This document shows positions 1 to 42,911 of a stretch of DNA of 42,911 nucleotides, piece by piece (position 1 is the first letter of the stretch; each line of letters starts with the position of its first letter). This DNA is from Sphaerochaeta sp. (GTDB lineage: Bacteria > Spirochaetota > Spirochaetia > Sphaerochaetales > Sphaerochaetaceae): assembly GCA_016342655.1 (NCBI GenBank), contig JAEINL010000029.1, forward strand, positions 1 through 42,911. Reading direction: 5' to 3'. The notes under the pieces were generated by a model. That model made no database searches and had not been told where the DNA came from. It saw only the letters and a program-made list of their open reading frames with translations. Made by a program: the position numbers and the translations under genes.

Positions 1-135
1 ATACTCCTCCTATGTTTGGAAGAAGAATATGATTATTCAATTTTTATTGAAATATGAACTTAATTTACGCTTACGGTTGTCTCGCTGCGAGGCTCCCATG
101 CACAAAAACGCCTGTGGGAAAGCAAGGATACCCGA

Positions 136-1422
136 ATGCTGTTTACCAAAGGGGTGCTCCCTTCAGTCTCTATAATTGCCCCAGCGTATAATGAGGCGAA
201 CAATATCATTGAAAGCACAAACTCTTTGCTCAACCAACACTATCCTGACTTTGAATTGGTCGTTGTAAACGATGGGTCAAAGGATTCTACCCTGCAGTTG
301 CTCATCTCCTATTATGCTCTGGAAAAGAAAGATATTTTGCTACCTGAGCGACTAAAAACTAGGGCCTGCAGAGGAGTATATACAAGTAAAAGCATTCCCA
401 ATCTTATCGTCATCGACAAGATGAATGGAGGAAAGGCAGACTCTCTCAATCTGGGGTTGAATGCTTCTACCAAGGAATTTTTCTGTGGCATTGATGCAGA
501 CTCCCTATTGGAACCTGACGCCCTGTTGAAGGCGGTTTCTGTCATGCTTGACTATCAGGAGGAGAGCATTGCTACAGGGGGGAACATCTGCCCGGTGAAT
601 GGCTGTTCTGTCGAATTGGGTTCATTGGACGAAACAACACTTCCCGCCAAATTCCTTCCCCGACTTCAATCCTTGGAATATCTTCGCTCCTTCATGTCAG
701 GAAGAGTCGGTTGGGCACACATGAATCTACTGCTCATCATCTCAGGCGCCTTTGGTATTTTCCAACGTGAGCGTACCATCAAAACCGGGGGTTATCTAAC
801 AAAAAAGGGAAAGTATAAAAAGGATACCGTAGGTGAAGACATGGAATTGGTAGTGAGACTCTCACGATTCATGAAAGAACAGAATAGGCCCTACCGCGTG
901 CAATATGCCTTTAACGCCAATTGCTGGACGGAGGTTCCAGAAACCTGGAAAGTGTTACACCGCCAAAGAGACCGTTGGCACCGAGGCTTGATCGACATCC
1001 TCTTTTTTCACAGTACCATGATAGGAAACCCCCGTTATGGAAAGCTGGGATTGGTAGCAATGCCCTATTACTTTGTTTTCGAATTTATTGGGCCTTTCAT
1101 CGAAGCACAAGGGCTTGCAATGGTCGGAATAGCGGCCCTTATCGGTGCCCTGAATTTCCAGATGGCCTTACTCTTGTTCACGACAACCATCTTACTGGGA
1201 ATCCTTGTATCAGTTTTCTCTGTGTTTATCAGTGAGTTTGACCGTGAGATGTATGGGAGCAAAGATGTTGCAAGACTCTTATATATGGCTGTTATAGAAA
1301 ATTTCGGGACACGGCAAATCATCAGCTTATGGAGGGTAACAGCTTTCTTTAGTGCCATGCGAAAAAACAGAGGTTGGGGCGCTCAAGTCCGAAAGGGATT
1401 CAAGAAGACCAAGACTACCTAA
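136..1422 (+). CDS. Family 2 glycosyltransferase, processive exopolysaccharide synthase type
   Basis: The protein should polymerise a nucleotide-sugar into an exopolysaccharide at the inner membrane. The GT2 (GT-A) signatures are in order: PAYNE at residues 16-20, VNDGS at 44-48, the metal-binding DAD at 120-122, GED at 233-235 and QRDRW at 277-281, the Q-x-x-R-W motif of processive synthases such as PgaC or hyaluronan synthase. Hydrophobic membrane segments follow at about residues 305-365. Relatives usually also have an N-terminal membrane segment, which is absent here. The frame stays open upstream to a stop at 61-63, and the residues just before the ATG (RLWESKDTR) look coding, so the true start may lie upstream or the anchor may be lost. 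The stop overlaps by 4 bases that of the convergent GH16-like gene. Family is confident; the polymer made is unknown. Confidence 0.85.
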   Translation: MLFTKGVLPSVSIIAPAYNEANNIIESTNSLLNQHYPDFELVVVNDGSKDSTLQLLISYYALEKKDILLPERLKTRACRGVYTSKSIPNLIVIDKMNGGKADSLNLGLNASTKEFFCGIDADSLLEPDALLKAVSVMLDYQEESIATGGNICPVNGCSVELGSLDETTLPAKFLPRLQSLEYLRSFMSGRVGWAHMNLLLIISGAFGIFQRERTIKTGGYLTKKGKYKKDTVGEDMELVVRLSRFMKEQNRPYRVQYAFNANCWTEVPETWKVLHRQRDRWHRGLIDILFFHSTMIGNPRYGKLGLVAMPYYFVFEFIGPFIEAQGLAMVGIAALIGALNFQMALLLFTTTILLGILVSVFSVFISEFDREMYGSKDVARLLYMAVIENFGTRQIISLWRVTAFFSAMRKNRGWGAQVRKGFKKTKTT

Positions 1423-2186
1423 GGTTTCATCGGTACAAACGAAAAAGCAGTAATCACCATATGCGCCGGTTGCTTAGGAATCGCACCCTGAAACATCCAC
1501 AGATTAATTCTAAATCGAGCTCTACCAGAGGTTGGAGGTTTTCCAGAAAAAATCCAGCTCTGCATCAGCATGGATTCAGCTGATGCTTCATCTGGATCAA
1601 CAGACCCATGGTAACTGGAAAATAAGAGTGAGTCTGGAAGCCAGATGATTCGATGGGTTGTGACACTACCTTGCAATTTGGGATTAAAAATCAAAATCCT
1701 GGAAGGATCGGAATACGGTTGGACTACATACTGGAATTTGGTCCCATCTTTCTCTCCCCATGCAGCAAATTCGATATCAATCTCACGATTAGCTTCTTCA
1801 GGTGAGGTATCCCACGTGAAAAACCCTGCAACCAGGTTAGGATCATACAAAAGGACGTCTGTATCGACGGTAAACGTATACGTACCATATCCTACTCTTT
1901 CTCGGGTAAAGATTTCTGTAGAGAACCAATGCCCATCCATTTTTTGTACGCTGAGATGGAGCCCCGCTTCATCCACCCATACCGCTTCGTCTTTCGCAGA
2001 CCAATAGTTGGGACCAGGAGATATTGGAGTCAGAGAGGACTTAGTCCTCCAATGCAGACCACCAAAAGCCATCTCTTTTGGAGGATTCTTGAGGAATGTC
2101 GTCGTCTCTGCCCCATGGACGCAGGAAGAAAAGATAAGCAAAACAAGAAGAATGAGAACACTAGCGAATCTTTGTTGTATTGTCAT
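1419..2186 (-). CDS. GH16-like glycoside hydrolase lipoprotein
   Basis: This 255-residue exported protein resembles GH16 beta-glucanases and laminarinases. Residues 1-22 form a signal peptide with hydrophobic core LILLVLLIF, ending in FSSC, a plausible spirochaetal lipobox with Cys22 as the lipidated residue. The catalytic GH16 pattern E-x-D-x-E is visible as EIDIE at residues 135-139, followed by aromatic-rich beta-sandwich sequence. It probably trims or releases a beta-linked polysaccharide at the cell surface. It starts 10 bases after the deacetylase gene upstream on the same strand, so the two are likely co-transcribed, and both converge on the glycosyltransferase. Substrate is not determinable. 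A non-catalytic sugar-binding role is less likely because the nucleophile and acid/base glutamates are both present. Confidence 0.75.
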   Translation of the reverse strand: MTIQQRFASVLILLVLLIFSSCVHGAETTTFLKNPPKEMAFGGLHWRTKSSLTPISPGPNYWSAKDEAVWVDEAGLHLSVQKMDGHWFSTEIFTRERVGYGTYTFTVDTDVLLYDPNLVAGFFTWDTSPEEANREIDIEFAAWGEKDGTKFQYVVQPYSDPSRILIFNPKLQGSVTTHRIIWLPDSLLFSSYHGSVDPDEASAESMLMQSWIFSGKPPTSGRARFRINLWMFQGAIPKQPAHMVITAFSFVPMKP

Positions 2187-2196
2187 GACAACCCCT

Positions 2197-3108
2197 TCAT
2201 CTACCTAGCAAGTGAAGAACCCGTTGCACCAAGACATCAGTACTATAGCTCTCTACATTGAAAGAGCCAAGATCAAGAAGATTAGGAGCAAAGTAGGATG
2301 TAACCATAGGTTTTGAATTCCTTATCATGGTGTAACCCAATTCTGAGGCTATTGCTTGTATTTTCTTATCCCCAGCCCCACTTCCAAAAGGCAATGCAAT
2401 GACAGTTACGCTCTCTCCCACTTCCTTCTCAATGATTTCTTTCGATAGGAGGAGCTCATCCCTAATCTCTTTTTCGGAAAGCTCTGCCAATCTTCTGTGG
2501 GTCAAGGAGTGCGATTCAAAGGTGAAAAGTTTCTCTCCGGAGGCTGTCCTATAGGATGCCATTTCGCGTATCTGATCCCAACTCATGTATCCGACTTCCC
2601 CCACAAAATTGGGCACAAGGAAAAAGGTTGCTGGTACTTCGTAGAGCTTGAGCAAGGGGTAGACTATGCCATAGATGGAGAGATCTCCATCATCAAAAGT
2701 GATGATGAGACGGTCTGTTCTGTCCTTGAAATCCGGATCCTGTAATGCCTGGAAATCGGTAAGTGTGAAATTGCGTTTATAAAAGGCAATATCATGCTCA
2801 AAGTTATACAGGTCACGATTATAGATGTTTCCTGTCCTGCCAAACACAATATTATGATATAGGACCACCAACAGTTTGGGGTCTTGCCTCTGAGGGACAA
2901 CAGAGGCAACCTCCAGACTCTGGACAGTCCTCACAGGAAGCCCTTCAACAGAAGAGGAAATCCAATAGCGTACAGAAGGAGTGGAAGACACGTCCAGAGG
3001 CGCAGAACTTTCTTCAGGTAAGGTTGATGCCAGTAAGAAACCGGAAAAAAGAAAAAAGAGAGATGCAAGGACAGGAAAAAGAACCCTTTTATATATACGT
3101 AGCTTCAT
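2197..3108 (-). CDS. Polysaccharide deacetylase (CE4), exported
   Basis: The protein has a signal sequence or membrane anchor at residues 1-28 and a NodB-type carbohydrate esterase family 4 domain at about 75-300. TFDDG at residues 137-141 carries the catalytic-base and metal aspartates. ESHSLTH at 198-204 gives the two metal-binding histidines, His200 and His204. TFFLVP follows as the usual third strand. The layout (signal, short linker, NodB domain with VVLYHNIV) resembles the deacetylase half of PgaB. Next to a processive GT2 enzyme this suggests partial de-N-acetylation of an exopolysaccharide during export, which is an inference. The PgaB hydrolase domain is missing; the adjacent GH16-like protein may supply a hydrolytic step. 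ATG at 3108 is the only good start. Confidence 0.85.
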   Translation of the reverse strand: MKLRIYKRVLFPVLASLFFLFSGFLLASTLPEESSAPLDVSSTPSVRYWISSSVEGLPVRTVQSLEVASVVPQRQDPKLLVVLYHNIVFGRTGNIYNRDLYNFEHDIAFYKRNFTLTDFQALQDPDFKDRTDRLIITFDDGDLSIYGIVYPLLKLYEVPATFFLVPNFVGEVGYMSWDQIREMASYRTASGEKLFTFESHSLTHRRLAELSEKEIRDELLLSKEIIEKEVGESVTVIALPFGSGAGDKKIQAIASELGYTMIRNSKPMVTSYFAPNLLDLGSFNVESYSTDVLVQRVLHLLGR

Positions 3109-3693
3109 TGCCTGTTTTCCTTATTTTGAATTTCTCTCATATACTAGCTTCTGCATGCAAAGCAGACAAGCCTCCTGTCTTCTCATTATCTCGCACTATC
3201 ATCAAACCCTGACTTTTAAAATCTGGCATTTCACTGTTCCTATGTTTTGTTAATCGAGTTCGACCGATGGTATTACAATAATAATGATACTCATGTTTTC
3301 TTTTACTATATAGACACCATTGCATGGATAGCCGAAAACATCCTTGCCTGCAGCCATACGATCATCGACCGCAACCTGATGTACTTCGATTGTCAGGCTT
3401 GAGGATGCTTGCTTGAATATAACACGCACCTCAGTGAGTTTGATACGTGGTGCAAGCGGACAGGGGAGAATCTGCTTTGTAGAATCCCTTGCTTGAGATG
3501 TATGAAGGTCTACGAAAAACACAATGACCCCTCTGCCTTATTCTTGCTTGGGAATGACTTTGAAAAGTCTGTAACACACCATCTTACTATCTTTTTTCAA
3601 GGACTGAGACCCTTGTGTACCGCCATAGAGAATAGTACCATGCAGTATAGTAAACAGAAACACTATATCAGGCAGCAAAAAGGAAAGCTCATC
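3109..3693 (+). other. Stretch without a supportable gene
   Basis: This 585-base interval separates the deacetylase gene from the divergent DUF4153-type gene and should hold both promoters; I found no convincing -35/-10 pair. On the minus strand two open stretches, 3538-3741 and 3250-3522, lie in the same frame and are separated by one TAA plus five codons. Together they could be the end of a decayed gene, but I recognise no family. Confidence 0.4.
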
Positions 3694-5067
3694 ATGTTCG
3701 ACATTGAAGAACAAATCCGCAGTTGGAAAGCGCATATCCATGCAACAAGTTCAATAGACAACAATGAAGTCAAAAACCTAGAGTCACTCTTGAGGGATAC
3801 CATCACTGAACTCTCAGGGCAAGGAGTCAATGAAGAAGAGGCTTTTCTTGTAGCAATCCGTCGGCTTGGAGACAGTGAGATAATCGAGAAGGAGTTTGCA
3901 AAAATCTCAACCGAGGAACTCTGCCACCAACTCTACATGCCTCTTAACACTTCTATGACACAGAAGACTGAAAGGAAGGAACTCGTTGTAATCCTAGCCC
4001 TTACCCTATTTGGAGGGTTGTTGAGCAAAATACCTGCCCTCTTCGGGTTTGGGGACTTTGACACCTATGACCTCCTCTACCTGAAAAATGCATCCCTGTT
4101 CGCTTTCACCCCAGTAGCCATGTATTTCCTGTACAAACGAAAAATCCCTCTTAGCAAAACCCTTTTAGCCATAGCATTTTTCCCCCTTGCCGCCCTTCTG
4201 GTTAACATCTATCCCTACCAGGAGCCATACCATACAGCAATCCTTACGATCATCCACCTGCCGATTCTCTCTCTTATTTTCCTGGTCCCTCTCTATGGGG
4301 GGTCTGCAAAAGGCACCGGATGGAAAAGCCCAAAGACTCGACTCGATTTCATCCGCTTCATCGGCGAGGCTTTCGTGTATGCAGTGCTCATAGGAATGGG
4401 GGGCATGGTCCTCATCCTCCTTACCCTGGGGACTTTTGAGCTTATCAAGGTCGATGCATCACCTTTTGTCGTATATTGGATGGGGCCTTTCGGACTCTTC
4501 GGCCTGTTCACTGTAGCTGCCTACCTGGTTGACCAGAAGAAAAGTCTTATGGGAGGTATCGCACCGGTCTTAGCCCGAATCTTCACTCCGCTCTTCTCTT
4601 TAGTGCTGGTCAGCCTCATCATTGCATTTCTTACTTCACCAAACCAAGCCTCTGAGAATCGTTCGATGCTGATCTGGTTTGATGTGATCCTTGCATTCGT
4701 CCTTGCCCTGACACTTTATTCAATGTGTTCATCAGAGCAAAAGAAGAATACTTCCAGATTTCCCCTCTGGGATGTTATGACATTTGTGCTTATCATTTGC
4801 GCAGTACTGGTCGACCTCATAGCCCTATGGGGCATTCTTGCCCGCTTGCAAACATTCGGCTTCTCCGCAAACCGAACTGCAGCCTTGGGAGAAAACCTCC
4901 TGCTATTAAGCAATCTTATCTTCCTTGCAATTGGATACAGCAGGTATATGGCAAAGAATATGTCTTTCTCTAGGATAGTGGAGTTGCAGATGCGCTTCTT
5001 GCCTCTCTATGGGATTTGGGCAGCGGTTGTTGTCATTCTCTTTCCTCTGTTATTCGGATTCAGATAA
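3694..5067 (+). CDS. Polytopic membrane protein, permease-prefix N-terminus with DUF4153-like body
   Basis: The start is placed at ATG 3694, preceded by AGGAAAG, because the preceding 95 in-frame codons look non-coding. Residues 1-70 are a helical cytosolic domain of the kind found in 'permease prefix domain 1' proteins (IRSWKAHI, then AIRRLGDSEIIEKEF). From about residue 100 to the end there are roughly ten hydrophobic segments. The block RFIGEAFVYAVLIGMGG and the following helices resemble DUF4153 proteins. No catalytic motif is visible. Such prefix-domain proteins often travel with a PadR-type regulator, but none lies next to this one. A signalling or envelope-stress role is possible but unproven. 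Confidence 0.7.
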   Translation: MFDIEEQIRSWKAHIHATSSIDNNEVKNLESLLRDTITELSGQGVNEEEAFLVAIRRLGDSEIIEKEFAKISTEELCHQLYMPLNTSMTQKTERKELVVILALTLFGGLLSKIPALFGFGDFDTYDLLYLKNASLFAFTPVAMYFLYKRKIPLSKTLLAIAFFPLAALLVNIYPYQEPYHTAILTIIHLPILSLIFLVPLYGGSAKGTGWKSPKTRLDFIRFIGEAFVYAVLIGMGGMVLILLTLGTFELIKVDASPFVVYWMGPFGLFGLFTVAAYLVDQKKSLMGGIAPVLARIFTPLFSLVLVSLIIAFLTSPNQASENRSMLIWFDVILAFVLALTLYSMCSSEQKKNTSRFPLWDVMTFVLIICAVLVDLIALWGILARLQTFGFSANRTAALGENLLLLSNLIFLAIGYSRYMAKNMSFSRIVELQMRFLPLYGIWAAVVVILFPLLFGFR

Positions 5068-5248
5068 GGGCAACTGCTTCCTTAGCAATCATGCATATCC
5101 TTCGTTTCGGCATGTGATGTACCAGGAGAAAATTGCCAGGGCTCATTGACCTTGGAGTCTAAAGAAGTATGGATTCCTCGAGATTTTTATACTGAGTACT
5201 AGGTGAACCAATGTATAGCAGAGAATTGGTACCTCCATGCGAGCTTCT

Positions 5249-5510
5249 CTAGTTCAGCTTGTTCTGAAACTCGCGTGGGGTGATCCCTACATTTTTCTTG
5301 AATAGCACACTAAAGTACCGCTGATCTCGAATACCAACTTGATCTGCTACCTCGTAGATTTTTTCTAATATCATCAAGAAACCTTATTCCAATGAATTGT
5401 ACAGCACAAGACACAGGACTCTTCTGTACACTTTGCTCACCCCGGAGATATTCCTGGAATAGCATGATACGGCTGTCATCCATTTTTTCCATTTGCACAC
5501 GTACCTCATA
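5249..5510 (-). pseudogene. AraC-family regulator remnant with internal deletion
   Basis: Reading the minus strand, one frame ends with VADQVGIRDQRYFSVLFKK, then VGITPREFQNKLN and a stop at 5249-5251. This is the second helix-turn-helix of an AraC/YesN-type regulator. The upstream piece, QEYLRGEQSVQ...FLDDI, lies in another frame and resembles the linker and first helix before the DNA-binding domain. Joining them would omit about 45 residues, the whole first helix-turn-helix, and needs a frame change near 5370. No full-length frame exists, so this is a dead gene. It is divergent from the MATE gene, which an intact version may once have controlled. Confidence 0.7.
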
Positions 5511-5570
5511 GCTTCTCCACAAATTCCGCACTTGCACACCACCCCCTATTGGACTACAGTAGTCCATAGT

Positions 5571-6917
5571 ATGAACAAACAGGCAAAGCTGATGACAACC
5601 GGATCCATCCAAGGGCATATCATCCGTTTTGCCATCCCCATATTCCTAGGGAACCTCTTTCAACAACTCTACAATACAGCAGACTCAGTAGTCGTAGGAA
5701 ACTTCCTCGGCAAGGAAGCCTTAGCCGCCATTACCTCTTGCGGTTCCCTCATTTTCCTGCTCGTCGGGTTGGTCCAAGGCATCTTCGTCGGAGCAGGGGT
5801 GGTAATATCAACCTATTACGGAGCTGGTGACATCATTTCTGTAAAGAAAGCCATCCACACATCCATCGCGTTCAGTCTCTGTAGCAGTGTATTCCTCACG
5901 ATCTTCGGATACTTCTTTGCTCCGGTCATCCTCAGGTGGATGGGCACACCCCCTACTGTCTTCGACGATGCTAAAGCCTATGTACAGGTATTCTTCCTAG
6001 GAATCAGTGCCCTGGTACTCTACAACACTGCTGCTGGTATTCTCCAAGCTGTTGGAGACAGCAGGCATCCCCTCTACTTTTTGATAGTAGCTGCAATACT
6101 GAATATAATACTGGATGTGCTGTTTGTCGGATTCTTCAAAATGGGTATCGAAGGTACTGCCTATGCAACCATCATCAGCCAATCAGTGAGTGTCTTCTTG
6201 TCCTTCCGTCTCCTGCTGACCAGCGATGATATCTTTAAGGTAAAGCTACGCAACATTGGGTTCAAGAAAGGGATGCTGAGCAGAATCCTCAGATTTGGGA
6301 TACCCTCGGGAATCCAGAACTCAGTAACCTCCTTTGCCAATGTCGTAGTCCAATCGAGCGTAAACCTCTTTGGAGCGGCTGCAATGGCAGGTACCGGCTC
6401 TTTTATGAGAATCCAGGGCTTTGCCCTCATCCCCATCACCAGCTTTGCCCTAGCCATGACCACCTTCACCGGACAGAACATTGGAGCCAGAGAGTACGAC
6501 AGGGTTAAAACAGGAGTACGCTTTGGCATAACCTTCGCCATAATCCTATCGGAGGCGATCGGAATCCTGCTCTTTTTCTATGCAGATGTACTGGTGGCCC
6601 TGTTCAACCGTGACCCCTCCATCATTATCTACGGAGTGCAGAAATCACACATATCTTCGCTGTTCCTCTTTGCCCTTGCCCTTTCCCACGTCATGAGCGG
6701 CCTCTTCAGAGGGGCCGGAAAGGCCATGGTGCCCATGGCTGTCATGTTGGCTTTCTGGTGTATCTTCAGGGTCCTCTACATCAAGATAGGGCTCCTGTTC
6801 CTGATGGACATCCGCGTCGTCTATTGGGCACACCCCATTACGTGGATGCTGAGCGCCACAGTATTCATCATCTATTATTTCAAAGCCGATTGGATGAATC
6901 GTAAGATTCCAGTCTAA
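5571..6917 (+). CDS. MATE family multidrug/sodium efflux protein
   Basis: A 448-residue, twelve-helix antiporter of the MATE superfamily that exports organic cations or other toxic compounds in exchange for Na+ or H+. The typical N-terminus is present: MTTGSI, then FAIPIFLGNLFQQLYNTADS and VVGNFLGKEALAA at about residues 20-60. The second half repeats the fold from about residue 235 (RFGIPSGIQNSVTSFANVVV). The chosen start is ATG 5571 (MNKQAKL), which matches the usual family N-terminus; the frame is open 26 codons further upstream but that part overlaps the AraC remnant. No strong ribosome binding site is seen; ATG 5595 is an alternative. The substrate is unknown. Confidence 0.88.
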   Translation: MNKQAKLMTTGSIQGHIIRFAIPIFLGNLFQQLYNTADSVVVGNFLGKEALAAITSCGSLIFLLVGLVQGIFVGAGVVISTYYGAGDIISVKKAIHTSIAFSLCSSVFLTIFGYFFAPVILRWMGTPPTVFDDAKAYVQVFFLGISALVLYNTAAGILQAVGDSRHPLYFLIVAAILNIILDVLFVGFFKMGIEGTAYATIISQSVSVFLSFRLLLTSDDIFKVKLRNIGFKKGMLSRILRFGIPSGIQNSVTSFANVVVQSSVNLFGAAAMAGTGSFMRIQGFALIPITSFALAMTTFTGQNIGAREYDRVKTGVRFGITFAIILSEAIGILLFFYADVLVALFNRDPSIIIYGVQKSHISSLFLFALALSHVMSGLFRGAGKAMVPMAVMLAFWCIFRVLYIKIGLLFLMDIRVVYWAHPITWMLSATVFIIYYFKADWMNRKIPV

Positions 6918-6977
6918 ATACTTGCTTTTGCTGTCTGCCTTTATATATGCATCAGAGGTGTGTTTTCTGGGTATTAA

Positions 6978-7181
6978 AATGCATATGCTCGTCATGGCTG
7001 CTACCATGGGGCTCCCATTCATCTTTCCAATGGCGGAGTTCCAGTCATCGTCATCGGAGTACCTGTACGCTATGTACACTCCCATTATGGTATTTGCTCC
7101 TCTAGTGATGTCCAAAATAGTGTCAAGCTTGCCGTTGAAATCATACAAAGCCTGGATGAAACGATAATTCGGAGTTTCTGA
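6978..7181 (+). pseudogene. C-terminal remnant of an M42 family aminopeptidase
   Basis: The open frame reads ARHGCYHGAPIHLSNGG, then VPVIVIGVPVRYVHSHYG, then KLAVEIIQSLDE and a stop. This matches the end of M42 metallo-aminopeptidases/endoglucanases, where G-A-x-H-L precedes the G-V-P strand and R-Y-[IV]-H-S carries a metal-ligand histidine. A stop codon at 6975-6977 directly precedes the fragment and the remaining ~280 residues of a normal M42 protein are absent. What remains cannot be functional. Confidence 0.75.
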
Positions 7182-7182
7182 G

Positions 7183-7353
7183 ATGCACTATAGGATCGGT
7201 GGCATGTTTACCCTCGAGCCACAGGCAAAGGAAAAAGCACACTTTCTCCAAGACATCAGGACCAATGAATCCATTGCCAGTGTACAGATAGACCAGCGCT
7301 ATGATGAGAAAACCATGGAATACCTAGGGAAATCCCTCTCAAGTCTTCGGTGA
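7183..7353 (+). CDS. Small hypothetical ORF, 56 residues
   Basis: The ATG follows the M42 remnant's stop by one base, and the frame runs MHYRIGGMFTLEPQ...YLGKSLSSLR to TGA. The composition is protein-like (charged, amphipathic, no runs), but I recognise no family and see no clear ribosome binding site. Since it abuts a dead gene it may itself be the front of a truncated gene rather than a functional small protein. The ~150 bases after it, up to the ATP-grasp gene, show nothing assignable. Confidence 0.3.
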   Translation: MHYRIGGMFTLEPQAKEKAHFLQDIRTNESIASVQIDQRYDEKTMEYLGKSLSSLR

Positions 7354-7501
7354 TAGTACACCTCTGCTTAGAAAATCCTATCCAGGAAAGTGGACAGTCA
7401 CCACTCCACTTTCTTTCTTGATTTATCCTCTGATCCGCTTGACAAAGGGGTAACAGAAGCGAACTATATAGATATCTAAGCACTTCCTTTACAAGGATAT
7501 C

Positions 7502-8479
7502 ATGTATAGTAACCACACAATAATCGTTTTACACAACCAGATACTCAGTACCAGTCCAGAGGATGTGCTCGACATATACAGACAGGCCAAGTGGATAGAA
7601 GAAATCCTCCAGGGAAAGGGATACAAGACCCTTTTGGTCCCCTTTTCCCTTGATGCTCTATCAATGCTTGCAACAATGAACAGCAACAGCCCGATTCTTG
7701 TCTTTAACTTGGTAGACTCAGCTCCTGGGGAGGAGAATCTTGCCTATCTGGTTCCAGGCTTGCTTGAACATATGCACCTGCCATACACTGGGTGTTCCCT
7801 GCAAAATCTCTTCGTCACTACCAACAAGTTGCTGGCCAAACGAGTACTCAAGGCTGCAAACATTGACACCCCGCCTTGGCTCACCAAGGACGAGACTGAA
7901 GCACTGTTACACAGTGCCACAAAGCGCTACATCATCAAACCCATATCTGAAGACGCTTCCATAGGCCTGAATGAAAGCTCCATAGTAAGTGCAGAGCAGG
8001 TTGTTGCGGAATTGAAGACCAAAGAAGAGACGCTGCTCACCCCTTGCTTCGCAGAGGCCTTCATAGAGGGAAGGGAGTTCACCGCCTGCATGTATGGGAC
8101 ACCAGAGAGCTGTACGATACTTACCCCTTACGAATGGGTATTCCAAGGGTATGAAGAGCATCAGAAGGAGAAGATAATTACCTATGATGCCAAGTGGACT
8201 GAAAACTCATTTGGGTACGAGCACATAGTGGCAAAATATCATGCAGATGAGTGCGACTTTCCCCTGCTCGAGAGACTGACTGCAATTGCCAGCCAATGTT
8301 GGAAAGCATTCTCACTTACTGGCTATGCCCGGGTAGACTTTCGTATCGATACAGAGGGAAAAAGCTGGGTGTTGGAGGTAAACTGCAACCCCAGTTTCTA
8401 TGGATTCTATCACCTAGCTCTGGAGGGGGGCTTCCCCTTTGAGGATCTTGTACAGGATATTATCGAGCTGGTACGCTAA
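7502..8479 (+). CDS. D-Ala-D-Ala-ligase-like ATP-grasp enzyme (plus-strand paralogue)
   Basis: A 325-residue ATP-grasp ligase that should join a carboxylate to an amine through an acyl-phosphate. The N-terminal domain ends in ILVFNLVDS, the central ATP-binding part has YIIKPISEDASIGL at about 138-151, and the C-terminal metal-binding part has YARVDFRID with LEVNCNPS, giving the acidic and Asn ligands of the D-Ala-D-Ala ligase group. AAGGA lies a few bases before the ATG. It abuts, tail to tail with no gap, a minus-strand operon that carries two more such ligases. It is closest by eye to the one at 9434-10387 (shared FNLV, PLLERL/PLLKTL, YARVDFR, LEVN-NP), so a duplication is likely. Dedicated Ddl function is unlikely given its divergent motifs. 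Confidence 0.8.
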   Translation: MYSNHTIIVLHNQILSTSPEDVLDIYRQAKWIEEILQGKGYKTLLVPFSLDALSMLATMNSNSPILVFNLVDSAPGEENLAYLVPGLLEHMHLPYTGCSLQNLFVTTNKLLAKRVLKAANIDTPPWLTKDETEALLHSATKRYIIKPISEDASIGLNESSIVSAEQVVAELKTKEETLLTPCFAEAFIEGREFTACMYGTPESCTILTPYEWVFQGYEEHQKEKIITYDAKWTENSFGYEHIVAKYHADECDFPLLERLTAIASQCWKAFSLTGYARVDFRIDTEGKSWVLEVNCNPSFYGFYHLALEGGFPFEDLVQDIIELVR

Positions 8480-8938
8480 TCAGAGATATGTGTCGACCCA
8501 AACCAACGATTCCAATTCAAGGCCCATCTCTCGATAGAGAGCCTGGGCTTTTGCATTTTTTGGGTGGGTCACCATAGCAAGATAGGTGCACCCCTGTTGC
8601 TTGGACCATGCTTGGACATACTCTAAAAGCTCTGCACCCAGTCCTTGGTTTCTACTTTCCTTCGAGACAAACAGTTCATTCAGCCAGAAGTAATCCCCTT
8701 TTGTCTCCAAGCCACAGCAGATATTTCCATAGGCAAACCCAATTGCAGTAGCATCTTCCTCATAGGCAACGAAGAAAGCGGCCCTGCTTTGCTCCTTCAT
8801 AGAGTTTCGTATTTCTGAGGCTACCTCGTCCCTACTTTGGTGATAGCCAATAAAGGACATCTGCTGCTGGACTAGGGTTATAACCCTCTCTAAGTCCAGG
8901 ATACTTTCGTCATGGTGATAGGCAACAATAGTGGACAT
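8480..8938 (-). CDS. GNAT family N-acetyltransferase (second in operon)
   Basis: A 152-residue single-domain acetyltransferase. The acetyl-CoA-binding motif A is clear: WLNELFVSKESRNQGLGAELL, with the R/Q-x-x-G-x-G/A loop at about residues 95-102. Motif B follows as the AKAQALYREMGLE segment typical of the family. It is the last gene of the lysine aminomutase/ATP-grasp operon, 9 bases after the preceding GNAT gene. Its acceptor is unknown; from context it may acetylate the amino group of beta-lysine or a peptide derived from it. Confidence 0.85.
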   Translation of the reverse strand: MSTIVAYHHDESILDLERVITLVQQQMSFIGYHQSRDEVASEIRNSMKEQSRAAFFVAYEEDATAIGFAYGNICCGLETKGDYFWLNELFVSKESRNQGLGAELLEYVQAWSKQQGCTYLAMVTHPKNAKAQALYREMGLELESLVWVDTYL

Positions 8939-8947
8939 GCTCTCTTC

Positions 8948-9430
8948 CTACCAAGCCTTCACATAGATGAGCTTGTTGTCGTTGGGGGCGTAATAGTTCT
9001 CTAGTTCTGCCTCCAGATGATAGCCGTTTCGTTCGTAAAAGGATCTTGTCGGTACATACTGGTCAGTGGAGGAGGTTTCTATATATATCCGTGTCCCCCC
9101 TCGCTTCTGTATTTCCTGTTCGGTCTGTCTGAGCAACAAGGTTCCCAATCCCTGTCCACGATAGGTGGTATCAACTGCTATCCAGTAGAGGTCATAGCTG
9201 CTCTTGGTTCCAGGGATCGGTCCGAAACAGGTGTAGCCTCTGAGTGAGGATTCATGCACGGCAAACTGGAAGAAGTATTCGCAGCTCTCACCTTGCTCGA
9301 GGCGCTCACAAACGAGCGATACCCCTACTTTTTGCTCTTCGGCATTGAAGAAGCCTGAGGTTCCTAGTATTGAAGCGACACTCTGGATATCGGAAGCAAC
9401 AGGTTGTTCCCTAAAGGTATAGGTTTCCAT
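8948..9430 (-). CDS. GNAT family N-acetyltransferase (first in operon)
   Basis: A 160-residue acetyltransferase with motif A as YWIAVDTTYRGQGLGTLLL (R-G-Q-G-L-G pyrophosphate loop at about residues 94-99) and a motif B ending FYERNGYHLEAELENYY. It begins 3 bases after the upstream ATP-grasp gene and ends 9 bases before the second GNAT gene, so translation coupling is likely. The two GNATs are not close copies of each other, suggesting two different acetylation steps or substrates. No specific substrate can be read from the sequence. Confidence 0.85.
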   Translation of the reverse strand: METYTFREQPVASDIQSVASILGTSGFFNAEEQKVGVSLVCERLEQGESCEYFFQFAVHESSLRGYTCFGPIPGTKSSYDLYWIAVDTTYRGQGLGTLLLRQTEQEIQKRGGTRIYIETSSTDQYVPTRSFYERNGYHLEAELENYYAPNDNKLIYVKAW

Positions 9431-9433
9431 GAT

Positions 9434-10387
9434 TTACCCTTTGATGATCATGGAGATCATCTTATCGTACGTCAGACCAAACCGTTGGGCAGCTGCGACA
9501 AAGCCACTGTCCTGGGCGATGCAAGGGTTCAGATTCACTTCGAGTATGTAGGGAGCTCCCAATGCATCAACGCGAAAGTCTACCCTTGCATACCCCTTCC
9601 CACCAAAGAGCAGGAAAGCTTTGCGGCTCAACTCTTGCAAGGTCTTGAGCAAGGGCTCATCCTCCTGGCTACAGGAAAACGTACGTTGGGTATGGATGTA
9701 CTCAAAGGAGGCCTCCTCCCACTTAGCTTCATAACCAACGATGGCCGGCTTATCAGGGGGATAGTCAACAAAGAGCATTTCAGCAGGGTCAAAGACTATC
9801 GTTTCTCCCTCGACAGTAAGAAGGGAGACACTGAACTCACGCCCTTGGATGAAGGTCTCTGCAAAGTGAGAACCTCCTGCAAGGGCCTTTGCAAGTGAGG
9901 CTTCGACATGAAACGTTTGGACTGAGGCATCGGTAATGCCAACAGAGGCCTCCTCTGCCACTGGCTTGATGATAAGGGGATGACCTAGGAACCTTGAAAA
10001 GTCCTCATTACTTGAAGCTTCTAGCCAAGCAGGCGTCGGAAGCCCTTCCCTGTGCATAAGGCGTTTGGCAAACAGCTTGTCTGAAGAGAGCATCAGAGCA
10101 TGGCTGTCTCCCCCGGTAAACCTGATAGCCATTATTTCAAACAGTGCAGGGGCAAGGTGGAGTAGCCGACAACCTTCCAAGGTCTCCACAAGGTTGAATA
10201 TGAGATCAGGCTTGGAAACAAGGATTCGTTTCTTCATCCTCTCCAGGTTCAGGGAGAAGCCCAGATAAAACACCTCATAGCCCAAGGCCTTGAGGGCCTT
10301 ACGTACTTGCCTTACTTCCAATGCAGTGTCCAGTTCGTCTTTGGTAGGTTCTTGTGCAAGCTTGTCCGATACTATCAGGATACGCAT
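9434..10387 (-). CDS. D-Ala-D-Ala-ligase-like ATP-grasp enzyme
   Basis: A 317-residue ATP-grasp ligase. Visible elements are an N-terminal domain with LIFNLVETLEG, a central LIIKPVAEEASVGI (ATP-contacting Lys and flexible loop), FIQGREFSVSLL, and the C-terminal metal site YARVDFRVD plus LEVNLNPCIA. Its start overlaps the end of the preceding ATP-grasp gene by 13 bases, a typical operon arrangement. It likely forms an amide or peptide bond between an amino acid and a product of the upstream enzymes. By eye it is more similar to the plus-strand ligase at 7502 than to its operon neighbour. Confidence 0.82.
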   Translation of the reverse strand: MRILIVSDKLAQEPTKDELDTALEVRQVRKALKALGYEVFYLGFSLNLERMKKRILVSKPDLIFNLVETLEGCRLLHLAPALFEIMAIRFTGGDSHALMLSSDKLFAKRLMHREGLPTPAWLEASSNEDFSRFLGHPLIIKPVAEEASVGITDASVQTFHVEASLAKALAGGSHFAETFIQGREFSVSLLTVEGETIVFDPAEMLFVDYPPDKPAIVGYEAKWEEASFEYIHTQRTFSCSQEDEPLLKTLQELSRKAFLLFGGKGYARVDFRVDALGAPYILEVNLNPCIAQDSGFVAAAQRFGLTYDKMISMIIKG

Positions 10388-11373
10388 TGTCTCTCAACTT
10401 TCCCTGCCCGGAGGAGGGCTGAATCCAGTATACGTGTTATCAGTTCATGGTAGCTTATCCCTGCCTTCCTGCAGAGGATGGGGAGATCAGAGTCCACAGG
10501 ATTCAGGCCGGCAAGAGGATTCACTTCCAAGAAGTTTACCCTAAGCTGACCATCCATCTTCACATCGATTCGTCCACCATCACGACAGCCGAGGGCATTC
10601 CAAGCTGCCAGGGCAACCTTTTCACACTCAGAAGCCACCTCTCCCCCAACAAGGTGATACTTGGCAAACTCCAGGTACTCCTGCTTGGTCTTGTACGAGT
10701 AAACCCCCAGGTCACAGGATGGGTCTACAACGATTTCCATCACCCCTGTAGTCCTTGCGTTTTCGCGCGTCCCTGTGATTCCGACAGTAAATTCCCGTCC
10801 TTCAAGATAGGTCTCTACCAGAACAGGCTGCCTGAACTCATCAAGGAGGAGTTTTGCAACATGGGAAAGGGCTAGCGAATCCCTGACGATCGAGTTGGCA
10901 CTGATGCCCATTCCTGTCCCACCACCTACGGGCTTGAGGAACAAGGGAAAGGGAAGCTCAACATTAGCCACTTCGCTCTCGTCATGGATAACATAGTAGT
11001 CAGGGGTAGGCACGCCCTGCTCCCTGACTACAGCCTTGGTCATCCCCTTATGCAGAGTGAGGGCCAGGATGTGGGATTCAGAGAACACATAGGGAATCTC
11101 ATAGGCATCAAGGAGAGCTGGAATCTGCGCTTCACGACACAAGCCATGCAACCCCTCGGCAATGTTGAAGACAAGGTCACAACGATTGCCTTGGGCAAGG
11201 AAAGTCACCAGTGCCTTGATATTTCCAATGCGGATAGTCTCATAGCCAAGTAGCCTGAGAGAATCGTCAATGGCATCAATTGTCACCAGGTTGTCAAATT
11301 CAGCGACTGATTCAGCGGGATATCCTGCCGCGAGGTAGTCGTCTTTGAGGTCATAGGTCATTCCGATTAGCAT
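10375..11373 (-). CDS. D-Ala-D-Ala-ligase-like ATP-grasp enzyme, first of pair
   Basis: The start is set at ATG 11373 (MLIGMTYDLKDD), which lies one base after the aminomutase stop; an upstream extension of 33 codons would run into that gene and is not protein-like. The 332-residue product has LVFNIAEGLHG in the N-terminal domain, LFLKPVGGGTGMGI in the ATP-binding part, YLEGREFTVGITG, and GRIDVKMDG with FLEVNPLAGLNP as metal-binding residues. The second domain looks more like classical Ddl than its two paralogues do. From its place immediately after lysine 2,3-aminomutase I infer that beta-lysine, or a compound carrying it, is a substrate. This is untested. Confidence 0.82.
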   Translation of the reverse strand: MLIGMTYDLKDDYLAAGYPAESVAEFDNLVTIDAIDDSLRLLGYETIRIGNIKALVTFLAQGNRCDLVFNIAEGLHGLCREAQIPALLDAYEIPYVFSESHILALTLHKGMTKAVVREQGVPTPDYYVIHDESEVANVELPFPLFLKPVGGGTGMGISANSIVRDSLALSHVAKLLLDEFRQPVLVETYLEGREFTVGITGTRENARTTGVMEIVVDPSCDLGVYSYKTKQEYLEFAKYHLVGGEVASECEKVALAAWNALGCRDGGRIDVKMDGQLRVNFLEVNPLAGLNPVDSDLPILCRKAGISYHELITRILDSALLRAGKVERQCVS

Positions 11374-11374
11374 G

Positions 11375-12655
11375 TCAGGCTCCTGTACCCTCTTGGGCAC
11401 GGTCGGGATAGGCAAAGACCTTCCCTTCGTAGTTGCGAAGATAGAGGTTCTTCTCATCCTGTCCCACTTCATAGTCAGGTAGGATGGGAACTTTGCCTCC
11501 TCCTCCAGGGGTGTCTATGACATACTGGGGAACGGCGTACCCACTGGTAAAGCCCCGCAAACCGGCGATGAGCTCCTTACCCTTGTCGACAGTTGTGCGA
11601 AAGTGTGCTGATCCTGTGATAGGGTCACACTGGAAGAGATAATAGGGCTTGATCCTTACCTTCAGCAGACGGTGATAGAGCTCCATGAGAGTCTCAACAG
11701 AATCATTCACTCCTTTGAGCAGTACAGTCTGACTGCCCATGACCACTCCTGCATCAGCTAAGCTGTTACAGGCCTTGGAGGACTCGTCTGTAATCTCATC
11801 AGGATGGGTGCAGTGCACGCTCAGGTAGATGGGCTTGTAGCGCTTGAGGATTCGTAGGAGATTAGGGGTAATTCGCTGGGGAAGTACCATAGGGACCTTG
11901 GTTCCTATCCTGACCATCTCCACATGGTTGATGGAGGTTATCTCCTTGAGCAACCATTCGATCTTCTCATCCGAGAGGGTCAGAGGATCCCCTCCAGAGA
12001 TGATGACATCCCGGATGGCAGGGGTATTTCGGATGTACTCGATGGCCTTCTTCCAATGGGTCTCCAGAGGCTCGGTGTGCCCTCCAACAAGACGGGAACG
12101 GGTACAATACCTGCAGTAGACTGAGCAGAAGCTGGTGGTAAGGAACAAGGCACGATCAGGATACCGATGGACGATACCAGGGACAGGACTGGTGTTCTCT
12201 TCATGCAAGGGATCTTCACTCTCGCCGGGAGAAGTGAAGGACTCAAGGATGGTAGGAACCACACTCTTGCGCAGGGCACTATTCACGTCAGTGGGATCGA
12301 TAAGGCTAAGGTAGTAGGGGGTTATGGAGAAGGGAAAGCTGGATTCAACATTCTCAAGAGCTTGGCGCTCTTCGGTGGTTAGGGTAAGGAAACGGGAGAT
12401 CTGAGCAAGGGTGGTGATCCGATGGGAGACCTGCCAATGCCAATCATTCCACATCTCTTTGGTCGTGTCCGGAAAATAGGTCTTTCTGAACTTAGTGGTG
12501 CGACCCCAACGGGAGTCTTTTAGGCTTACTCCAGCTCGTTTGGGGTCGCTTGTTTCAGGGACACTCTGCGAAGCGCAAGCTTGCATGCCTTCGCTTATAA
12601 GCGGAGGGTCACCATCGTCGACGCTAATTGTTTGATTTGTATTAAAATGTTCCAT
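11375..12655 (-). CDS. kamA: Lysine 2,3-aminomutase (radical SAM, PLP)
   Basis: The enzyme converts L-lysine to L-beta-lysine using S-adenosylmethionine, a [4Fe-4S] cluster and pyridoxal phosphate. In the 426-residue protein the cluster motif C-x3-C-x2-C is Cys177, Cys181 and Cys184. The PLP-lysine motif PGGGGK is at 383-388. Asp344 (FQCDP) and Asp381 (VIDTPGGGG) correspond to the two aspartates that bind the lysine side-chain amine in the clostridial enzyme, favouring lysine over glutamate as substrate. The length fits full KamA/AblA rather than the shorter EpmB. The start at ATG 12655 follows an AAGG ribosome binding site; a TTG 11 codons upstream is less likely. It leads an operon with two ATP-grasp and two GNAT genes. 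Confidence 0.88.
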   Translation of the reverse strand: MEHFNTNQTISVDDGDPPLISEGMQACASQSVPETSDPKRAGVSLKDSRWGRTTKFRKTYFPDTTKEMWNDWHWQVSHRITTLAQISRFLTLTTEERQALENVESSFPFSITPYYLSLIDPTDVNSALRKSVVPTILESFTSPGESEDPLHEENTSPVPGIVHRYPDRALFLTTSFCSVYCRYCTRSRLVGGHTEPLETHWKKAIEYIRNTPAIRDVIISGGDPLTLSDEKIEWLLKEITSINHVEMVRIGTKVPMVLPQRITPNLLRILKRYKPIYLSVHCTHPDEITDESSKACNSLADAGVVMGSQTVLLKGVNDSVETLMELYHRLLKVRIKPYYLFQCDPITGSAHFRTTVDKGKELIAGLRGFTSGYAVPQYVIDTPGGGGKVPILPDYEVGQDEKNLYLRNYEGKVFAYPDRAQEGTGA

Positions 12656-12799
12656 AGGAACCTTCTTCGACCAGAGCGATTCATCCAAGCAGAAACTGTC
12701 ATGATCCTCTGGGCTATTCCTCTCTAAAGTGTATCACCAAGGTTGAAATTCGTCTGTAGAAAGATGCAAGTTTTTAGCATATTTTTTAGGTATTTTTCA

Positions 12800-12836
12800 G
12801 AGATTTTTAGCTTAGGGAAAAGGCGTAAAAAATCTC
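12800..12836. repeat. Inverted repeat between kamA and the CRISPR array
   Basis: GAGATTTTT at 12800-12808 is matched by AAAAATCTC at 12828-12836, with a 19-base loop. It lies in the AT-rich 242-base gap between the distal end of the array and the kamA start. No run of U follows it on either strand, so it is not a clear intrinsic terminator. It could be a regulatory dyad for kamA. Nothing else is assignable in this gap. Confidence 0.4.
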
Positions 12837-12897
12837 ACTCGCATTGAGGAAACCAACAGAGACAGAGAGCAGAATTCCAATGGTTAAAACACCACCA

Positions 12898-14695
12898 GAA
12901 ACACCCCCCACTGGCGTGGGGAAGACTGGCCTTCACTAGTGTTTGGCTATACCCTTCTAGAAACACCCCCACTGGCGTGGGGAAGACTTCTCGTAGATTT
13001 TTGGGAGATTTGAATTGTCAGAAACACCCCCACTGGCGTGGGGAAGACTTCTCGTAGATTTTTGGGAGATTTGAATTGTCAGAAACACCCCCACTGGCGT
13101 GGGGAAGACTCATCAATCTTCATACCGGCTTTGATGCTAGTAGAAACACCCCCACTGGCGTGGGGAAGACTAGGTGGAGAGCCTGAAACGCTAGGGATCG
13201 TAGGAAACACCCCCACTGGCGTGGGGAAGACGTCGTCGTGTGTCGAGTCCTCGTCGTTCTCGTAGAAACACCCCCACTGGCGTGGGGAAGACCGTTGGAG
13301 GTCATTATGGTCACCCATTGGATAGGAAACACCCCCACTGGCGTGGGGAAGACACATGCGTACCATCCCATGTTAACCCTGTAGGAGAAACACCCCCACT
13401 GGCGTGGGGAAGACTACCTCCCAATTCAGCACCCACAGCTTTCACCAGAAACACCCCCACTGGCGTGGGGAAGACGTCAGCGAACTACTGCGAAATCGCT
13501 CGATATGAGAAACACCCCCACTGGCGTGGGGAAGACGCGTCCTGATGAAGCCTAGAAATGCACTGGTCGGAAACACCCCCACTGGCGTGGGGAAGACCTG
13601 TCTATCCCAATGTTTACGTATGAGACTTTAGAAACACCCCCACTGGCGTGGGGAAGACTCTTGAGAATCTCTTTATCACATCCTGGGATGAGAAACACCC
13701 CCACTGGCGTGGGGAAGACCCCAACTGAACACTTGTCAGCCTTAATCCTTTGGAAACACCCCCACTGGCGTGGGGAAGACGTTGCAATGTACCTGCGCAA
13801 TGTAACATCTGGAGAAACACCCCCACTGGCGTGGGGAAGACATTATATTGACACTACTATGATACCATGATACCGAAACACCCCCACTGGCGTGGGGAAG
13901 ACTTCCATCAAATACCAGTAATAAAGAGCTTACAAGAAACACCCCCACTGGCGTGGGGAAGACTTTCGCGCGGTATATATACCTATGGCCACAACAGAAA
14001 CACCCCCACTGGCGTGGGGAAGACTCGTTGCAACGGAAAAAAAGCTTATAGAAATAAGAAACACCCCCACTGGCGTGGGGAAGACGAGAGCTGGCTTCAG
14101 GTACAGGGAACCAGATCAGAAACACCCCCACTGGCGTGGGGAAGACATATTGCTTACAGGAACGCCTATAGTTTTGGGAGAAACACCCCCACTGGCGTGG
14201 GGAAGACTCGTCCCGGGACTGTCGATATAAGCATGACTTAGAAACACCCCCACTGGCGTGGGGAAGACCCGGCTTGTCACCCTTCTTGCAGCTCCTCAGT
14301 GGAAACACCCCCACTGGCGTGGGGAAGACCAAAACCCAACGATAAGATATTCGATAGCCATGGAAACACCCCCACTGGCGTGGGGAAGACAATCTCTATG
14401 CTTCTGTTGCTCAAGGTGATGGGGAAACACCCCCACTGGCGTGGGGAAGACGTCTGTACTACAGAAATTTGAAGATAGATTGGAGAAACACCCCCACTGG
14501 CGTGGGGAAGACTATTATATCCCAGGCTCTACAGGATTTGGAGTAGAAACACCCCCACTGGCGTGGGGAAGACGCTGACGCTATCATCGTGGGTGCTGTA
14601 CTCATGGAAACACCCCCACTGGCGTGGGGAAGACTCACTGCATATAATCCCGACGCTTTGCTTTTCGGAAACACCCCCACTGGCGTGGGGAAGAC
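12898..14695 (-). CRISPR. Type I-E CRISPR array, 30 repeats and 29 spacers
   Basis: Thirty 28-base repeats (plus strand GAAACACCCCC, then ACTGGCGTGGGGAAGAC) alternate with 29 spacers of exactly 33 bases, giving a strict 61-base period. Twenty-nine repeats are identical; the one at 12898-12926 has an extra C. Read on the minus strand the repeat has the stem CCCCAC/GTGGGG with loop GCCA and ends GTGTTTC, aligning with the E. coli type I-E repeat. The array is therefore transcribed on the minus strand, in the same direction as the cas genes, and the degenerate repeat is at the leader-distal end. Spacers at 12988-13020 and 13049-13081 are identical. A pyrimidine (crRNA sense) follows the repeat in 28 of 29 spacers. 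No spacer origin could be assigned. Confidence 0.98.
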
Positions 14696-14735
14696 AGCGA
14701 CATATAGTACCATACGTATGCTTATTACACTATAT
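14696..14735 (-). promoter_or_regulatory. Compact CRISPR leader with dyad symmetry
   Basis: Only 40 bases separate the cas2 stop from the first repeat of the array. They are AT-rich and contain a perfect palindrome CATACGTATG (14711-14720) flanked by the inverted pair ATATAGT (14702-14708) and ACTATAT (14729-14735). A further dyad, CACTA-tatc-TAGTG at 14728-14741, spans the cas2 stop. Position and orientation identify this as the leader or its repeat-proximal part. The promoter for the array may lie inside cas2. No IHF-like site is obvious. Confidence 0.6.
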
Positions 14736-15032
14736 CTAGTGCATACCTTCCTGCTCTAATCTTTCAAAAATCAGTTGAAGGCCATCTATTGTAGCAATCT
14801 TCTTCTTCGTGTCCCCAACTCCCCAAATTTTATAATAAGGAGGTTTTGTTATGCGTTGAAGCACCAAAATACCTGAAGAGGGAGGACAATGATCAATCAA
14901 GTACGTAATTACTGTATCTGCAACAGAATCTTTTATCCCTGACACGAAAATATTGGCACGAGGTTCAACAAACCACAATTTCATGCGTCCTCTTACAGCA
15001 GGAGGGAGATTATTTGCTATTACCACTACCAT
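14736..15032 (-). CDS. cas2: CRISPR-associated endoribonuclease-like protein Cas2, type I-E
   Basis: A 98-residue protein of the type I-E Cas2 group that forms the central dimer of the Cas1-Cas2 spacer integrase. It begins with the ferredoxin-like first strand MVVVIANNLPPAVRGRMKLW and contains GILVLQRI, both typical of this group (E. coli 94 residues). Its ATG overlaps the cas1 stop in TAATG, so the two are translationally coupled. It is the last cas gene and the array follows 40 bases later on the same strand. Confidence 0.93.
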   Translation of the reverse strand: MVVVIANNLPPAVRGRMKLWFVEPRANIFVSGIKDSVADTVITYLIDHCPPSSGILVLQRITKPPYYKIWGVGDTKKKIATIDGLQLIFERLEQEGMH

Positions 15033-15889
15033 TACTTTAGCCCTAATATTTTTTTAATGTCCTTGCTCACGTTGCCTAACAAGTCACTCTCGATCACTCT
15101 GGTACGAAAAGTCTCGGCAACCAAAGCTCGGTTGTACAACCCACACATCTTGTAGGTAAGGGAGAAAGCCAAGTCAACACAAAGATTTTCTTTATAAAGA
15201 TCAGCAAGATCATACACAAAAGGAAGGGGACTGCCTGAATGAACAAACCCAACGTGAGGTGAAAAACCTAGAGATATTATCGCTGATGTCAATATTCCAT
15301 AAAGAGCTGCATTCGAGGCTGTCAATATCTTATTGGTGTCATCACCCATCTCAAACTTTCCAGGCACATAGGAACGCCCCTTCCATCCTACATTATATTG
15401 ATTGGCCTTCTCTTCATACAAAGCCCTTACCCTTTGCCCCTCCATTCCCATCAATTGTTGTAGAGTCTTTGTTGAAACGTCAACTTCTGGAAAACGAAAA
15501 GAAAAAAGCTTCCGTGCAACCTCCAACCGCTTACTGGGAATACTAGCTAATTGAATCTGCTTTTGCATGTTTCTTGTATCAGCTGTAGGACATTGACCAA
15601 CAGCATAAAAGAGCAGACTATCCTCACCTACCCAACAGATAGTACAATTCGAGGCTGTCATAACCTTCACAGCCTCATGAGTAATACTGGTTCCTGGGCC
15701 TAAAAGGACAGTATGGATAGTAGCTACAGGCAAGCGTACTAGGTTTGCTTCACTATCAATCCACTTAACACTACTATCATCAATTTCAAGTCTTCCTCGT
15801 TCAAGATAAATAAATGGATACTTATCCGCAATCTGAGGCAAGGAGTTCCGCTCGACCTTAATAAATAGCCGTGTTTTCTTTGTATCCAT
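15032..15889 (-). CDS. cas1: CRISPR-associated integrase Cas1, type I-E
   Basis: The metal-dependent integrase that inserts new spacers at the leader end of the array as a complex with Cas2. The 285-residue protein aligns with E. coli Cas1 at the active site: Glu150 in MGMEGQRVRALY, His217 in GFVHSG, and Asp227/Asp230 in FVYDLADLY, corresponding to E141, H208, D218 and D221. All catalytic residues are present, so adaptation should be functional. The gene start overlaps the end of cas5e by 32 bases, an unusually long overlap for this operon, but the N-terminus KTRLFIKVERNSLP fits the family. Confidence 0.96.
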   Translation of the reverse strand: MDTKKTRLFIKVERNSLPQIADKYPFIYLERGRLEIDDSSVKWIDSEANLVRLPVATIHTVLLGPGTSITHEAVKVMTASNCTICWVGEDSLLFYAVGQCPTADTRNMQKQIQLASIPSKRLEVARKLFSFRFPEVDVSTKTLQQLMGMEGQRVRALYEEKANQYNVGWKGRSYVPGKFEMGDDTNKILTASNAALYGILTSAIISLGFSPHVGFVHSGSPLPFVYDLADLYKENLCVDLAFSLTYKMCGLYNRALVAETFRTRVIESDLLGNVSKDIKKILGLK

Positions 15890-16583
15890 TTAGCTCTTTC
15901 CTCACCACGTATCGGGCTGCATACTGTTTCTGTTCTCCATACTTTTTCGGGGCATCCAAAACACAATAAGCATCAGGATCAGAAGCCTCTGCATCAGCTA
16001 CTTGAAAAAGGGGAACAAGATTTTTTCCAGCTGCAATCACACTTGCTTCTTTCCAAGCCTCATCGAAGCTGGAGTATGTACCCCTATACACAAAATCCGT
16101 AGGAATACAATGTTTCTTTCCCAAAAACACATCATAGGTCGGTTGTTTCAATGCCCTTTCTATCTCTTCCGCCAAAGCTACATCAAGCTCCTGAATAACA
16201 GCAAATCTAGCATCTTGTAAATAATATCGGTAGGTCATTTTTGCCCCACCTCCAACAGAGGCCTTCCCATCAGCTTTTTTAGGGATGAGGTTTTTTTGCC
16301 AAGCATCCTTCTCATCATAACCGCTACCAACCATATGAAAATCCATCAACATAGAAGGCCGGCTCTTCTTCTCTTTCCCGTACGAAACCACTACCTGCCG
16401 AAATTGGGAGAGATGTAAAAGAAGTTCTGCTTGAACTCCTCTTGCCCCCATAGAGGACAAGAGAAGCCCAAAAATACCTGATTTGGTAGGAAACTGCTCT
16501 GTATCCCGACGTGAGAACTTTGAAGAGCTCCCCCAAGACTGAAGTGGTGCTTCCAACCACAAAACCAAAAAGCATCGTTCCAT
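15858..16583 (-). CDS. cas5e: Cascade subunit Cas5e (CasD)
   Basis: A 241-residue Cas5 protein (E. coli CasD 224) that caps the 5' handle of the crRNA in Cascade. The family hallmark near the N-terminus is LWLEAPLQSWGSSSKFSRRD followed by PTKSGIFGLL, the RAMP strand and the loop that contacts the handle. It starts one base after the cas7e stop and runs into cas1. Nothing suggests truncation. Confidence 0.95.
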   Translation of the reverse strand: MERCFLVLWLEAPLQSWGSSSKFSRRDTEQFPTKSGIFGLLLSSMGARGVQAELLLHLSQFRQVVVSYGKEKKSRPSMLMDFHMVGSGYDEKDAWQKNLIPKKADGKASVGGGAKMTYRYYLQDARFAVIQELDVALAEEIERALKQPTYDVFLGKKHCIPTDFVYRGTYSSFDEAWKEASVIAAGKNLVPLFQVADAEASDPDAYCVLDAPKKYGEQKQYAARYVVRKELNGYKENTAIY

Positions 16584-16584
16584 A

Positions 16585-17643
16585 TCATGTCCTTACCGCT
16601 TTGACCACAGCATGTGTCAAATCATCAATCGAATAGTTTTCATCAAGACCCCATATAAAATCTTCTATGCTTCCAAAAAGAGAACCTGACATTTTTTCCT
16701 TTTTCTGCAAAAAATCATCAAGGGCAACAATACTGGGCTTTAGGAATCCCTCTCCTTTTGACCTGACCGGGGCATCAAAGGAAGCCTGAAGACCTTGTCC
16801 ACGCCTTACATATACCTTTGCATAGTCCCAGAGATTAGAACCAGACTGTGTAGATTGTCTTGCTATCGGAACTCCTACATAGAGGGCTTTTATGAAAGCT
16901 TCAAGAGCCTTATCAAGGTGTTCATCATCACCCAAGGATTCAACAAGCTGTCCAATATTCACACTTACATAACGGTAATAGGTAGCAGAGTTAAACTCCA
17001 GGCTTCCGATATGAGAAGAACCTGCATTACTTCCATAGGTACCTCTCTCATCATCGACAGCTGTGAAATAATCAATTTCATTAGCTACCTTATGGGTTGA
17101 GATAGCATGAGAAAAAGATGTTGCCGCTTCTACATTCAACTCCACAGCCTGTGCTACCATTCGACCAAACAGGGCAATATCAAGACCGTCCAATTCCTTC
17201 AAGCCACTTTTCAATGCATTTTTTTGTATTGTAACTAGGGCTTTCAAATCCTTTTTTTCGTCAATTTCAAACTTCTTCTCAACCGCAAACTCAGCAAGAG
17301 CTTTCGCCTCGGTTTCTGAAAAAAAGTATAGAGTATCTTTGGTCAATAGATTAGCTATCACTTCTGATGCGGATGATATCTGTTCGGCAGTTGCATCTTC
17401 ATCACTGATATGTTCAGTAATCTTATTTGCTACAAACTTGGTCCGAACACCAAGCTTAATATCAAAATCCCTCATCGCCAGCCTTACCTGCCTTTTCCAG
17501 CACTGACTACTTACTCGAGCTCTCACTACACCTCCAACGATGGCGGTTTTAGGAGCCCCCACATCATCCCGATTTAAACATGTCACGGGAAAACTCTGTA
17601 AAATGTGAAATTCAACCCTCAATCCTTTATACTTGGCATTCAT
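16585..17643 (-). CDS. cas7e: Cascade backbone subunit Cas7e (CasC/Cse4)
   Basis: A 352-residue protein that forms the helical backbone along the crRNA, normally six copies per complex. The N-terminus EFHILQSFPVTCLNRDDVGAP and the following GGVVRARVSSQCWKRQVR are diagnostic for the Cse4/CasC family, with the RVSSQ-x-x-K-R motif contacting RNA. FSHAISTHKV and the central region are also conserved. AGAGGAG stands just upstream of the ATG. Unlike the E. coli order, it follows cas6e rather than cse2. Confidence 0.96.
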   Translation of the reverse strand: MNAKYKGLRVEFHILQSFPVTCLNRDDVGAPKTAIVGGVVRARVSSQCWKRQVRLAMRDFDIKLGVRTKFVANKITEHISDEDATAEQISSASEVIANLLTKDTLYFFSETEAKALAEFAVEKKFEIDEKKDLKALVTIQKNALKSGLKELDGLDIALFGRMVAQAVELNVEAATSFSHAISTHKVANEIDYFTAVDDERGTYGSNAGSSHIGSLEFNSATYYRYVSVNIGQLVESLGDDEHLDKALEAFIKALYVGVPIARQSTQSGSNLWDYAKVYVRRGQGLQASFDAPVRSKGEGFLKPSIVALDDFLQKKEKMSGSLFGSIEDFIWGLDENYSIDDLTHAVVKAVRT

Positions 17644-17673
17644 TATGTATCTCCTCTTTGGTAATTTTAATTT

Positions 17674-18255
17674 TTACAATAACGGTCTAATTTGAAGCAT
17701 CCCAAACCCAAAAGCCTTTCCTCGCCCAATACCTCTCTCGCATGACTCTAGAAAATTTGCTCTATCCAATACAAAAAGAGAACCTCTTAGCAGGTAGCGA
17801 TTGAATACCAGACGATTTTCACCTTTAGGTATTACCAGAACACTCTTCTCCTCAAGCTCCAAGCTATTCCAGTCAACAGAAAAGCCCCAAGATTCCTGTC
17901 TATCAAATATCCATTCCCGTATAGCCTTGTCCCCTCTGACAGGAACAAGTGACGAATTTCCCTTCCTTTTGATTACAGGGTTAACCAAAACCTGAAACCC
18001 ATATCGATCGTGGGAGTAGAACTCAGGGGCAACCCTTTTTGATTCAAGTGAACCAACTTCAGGTACAAGTGGAGACGAATGTGATTTGATAAGAATTGTT
18101 CTGCCAGAATTCCCCATCCCATAGTCGTAGTAGAGAAAATCCCGTTCATTACCAGGAAAAAGGCTGTATATCAATACATGAAGAGAATACCCATCATCTT
18201 TCAAGCCATAGTGCTTAAGGGCATGCACATCTAAAAACAACTTGGAGATAATCAT
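17674..18255 (-). CDS. cas6e: CRISPR RNA endoribonuclease Cas6e (CasE)
   Basis: The 193-residue nuclease cleaves the pre-crRNA at the base of each repeat hairpin and stays bound to the 3' stem. The N-terminal strand MIISKLFLDV and the segment YSLHVLIYSLFPG place His26 at the position of the catalytic histidine of E. coli CasE (His20). The C-terminal glycine-rich RNA-binding loop is present as GIGRGKAFGFGMLQI. It overlaps cse2 by 4 bases (ATGA) and is followed 30 bases later by cas7e. It sits between cse2 and cas7e, whereas the common order puts it after cas5e. Confidence 0.93.
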   Translation of the reverse strand: MIISKLFLDVHALKHYGLKDDGYSLHVLIYSLFPGNERDFLYYDYGMGNSGRTILIKSHSSPLVPEVGSLESKRVAPEFYSHDRYGFQVLVNPVIKRKGNSSLVPVRGDKAIREWIFDRQESWGFSVDWNSLELEEKSVLVIPKGENRLVFNRYLLRGSLFVLDRANFLESCERGIGRGKAFGFGMLQIRPLL

Positions 18256-18770
18256 TCAGCATCCCCCTCTTTCCTAAAGAATCCTTGGGCCCATCCAGCA
18301 CGAATGCGGTCACGTTGGTTAGTACTATCAAACCACAAGATTTCATCCAACAGTTGTACCCTCGAGTAATCAATCCCCTTTGCATCAAGATATCTGAGGA
18401 GAGACCTCAAGATCCCAAGTAATTCAAAAGAATCCCGACATGAAAGCAGGCGTTGAAGTCGGGAGCACTCCGTAGATTTAACAATATCCTCGCCTGTTGC
18501 TTTGGCAAAAAAGGAACGACGCAATGCAACACCAATACTACCAATCCCATCGTTTTCTATCGTGCCCTTAGCCAAGCTCGCAGCAATCAAGCCATACGCT
18601 TTACGTTCTTTCTCATTCTCCAAGTCAACCCACTTTGACAGAATTTCCCAACTTTGATATTCAGTATCTTGGTTATCAGCCCTACGGAGTTTTGCAGAAA
18701 ACCCAGTGTCACCCCCACTTGAAATTCTTTGTAAAACATACGCAACAAAAACTTTGGTCTTTTCACTCAA
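18252..18770 (-). CDS. cse2: Cascade small subunit Cse2 (CasB)
   Basis: A 172-residue, mostly helical protein in the position and size range of CasB/Cse2 (E. coli 160), which forms a dimer along the belly of Cascade and stabilises the R-loop. The pattern with an arginine-rich middle (SIGVALRRSFF) and a C-terminal segment LLDEILWFDSTNQRDRIRAGWAQGFF is typical, the latter close to the W-[AG]-x-x-F ending of the family. It begins 15 bases after the cse1 stop. Assignment relies on both these segments and gene order. Confidence 0.9.
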   Translation of the reverse strand: MSEKTKVFVAYVLQRISSGGDTGFSAKLRRADNQDTEYQSWEILSKWVDLENEKERKAYGLIAASLAKGTIENDGIGSIGVALRRSFFAKATGEDIVKSTECSRLQRLLSCRDSFELLGILRSLLRYLDAKGIDYSRVQLLDEILWFDSTNQRDRIRAGWAQGFFRKEGDAE

Positions 18771-18785
18771 TCAGCTTTCCCCCTT

Positions 18786-20285
18786 TTATATTTCACTATG
18801 TTTCCACAAGTTTGGACGACAATTTGCCCACTGTACCATCTGCTTGGCACTCTCATTTGGACAATACAAATCAAAAGTCTGAAGCCCAAAGCCTAAAAAA
18901 ACCTTCCTCATAGTGAGCACTTCATCCGAGGCTTCGCAAGCAACTATCAGATTATTGAACTCCCCTTCACACAGAGACCAATAAAATTCAGAAGCTTTCT
19001 CACCTTTTGGCCTTGCGTCCTTAGGTCCTTCTCCCATAGAAAGCCAATACCTTTGAACTGCTTTCTTTGTGTAGGATGCAATTTCCTCCAAGTACTTCAT
19101 CTCTTGCTCAAGACTCAAGAACCAAGCCTCTTTCATCAGTCTAGTGTCGAAATACACAATTGATTCCAGAAAATCATCAGTCTGTTTGACTGATTGATCA
19201 CCAGCTTGAGATCTGACTTTCATTCCTCCAGAAAAGACTCCAAAACGATGAACAGGAGCTTTTCTGACACGATTAAGAGCAAGTGTTATCTGTGGACAAT
19301 ACATTGCTGAGCCTGAAGATTGGAAACTGAGCGCCAACAAAGAGATAAGATCTCTCCAAGGTTTTTTCGACATATCTAACCATAAAACTTTCCCTTCTTG
19401 CGAATAGGCAATAAAGGGTTCTCGCCAACCTTGTTTGAAAGATGGATATTGGATTCCTTCCGCATAGATGATTCCCTCATCTTGTAGCATAACAAACCTA
19501 CTCATAGCGCAAAAAGCACCCATAGGACCCTCTTTTATGCGATTGGCTACTGTATCATCCTCACCACCAGGCATCTCTTCCCAAGGAGGAGTGAGGGTAT
19601 CCAGAGAAAATCCAGGATACAAAGCACTGAAATCCTTTTGGGTCAATAGATTCATCCATACCGTTTCAAGAATAGAATTTCCCCACAAACTAGAGTTCAA
19701 ATACCCAACGTAATTGCCAATACTGGGGCCAGATTTTGCTGAATTTGTTTTTCCTACATAATCGGTAGTCAGAGGAGGTAAATTCTTAGCAATCCTCTTC
19801 CCACCTGGACTGTAATTCATCAATGAAACGATAAATACCGCCTTTTCTGCATCAGAAAGTGAATAGTCTTGTTGGAGTTGAGTTAAAATTGAATCATTTT
19901 CTGATACTAGGTCCGGCAGATAATTCCTCCCAATGGCAACAGCAGGAGGCCTCACTCCTTTTGCATCTAGCAACCCAATAAGCTGAGGCAGTTGAAGAAA
20001 AGGTCTCTCCCCATACAACCAAAAACAATCATGGTTCATCGAAAGATACTGTTGACATCTTTCACCGAGCCTACGTGCATCTAGACTGCTCCATTCTTTG
20101 TCATCCAAGGGAGTGAATACTCGTTGTGCAATGGCAAGCAATACTTTCAGTATGGACAGTTTTTGAATAGTCGTCCCTCCCAACTCCCTTGGAGAGTCTT
20201 GGCTAAAAATTGCTCGCAATGATTGCCGCTCTCCTCCTGCAATTGGAATCCAACCTTCATCAGTCAGGTTAAAATGCTGTTTCAT
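18786..20285 (-). CDS. cse1: Cascade large subunit Cse1 (CasA)
   Basis: A 499-residue Cse1 protein (E. coli 502) that reads the PAM and recruits Cas3. The N-terminus FNLTDEGWIPIAGG corresponds to the conserved FNLL-D-x-WIPV start. WLYGERPFLQLPQL and the loop with GGKRIAKNLPPL-TTDYVG follow. The C-terminal four-helix bundle occupies about residues 370-499. It begins 11 bases after cas3. Because the array implies a PAM ending in T or C, the PAM-reading loops may differ from those of E. coli CasA; I did not try to model this. Confidence 0.94.
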   Translation of the reverse strand: MKQHFNLTDEGWIPIAGGERQSLRAIFSQDSPRELGGTTIQKLSILKVLLAIAQRVFTPLDDKEWSSLDARRLGERCQQYLSMNHDCFWLYGERPFLQLPQLIGLLDAKGVRPPAVAIGRNYLPDLVSENDSILTQLQQDYSLSDAEKAVFIVSLMNYSPGGKRIAKNLPPLTTDYVGKTNSAKSGPSIGNYVGYLNSSLWGNSILETVWMNLLTQKDFSALYPGFSLDTLTPPWEEMPGGEDDTVANRIKEGPMGAFCAMSRFVMLQDEGIIYAEGIQYPSFKQGWREPFIAYSQEGKVLWLDMSKKPWRDLISLLALSFQSSGSAMYCPQITLALNRVRKAPVHRFGVFSGGMKVRSQAGDQSVKQTDDFLESIVYFDTRLMKEAWFLSLEQEMKYLEEIASYTKKAVQRYWLSMGEGPKDARPKGEKASEFYWSLCEGEFNNLIVACEASDEVLTMRKVFLGFGLQTFDLYCPNESAKQMVQWANCRPNLWKHSEI

Positions 20286-20296
20286 GTCACTCTCCC

Positions 20297-22912
20297 TTAT
20301 CCTTTCTTCTTTTCTGAGACATACCCAAGCAACGGGTGATATCCAAGAGTATATTTGAGGGACGCTTCTCTCCCCCCCATACCGTCAATAGTTCCACTCA
20401 TAGTCAAAATCCCTACACGAACCCTTTCCTCTTCATACTCAGACACATAGAGAAAAGGACTAAGCCAGCGTAATTCAGCTACTGATAAGACACCAGGAGC
20501 AAGATAGGCAGGCACAGAAATCAAATGAGACATCAGGCACCTTGCAATCTCTTTTTTCTGCTGGGGGCTAGGTGTCTGTTTCAATTCCAACTGAGTCCCA
20601 TCCATCAAAGATAGCGTAGGACATATCCCCAGAGGTGCTACCATCAACAATAAGACATCACAAGAAGGGAGGTCAGAACAACGGGTATTGGCATCATCGG
20701 AGAATCCCTTCCCTACTTTAGCAATACCTAAATGGGCCAATCGCTGTAAAACCTCACGTTGTTTTTCTACCTCATGTTTTAGTGTTTGCAGAACTCCTTC
20801 TTCTTTCCTATCTTTATAGGTATCTTCTATAAGAGATCGCATCATTGAAGGGAGGCACAGATCTTCAAGCGAGGACCAGACCTCCCTGCTTCTCTGCAAA
20901 ACATATGGGGCATAGACCATACCAGTAAGTCCGAAATCAGGTTGCAAGCTTTGTGGTACCAATATCATCACAGAGGGGGTTGCTTGCACTGGACGCAAAT
21001 CTTTGAAAGGATGCCTCCAAAGTCTTCCAATTCGTTGTAGGATCATATCAGTTGGAGCTAACCGGGTTACAAGATAGTCTGCATCGATATCCAATGACTG
21101 CTCAAGGACTTGTGTTCCAATAAGTATTCGCCCGCAGATTTTTCGTCTCTCTTCGCCCTCTTTCCCATACAAGGAGACCCAATTTGCTTCTAGGGTTGCC
21201 CTCACGTAGGCAGGAAATCTTGAATGCAACAATCCCACTTCAATCTCATTTTGTTTTCCCCAAGCCGCAAAGGTTTGAAATGACTTTTGTGCATCCGACA
21301 CTGTATTTTCTATCCATAGGATCTGTTCACCACACAAGGCTTTCTCACGTACTATGCAAGCTACCTCAGCATCATTTGAACAACGATCAACATGCACAAT
21401 CCTCTGTGTCGAAGAGGGGGTCGTGTACGTTTCCAAAGGGATTTTGGTTGTCGATACCGTTACAAGAGGGTAATCCTCCTGTACCCTTGCATGTACGGCA
21501 TCCAAGACCCCTATCATCATATTTTTTCGTTTCCCTGTTAAAGTCGCACTCAACAGGATCACCGTAGAACCCAAATCCCGTAACATTTGTATGAGAAAAT
21601 CCATCACTGTTCCTGTGTAGACATCATACGAGTGGACCTCATCAAGAATGACAACTTTCCCTGCTAGTCCAAAAGTTCTCACAAAGTTATGTCTGACATT
21701 GAGAACTGCCAACAGAGCCTGATCGATTGTTCCCACAGCAAAAGGTGCAAGAATACCTCTTTTCCGACTATTGAACCAAGAATTTCCAACTTTGGAGTCA
21801 ACCCCCATATCAGTTTCAAAAAGCCATGAGTTAGCATACAACAAAAGTGGCTTATACTTACTATCTTCTTCGAGAATACTATCTAGAAACTTGGCTATTC
21901 TCTCATGCATTCTTTCTGAAGTAATCCTTGTAGGTAGTGCAAAATATATACCGGTGGCTTTCCCTTGGCTGATTAAAGAATATGCAGCGTACAATGCTGC
22001 CTCTGTCTTCCCCTCTCCCATGGTCGCCTCAAGAACATAGACACCTGGATCAGAAATCTGAGTATAGAATTTTTCCTGAATAGGATAAGGCTCAAAGGTG
22101 AATATGTCTTGAAACGAAAGGCCCTTACATACCTGAGGCCGAACAAAGCCTGCTTGGTCAACTGCTTGCTTAACCATGCTTTGCAAATCTACATTTTCAA
22201 GTGAGCGAAGGTTTTCGAACAACGATCCAGATCCTATCCAATCCGATACTGTGGTGAGCCCTGCAAGCACTGCCGCAAAAGAATCATCTGAGATAAGAGG
22301 CAGTTCCTCATTGAAATACTCCTTCAACAGTAGCAATAGGGAAACCCTAATCTTTTGCCATGCTTTTCCACCCAAGGCCTCACTATCAGCATCTTTAGCA
22401 TTTGTAGGCGAATACCCATGATGGCTACCAACAATCTTGTCAATATAAGGGGGAGAGATACCACAAAGGGTAGATTGTCCAACCCCTGCATGCCAACCGG
22501 TCATTTCCTCCAATTCTGGACGTGCGCTTCGAAGACATTCCAAACTGTTTGGAGTATACAAGGGAAGACTCCTATGAAGCTTCTCCAAAAACATTGGGTT
22601 AATCTTTCCCACATCATGGATAGAAGCCAGATAGGCTGAACCAGGGGGGAATAATAGTTCTCGTATTGATTCAGGAAAACGAGCCATCAGTTCAGAGGCT
22701 ACTCTACCAACAATTTTACAGTGAGATTCAACATCAAGGCCCATCTCCATGGTCCCAGCAGAATTGACAATAGTCTTTGCCTTACAATCGGATAAAAGTG
22801 GTGATGATTGAGAAGAAATTTCAGATTCTTTCATCCTTGCACGAAAATACATTTTACTCGCCCTCAATAAAGAAACAACGCTAGTAGCATGTGTAGTATA
22901 CACCGCTTCCAA
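20297..22912 (-). CDS. cas3: CRISPR-associated nuclease-helicase Cas3
   Basis: The 871-residue effector that nicks and degrades target DNA after Cascade binding. The HD nuclease domain shows His64, His99-Asp100 (SIHDVGK), His141, His164-165 (GSHHG) and Asp224 (SDW). The superfamily 2 helicase has Walker A ATMGEGKT at about 296-303, DEVH at 424-427 and SAT at 455-457. The first in-frame codon is TTG 22912; the real start may be one of the ATGs 20 or 26 codons inside. A TTGACA element sits at 22944-22949 (minus strand), upstream of the operon, but the matching -10 is weak. It leads the operon cas3-cse1-cse2-cas6e-cas7e-cas5e-cas1-cas2. Confidence 0.95.
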   Translation of the reverse strand: MEAVYTTHATSVVSLLRASKMYFRARMKESEISSQSSPLLSDCKAKTIVNSAGTMEMGLDVESHCKIVGRVASELMARFPESIRELLFPPGSAYLASIHDVGKINPMFLEKLHRSLPLYTPNSLECLRSARPELEEMTGWHAGVGQSTLCGISPPYIDKIVGSHHGYSPTNAKDADSEALGGKAWQKIRVSLLLLLKEYFNEELPLISDDSFAAVLAGLTTVSDWIGSGSLFENLRSLENVDLQSMVKQAVDQAGFVRPQVCKGLSFQDIFTFEPYPIQEKFYTQISDPGVYVLEATMGEGKTEAALYAAYSLISQGKATGIYFALPTRITSERMHERIAKFLDSILEEDSKYKPLLLYANSWLFETDMGVDSKVGNSWFNSRKRGILAPFAVGTIDQALLAVLNVRHNFVRTFGLAGKVVILDEVHSYDVYTGTVMDFLIQMLRDLGSTVILLSATLTGKRKNMMIGVLDAVHARVQEDYPLVTVSTTKIPLETYTTPSSTQRIVHVDRCSNDAEVACIVREKALCGEQILWIENTVSDAQKSFQTFAAWGKQNEIEVGLLHSRFPAYVRATLEANWVSLYGKEGEERRKICGRILIGTQVLEQSLDIDADYLVTRLAPTDMILQRIGRLWRHPFKDLRPVQATPSVMILVPQSLQPDFGLTGMVYAPYVLQRSREVWSSLEDLCLPSMMRSLIEDTYKDRKEEGVLQTLKHEVEKQREVLQRLAHLGIAKVGKGFSDDANTRCSDLPSCDVLLLMVAPLGICPTLSLMDGTQLELKQTPSPQQKKEIARCLMSHLISVPAYLAPGVLSVAELRWLSPFLYVSEYEEERVRVGILTMSGTIDGMGGREASLKYTLGYHPLLGYVSEKKKG

Positions 22913-23044
22913 ATAGGATACTAGAAATAGTTTCCATCTATCTTGTCAACACTAACCCGAATATGCTGTATCCTTATGACAACTCAAAGGATTTCCCGTA
23001 TGGCCTAAACTATGGTCTAATGGGAGAGAATCCCTAAAGGAGAA

Positions 23045-23101
23045 ATGAGGAGGAAGTCCTTTGTTTGTTTGCCACTCTCAAAGACTTCCTCTTCACCATA
23101 A
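23045..23101 (+). promoter_or_regulatory. Possible leader ORF and stem-loop before the pseudouridine synthase gene
   Basis: An 18-codon frame (MRRKSFVCLP...SSSP) ends with TAA at 23099-23101, three bases before the ATG of the downstream gene, whose own ribosome binding site is not visible. It lies over a strong stem: GAGGAAGTCCTTTG (23050-23063) pairs with CAAAGACTTCCTC (23079-23091), with one bulged base. AAAGGAG precedes the small ATG but only 2 bases away, closer than usual, so translation of the small frame is uncertain. Confidence 0.35.
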
Positions 23102-23104
23102 GTT

Positions 23105-24406
23105 ATGAACCCACCCTTACCTATCCAAAAAGCCAAAGAAGCGGCAATGCTTCTCCAAGAGGCACTCGACTTCCATAAGGCTCTCGACTATGAGGGAGAA
23201 AAGCTCATATCCACTGACTACCTCTTTGGAAAAGCTAGAGGTCAGATGTTTGGCATTCTGGTCTGTGAAGACAAAGATGGCAATGAGGTCACCCTCAAGG
23301 CCTTCTCAGGCCAGTATGACGGGGCATGGCTAATCCCAGGCTGGGTAGGCCCTGTTGCCGACCCCTCTTCCTTTGACCAGATAGTCAGGAAAAACGATGT
23401 TCTTCTGCATGAGCTGACTGATAAGATTACCAGTGGCCAGGGTACCGACTCCTTTGTGCTTGGCCAGCAGAGAAAAGCTCTCTCCCAATCAGTGCTGCAA
23501 GAACTCTACAGCCTCTACAGGTTTCGATGCATCGATGGAAGCACCAAGATTTTCTCTGAAATCTTTGGCTCAAAGCTACCCCCAACCGGAACCGGGGACT
23601 GCTGTGCTCCAAAACTCCTAAATTGGGCCTTTTCCCATGATCTACGGCCGATCAGCATGGCTGAGTTCTATTATGGCCTGTCAAACCGGTCAGGGCTTAG
23701 AGAGCACAAGGCCTTCTACGGACCCTGTGACGACAAGTGTCAGCCACTGCTCAAGCATATGCTTGCCTTGGATATTGTCTACTGTGATGCCACTCTGCTT
23801 GTGGTAAACAAAGAAGGCGGACTTCTCTCAGTCCCTGGAAAAGGTGAAGCTAAACAGGATTGTGTGGAAAGCAGAGTCAGACGCCTATTCCCAACTGCAC
23901 CCACACAGTGTGCAGTCCATCGCTTGGACATGGACACCTCAGGGCTGTTGATCATTGCCTTGGATAAGGAAACCCACAGGCTTCTCTCAATACAGTTCAT
24001 GCTCAAGGAGGTAGAGAAAGAATACGTGGCTCTCTTGGAGGGTGTGGTCCGGCAAGAAAGGGGCGAAATCAGCCTCCCCTTCCGCCTCGATGTCGATCAC
24101 AGGCCCTACCAGATATTCGATGAAGAACAGGGCAAATGGGGAACCACACTGTGGAATAAACTGCGGGTTGAATCCTCAGATTCTGGCTTAGTCACCCGAG
24201 TACACTTCACCCCCCTAACAGGGAGGACCCACCAACTGAGACTGCACAGTTCCCACCCCAAAGGTATCGGACATGCCATAGTAGGTGACCGTCTCTACGG
24301 GACAGGCGAAGAGGGCGATAGGCTCTGCCTTCATGCATCTTTCCTAGCATTTACTCATCCTCACACAGGGGAAAGGCTTTCCTTCACCTCTCAGGCTCCC
24401 TTTTGA
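23105..24406 (+). CDS. RluA-family RNA pseudouridine synthase with N-terminal extension
   Basis: The enzyme isomerises uridine to pseudouridine in structured RNA (rRNA or tRNA). The catalytic domain covers about residues 215-433: LLSVPGKG, then the signature HRLDMDTSGLLI with the catalytic Asp, EKEYVALLEG, and the C-terminal GRTHQLRLH and GDRLYG motifs. The first ~210 residues form an extra domain, seen in some RluA relatives, with a possible metal site near Cys-Cys in TGTGDCCAPKLL and with DKC; its role is not known to me. The gene stands alone between the cas operon (divergent) and the NYN gene. The start at ATG 23105 lacks an obvious ribosome binding site. Confidence 0.88.
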   Translation: MNPPLPIQKAKEAAMLLQEALDFHKALDYEGEKLISTDYLFGKARGQMFGILVCEDKDGNEVTLKAFSGQYDGAWLIPGWVGPVADPSSFDQIVRKNDVLLHELTDKITSGQGTDSFVLGQQRKALSQSVLQELYSLYRFRCIDGSTKIFSEIFGSKLPPTGTGDCCAPKLLNWAFSHDLRPISMAEFYYGLSNRSGLREHKAFYGPCDDKCQPLLKHMLALDIVYCDATLLVVNKEGGLLSVPGKGEAKQDCVESRVRRLFPTAPTQCAVHRLDMDTSGLLIIALDKETHRLLSIQFMLKEVEKEYVALLEGVVRQERGEISLPFRLDVDHRPYQIFDEEQGKWGTTLWNKLRVESSDSGLVTRVHFTPLTGRTHQLRLHSSHPKGIGHAIVGDRLYGTGEEGDRLCLHASFLAFTHPHTGERLSFTSQAPF

Positions 24407-24504
24407 AAGAGGACTACTGCAAGAATATGTTTCGGATAGAGTATGAATCACCTAGGAATCTTGCTATGGAAGCTTTCATCCTTTATCCCAGAAAAAAAGT
24501 ATAG

Positions 24505-24519
24505 TATAGTGACACTATA
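24505..24519. promoter_or_regulatory. Palindromic operator-like site upstream of the NYN gene
   Basis: TATAGTG-A-CACTATA is a perfect dyad with 7-base arms. It ends two bases before the AAGGAG ribosome binding site of the following gene, so it lies at or near the promoter or transcript start. It may be an operator or a small hairpin in the leader. The 24407-24504 stretch shows nothing else. Confidence 0.45.
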
Positions 24520-24534
24520 GAAGGAGAAGATGTG

Positions 24535-25323
24535 ATGAAGCGAAAAAACAATGCCATCTATGTGGACCTGGAGAATATTCCTGCAAGCCTGGACTTAAAA
24601 AGTCTCTTCGATGAGCTGACTCTCAAGCACAACACCAATCCAGATGAAGAGAATGTCTTTGTCATCAAGCTGGCCTGTGGCAATGCAGCATCCATAAAGA
24701 AGTTGGAAAAACAGCTTGCAGAGTACAACTTCTACATACGAGACACTCCCTCCATAACTACCAATTACAAGAACAGGGCTGACCTTATCATCTCCCTTGA
24801 AGCCTTGGAGACCATTATCATTCAGAGCCCCATCATTGACCGCTATGTATTCATAACCTCTGATTCTGACTTTACCGTCATCATGGAAACCCTGAGAAAA
24901 TATGGCAAGGAAGTCTACCTCGTCACTAAAGAATCGGTCAGTGACAAGCCTATCTTCAACAATAGCTGTGATGAGATCCTCATCATGGAATCCTTCCAGA
25001 CCAAACCCAAAACAGAAGAGTCAAAGACCAGTACAACAAAGGGAAAGGGAAAAGAGAAGCCCGAATCCAACAACACCAAGCGCAATGACAAGCTGGTGGA
25101 ATCAATCATGAAAAAGGTAATCGATTCCCTAGATCCTGACACCTGGCTACTGGTGAGTCTCATGGGGATCAAGTTTCATCAGATGGACAAGAGCCGAACT
25201 ATTGAAAGAAGCAGCTACAAGACAATAGGAAACCTGATACTCAAGATGGAAAAAGACAACCTGATAGAGAGAAAACTCAACGACAAGGGACATCCTGAAG
25301 TCAAACCCATCCCCAAGCAATAG
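24535..25323 (+). CDS. NYN-domain (LabA/PIN-like) putative ribonuclease
   Basis: A 262-residue protein with an N-terminal NYN domain (about residues 5-150), a PIN-like fold with a metal-dependent nuclease site. The expected acidic residues are visible: YVDLENI at the first strand, NRADLIISLEA in the middle and FITSDSDF near the end. A lysine-rich, low-complexity linker (about 155-190) leads to a C-terminal helical domain of about 75 residues that looks like a winged-helix RNA- or DNA-binding module of the LOTUS/OST-HTH kind. AAGGAG at 24521-24526 favours ATG 24535; GTG 24532 is possible. The gene is monocistronic. Its target is unknown; a role in RNA processing or in defence would be speculative. 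Confidence 0.78.
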   Translation: MKRKNNAIYVDLENIPASLDLKSLFDELTLKHNTNPDEENVFVIKLACGNAASIKKLEKQLAEYNFYIRDTPSITTNYKNRADLIISLEALETIIIQSPIIDRYVFITSDSDFTVIMETLRKYGKEVYLVTKESVSDKPIFNNSCDEILIMESFQTKPKTEESKTSTTKGKGKEKPESNNTKRNDKLVESIMKKVIDSLDPDTWLLVSLMGIKFHQMDKSRTIERSSYKTIGNLILKMEKDNLIERKLNDKGHPEVKPIPKQ

Positions 25324-25341
25324 GAATACTGGTGTTCTTCT

Positions 25342-25739
25342 ATGATTAGTAAACAAAACCCCTTCAAAAAGATTCAGTACATCGTGCTTTTTTTGTCGTA
25401 CTCATGTTTGTATTCGCTCTCCATATGGACTCCTTTCTCCACGTAGAGCCCTTGAACAATGAGCGTACAATACCCTTGGACAACACTTGGGATGCCTACC
25501 TCGATGGCGAACTGCTTGCAACAGGGGTCTCCTTACCCTATGTATTCCCTAAGCCGTTGATCGGAAAGGAGTGCACCCTCACAACTATCCTGCCATCAGT
25601 CTTTCCAAACGACAATACCTGTATCAATGTAGAGAGCAGCATGGCGGCATTGGATGTCTTCCTTGATGGTGAGAAGATATATTCCCTCGAAGGTCCTGGC
25701 AAAGCCCACATTCCTCACCCTTTAGGTCCATTTTCCTAA
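25342..25739 (+). pseudogene. 5' part of a broken membrane diguanylate cyclase gene
   Basis: From ATG 25342 one frame gives MISKQNPFKKIQYIVLF. After the run of seven T at about 25386-25392 the sense continues in another frame as VVLMFVFALHMDSF and onward to a stop at 25737-25739. One extra T would fuse both into an N-terminal signal anchor followed by a periplasmic sensor domain (LDNTWDAYLDG...ALDVFLDGEKIYSL). The GGDEF part lies 600 bases downstream at 26356, separated by foreign sequence. This gene is therefore dead by frameshift, insertion and loss of its middle. A sequencing error could explain the T run but not the rest. Confidence 0.6.
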
Positions 25740-25742
25740 TGA

Positions 25743-25928
25743 ATTTCATTGCTACCATTTTTCAGGAAATGGGATGCCTTCATAGGGCAGCGAATCGACG
25801 CATCATCCCTATGTGGGCTTGCTCTGGGACTCAATCACGAATCCTCACATTCTGCCTTTCATCATGGAGACACGGCACCCCTCCGAAGCTTCGGCCTCGG
25901 AAAGTGGCGGGACGCCTTCCTCTCATGA
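25743..25928 (+). pseudogene. Unidentified gene fragment
   Basis: Between the broken sensor gene and the transposase remnant the plus strand has an open stretch reading FRKWDAFIGQRIDASSLCG, then LALGLNHESSHSAFHHGDT and GLGKWRDAF. It looks like real protein sequence, perhaps from an outer-membrane-type barrel, but has no start and ends at TGA 25926-25928. I recognise no family with confidence. Confidence 0.35.
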
Positions 25929-25944
25929 CGATGTTCCTTGTTGT

Positions 25945-26347
25945 TCAACCACCAGGCTTCCTCCTGCATTGCAGTATGCACTTGACCCCCTTGTCCAGGA
26001 ATACCCGCTCATCGAGGCCCAGGGCGTCGAGAAACTGCATCTGACGACCGCTCAACGCCTTGAGCAGTACCGGTTCCCCACGTCTGGGACGTGCAACCTG
26101 GATATTGTAGAAGACCGTGCTCATCATGAATGATGTGGGACGGTCGGTCGGCTTGTTGTCCCAACCCGGCAGCCTTTTGCCCTCATGGGCGAGGTACATC
26201 CTCATCTGGCGCTCCATAAGTCTCCAGATGAGCAGTGCGACGACCAGGATCATGCCAAGTGCATCAACTCGCGAAGGCTTCTTCAGGAACAGGTCATTGA
26301 CAATAAGTGGGTCTTTTAGAAAAGAAAAGTCACTCTCAAAGCCTTAG
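25945..26347 (-). mobile_element. Remnant of an IS1634-like transposase (C-terminal part)
   Basis: Reading the minus strand from 26347: GFESDFSFLKDPLIVNDLF, LKKPSRVDALGMILVVALLI, WRLMERQMRMYL, then KPTDRPTSFMM, and a stop at 25945. This is the tail of a DDE transposase of the IS1634/COG5421 kind (F-x-F-L-K-D-P, and the P-T-x-R-P-T block). The N-terminal two thirds and recognisable terminal repeats are missing. A TAA lies immediately upstream. It sits inside the diguanylate cyclase gene. It is not a copy of the intact IS at 40678-42740, whose C-terminus differs. Confidence 0.7.
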
Positions 26348-26355
26348 TCCGTTAA

Positions 26356-26820
26356 CGAAATAAGGGGTTGAACAACCGTTCTGCATATGACCAACGCATA
26401 GATGAGATAAGCTCACCATCCAATAGGACAGAAGTCCTAGGAGTCCTGGTGATGGACATCAATGATCTGAAGGTCATCAACGACACAAAAGGGCACAAGG
26501 AAGGAGATATCGCATTGAAGGATTTCACCTCATGCATCCTCAAGCTTTTGCCTGAAAATGCTGAGGTGTTTCGCATCGGCGGGGATGAGTTTGTAGCCTT
26601 CATCCCCACTATCATGGATGACCGTCTGGAACAGCTGGCCACTACCATTACGGAGTTCTTCAAAGCCAGAAAAACTACGTACACAGTGGCAGTCGGATGG
26701 TCCCTGTACATTCCCAGAAAGAAAGAGAAGTTCATCAATATCATACATAGTGCCGACAGTTCCATGTACCTATGCAAAGCAATTATGAAGCAACAGAGAG
26801 TTGTCAATCTTGACTCTTAG
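26356..26820 (+). pseudogene. GGDEF domain fragment of the broken diguanylate cyclase
   Basis: The frame opens with GLNNRSAYDQRI, the normal beginning of a GGDEF domain, and contains VLVMDINDLKVINDTKGH and the intact active-site motif FRIGGDEFVAF. It runs on to SADSSMYLCKAIMKQQR and a stop. The catalytic half is thus complete but its 5' end is cut by the transposase remnant, and no good start codon or ribosome binding site exists (the first candidate is TTG 26368). Expression as a free domain cannot be excluded, but it would lack its sensor and membrane part. Confidence 0.75.
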
Positions 26821-26859
26821 GAGGGTATACTGCATCCTTTATGCATATTGGAGAATCTT

Positions 26860-27786
26860 ATGAAACGATCCATTCTTATTTCACTGCTTTTACTTATCTT
26901 GCTCGTACCCCTTGTAGCTAACACTGACGAAAACACCACGGTAGCAGAAAGCGAATCTTTAGCCCTCTCCAGTACAGAAGAGCCACCTGTCATCACAGAG
27001 AACGAAGAGAGTGGCACTCCCATAGAGGTATTTGAAGAGCAAATCCCCCAAAATGAAGAACTCTCTTTTGGTAAGGATGTGGGTATTATTCCTGCCGGAA
27101 ACACCACAGTCTCCGGGGTAAATGGATATATCGTAATCCCTAGTGCAGAACCAGTACCTGGTGGGAAAGGAACAAGCATCACTACCGGCTACTCGGGGAT
27201 TTTCTCGACCGATGTATATGCCCATGTACCATTTGTCCAACTGGGATTTTCAGATATGGCAGAAGTCAGCCTCGCAGTCGACATAGATACAAAGTCCGAT
27301 CTCTTGCTCAATGTCAAGTGGCGGTTCTCCCATCGTAATGGGACGTCCTTGGCAGTAGGGATAGTAGGCCAGCTTATCGATGTGGCAAATGCAAAGGACC
27401 TTGCGGCCCAACTCTACTTCGCTTCCACGTTCTTTAGCTCCATCATGGACTTCCCCTCAAAAACCACTGTTCTGCTGGGATATACCTTCCACAAGGACCT
27501 CAATACCAATATTGACTTTGGCATTGCATTCCAGACCCCCTTCTTTCCCTCTGCCTTCAAGGAAAAGGTGTTCTTTCTCCTAGACTTCGGCAACGTATCC
27601 TATAGCATCAGCCCTTCTGCAGGAGATGCTGAAAACAGAGGCCTCGTTAACGTTGGTTTGCGTATGGTTCCCCTAAAAGTCCTCAATTCAGTCTATCTTA
27701 CAGCTGACATACGGGCCCTTGACCTCTTTGACCATAAGGGACGGGCTTTGAGCCTAGGCTTTTCTCTCGCCTTCAGGCCAGACTAA
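26860..27786 (+). CDS. Hypothetical exported, outer-membrane beta-barrel-like protein
   Basis: The start is ATG 26860, 6 bases after GGAG; the frame also has a TTG four codons upstream. Residues 1-20 are a signal peptide (KRSILISLLLLILLVPLVA). About 45 acidic residues follow (ENTTVAESES..., EENEES-type), then from about residue 75 alternating hydrophobic strands such as GYIVIPSAEP, YAHVPFVQLGF and FGIAFQTPFF, ending in LGFSLAFRPD. The alternating pattern and aromatic ends suggest a small beta-barrel in the outer membrane. No family name can be given. The gene converges on pyruvate kinase. Confidence 0.6.
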   Translation: MKRSILISLLLLILLVPLVANTDENTTVAESESLALSSTEEPPVITENEESGTPIEVFEEQIPQNEELSFGKDVGIIPAGNTTVSGVNGYIVIPSAEPVPGGKGTSITTGYSGIFSTDVYAHVPFVQLGFSDMAEVSLAVDIDTKSDLLLNVKWRFSHRNGTSLAVGIVGQLIDVANAKDLAAQLYFASTFFSSIMDFPSKTTVLLGYTFHKDLNTNIDFGIAFQTPFFPSAFKEKVFFLLDFGNVSYSISPSAGDAENRGLVNVGLRMVPLKVLNSVYLTADIRALDLFDHKGRALSLGFSLAFRPD

Positions 27787-27823
27787 CTATGAATTCTCTC
27801 GTTTTTACTTGTCATGAGATGAG

Positions 27824-27849
27824 ACGGCCCCCACACATGTGGAGGCCGT
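27824..27849. terminator. Candidate bidirectional terminator hairpin
   Basis: ACGGCC-C-CCACA...TGTGG-A-GGCCGT forms a GC-rich stem in the 95 bases between the convergent barrel-protein and pyruvate kinase genes. The U-runs on either side are weak, so termination efficiency is uncertain. Confidence 0.5.
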
Positions 27850-27881
27850 TCCTATATTCTCTCAAGCTACATGACCAAGAG

Positions 27882-29336
27882 TTACTCGAACTCAAAGACC
27901 TTGATCATATTGGTCTTTCCAGCACTGCCTACAGGAACCCCTGCAGTTATCACCACAGAATCACCTTTCTTGACATACCCATTCTCCTCCAAATAATACG
28001 GGGCATAGGCAAGCAAGGAGTCCACACTCTTTTGCTCATCAATGAGGATCGGGGTTACCCCCCAGGACAGGGCAAGTCTCTGAACCACCGTTTTATCAGG
28101 ACAAAAAGCGAGAATAGGGACACTGGGACGGAACTTTGATATGAGGCGCGCAGTACTTCCGGACTGGGTAAAACAAGCGATAAAGGAGGCCTGGACAGAA
28201 AGTGCCAATTCCCTTGTAGCAAACCCTACAGCCTCTGTCCGCGTCTGTTTCTTCCTTGGTATCGAACTATCTCCGGAATGAAGTTGATTGAAGACCAATC
28301 GCTGAAAATCATTGCTACGTTCAGTAAGGAGGACAATTCTACTCATCGTAAGCACAGCCTGCAAGGGATATTCCCCTGCTGCAGTCTCCCCTGAAAGCAT
28401 GACTGCACTGGTACCGTCAAGGACAGCATTCGCCACGTCATTAGTCTCTGCCCTCGTGGGACGTGCGTTATGCATCATCGACTCGAGCATCTGCGTCGCA
28501 GTGATGACAGGCACCCCGTATGCTATGCAGGTACGGATAATAGATTTCTGGATGAGAGGGACCTCTTCTGCAGGAACCTCCACCCCAAGGTCTCCCCGGG
28601 CTATCATGATAACGCTTGACTGCTCGATGATGGAATCCAAAGCGGTTACAGCCTCGGGTTTCTCAATTTTGGCTATGATGGGTATGGTACGGCCGAACTT
28701 CTTCTGCATGAAGGTCTTCAGAGCTTTGACATCTTCTGCACTGCGTACAAAAGAGAGAGCCACATAATCCAAGTCATTCTCAAAAGCAAAGGACAGGTCC
28801 TTCTCATCCTTCTCGGTAAAGGAACTGAGATGCATCAAAGGTACTTTAGGGAGATTTACCCCCTTTCTGGGAAGTATGACTCCGTCCTCAACGAAGGTGC
28901 AGTGGATGTCGGTATCCTCAATCTTTTCAACGACTAGGGAAACCAGCCCATCATTGATGAGAATCTGACTCCCTACAAGGACCTCCTGGTGCAGATAGGG
29001 GTAGTCGATGCTGATTCGCTCTTTGGTCCCAAGGCAGGGCTTGGTTGATATGATAAGGCTCTCCCCTTTTTCAAATGATAAAGAAGGCTCTGCGAGCTGC
29101 CCTACCCTGATCTTCGGGCCCTGGAGGTCCATAAAGATAGTAATGGGAATTCCCAGTTTTTCAGAAACAGAACGGGCCCTGTCATAACGCACTTGCTGTT
29201 CTGCAGCATTACCATGACTAAAGTTCAACCTAAGCACCCGTGCCCCACCCTTGATGATGGACATGATGGCTTCCATCGATTCTGATGCTGGTCCGATAGT
29301 CGCAACAATTTTGGTATAGGTTCCCTGTATGAGCAT
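27882..29336 (-). CDS. pyk: Pyruvate kinase
   Basis: A 484-residue cytosolic enzyme of lower glycolysis that converts phosphoenolpyruvate and ADP to pyruvate and ATP. The TIM-barrel domain starts KIVATIGPAS and RLNFSHGN (residues ~9-43). MDLQGPKIRVG opens the B domain. The signature IMIARGDLGVEVPAEEV with IIAKIEKPEA gives the catalytic lysine and Mg2+-binding Glu and Asp. The C-terminal allosteric domain is present from about residue 355. AAGGGGG lies 6-10 bases upstream of ATG 29336. It is transcribed alone, divergent from the RND operon, and shows no abnormality. Confidence 0.97.
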   Translation of the reverse strand: MLIQGTYTKIVATIGPASESMEAIMSIIKGGARVLRLNFSHGNAAEQQVRYDRARSVSEKLGIPITIFMDLQGPKIRVGQLAEPSLSFEKGESLIISTKPCLGTKERISIDYPYLHQEVLVGSQILINDGLVSLVVEKIEDTDIHCTFVEDGVILPRKGVNLPKVPLMHLSSFTEKDEKDLSFAFENDLDYVALSFVRSAEDVKALKTFMQKKFGRTIPIIAKIEKPEAVTALDSIIEQSSVIMIARGDLGVEVPAEEVPLIQKSIIRTCIAYGVPVITATQMLESMMHNARPTRAETNDVANAVLDGTSAVMLSGETAAGEYPLQAVLTMSRIVLLTERSNDFQRLVFNQLHSGDSSIPRKKQTRTEAVGFATRELALSVQASFIACFTQSGSTARLISKFRPSVPILAFCPDKTVVQRLALSWGVTPILIDEQKSVDSLLAYAPYYLEENGYVKKGDSVVITAGVPVGSAGKTNMIKVFEFE

Positions 29337-29493
29337 ACTAGCCCCCTTATGCTTCTATCATCCTGCATAACCCTACATTTGTAAAGTTTTCTTCAATCAC
29401 CCTAACGGGTGAGCTTGAATTAATCCTCTCTAGGTAGACAAATCATCTACGAAGGCGATACCTAACAGCATACCAAAGTCCTATCATTTGGAT

Positions 29494-31956
29494 ATGAAAG
29501 AAAGAAAGACCAAAGACCTGCTGCTTGTCGCAGCAATATTGTTGCTCAGCATACTCTCCCTGATGCAAATCGGGAAGCTCCACATCGACAGCTCTACCAA
29601 TGCATTTATCCCCCAGGAAGCCCCAGTAGTGCAGACAAATAATGAGATTGAAGAGGCGTTTGGCTCTCTGGATCTCATAGTGGTCAATCTCTACAGCAAG
29701 GATTCTTCGATGCTTGATGCGTCCTCTCTCTCTGTCCTGGACAAGGTCACCAGTGCAATAGAGCCTCTCGATTTCAGTTTCTCAGTAACGTCGCTGACCA
29801 ATACCGACCATCTGGGCAGTTCAGATGAAGGTTTGCTGGTGCAAAAGCTCTACGACCCGACTGAAACAGATGCACTGAGTAACCTGAAGACACGTCTTGG
29901 TGAGTGGGGAGACCTCTATGAAGGCAACCTCATATCAAGGGACAGGACTATGGCGTCGATTATTGTGGAGGCTGTAGTAGGCGCTGACATGTCGGTGTTG
30001 CTCGATCAGATCAAGGCTGAAATTGCAACGATAGATATTGAGCCTCTCAAAGTCTCTATGATAGGGCTACCTGTAGTCACCGATACAATAGAACAGAGTT
30101 TGCTTACCGACCTGGCAATCCTTGCACCTATAGTCGGCCTGCTTATCATCATCGTCCTTTTATTTTCCTTTGGCAGGTTCCGATCTGTCATTATCTCCCT
30201 ACTCTGCCTGGCAATCACTGCAAGTCTCATGTTGGGCCTTATGGCTGTGTTGCAGCTTACCATCACCATGGCCACCATGCTCGTACCGGTGTTAATCCTG
30301 ATAGTAGGAAGCGCCTATACCATCCATATTCTCAGCCACTTCTACGAAGAGGCTTCTAACTCTGTGGAGGGGAAGACCCAGGAAGGGCGGGAGCAAATCA
30401 TCACTACAATAGTGACGAGAAACCGCAATCCCCTGATTATGGCAGGGGCCACCACTGCAGCAGGGTTCCTTGCCCAGCTTACCAGTCCTTTAGCCCCCTT
30501 CAGAACCTTTGGTCTTCTTTGTGCGATCGGGGTCTTCCTTTCTCAACTCTCGGCTCTATATCTCCTGCCTGCCTTGCTTCGCATCTTCTATGCGAACACA
30601 ACGGTAGAGAAGAAAAGCAAAAAGGCCCGTGAAAAATTCGACCCTTCGGGCATCTTTATCTATATCGCTTCAAAACAGGGCAAGCTCCTCATTGCTCTTT
30701 CGATAGCATGTATTGTGGCTACGCTTCTGCTTATCCCTCATATCCGAACAGGAACCAATATGCTGGCCTTCTTCAAACCCTCTTCACAGCTTGTACAGGA
30801 CACCAAGCTCTACAACAGCAAGATGCAAGGTAGTGGCATCCTTACCGTCATGATACAGAAGGACAGCAAGACAACCATCCTCCAACCATCATTCCTTACT
30901 TCATTGGACGAGTTTTCCCAAAGTCTGGAAGAGCGTCCTGAGGTGGGGGGAGTGCACAGCATCATCCCCTTCATTAAGCGGATGAACCAGATTATGGGAC
31001 CTCAGCGGGGAGAAGCCCTCCAGACAGAAGAGGCTATGCCCGACTTTGATTTTTTCGGCGGATCATTCGGCGCTGTGGAGGAAGAGCATTCCTCAGATGA
31101 AATAAGAGGGGAAAGCCCCGTCATCGCCCAAGATGGCAGCTACTATGAGATACCCTCTGACCCAGCAAAGTATGGGCTACAGACTGAAGAGGAGCTGAGC
31201 CAGCTCATAACCCAGTACCTATTGCTGTATAGTGGAAACCTAGGAAAGTTCATCAATGATCCTATCGAGCCAGACTCACTCCTGATGACCATCAGCCTCC
31301 TGAAGACTGACACTCCGACTTTGAGAAACATTACAAACACCATTGAAGAACACTTCAAGGGCACCCTCCCTCCTGGCTGGACAATGAAGATCGGCGGAGG
31401 CGAGGCGATAAGCCTAGCCCTTACCGAGCTGGTCACCAAATCTCAGATTTACTCCCTCTTTGGGGCTCTCATCATAGTTTGGATCTTGTTGCTCTTGCTC
31501 TTCCGTTCATTCAAGTTGGCAACCCTGGGCCTCATCCCCTGTGTGTTTGCGCTCATGGGAGTCTTTGCCTCCATGGCAATCTTTGCTATCGAACTTGATA
31601 TCATCACCAGCCTGCTTGCAGCCTTGGCCATTGGCATCGGGGTGGACTATGCAATTCACCTGATAGCGGCCTATGTGAGGCTCGGATTACTAGTTGCGCA
31701 AAGTGAGGTATTCACCGAGGTGATGAAGACAACAGGTAAGGCTATCCTCATCAACGCCGCTTCTGTGACGCTTGGCTTTTCGGGCTTGCTGTTCAGCCGA
31801 TTCACTCCCATATCACGTATGGGACTCCTGTTCTGTATCGCGATGGTGTTCGCATCGTTGAGCAGCCTTACCATCTTGCCTGCCTTGCTCCGTCACATCA
31901 AACCAAAGAACAATATGCTCATCTCTGAAACAACAGACTCAAGGAGAATCTCATAA
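29494..31956 (+). CDS. RND/MMPL superfamily exporter
   Basis: An 820-residue inner-membrane transporter of the COG1033 type. It has two repeated halves, each with one helix, a large periplasmic loop and five further helices: the first at about 8-365 with IVGSAYTIHILSHFYEEA, the second at about 400-815 with GIGVDYAIHLIAAY. Those two motifs are the conserved fourth-helix segments of the family. ATG 29494 (MKERKTKD) is preferred over a TTG two codons upstream; the ribosome binding site is poor. A dyad TCACCC-taac-GGGTGA (29397-29412) lies in the upstream gap. It is the first gene of an operon with a LolA-like protein and a beta-barrel protein, suggesting lipid or lipoprotein movement across the envelope. 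Confidence 0.88.
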   Translation: MKERKTKDLLLVAAILLLSILSLMQIGKLHIDSSTNAFIPQEAPVVQTNNEIEEAFGSLDLIVVNLYSKDSSMLDASSLSVLDKVTSAIEPLDFSFSVTSLTNTDHLGSSDEGLLVQKLYDPTETDALSNLKTRLGEWGDLYEGNLISRDRTMASIIVEAVVGADMSVLLDQIKAEIATIDIEPLKVSMIGLPVVTDTIEQSLLTDLAILAPIVGLLIIIVLLFSFGRFRSVIISLLCLAITASLMLGLMAVLQLTITMATMLVPVLILIVGSAYTIHILSHFYEEASNSVEGKTQEGREQIITTIVTRNRNPLIMAGATTAAGFLAQLTSPLAPFRTFGLLCAIGVFLSQLSALYLLPALLRIFYANTTVEKKSKKAREKFDPSGIFIYIASKQGKLLIALSIACIVATLLLIPHIRTGTNMLAFFKPSSQLVQDTKLYNSKMQGSGILTVMIQKDSKTTILQPSFLTSLDEFSQSLEERPEVGGVHSIIPFIKRMNQIMGPQRGEALQTEEAMPDFDFFGGSFGAVEEEHSSDEIRGESPVIAQDGSYYEIPSDPAKYGLQTEEELSQLITQYLLLYSGNLGKFINDPIEPDSLLMTISLLKTDTPTLRNITNTIEEHFKGTLPPGWTMKIGGGEAISLALTELVTKSQIYSLFGALIIVWILLLLLFRSFKLATLGLIPCVFALMGVFASMAIFAIELDIITSLLAALAIGIGVDYAIHLIAAYVRLGLLVAQSEVFTEVMKTTGKAILINAASVTLGFSGLLFSRFTPISRMGLLFCIAMVFASLSSLTILPALLRHIKPKNNMLISETTDSRRIS

Positions 31957-32720
31957 TGAAAAAAACCCTTCCTATCATACTTGCCTTAGTACTGACAATG
32001 CTTTTTCCTATCACAGCGGCACCACAACCACAACAGATCATGGATAAGGTCATGGAAGTGCAGAACAGTGAAAGCTCTGCCTTGGATCTGGCTCTTACCC
32101 TCATAGATACAGGAGGACAGGAACGCACAAGAAGACTGCAGACGCTCTCCCTCACAGAGAATGGAAGGACCTCCTCCCTTACTGTATTCCTCTCACCCTC
32201 CAGTGTAAAAAATACCCGCTTTCTCTCAGTTGAGAACGAACAGGGTAAGACAGACCAGTGGATCTACCTCCCTGCCCTCAAGAGGGTAAAGCGCATTGCA
32301 GCCAATGAGGAGGGAGGATCCTTCATGGGTAGTGATTTCTCCTATGCTGACATGGCTTCTACCACCTATGAATCTGATGAGGCTACCCATACCCTGCTTG
32401 AGGAGAGTGCGACAACCTATGTTGTAAGGTCGGTTCCTTTTGACAGGTCGACCTATGGTAAGACAGAGACAACCGTCGACAAGGATACCTATCTCCCCTT
32501 GCAGGTGGACTTCTATGCAAAAGATGGCATAACCCTGGAAAAACAGCTTGTAACTCAACAGATAGAACAGATGCATGGCAAATGGATATCTAAGGTCATA
32601 ACCATGACCACCATCGCTAGTGGCCACAGCACCAAAATCGAGATCCTCCAGGCCCAGTACGACATTGCCATGAACAGTAACTACTTCACCACCAGATTCC
32701 TTGAAACCGGGAGGCCATAA
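31956..32720 (+). CDS. LolA-like outer membrane lipoprotein-sorting protein
   Basis: A 254-residue periplasmic protein with signal peptide at residues 1-22 (KKTLPIILALVLTMLFPITA) and a mature part of the COG2834 type. This is a LolA/LppX-like half-barrel that carries lipids or lipidated proteins. Diagnostic segments are QQIMDKVMEVQNSESS, the QWIYLPALKRVKRI strand pair and GSFMGSDFSYADM, found in relatives next to RND/MMPL exporters. The ATG overlaps the exporter's stop codon in TAATG, so the two are translationally coupled. It probably passes substrate from the exporter to the outer membrane barrel encoded next. Cargo unknown. Confidence 0.85.
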   Translation: MKKTLPIILALVLTMLFPITAAPQPQQIMDKVMEVQNSESSALDLALTLIDTGGQERTRRLQTLSLTENGRTSSLTVFLSPSSVKNTRFLSVENEQGKTDQWIYLPALKRVKRIAANEEGGSFMGSDFSYADMASTTYESDEATHTLLEESATTYVVRSVPFDRSTYGKTETTVDKDTYLPLQVDFYAKDGITLEKQLVTQQIEQMHGKWISKVITMTTIASGHSTKIEILQAQYDIAMNSNYFTTRFLETGRP

Positions 32721-34012
32721 TGAAACGTGTACTACTCGTGGTCCTAACCATCAGCTTGCTCGCAGGGAACCTCTTTGCCTTTGCAGGCTTTGATGACATA
32801 TTCGCTCCGGAAACCGTTGGAGAAGAAGAACCAGCAAACAAGATGAGCATCTCACTCTCAGGTTCGGCAGGAGCCACTGTCGGGGTATATTTCGATGACC
32901 AGGTTTTCTCTGAGCAGCTTCTGAGACTAAATCTCCTCGCTGACAGTCCGTCCTTTACATCAGAAGCTGCTCTCTTTTTTGACGCACAAGAGGGCAAGCT
33001 GGGTGCAGACACCATCTCGGTGACCTCCTTCTTTGACTGGGGCTTCATCAAGGCAGGCCTTCTCAAGGAAGAGTGGGGATCAGGGGATGGTGTGCACGTA
33101 GTAGATGTACTCAATGCCTTTGACTACTCCAAGGGGATTTCTGATGATATCTTCAGCATGAAGAGAGCAGAATTCATGGTCACATCCACCATCTACAAGG
33201 ACCAGAGTTCCTTACAGCTCTACCTTAAGCCGACGTATACTCCGGGGCTTGCTTCCATGGAAAAAACTGGAGACAGATGGTCCTTACTCCCTGCTAATTT
33301 TTCCACATTGACAATCAATGATCCTCCCAAAACTGACTCTTTGGAATATGTCCAGTTCGGGGCCCGCGGAAGAACCAGCATCGGGGGTGCTGACCTTGGA
33401 CTGCTATACTATAAGGGTCACATGGCACAGCCAGGTTTCAAACCAGAAGCTGCCACCCCTCCAAACTACATAGATACCGTTTACACCCCCTACCAACTCT
33501 TCGGCTCTGAAGCGACCTATATACTTGGGCAGTTCACCTTCATGGCAGAGCTCGGGTACATGCTCAGCAAGGATACAAAGGGAACCGACCCAACGCTCTA
33601 CAACAGCAAATGGGTCTACCTTGGCGGGGTAAGCTATCTTGAACCTACCAGTCAACTGTATCTATCCATTATGTACAATGGGCATTTCATAGAACATTAT
33701 GCCCTGTTCAAGAACAATCCTTTGGATGTGGATTATGGTCAGGCCTTCGACAACAAGGCCTATGGGAATACCCTCACCTTTGCAATGGAGATGCCTCTTT
33801 TCCGTGAGCGGGTACACGTGCGCCTGGGCTCTACCTACCAGATTGAGACAGAGGGCTTTGCCCTGTTGCCCTCCCTTCGTTGGCAGGTGAGTGATGACCT
33901 AAAGCTTGAGTGTAAGGCTGTAATCTATGGAACGTTGGGGTCTAAGGCCAGCCTCTTCAAGACGTGGGAGGATAACGATTATCTGACTATTGGTATGACA
34001 CACTACTTCTAA
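32720..34012 (+). CDS. Outer-membrane beta-barrel protein of the RND-LolA operon
   Basis: A 430-residue exported protein with signal peptide KRVLLVVLTISLLAGNLFAFA. The mature region consists of many short amphipathic strands ending in aromatic residues (GATVGVYFD, FDWGFIKAGLLKEEWGSG, GLLYYKGH, LGSTYQIE) and finishes DYLTIGMTHYF, with the terminal Phe typical of outer membrane barrels. The strand GFIKAGLLKEEWGSGDG resembles DUF1302-like proteins that accompany RND/LolA pairs. It overlaps the upstream gene by one base (TAATG) and has GGGAGG ahead of the start. It likely acts as the outer-membrane acceptor or channel of the three-protein system. Confidence 0.75.
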   Translation: MKRVLLVVLTISLLAGNLFAFAGFDDIFAPETVGEEEPANKMSISLSGSAGATVGVYFDDQVFSEQLLRLNLLADSPSFTSEAALFFDAQEGKLGADTISVTSFFDWGFIKAGLLKEEWGSGDGVHVVDVLNAFDYSKGISDDIFSMKRAEFMVTSTIYKDQSSLQLYLKPTYTPGLASMEKTGDRWSLLPANFSTLTINDPPKTDSLEYVQFGARGRTSIGGADLGLLYYKGHMAQPGFKPEAATPPNYIDTVYTPYQLFGSEATYILGQFTFMAELGYMLSKDTKGTDPTLYNSKWVYLGGVSYLEPTSQLYLSIMYNGHFIEHYALFKNNPLDVDYGQAFDNKAYGNTLTFAMEMPLFRERVHVRLGSTYQIETEGFALLPSLRWQVSDDLKLECKAVIYGTLGSKASLFKTWEDNDYLTIGMTHYF

Positions 34013-34066
34013 ATCCTACCATTGAGGGGATGAGTGTGGTAGAATCCTCTTGTGGAGGATCGGATA

Positions 34067-35008
34067 GTGTTCATCATCGGAGATATTCTGCTTTTTCTGA
34101 CTACCGCGCTCGTATTTTCCATAACATGCCTCTGTGTCCTCTTGCATGTTCGCTCAAGGGACAGCTATACACGAGGATTCTTGGCTTTCCTGATCCCCTT
34201 ATGCTTACAGATGTTCCTGACGATGCTCTATGCATACATACCCCGAGTCTATCCTCCTGAACTGCTTACTGGCGATATCTATAGGTATTTCTGCCTCTCT
34301 GCAACACTTGTATCGATATTCCTTACGACACTGATGCTGTTTACCATGAGCCGTTATCTCATATCGCTTCTACCCGCAACAGAGAAGGAGAAAAGTCTGG
34401 GAAAAACCATACTAGGTTTTCTCATCCTTGCTTTCCTGATTCTCAGCCTACTTATCATTATTGGTAGGAGCGAGGGGGATTGGATATATGCAATGGACCT
34501 CACTTTCTCCTATCACCTCTTCAGTGGCAGCGTATTTATGATACTCCATGGCTTCACCTCGCTCTACTACCGGAAAAAAGCACAGGGCTGGGAACAGGAG
34601 AGGCTGCTGACTGGTATCAGCGCCACCTTTATTCCCTTGCTGGTACTCTTTCCTCTCGATATGATTTTTTTCTGGAACCATGCCTTCAAGTTCACCTATC
34701 TCAGTTTCGCTGCTTTCGCAGTCTACCTCTACTATTTCATCAGCAGAAGATACTTTCTCACCTACGAAGCGGTACATGAAAATACGGTTTCACTTCAAAC
34801 AGAATTTCTACAAGAGCATGAGGTATCAAATCGGGAGCAGGAGATCATAGCCTTACTCATCAAAGGGTTGAGCAACCATGAAATCGCTGAGAAGCTCTTC
34901 ATCTCCCCAAACACAGTCAAGACTCATATCAAGAATATCTATGCAAAGCTTGGGGTCTCCAACAGAGTGTTGCTCTTTTCTCTATTACAGAAAAAATCAA
35001 AGCCCTAA
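34067..35008 (+). CDS. Membrane-bound LuxR-type transcriptional regulator
   Basis: The start is set at GTG 34067 because GGAGG stands 8 bases before it; a GTG five codons upstream has no ribosome binding site. The 313-residue product has about seven hydrophobic segments in residues 1-235 (for example GDILLFLTTALVFSITCLCV and ILGFLILAFLILSLLIII). A C-terminal helix-turn-helix follows at ~245-310: SNREQEIIALLIKGLSNHEI and SPNTVKTHIKNIYAKLGVSN, the GerE/LuxR signature. It likely senses a membrane or envelope signal and binds DNA directly. Its position 54 bases after the RND-LolA-barrel operon makes that operon a candidate target. Its end overlaps that of the convergent Fur-family gene by 12 bases. 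Confidence 0.85.
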   Translation: MFIIGDILLFLTTALVFSITCLCVLLHVRSRDSYTRGFLAFLIPLCLQMFLTMLYAYIPRVYPPELLTGDIYRYFCLSATLVSIFLTTLMLFTMSRYLISLLPATEKEKSLGKTILGFLILAFLILSLLIIIGRSEGDWIYAMDLTFSYHLFSGSVFMILHGFTSLYYRKKAQGWEQERLLTGISATFIPLLVLFPLDMIFFWNHAFKFTYLSFAAFAVYLYYFISRRYFLTYEAVHENTVSLQTEFLQEHEVSNREQEIIALLIKGLSNHEIAEKLFISPNTVKTHIKNIYAKLGVSNRVLLFSLLQKKSKP

Positions 35009-35386
35009 CTCTTGTTTACACCGCTGGCAAATGCCTGTGAGGAAGAAGGTGTGGTCATGAACGATGAAGGCATGCTTCTCTTCAAACTGTCGCACCTGCT
35101 CAGCATAAAAACATCCGCCCAAGTCTATAAACCGATGGCAATGCTTGCAATGGAACCAGTGATGGTGCTCAGTCCCCTCCTTGGAGGAGTAATAGCGTTC
35201 AGTCCCATGTTCACTACAGTGCAGGATGAACGAAGATGCAAGATTGTTATCCTCTAGGTAGTGTAGGTTCCTGTAGACTGTGGCAGGGTCACAGAAGTCA
35301 CCCAGTTGTTTGGCGAGTACAGAGACAGAGACGGGCTCTTGTGCATTCTCCAAAGCCTTGAGGATTGCTTTCCTAGCCTTTGTCAT
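34997..35386 (-). CDS. zur: Fur-family metalloregulator, probable zinc regulator (Zur)
   Basis: A 129-residue Fur-family repressor. The winged-helix part has DPATVYRNLHYLEDNNLA (residues ~34-51), the DNA-reading helix. The metal-binding part has HHHWFHCKHCHRFIDLGG with one Cys pair and a C-terminal CQRC that together would form the structural zinc site. The start is ATG 35386 (MTKARKAI), not an earlier codon inside the transporter gene. It is the last gene of the znuA-znuC-znuB operon, overlapping znuB by 14 bases, which makes zinc the most likely metal, although manganese or iron regulators are built similarly. It probably binds the dyads at 38010-38046. Confidence 0.8.
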   Translation of the reverse strand: MTKARKAILKALENAQEPVSVSVLAKQLGDFCDPATVYRNLHYLEDNNLASSFILHCSEHGTERYYSSKEGTEHHHWFHCKHCHRFIDLGGCFYAEQVRQFEEKHAFIVHDHTFFLTGICQRCKQELGL

Positions 35387-36257
35387 TGTGCAAAGCCCTC
35401 CTCCTGCCGTAGGCAACAAGCATCTTTGTAGCGGCAGTTCCGAGGAACACGCCCCCGGCAATGACGACCACCATCGCTCCGACAGGGACATCAAGCATCC
35501 AACCGGCAGCCAAGCCGCCAAAGGAAAAAAGTGCCGAAAACAGCGTACCCAAACCCATCATGGTAGCCAAGTTCTTAGCCCAGTATCCGGCTGTCCCTGC
35601 AGGCAAGGTGAGCATTGCGATGACCATTACAATACCTACAAAGGTCTGCAACAGGACCACGGCAAGGGCTGTGATAGTGAGCATAAGCAGAAACACCCAC
35701 TGTGTGGGTATTCCCCGTACCTGGGCAAACTCCTCATCAAAGGAGGTCGCTTCGATCTGGGGATAGAAGCGCCAGGCAAGGAGAATTACCACCACATCGA
35801 GGACAAACAACAGGACCAGGTCCTTCGTTGATATAAGCAGAATATTTCCAAACAGGTAGGAAGAGGGGTCGGTATAGCCTGGGGTCTTTGCCATGAAGAG
35901 GACACCTATGCTCATGCCGATCGCCCAGATGGCCTGAATGACTGTATCCTCCCGCTGTTTTGCCTTCAGGGATACCACCCCGATGATAGAGGCTGCCAGT
36001 ATAGCAAAGACAATGGCTCCCATCATGGGGGTTATACCGGGGACCTTTCCCGTTGCCGAAAGGTAGAGCGCGATACCAATGCCGCCCAAAACCGCGTGTG
36101 ATATGGCTCCGGCAAGGCCAGCTATCCGTTTGACGGTAACAACCGCACCGATGACCCCAAAAAGAATCGAAGAGAGCAGTCCTGCAACCAAGGCATTGCG
36201 AACAAAGGGGAAAGCAGGATTTGTAAGGGCACTAAAGAACCCTAAGAGATTATCCAT
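35373..36257 (-). CDS. znuB: Metal ABC transporter permease, ZnuB type
   Basis: A 294-residue permease of the ABC-3 family with about eight or nine membrane helices. Conserved parts are FVRNALVAGLLSSILFGVIG and the loop GLAGAISHAVLGGIGIAL (residues ~47-65), which is the family's S-H-A-x-L-x-G motif, and PAGTAGYWAKNL near the end. Start chosen at ATG 36257, which overlaps the znuC stop by 8 bases; an in-frame extension upstream would lie wholly inside znuC. With its partners it imports zinc (or a similar divalent metal) from the periplasm. Confidence 0.9.
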   Translation of the reverse strand: MDNLLGFFSALTNPAFPFVRNALVAGLLSSILFGVIGAVVTVKRIAGLAGAISHAVLGGIGIALYLSATGKVPGITPMMGAIVFAILAASIIGVVSLKAKQREDTVIQAIWAIGMSIGVLFMAKTPGYTDPSSYLFGNILLISTKDLVLLFVLDVVVILLAWRFYPQIEATSFDEEFAQVRGIPTQWVFLLMLTITALAVVLLQTFVGIVMVIAMLTLPAGTAGYWAKNLATMMGLGTLFSALFSFGGLAAGWMLDVPVGAMVVVIAGGVFLGTAATKMLVAYGRRRALHNDKG

Positions 36258-37044
36258 TGGTAACCCCTCCATCGAAGGTACAGTAGTCAGCAGGAAGCTC
36301 AACATCATGGAGGACACGCAAAGCTTCTCCTCCATACAGTTCAGGGGCATGCTTCATCAGCTCCAAAGTATGCTGGACAACGGTGCGCCCCTTCTGCCCA
36401 GGCTTTTGGGCCCCGATACAGAAGACCCTGTCGGTAAGCGAGGAGACAGTACTCATATCATGGGTGACTATGAGGATGGTTGTCTTACCCTTGTAGTTCC
36501 TAAGCGTATCGAAGAGGCGCTTCTCACTCTCTGCATCCATATTCGCTGTAGGCTCGTCTAGGATGAGCATCTTAGGACCTGTTACGAGGGCCCTTGCGAC
36601 AAGGACTCGCCTTCGCTGCCCTCCTGAAAGTTCACTGTAGGGCCTTTGTGCCAGCTCTTCCATCTCTACCTGTCGGAGGGCATCCAATGCCGCTTTGTTT
36701 CTCTCTGCCCGACCCTTTCTTGAAGTGGATAGCACCCCGCCCATCCGTACGACCTCCACTACAGAGATGGGAAATGTCGGGTCGTAGGTTATATGCTGGG
36801 GAACGTAGCCTATCATAGACCTATTCTTTTTAGGCGGGTCTCCAAACAGCAGGACTTCCCCTTGTTGGCTCTGTTCGAAACCGAGGATAAGCTTGAGAAG
36901 GGTGGTCTTGCCAGAACCATTGGGTCCGACCAATGCAATGAACTCCCCCGCATGGATGTGGAAGTTCACATCCTCTAGGACTGGCAACATATCATAGGAG
37001 AAAGCCACATGGGAGAACCGTAGGGCGATAGGGATTGCACTCAT
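36250..37044 (-). CDS. znuC: Metal ABC transporter ATP-binding protein, ZnuC type
   Basis: A 264-residue ATPase with Walker A GPNGSGKTTLLK (about 39-50), Q-loop YVPQH, ABC signature YSELSGGQRRRVLVARAL, Walker B MLILDEPTANMD and the switch histidine in IVTHDMS. The spacing and the LVGPNGSGKTTLLK-LILG segment match zinc/manganese importers. It overlaps znuA by 4 bases at its start and znuB by 8 at its end. It should power uptake of the metal bound by ZnuA. Confidence 0.92.
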   Translation of the reverse strand: MSAIPIALRFSHVAFSYDMLPVLEDVNFHIHAGEFIALVGPNGSGKTTLLKLILGFEQSQQGEVLLFGDPPKKNRSMIGYVPQHITYDPTFPISVVEVVRMGGVLSTSRKGRAERNKAALDALRQVEMEELAQRPYSELSGGQRRRVLVARALVTGPKMLILDEPTANMDAESEKRLFDTLRNYKGKTTILIVTHDMSTVSSLTDRVFCIGAQKPGQKGRTVVQHTLELMKHAPELYGGEALRVLHDVELPADYCTFDGGVTNG

Positions 37045-37961
37045 AGGTTCTCTCCTATAGAACCCAGAAGGGCATCACCCATTGAGCGGATGTTCTCCAT
37101 CCAATCCCGAGCAAGAGGATCGAGGGCAAGGACCTTGGCGCCTGCAGCCTTGGCCACTGTCTGGGCAGCTTTCAGGGGAAACTGCTTCTGGACAAAGAGT
37201 GCAACAGCCTTATCCTTTTTCGCTTCCTGGATAAGGATGGCGAGGTCCTTTGCCGTAGGTTCCTTCCCCCCTATCTCCACAGCCTCCTGAATCAAGCCAA
37301 ATTCGTCAAAGAAATATCCGAATGAGGGATGATAGACAAACACCTTGCGTCCAGACAAGGGGGCGAGTTTCTCCTTAAGCGAGAGAAAGGTCGCATCAAT
37401 GTCTGCTATAAGTTGTTGATAATTGGCTTCCAACAGGGATCTCTGTTCAGGTAGCAGGGTTATGCTTGTCTTTAGGACATGGGAAGCCAGAATCTTCGCA
37501 CTCTCCCAGCCGAGCCAGGTATGGCGGTCACGCTCGAGGCTGTCTTCACCAATGGCTTGCTCTTCATCATCATGATCATGCGCATCCAAGGACCTGAAGG
37601 TTACACCCTCTGTCCCATCGACCACCAAAAGGTTGGGATAGAGAGAGGAAATCTTGTCCTCAAGGACTAGCTCAAAGTCAGTGCCGCTGAGTATCCAGGC
37701 CTTTGCATTGGCAAGGGAAGCCATCTGTGAGGGAGTCGGCTCATAGGAGTGGGGGCTCTGCCCCTCTCCTACCAACACCACAGTGTCCAGGAGGTCTCCT
37801 GCTATACGCTGGACAAAGTACTCTTGGGGTAGAATGCTCAGAGCAAGGGTAGGCTTTCCTACAGAATCTTGCTCTTCAGATTTTCCTTGGGAGAAAAGGA
37901 GTCCTGCTCCAAGGACCAAAATGATTGCTATGCTATATTGTATTCGTTTATTCTTTCTCAT
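37041..37961 (-). CDS. znuA: Periplasmic zinc-binding protein, ZnuA type
   Basis: A 306-residue cluster A-I solute-binding protein with an N-terminal hydrophobic signal (IQYSIAIILVLGAGLLFSQG). The metal ligands expected for the family are present: His in GQSPHSYEPTP, His in RHTWLGW, His in VYHPSFGYFF and Asp in ALDPLA. A His/Asp-rich loop (DAHDHDDEEQ) precedes the second ligand, a feature linked to zinc rather than manganese binding. The cleavage region lacks a lipobox Cys. It is the first gene of znuA-znuC-znuB-zur. The upstream gap carries two candidate Zur operators. Confidence 0.92.
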   Translation of the reverse strand: MRKNKRIQYSIAIILVLGAGLLFSQGKSEEQDSVGKPTLALSILPQEYFVQRIAGDLLDTVVLVGEGQSPHSYEPTPSQMASLANAKAWILSGTDFELVLEDKISSLYPNLLVVDGTEGVTFRSLDAHDHDDEEQAIGEDSLERDRHTWLGWESAKILASHVLKTSITLLPEQRSLLEANYQQLIADIDATFLSLKEKLAPLSGRKVFVYHPSFGYFFDEFGLIQEAVEIGGKEPTAKDLAILIQEAKKDKAVALFVQKQFPLKAAQTVAKAAGAKVLALDPLARDWMENIRSMGDALLGSIGENL

Positions 37962-38009
37962 ACTCCCTCCTTAGGGGGTAGGGAAAGAATACTGAGCTAG
38001 AGCAAAATT

Positions 38010-38046
38010 TGCAAGTCATTTGCATTATATTTGCAAATGCCTTGCA
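38010..38046. promoter_or_regulatory. Tandem Zur-box-like operators between znuA and a gamma-carbonic anhydrase gene
   Basis: Two 15-base imperfect dyads of 7-1-7 form are seen: TGCAAGTCATTTGCA (38010-38024; minus strand TGCAAAT-G-ACTTGCA) and TGCAAATGCCTTGCA (38032-38046). Their centres are 22 bases apart, two helical turns, on one face of DNA. Fur-family repressors bind such dyads. The sites lie in the only gap between divergent genes, so both could be controlled. Confidence 0.7.
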
Positions 38047-38116
38047 TATTGTTCTTAGGGACTACCCGAAAACCTCACTTTCACAGTATGCTTAGCCTGA
38101 AGAGAGGAACCTTACC

Positions 38117-38629
38117 ATGATCTTGAACTTCAAAGACAAACAACCCCACATCGAAGCATCTTGCTTTATCGCACCCTCTGCAGATATCATCGGAGAGGTT
38201 GTGGTGGGAAAAGCCTCCTCAGTGTGGTTCAATACCACAGTAAGGGGTGATGTTGCCTCCATCCATATCGGTGAAGGGACCAATATCCAGGACAATACAG
38301 TGGTTCATGTCTCCACCAATGTACCAGTATCAATTGGCGATTACGTAACCATAGGGCATGGGGTGATCATCCACTCCTGCACCATCGGGGACGGATGTCT
38401 CATCGGTATGGGATCGACCATCCTAGATGGAGCAGTCCTGGCTGAAGAGACACTGGTAGGAGCAGCTTCCTTGATCCCTCCGGGCAAGACCTATCCCCCA
38501 AGGAGCCTGGTCATGGGCTCCCCTGCCAAGTTCATACGAATCTTGACTGAGGAAGAGCTTCGGGAGATGAAAGAGAATACCAGGCATTATGTGCAGGCCT
38601 CATCAGTGTATAAGACTAATCTTTCCTAG
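38117..38629 (+). CDS. Gamma-carbonic-anhydrase-like hexapeptide-repeat protein
   Basis: A 170-residue left-handed beta-helix protein of the YrdA/PaaY/gamma-CA group. Hexapeptide repeats run from about residue 20 to 130 (ADIIGEVVVGKASSVWFNTT, then VRGDVASIHIGEGTNIQDN). Candidate metal-ligand histidines are in VVHVS, IGHGVIIHSC. Carbonic anhydrase activity, or another CoA- or metal-linked role, cannot be separated by sequence. AGAGGAA is upstream of the ATG. The gene is divergent from znuA and starts 71 bases from a pair of Zur-like boxes, consistent with the known tendency of such proteins to belong to zinc-starvation regulons. It ends in a 4-base overlap with ktrA. Confidence 0.85.
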   Translation: MILNFKDKQPHIEASCFIAPSADIIGEVVVGKASSVWFNTTVRGDVASIHIGEGTNIQDNTVVHVSTNVPVSIGDYVTIGHGVIIHSCTIGDGCLIGMGSTILDGAVLAEETLVGAASLIPPGKTYPPRSLVMGSPAKFIRILTEEELREMKENTRHYVQASSVYKTNLS

Positions 38630-39297
38630 GCCTCGTTAGCCTTCTCAAACTTCTTGATAGCCTCATTCTTTCCGCCAACCACCAGAATATCCCCAGCCTT
38701 CAAAATAAAATCAGGGGTGATTTCTGAGATGGCCATTTCGTTTCTCAGAATAACGATGACATTCAAATGGAATTTCTTGCGGATGTTCATATCCTCAATT
38801 GTCTGGTTGACAAAACGCGGTGAGAGGGGAATATTGGCAATAGAAAAATCGTCACACAACTCAAGGAAGTCCAGCGTCCCTGTAGCGACCAGAGACTGGG
38901 CAAGCCGCACACCCATATCAACTTCAGGATAGACAGCCTCTGCCCCGATCTTCTCCAGAACCCTGCCATGATCAGCTGATGTGGCTTTGCTGATGACCCG
39001 TGGAACCTTAAGCTCCAAGGCGCTCATGGTTGCAAGAATATTTGATTCGATATCCTTCCCTATGCAGACGATGACAGTGCCACAGTGGGCGACCCCAGAC
39101 TCTTTCAGCACATCCTGGGTGATACCCTTAACCGGATAAATATTGGCAAGTTTGTCTTTGACAGCATCCAGCTTCTCTTCCTCAATCTCCAGAACGATGA
39201 CCTCTTTTCCAGCCTTGGTAAGTTCCAGCGCAAGCGAAAGACCAAATCGTCCCAATCCAATAATGCCATATGCATCCAGATCAAAATCACTTTTCAT
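38626..39297 (-). CDS. ktrA: Potassium uptake regulatory subunit KtrA (TrkA family)
   Basis: A 223-residue cytosolic gating subunit. The RCK N domain starts with the Rossmann motif GIIGLGRFGLSLALEL (about residues 11-26) and has VIVLEIEEEKL with the acidic residue at the end of the second strand, as in NAD/ATP-binding KtrA. Residues ~138-223 form the RCK C domain (DFILKAGDILVVGGKNE). It follows ktrB by 16 bases on the same strand and pairs with it as a K+ uptake channel controlled by nucleotides. Confidence 0.92.
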   Translation of the reverse strand: MKSDFDLDAYGIIGLGRFGLSLALELTKAGKEVIVLEIEEEKLDAVKDKLANIYPVKGITQDVLKESGVAHCGTVIVCIGKDIESNILATMSALELKVPRVISKATSADHGRVLEKIGAEAVYPEVDMGVRLAQSLVATGTLDFLELCDDFSIANIPLSPRFVNQTIEDMNIRKKFHLNVIVILRNEMAISEITPDFILKAGDILVVGGKNEAIKKFEKANEA

Positions 39298-39313
39298 TCA
39301 ATATTCTCCTTAC

Positions 39314-40612
39314 TCATCCGATGAACACCTTCTCCTCAACATATTTGAGAACTGAAGTTTTACCCCTAAGGCTGGTTGCAATTGTGATGGGCCCCACCCT
39401 TCCAATGAACATGACCACCATAAGAACTAATTTCGAGGCTGTGTGCAAGTGTGGGGTAATACCTGTCGAAAGGCCTACCGTTGCAAAAGCAGAGACGCTT
39501 TCAAAGGCAACTTGCAAAAAGGCAAAACCATCCCTCTCTATCAAAAGTATGCAAATGATACCAAAGCAAAGCACCAGTGAGGCCAACAACAACACCTGGA
39601 ATGCCTTGAGAATACTTATCTCGTCAATCTTCCTTTTGAAAGCTGAAGGCTGTCTTCTGGTGATCATAGAACTAAGGCTCAAAAGCAGGGCAAAGGCTGT
39701 GGTGGTCTTTATTCCGCCTCCGGTAGAACCAGGGGAGGCTCCGATAAACATCAGGATTATCATAATGAATTGACCAGCTTCACTCATAGAGCCAATGTCT
39801 ATGGTATTGAAGCCTGCTGTCCTTGCACTGGTACTCTGGAAGAAGGCACTCAACAAGGAGGTTTTCTCCATGAGGAAAAAAGCCAAGGTGCCCAACAGCA
39901 ACAGGCTGGTATTCATAAGCAGGACGATTTTACTATGAAGGGATAAACGTTTCCAACTGCGGGCACGAGCAAGGTCTGCCAAAACGAAGAACCCTGTCCC
40001 TCCGATGATGATCAAGGAAGCGGTGACCAGATTCATGGACAAACTGTTCTTGTAGGCTGTCAGGCTCTGGTAACCGCCTTGGATGTCAAATCCTGCATTG
40101 TTGAAGGCAGAGATGGTATTGAAGGCTGCGTGGCCCAAGGCCTGAAGGGGTGCATGGGTATTCCTGAATATGAAGAACTCGATGATGGTCCCTAAGGTCT
40201 GGAATATGAGGGCCGCGAGGCCGACTGTCTTCACCACCTGGATCGTCCCTTTCATGGTTCCAAGATTATAGGCTTCCTTGATGACACTGTACTTGCCAAT
40301 GGCTACCGAGTTACTGAACATCAGGATGAAGACCATGACAGCCGAAGCAAAGCCCAACCCTCCAAGCAGGATAAGGAGCGCAATGACCACCCTACCAAAC
40401 AGGGAAAAGGTAGCGGCAACATCGACTGTGACCAAGCCTGTCACACATACGGCACTAGCAGAGGTAAAGAGAGCATCGATATAGCTGAGATCCACCCCTT
40501 CGTTCTGGGCAAAGGGAAGGGCAAGAAGCATCGAGCCCATGCCAATGATGAGCATAAACCCCAGTAATAGATATTGATTAGGCAACAAGGCCTTTCGTTT
40601 GATTGCACACAT
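39314..40612 (-). CDS. ktrB: Potassium uptake channel subunit KtrB (TrkH family)
   Basis: A 432-residue membrane protein made of four M1-P-M2 units. The four selectivity-filter loops are visible: SAVCVTGLVTVD, SAFNNAGFDIQGG, TSARTAGFNTIDIG and SAFATVGLSTG, each with the key glycine. The start is ATG 40612 (MCAIKRKALL); a further 9 codons are open upstream but have no support. An IS element has inserted 65 bases upstream of this start. The target duplication carries the first ~29 coding bases, so the gene itself is intact, but it is cut off from its original upstream DNA beyond 42834. Expression now depends on whatever promoter lies in the duplicated 65 bases or the IS end. Confidence 0.93.
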   Translation of the reverse strand: MCAIKRKALLPNQYLLLGFMLIIGMGSMLLALPFAQNEGVDLSYIDALFTSASAVCVTGLVTVDVAATFSLFGRVVIALLILLGGLGFASAVMVFILMFSNSVAIGKYSVIKEAYNLGTMKGTIQVVKTVGLAALIFQTLGTIIEFFIFRNTHAPLQALGHAAFNTISAFNNAGFDIQGGYQSLTAYKNSLSMNLVTASLIIIGGTGFFVLADLARARSWKRLSLHSKIVLLMNTSLLLLGTLAFFLMEKTSLLSAFFQSTSARTAGFNTIDIGSMSEAGQFIMIILMFIGASPGSTGGGIKTTTAFALLLSLSSMITRRQPSAFKRKIDEISILKAFQVLLLASLVLCFGIICILLIERDGFAFLQVAFESVSAFATVGLSTGITPHLHTASKLVLMVVMFIGRVGPITIATSLRGKTSVLKYVEEKVFIG

Positions 40613-40677
40613 AGTTGAGCTTGAGTCTACCACCAGCACAAATCTAACACAATATGTAAAGCGAAGGCCCCCAATCC
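40584..40677. repeat. 94-bp direct repeat, left copy (target duplication of the IS)
   Basis: This stretch, from AACAAGGCC to CCCAATCC, is identical to 42741-42834. It includes the ktrB start codon and the first part of its coding sequence. The bases flanking the pair differ (C before and C after here; G before and T after in the other copy), so 94 is the full extent, or 93 if the last C belongs to the IS. Confidence 0.93.
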
Positions 40678-40722
40678 CTGACTTTATGACTTAGAACAGC
40701 CAATCCTATTCAAAATCTTCAG

Positions 40723-40759
40723 CCCAGAAGTCCATCTGCAGATTTCTGGGTTTTCTTTT
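40723..40759 (+). terminator. Inbound terminator at the left end of the IS
   Basis: CCCAGAA (40723-40729) pairs with TTCTGGG (40744-40750), and the loop contains the palindrome ATCTGCAGAT; TTTTCTTTT follows. It stops plus-strand transcription entering from outside before it reaches the transposase. Confidence 0.75.
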
Positions 40760-40846
40760 ACAATATTTTTGTCCACTTAGAAGCATACAAACTAGTTGTG
40801 CTTTTCCCAATTCCATGCTACTATTATCCCAACAGGAGAGCTGCCC

Positions 40847-42640
40847 ATGTATGTCACTACCTCAGGCATCGAGAAATACAGAGTCGTACAGTTCCGTGAG
40901 GATATCAGGATCCCAGGCACCAGCAAGAAAAAGACCAATGTCATCAGGACCGTGGGCAAGTATGCAGACCTCCTTGCCGAGGACCCCGGCTTCCTGGCGA
41001 AACTGAAGGCAGAGGCGAAGAGGCTGACCCGCGAGCAGAAGGAGTCGGATAGGCCCCTGCTCATCGAGGCCGACATGAAGGAGATCGCAACTCCAGAAGA
41101 TGCCACCCCTTCCTTCCTGTTCGGCCATGCCATCATCGCCAGGCTCTGGGATATCATGGGCCTGGACTCCCTGCTGGAGAAGAACTGTACGATGAGGAAT
41201 GCCAGGGCGGTCAGGAATGCCATCTACCTCCTTGTCGCCCACCGCTGTAGCAATCCCGACAGCGTAAGGGCAACTGCCGCTGACCAGGACAGGTATGCCG
41301 GCGTCACCCCTGTGGGCCTGGATGTGTTCTACTCGGTCCTGGATGTGCTTTCAGAGCAGAAGGAGGCACTGGTGGAGCACCTTTGCTCCTTCTTCAGGAA
41401 GAGGACGACTAGGAAGATGGACCAGTGTTGCTTCGATGTCACCACCTATGCCTTCGAAAGCACCAAGTGGGGGGAGATGAGGCTCTTCGGATTCTCCAAG
41501 GCACACAAGAACAACGAGGTGCAGGTGGTCATGGGCCTGCTCATAGACAACAACGGCATCCCCATCACCTATGAGCTGTTCCCGGGGAACACCATGGACC
41601 AGAACACGCTGGTAGACTCCATCTCCAGGCTGAAGGAGCTATATGGCCTGAATGGGATAACTGTCGTGGCGGACAGGGGCATGAACGCCAACGACAACCT
41701 GCTGTTCCTGCACGGGGGAGGCTACCACTTCGTCATCAGCTACACCCTCAAGCGCTCAAGGCAGGAGTTCAAGGACGCCGTGTTCGGTGACGACACCCCC
41801 TGGGCAGTGGAGCGATATGACAGCGAGACCGGGCAGCTCGCCTATGCCTCCAAGGTCCTGAAGCAGTCGGTATCGGCCAAGGTGGAGCTTACCCCTGAGG
41901 AAGTTGAGGCCCTCAAAGTCCAGAGGAAGCTGGAGAAGAAGAGGGGGCGGTGTCCCAAATATAGGGAGGAGAAGATTGATGCCCATGTCCACGTCACCTA
42001 CTCCTTGAAGCGTGCAGACAAGGACCTGGGGGACAGGAACAGGATGCTCGAGAGGCTGAAGGCCAAGCTGGAAAACCCCGGGAAGCTGAAGGTTGCAATG
42101 AGAAGGGGCGGCAACCAGTATCTGCAGATGGACATGGACACCGAAAATGCCACCATTGACGAGAGAAAGATAGTGGAGGCAGCCAGATTCGACGGCTATT
42201 ATGCGGTCGTCACCGACCGCATGGAGCTCACGACCGAGGAGGTCATGGTCATCTACCGCGGGCAGTGGAAAATTGAGGAGAGTTTCAGGATAATGAAGAC
42301 AGACCTGCAGGCAAGGCCCGTGTTCGTATGGGACGACAACCACGTCAAGGGGCACTTCACGATGTGCTATCTCAGCCTGTGCATCATGAGATACCTGCAG
42401 TACCTCATGGAAGAGAATTCGATGGTCGTGTTGTCGGCGGAAGAGATAATGAGGGCGATTTCCCAGCCGAGGGCGCTGGTCCAGGGCAAGTTCCCCAAAA
42501 GCGTCGTCACCCCAACCGAAGTCCCCCAATCCTATCTGGACATCGCCTCCATGCTGAAGCTGCCGCCTTTGCTGACCAACATGAGCCTGACAAAGTTCAG
42601 GTCGACGACCAAACTGGACCTAAAGGAAAACTCATTCTAA
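40847..42640 (+). CDS. IS1634-family (COG5421-like) DDE transposase
   Basis: A 597-residue transposase that should cut and join the element's ends. The DDE residues are placed at Asp in CCFDVTTYAFES, Asp in VVADRGMN and Glu in YRGQWKIEESFRIMK, the last matching the Y-x2-R...E signature region of the IS4/IS1634 group. An N-terminal domain (to about residue 130) with KKTNVIRTVGKYADLL is typical of this family. The start ATG 40847 has AGGAG 8 bases upstream. GC content is visibly higher than in neighbouring genes, and a long antisense open frame results from that bias. Full length and no frameshifts. Confidence 0.93.
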   Translation: MYVTTSGIEKYRVVQFREDIRIPGTSKKKTNVIRTVGKYADLLAEDPGFLAKLKAEAKRLTREQKESDRPLLIEADMKEIATPEDATPSFLFGHAIIARLWDIMGLDSLLEKNCTMRNARAVRNAIYLLVAHRCSNPDSVRATAADQDRYAGVTPVGLDVFYSVLDVLSEQKEALVEHLCSFFRKRTTRKMDQCCFDVTTYAFESTKWGEMRLFGFSKAHKNNEVQVVMGLLIDNNGIPITYELFPGNTMDQNTLVDSISRLKELYGLNGITVVADRGMNANDNLLFLHGGGYHFVISYTLKRSRQEFKDAVFGDDTPWAVERYDSETGQLAYASKVLKQSVSAKVELTPEEVEALKVQRKLEKKRGRCPKYREEKIDAHVHVTYSLKRADKDLGDRNRMLERLKAKLENPGKLKVAMRRGGNQYLQMDMDTENATIDERKIVEAARFDGYYAVVTDRMELTTEEVMVIYRGQWKIEESFRIMKTDLQARPVFVWDDNHVKGHFTMCYLSLCIMRYLQYLMEENSMVVLSAEEIMRAISQPRALVQGKFPKSVVTPTEVPQSYLDIASMLKLPPLLTNMSLTKFRSTTKLDLKENSF

Positions 42641-42675
42641 GTGGACAAATAAAATCTTTCAAAATCAGTGAAATT

Positions 42676-42708
42676 CTGCATCTGGGATTCCCATTTGCAG
42701 TTTTTTTT
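42676..42708 (+). terminator. Terminator after the transposase gene
   Basis: CTGCA-tc-TGGG-att-CCCA-tt-TGCAG is followed directly by eight T (42701-42708), a good intrinsic terminator 35 bases after the transposase stop and inside the right end of the IS. Confidence 0.85.
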
Positions 42709-42740
42709 GCTTTTTGGGGAGAACAAGTCATAAAGTCAGG

Positions 42741-42834
42741 AACAAGGCCTTTCGTTTGATTGCACACATAGTTGAGCTTGAGTCTACCACCAGCACAAAT
42801 CTAACACAATATGTAAAGCGAAGGCCCCCAATCC
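42741..42834. repeat. 94-bp direct repeat, right copy (target duplication of the IS)
   Basis: Identical to 40584-40677. It keeps a stranded copy of the ktrB start (complement of CAT at 42767-42769) still joined to the original upstream DNA. Any promoter here now points into the right end of the IS. Confidence 0.93.
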
Positions 42835-42911
42835 TTTGCCTCAATGGGAAGTGATATTGTCATAGGTAAGCGGAAGGGACTTTGTCTTAAGAGCAACCCG
42901 AGACTGGATCA

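Follow-up and report, generated by a model that had tools for sequence, protein, structure and literature searches.

A conserved gene set of Spirochaetota combining a predicted lysine 2,3-aminomutase with two ATP-grasp ligases and an acetyltransferase, probably for the synthesis of an acetylated beta-lysine peptide or amide

The window analysed here is a stretch of 42,911 nucleotides from Sphaerochaeta sp. (contig JAEINL010000029.1), in which a putative lysine 2,3-aminomutase gene is followed by genes for ATP-grasp ligases resembling D-alanine--D-alanine ligase (Ddl) and for GNAT acetyltransferases (Table 1). The initial annotation had described five coupled minus-strand genes and a third ligase converging on them without a gap, and the coordinates, which place the five genes from 12655 to 8480, confirm both points. 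The successive junctions of kamA, AG1, AG2, GNATa and GNATb are a gap of 1, an overlap of 13, a gap of 3 and a gap of 9 bases, and the stops of the convergent AG3 and GNATb genes abut at 8479/8480. Among the family profiles, KamA matches Radical_SAM and LAM_C and passes TIGR00238, the three ligases pass Dala_Dala_lig_C, and both acetyltransferases pass Acetyltransf_1.

Table 1. Genes of the aminomutase and ligase locus, in window coordinates
Gene	Coordinates	Strand	Length (aa)	Description
kamA	12655..11375	minus	426	Radical SAM aminomutase from a KamA group of its own; conversion of L-lysine to beta-lysine predicted
AG1	11373..10375	minus	332	Ddl-like ATP-grasp ligase; motif EVNPLAGLxPxxSDLPI
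AG2	10387..9434	minus	317	Second Ddl-like ATP-grasp ligase; motif NPCIxxDSGF
GNATa	9430..8948	minus	160	Core acetyltransferase
GNATb	8938..8480	minus	152	Optional acetyltransferase, paired with AG3
AG3	7502..8479	plus	325	Optional convergent ATP-grasp ligase, paired with GNATb

The conserved unit consists of the four genes kamA-AG1-AG2-GNATa, while GNATb and AG3 form an optional module. Of 48 loci selected for the presence of a core gene (L146, L149, L150, L153, L154 and L100-L102 not included), 28 show the four-gene order, and a further 6 have the same core with either an additional HDAC-type gene or a fusion of AG1 and AG2. Relatives of AG1, with 50-96% identity, occur in 27 of the 139 genomes of the order, and in all 27 loci matches to KamA and AG2 adjoin AG1, a linkage that exceeds chance. 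The expectation that the five genes would be kept together in relatives thus holds for the core and fails for GNATb, present in 10 of the 48 loci; as the four genes are conserved, the dispersal that the initial annotation would have counted against its proposal was not found for them. GNATb and AG3 always occur together in those 10 loci, a pairing that applies to the loci examined only, since second matches to the AG2 family (31-35% identity) in the genomes G124, G122 and G021 may be AG3 relatives located away from the set.

Another gene found next to the core, encoding an HDAC-GNAT protein, is not an exclusive partner of it: of its 19 matches in 392 Spirochaetota genomes, 10 lie in genomes with AG1 and 9 in genomes without, and it adjoins the core in 6 full-length cases and as one 160 aa frame in L084. 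One neighbour group near the set spans 7 genera. A scan of viral contigs with AG1 returned no relative, and plasmid matches to AG1 and AG2 reach at most 32% identity among the matches listed. Among the papers listed by a literature search, none describes the kamA-AG1-AG2-GNATa set.

Across the same 392 genomes, AG1 is present in 36 and a KamA above 440 bits in 34, with 32 having both, the bit cut-off having been fixed after the scores were seen (97 genomes match at 1e-75). AG2, counted in 29 genomes after the exclusion of 8 weak matches (E 1e-34 to 1e-37), shares 28 genomes with AG1 and 28 with KamA, and its overlap with AG1 stays at 28 when all 37 matches are used; the three weak matches inspected adjoin a different gene of 335-340 aa and not the core. 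The 12 rows behind the AG1 profile come without exception from Spirochaetota genomes, mostly ones that it later recovered, so those matches arise by construction, and Fisher values for the co-occurrence overstate independence because the carriers are related. In G158, G191 and G339, parts of the core are found on separate contigs of one genome. Several cases go against the main reading: in five more loci (L146, L149, L150, L153 and L154) AG1 is separated from the rest of the core, three genomes (G143, G179 and G328) have AG1 with a KamA outside the operon group, and G182 and G237 have a KamA above the cut-off without AG1, that of G237 also falling outside the operon group, in a lysine fermentation cluster.

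The KamA proteins encoded in these operons form one phylogenetic group (support 98/98), apart from AblA and from BlsG. The initial annotation had claimed that KamA retains both lysine-binding aspartates, and the alignment bears this out: D344, D381 and K388 of the window protein align with D293, D330 and K337 of the solved lysine 2,3-aminomutase 2A5H, which we take to be the two lysine contacts and the PLP lysine, respectively, and the operon group conserves these three residues in every one of its 46 rows. The position of the second aspartate is occupied by T in two BlsG rows and by C in three rhizobial rows. The residue pattern fits lysine, and the operon KamA is accordingly predicted, from sequence, to act on this amino acid and to give beta-lysine, as had been proposed. 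Against this reading, the aspartate pair is also kept in other KamA-like rows and is thus not unique to the group, and the window KamA misses the cut-off of the AblA equivalog TIGR03820 (463.1 of 525.4 bits).

Ddl is the nearest solved family to AG1 and AG2 by both sequence and fold, and the earlier description of the ligases as Ddl-like is upheld. At best, AG1, AG2 and AG3 score 138.9, 114.6 and 108.7 bits against a D-Ala--D-Ala ligase cut-off of 243 bits, and a separate Ddl is encoded at C101 of the same genome (itself just under its own cut-off, with 258.4 of 262 bits), which rules out AG1 and AG2 as the housekeeping enzyme. The residues at the metal site of the last ATP-grasp motif are retained, with E in 34/34 and N in 34/34 rows of AG1, and E in 37/38 and N in 38/38 rows of AG2. 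The site of Y216, presumably the substrate-site tyrosine of Ddl, has no tyrosine in any of 34 AG1 rows, as placed by the HMMER alignment (MAFFT puts it two columns off), or of 38 AG2 rows. D296 of AG1 is invariant (34/34 rows) where Ddl has leucine, and C289 of AG2 is present in 35 of 35 core-type rows. A structure model of AG1, with a pLDDT of 60, was left unused. These patterns suggest that AG1 and AG2 are ATP-dependent carboxylate-amine ligases other than D-Ala:D-Ala ligases.

Taken together, the genes probably direct the cytoplasmic synthesis of a small acetylated peptide or amide of beta-lysine, a proposal whose directly observed basis is conservation, gene order, co-occurrence and residue patterns. 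KamA, as its residues and phylogeny indicate, would convert L-lysine to beta-lysine by moving the alpha-amino group; AG1 and AG2, judging from fold and residues, would couple beta-lysine to one or two partners; and GNATa would acetylate a free amine. Several genomes have KamA and AG1 with no detected AG2, so AG1 may use beta-lysine directly. In some lineages the HDAC-type amidohydrolase may strip acetyl groups. The window and its near relatives may use GNATb and AG3 to lengthen the product or to cap it. More tentatively, and with confidence a little short of even, the set might represent an undescribed class of tRNA-independent, non-ribosomal beta-peptides, namely N-acetylated di- or tripeptides assembled on beta-lysine by a dedicated pair of ATP-grasp ligases, in a system conserved in many families of Spirochaetota and supplemented in some lineages by a GNAT-HDAC enzyme for acetyl trimming.

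Known osmolyte pathways combine a KamA with a GNAT, or a GNAT with an ATP-grasp enzyme, and the same enzyme types meet here. An osmolyte (compatible-solute) role, which would refine the proposed pathway by adding a function to its product, is therefore possible, if rather doubtful. It agrees with the lack of a transporter common across families, with an MscS channel gene near kamA in L033, and with the description of beta-lysine as an osmoprotectant precursor in PMC9337991. However, the assembly already has an ablB, and the Rfam scan found no riboswitch in positions 3000-15000 of the window, nor any in 29 further loci, of which 25 carry the core or AG1 and the remaining four, L160, L162, L164 and L103, served as comparators (L155 was omitted for size), although Na+ and c-di-AMP riboswitches are known from ablA genes elsewhere. 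Riboswitch control of the set was thus rejected for these sequences. Likewise, the ammonia-stress response of Sphaerochaeta, as described in passages of PMC10785759, consists of opu transporters and of glycine, glutamine and glutamate genes and does not feature this set. Among the neighbours shared between genera, no salt, envelope or export gene is common to the carriers, and the osmolyte or envelope function offered by the initial annotation found no support.

The product could instead be a secreted specialised metabolite, similar to an antibiotic or a metallophore, an improbable alternative. Beta-arginine is part of blasticidin and beta-lysine of streptothricin, a BlsG cluster encodes an ATP-dependent carboxylate-amine ligase two genes further along, and a plasmid-borne KamA of Thioflavicoccus adjoins ATP-grasp and diamino-acid genes. 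Genes for MATE transporters occur close to the set in 8 loci from 4 genera, but these genera belong to one family in the sample, no other candidate for a dedicated transporter was found among the neighbours with an assigned identity, and among the clusters listed neither a regulator nor an exporter is found repeatedly in different families. A role of the ligases in modifying a component of the envelope or peptidoglycan, as their closeness to Ddl could indicate, is very unlikely, given the separate Ddl and the lack of any murein or lipopolysaccharide gene among the core's annotated neighbours, whose annotation is partial. Lysine catabolism, with KamA feeding fermentation and the ligases incidental, can practically be set aside, since the G237 KamA found with KamB and 3,5-diaminohexanoate dehydrogenase is outside the operon group, and the ligases track the operon-type KamA over many families.

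If correct, the synthesis of an acetylated beta-lysine peptide or amide would reveal a new small-molecule family in a little-studied phylum, add a fate for beta-lysine to those of fermentation and acetylation by AblB, and correct the label "D-alanine--D-alanine ligase" that such genes likely receive.

The set shares features with several known systems. AG1 and AG2 have the fold and the ATP-grasp residues of Ddl, but differ from it in their substrate-site residues. AblA/AblB, which produces N-epsilon-acetyl-beta-lysine, likewise joins a lysine-type KamA to a GNAT, but includes no ligase, and the window KamA belongs to another group. Neither GNATa nor GNATb matches the AblB model TIGR03827 at E 0.001, and the assembly carries its separate ablB beside a TGA-interrupted ablA at C103; together with the TIGR03820 score and the KamA grouping, this rules out AblAB identity. 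With a Ddl and this ablB elsewhere in the genome, the window set is neither. The synthesis of N-acetylglutaminylglutamine amide (NAGGN) follows the same logic of GNAT plus ATP-grasp, but involves no aminomutase, and the window's GNATs and ligases are separate genes; it is ruled out by TIGR03103, the model of the NAGGN GNAT-ATP-grasp protein, matched only by GNATb with 21.2 of 569 bits. The blasticidin-type BlsG cluster of a Kitasatospora plasmid also combines a radical SAM aminomutase with an ATP-dependent carboxylate-amine ligase, and differs in its nucleoside pathway and in its KamA, which is of the arginine type and has T in place of the second aspartate. The plasmid cluster of Thioflavicoccus mobilis (L103) has a KamA whose long branch falls within the operon group, and an ATP-grasp protein scoring 163 bits with the AG2 profile and 149 with that of AG1; unlike the window set, it is annotated with a single ligase and without a GNAT, and it includes diaminobutyrate and diaminopropionate genes.

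The kamA, AG1, AG2 and GNATa genes of the window, encoding a radical SAM aminomutase (KamA), two ATP-grasp ligases resembling D-alanine--D-alanine ligase (Ddl) and an acetyltransferase, form a genuine set of four that is conserved and co-occurs across many of the phylum's families; the acetyltransferase gene GNATb and the third ligase gene AG3 are an optional extension. The junctions measure +1 base for kamA/AG1, -13 for AG1/AG2, +3 for AG2/GNATa and +9 for GNATa/GNATb, and AG3 converges with this minus-strand run, its stop abutting that of GNATb. Coordinates and junctions bear out the arrangement described in the initial annotation, five coupled minus-strand genes and a convergent third ligase. 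The closest relatives of AG2 among named contigs are from Spirochaetales and Sphaerochaeta MAGs.

Features of the gene set and its surroundings in the window
Feature	Coordinates	Strand	Assignment
kamA	12655..11375	minus	KamA radical SAM family (Pfam, NCBIfam)
AG1	11373..10375	minus	Ddl C-terminal family (Pfam, NCBIfam)
AG2	10387..9434	minus	Ddl C-terminal family (Pfam, NCBIfam)
GNATa	9430..8948	minus	GNAT (Pfam, NCBIfam)
GNATb	8938..8480	minus	GNAT (Pfam, NCBIfam)
AG3	7502..8479	plus	Ddl C-terminal family (Pfam, NCBIfam)
CRISPR array	12905-14693		just upstream of kamA; 30 exact 20-base repeat cores, 61-base spacing
Region after the array	14736-18255		matches to Cas2 (CT1978), Cas1, Cas5, CT1975 and the PF08798 Cas family

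Within the order, AG1 is contained in 27 of 139 genomes; KamA and AG2 accompany it at all 27 loci and GNATa at 25, the other two loci (L007 and L032) stopping at contig ends. Among 392 Spirochaetota genomes, AG1 occurs in 36, spread over 21 genera and every match with E < 1e-120, AG2 in 37 (29 strong), and KamA in 34 above 440 bits or 97 at the wider cut of 1e-75. The genomes in common number 28 for AG1 and AG2, 32 for AG1 and KamA, and 28 for AG2 and KamA; Fisher values for this co-occurrence are too strong, since the carriers are related by descent. In G158, G191 and G339, parts of the set lie on separate contigs within one genome.

Anatomy was counted over 48 loci from 47 genomes (G339 supplies two). 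The order kamA-AG1-AG2-GNATa is found in 28. Joint conservation of the five genes, set as a test in the initial annotation, holds for these four but not for GNATb, which is optional and accompanies AG3 in 10 loci, always both together. Four loci carry a gene for an HDAC-type amidohydrolase between AG2 and GNATa (in L084 as a 160 aa frame only), L088 has an AG1-AG2 fusion plus the HDAC gene, L091 the fusion, and L093 the order HDAC-AG1-AG2-GNATa-kamA. The remainder comprise kamA-AG1 (five loci; a contig edge cuts L037 inside AG2, and L148 has some 1.1 kb remaining), kamA-AG2-GNATa (three) and other combinations (five). Five further AG1 loci, outside the 48, had no core neighbour within the stretch examined. 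Among the neighbour groups listed, MATE genes occur close to 8 loci, which represent 4 genera within a single family, one loose group spans 7 genera, and the rest cover 2 or 3 genera each.

Related arrangements were also observed. In G328, a genome of another order, L151 (6524-9527) combines AG1 with a divergent KamA and a GNAT matching at 35%, adjoined by short genes whose sequence looks SET-like by eye. At L100 (6025-8057), L101 (7032-9053) and L102 (7731-9751), distant relatives of AG2 each sit with a gene of 335-340 aa, a separate two-gene unit.

The HDAC gene is an occasional partner of the core set only: its protein has 19 matches in the 392 genomes, 10 of them in AG1 genomes. The HDAC domain of the 596 aa L085 protein is closest to acetylpolyamine amidohydrolases (9gkz, 6phr), and its L088 relative has a weak N-terminal GNAT match. 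All the metal-site patterns searched for are present in L085-L088, L159 and L194; two, as written, are missing in L093, L190 and L196. Other Spirochaetota genomes also have GNAT-HDAC proteins at a distance from the core genes (L190-L199).

The best solved relative of KamA is L-lysine 2,3-aminomutase (2A5H, E 1e-133). A 66-row tree places the operon KamAs in a single group of 46 rows (support 98/98), separate from AblA (the aminomutase of N-epsilon-acetyl-beta-lysine synthesis), from lysine fermentation enzymes and from BlsG of blasticidin-type clusters; the KamAs of L151, G143 and G179 fall outside it. Retention of both lysine-binding aspartates, claimed for the window KamA, extends to all 46 rows, as does that of the PLP lysine. 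Other KamA-like rows also keep both aspartates, and the second is T in two BlsG rows and C in three rhizobial ones. The window KamA scores 463 bits, below the AblA cut-off of 525, and matches LAM_C over only positions 1-57 of 127.

Other KamA neighbourhoods were noted. A long-branched member of the operon group lies on a Thioflavicoccus mobilis plasmid from a salt-marsh mat (L103 3656-9137), together with genes for a diaminobutyrate transaminase and an ATP-grasp ligase and others resembling SbnA/SbnB, possibly a diamino-acid peptide cluster. On rhizobial plasmids (L107 7040-9499, L109 5529-8137), the KamA with C for the second aspartate adjoins a gene whose annotation is biotin carboxylase family (ATP-grasp type), a further pairing of aminomutase and ligase. 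On a Klebsiella plasmid (L111 6028-9924), the neighbours of a distant KamA include an MFS transporter and a protein of the class I tRNA ligase family.

The host assembly (3.9 Mb, 161 contigs) has a contamination estimate of 5.94%, and its other contigs therefore may not all belong. On C103 (L160 5865-8022), ablB passes its cut-off (299 vs 205 bits), and the ablA ahead of it has one in-frame TGA, which may be a true change, an assembly error or due to a foreign contig. C122 holds a further KamA-like gene, and C101 a Ddl just under its curated cut-off (258 vs 262 bits). The relative G094 has an intact ablA/ablB pair (AblA 751 bits); the AblB model is matched in 4 of 36 AG1 genomes, the host and G094 being the two that pass the cut-off. 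According to PMC9337991, Na+ and c-di-AMP riboswitches occur on ablA genes. Rfam scans gave no match in window positions 3000-15000 and tRNAs only in 29 other loci; the lack of such riboswitches in these scans weakly disfavours AblA-like control. The Sphaerochaeta ammonia-shock response, in passages of PMC10785759, involves opu transporters together with glycine, glutamine and glutamate genes, and the core set is not among the genes named there.

No published description of the set was found in the titles or abstract openings of the matches listed, and 'aminomutase' is absent from passages of PMC2922099 and PMC4431377. An earlier mention is possible, for example in a 2009 amidoligase survey. 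The best reading is that the core set would make an N-acetylated beta-lysine peptide or amide.

Ddl proteins are the best solved relatives of two of the ligases by sequence (AG1 E 3e-18, AG2 E 4e-17). Ddl structures also rank first for the predicted AG2 model (pLDDT 77, TM about 0.7); that of AG1 was too poor and was left unused. Sites are read here by the roles of the corresponding Ddl residues. Both ligases retain the metal-site E and N, whereas no row of either (34 for AG1, 38 for AG2) has Y at the Ddl Y216 site, which is W in all 38 AG2 rows. Further departures from Ddl are an invariant D that follows the serine aligned with S281 in AG1 and, in AG2, a C at the G276 position of 35 of the 38 rows (the exceptions being the weak relatives L100-L102). 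E25 and D27 are invariant in the 34 AG1 rows, and D20 is present in 36 of 38 AG2 rows; judged from these alignments, the extra acidic residues would fit a diamino substrate.
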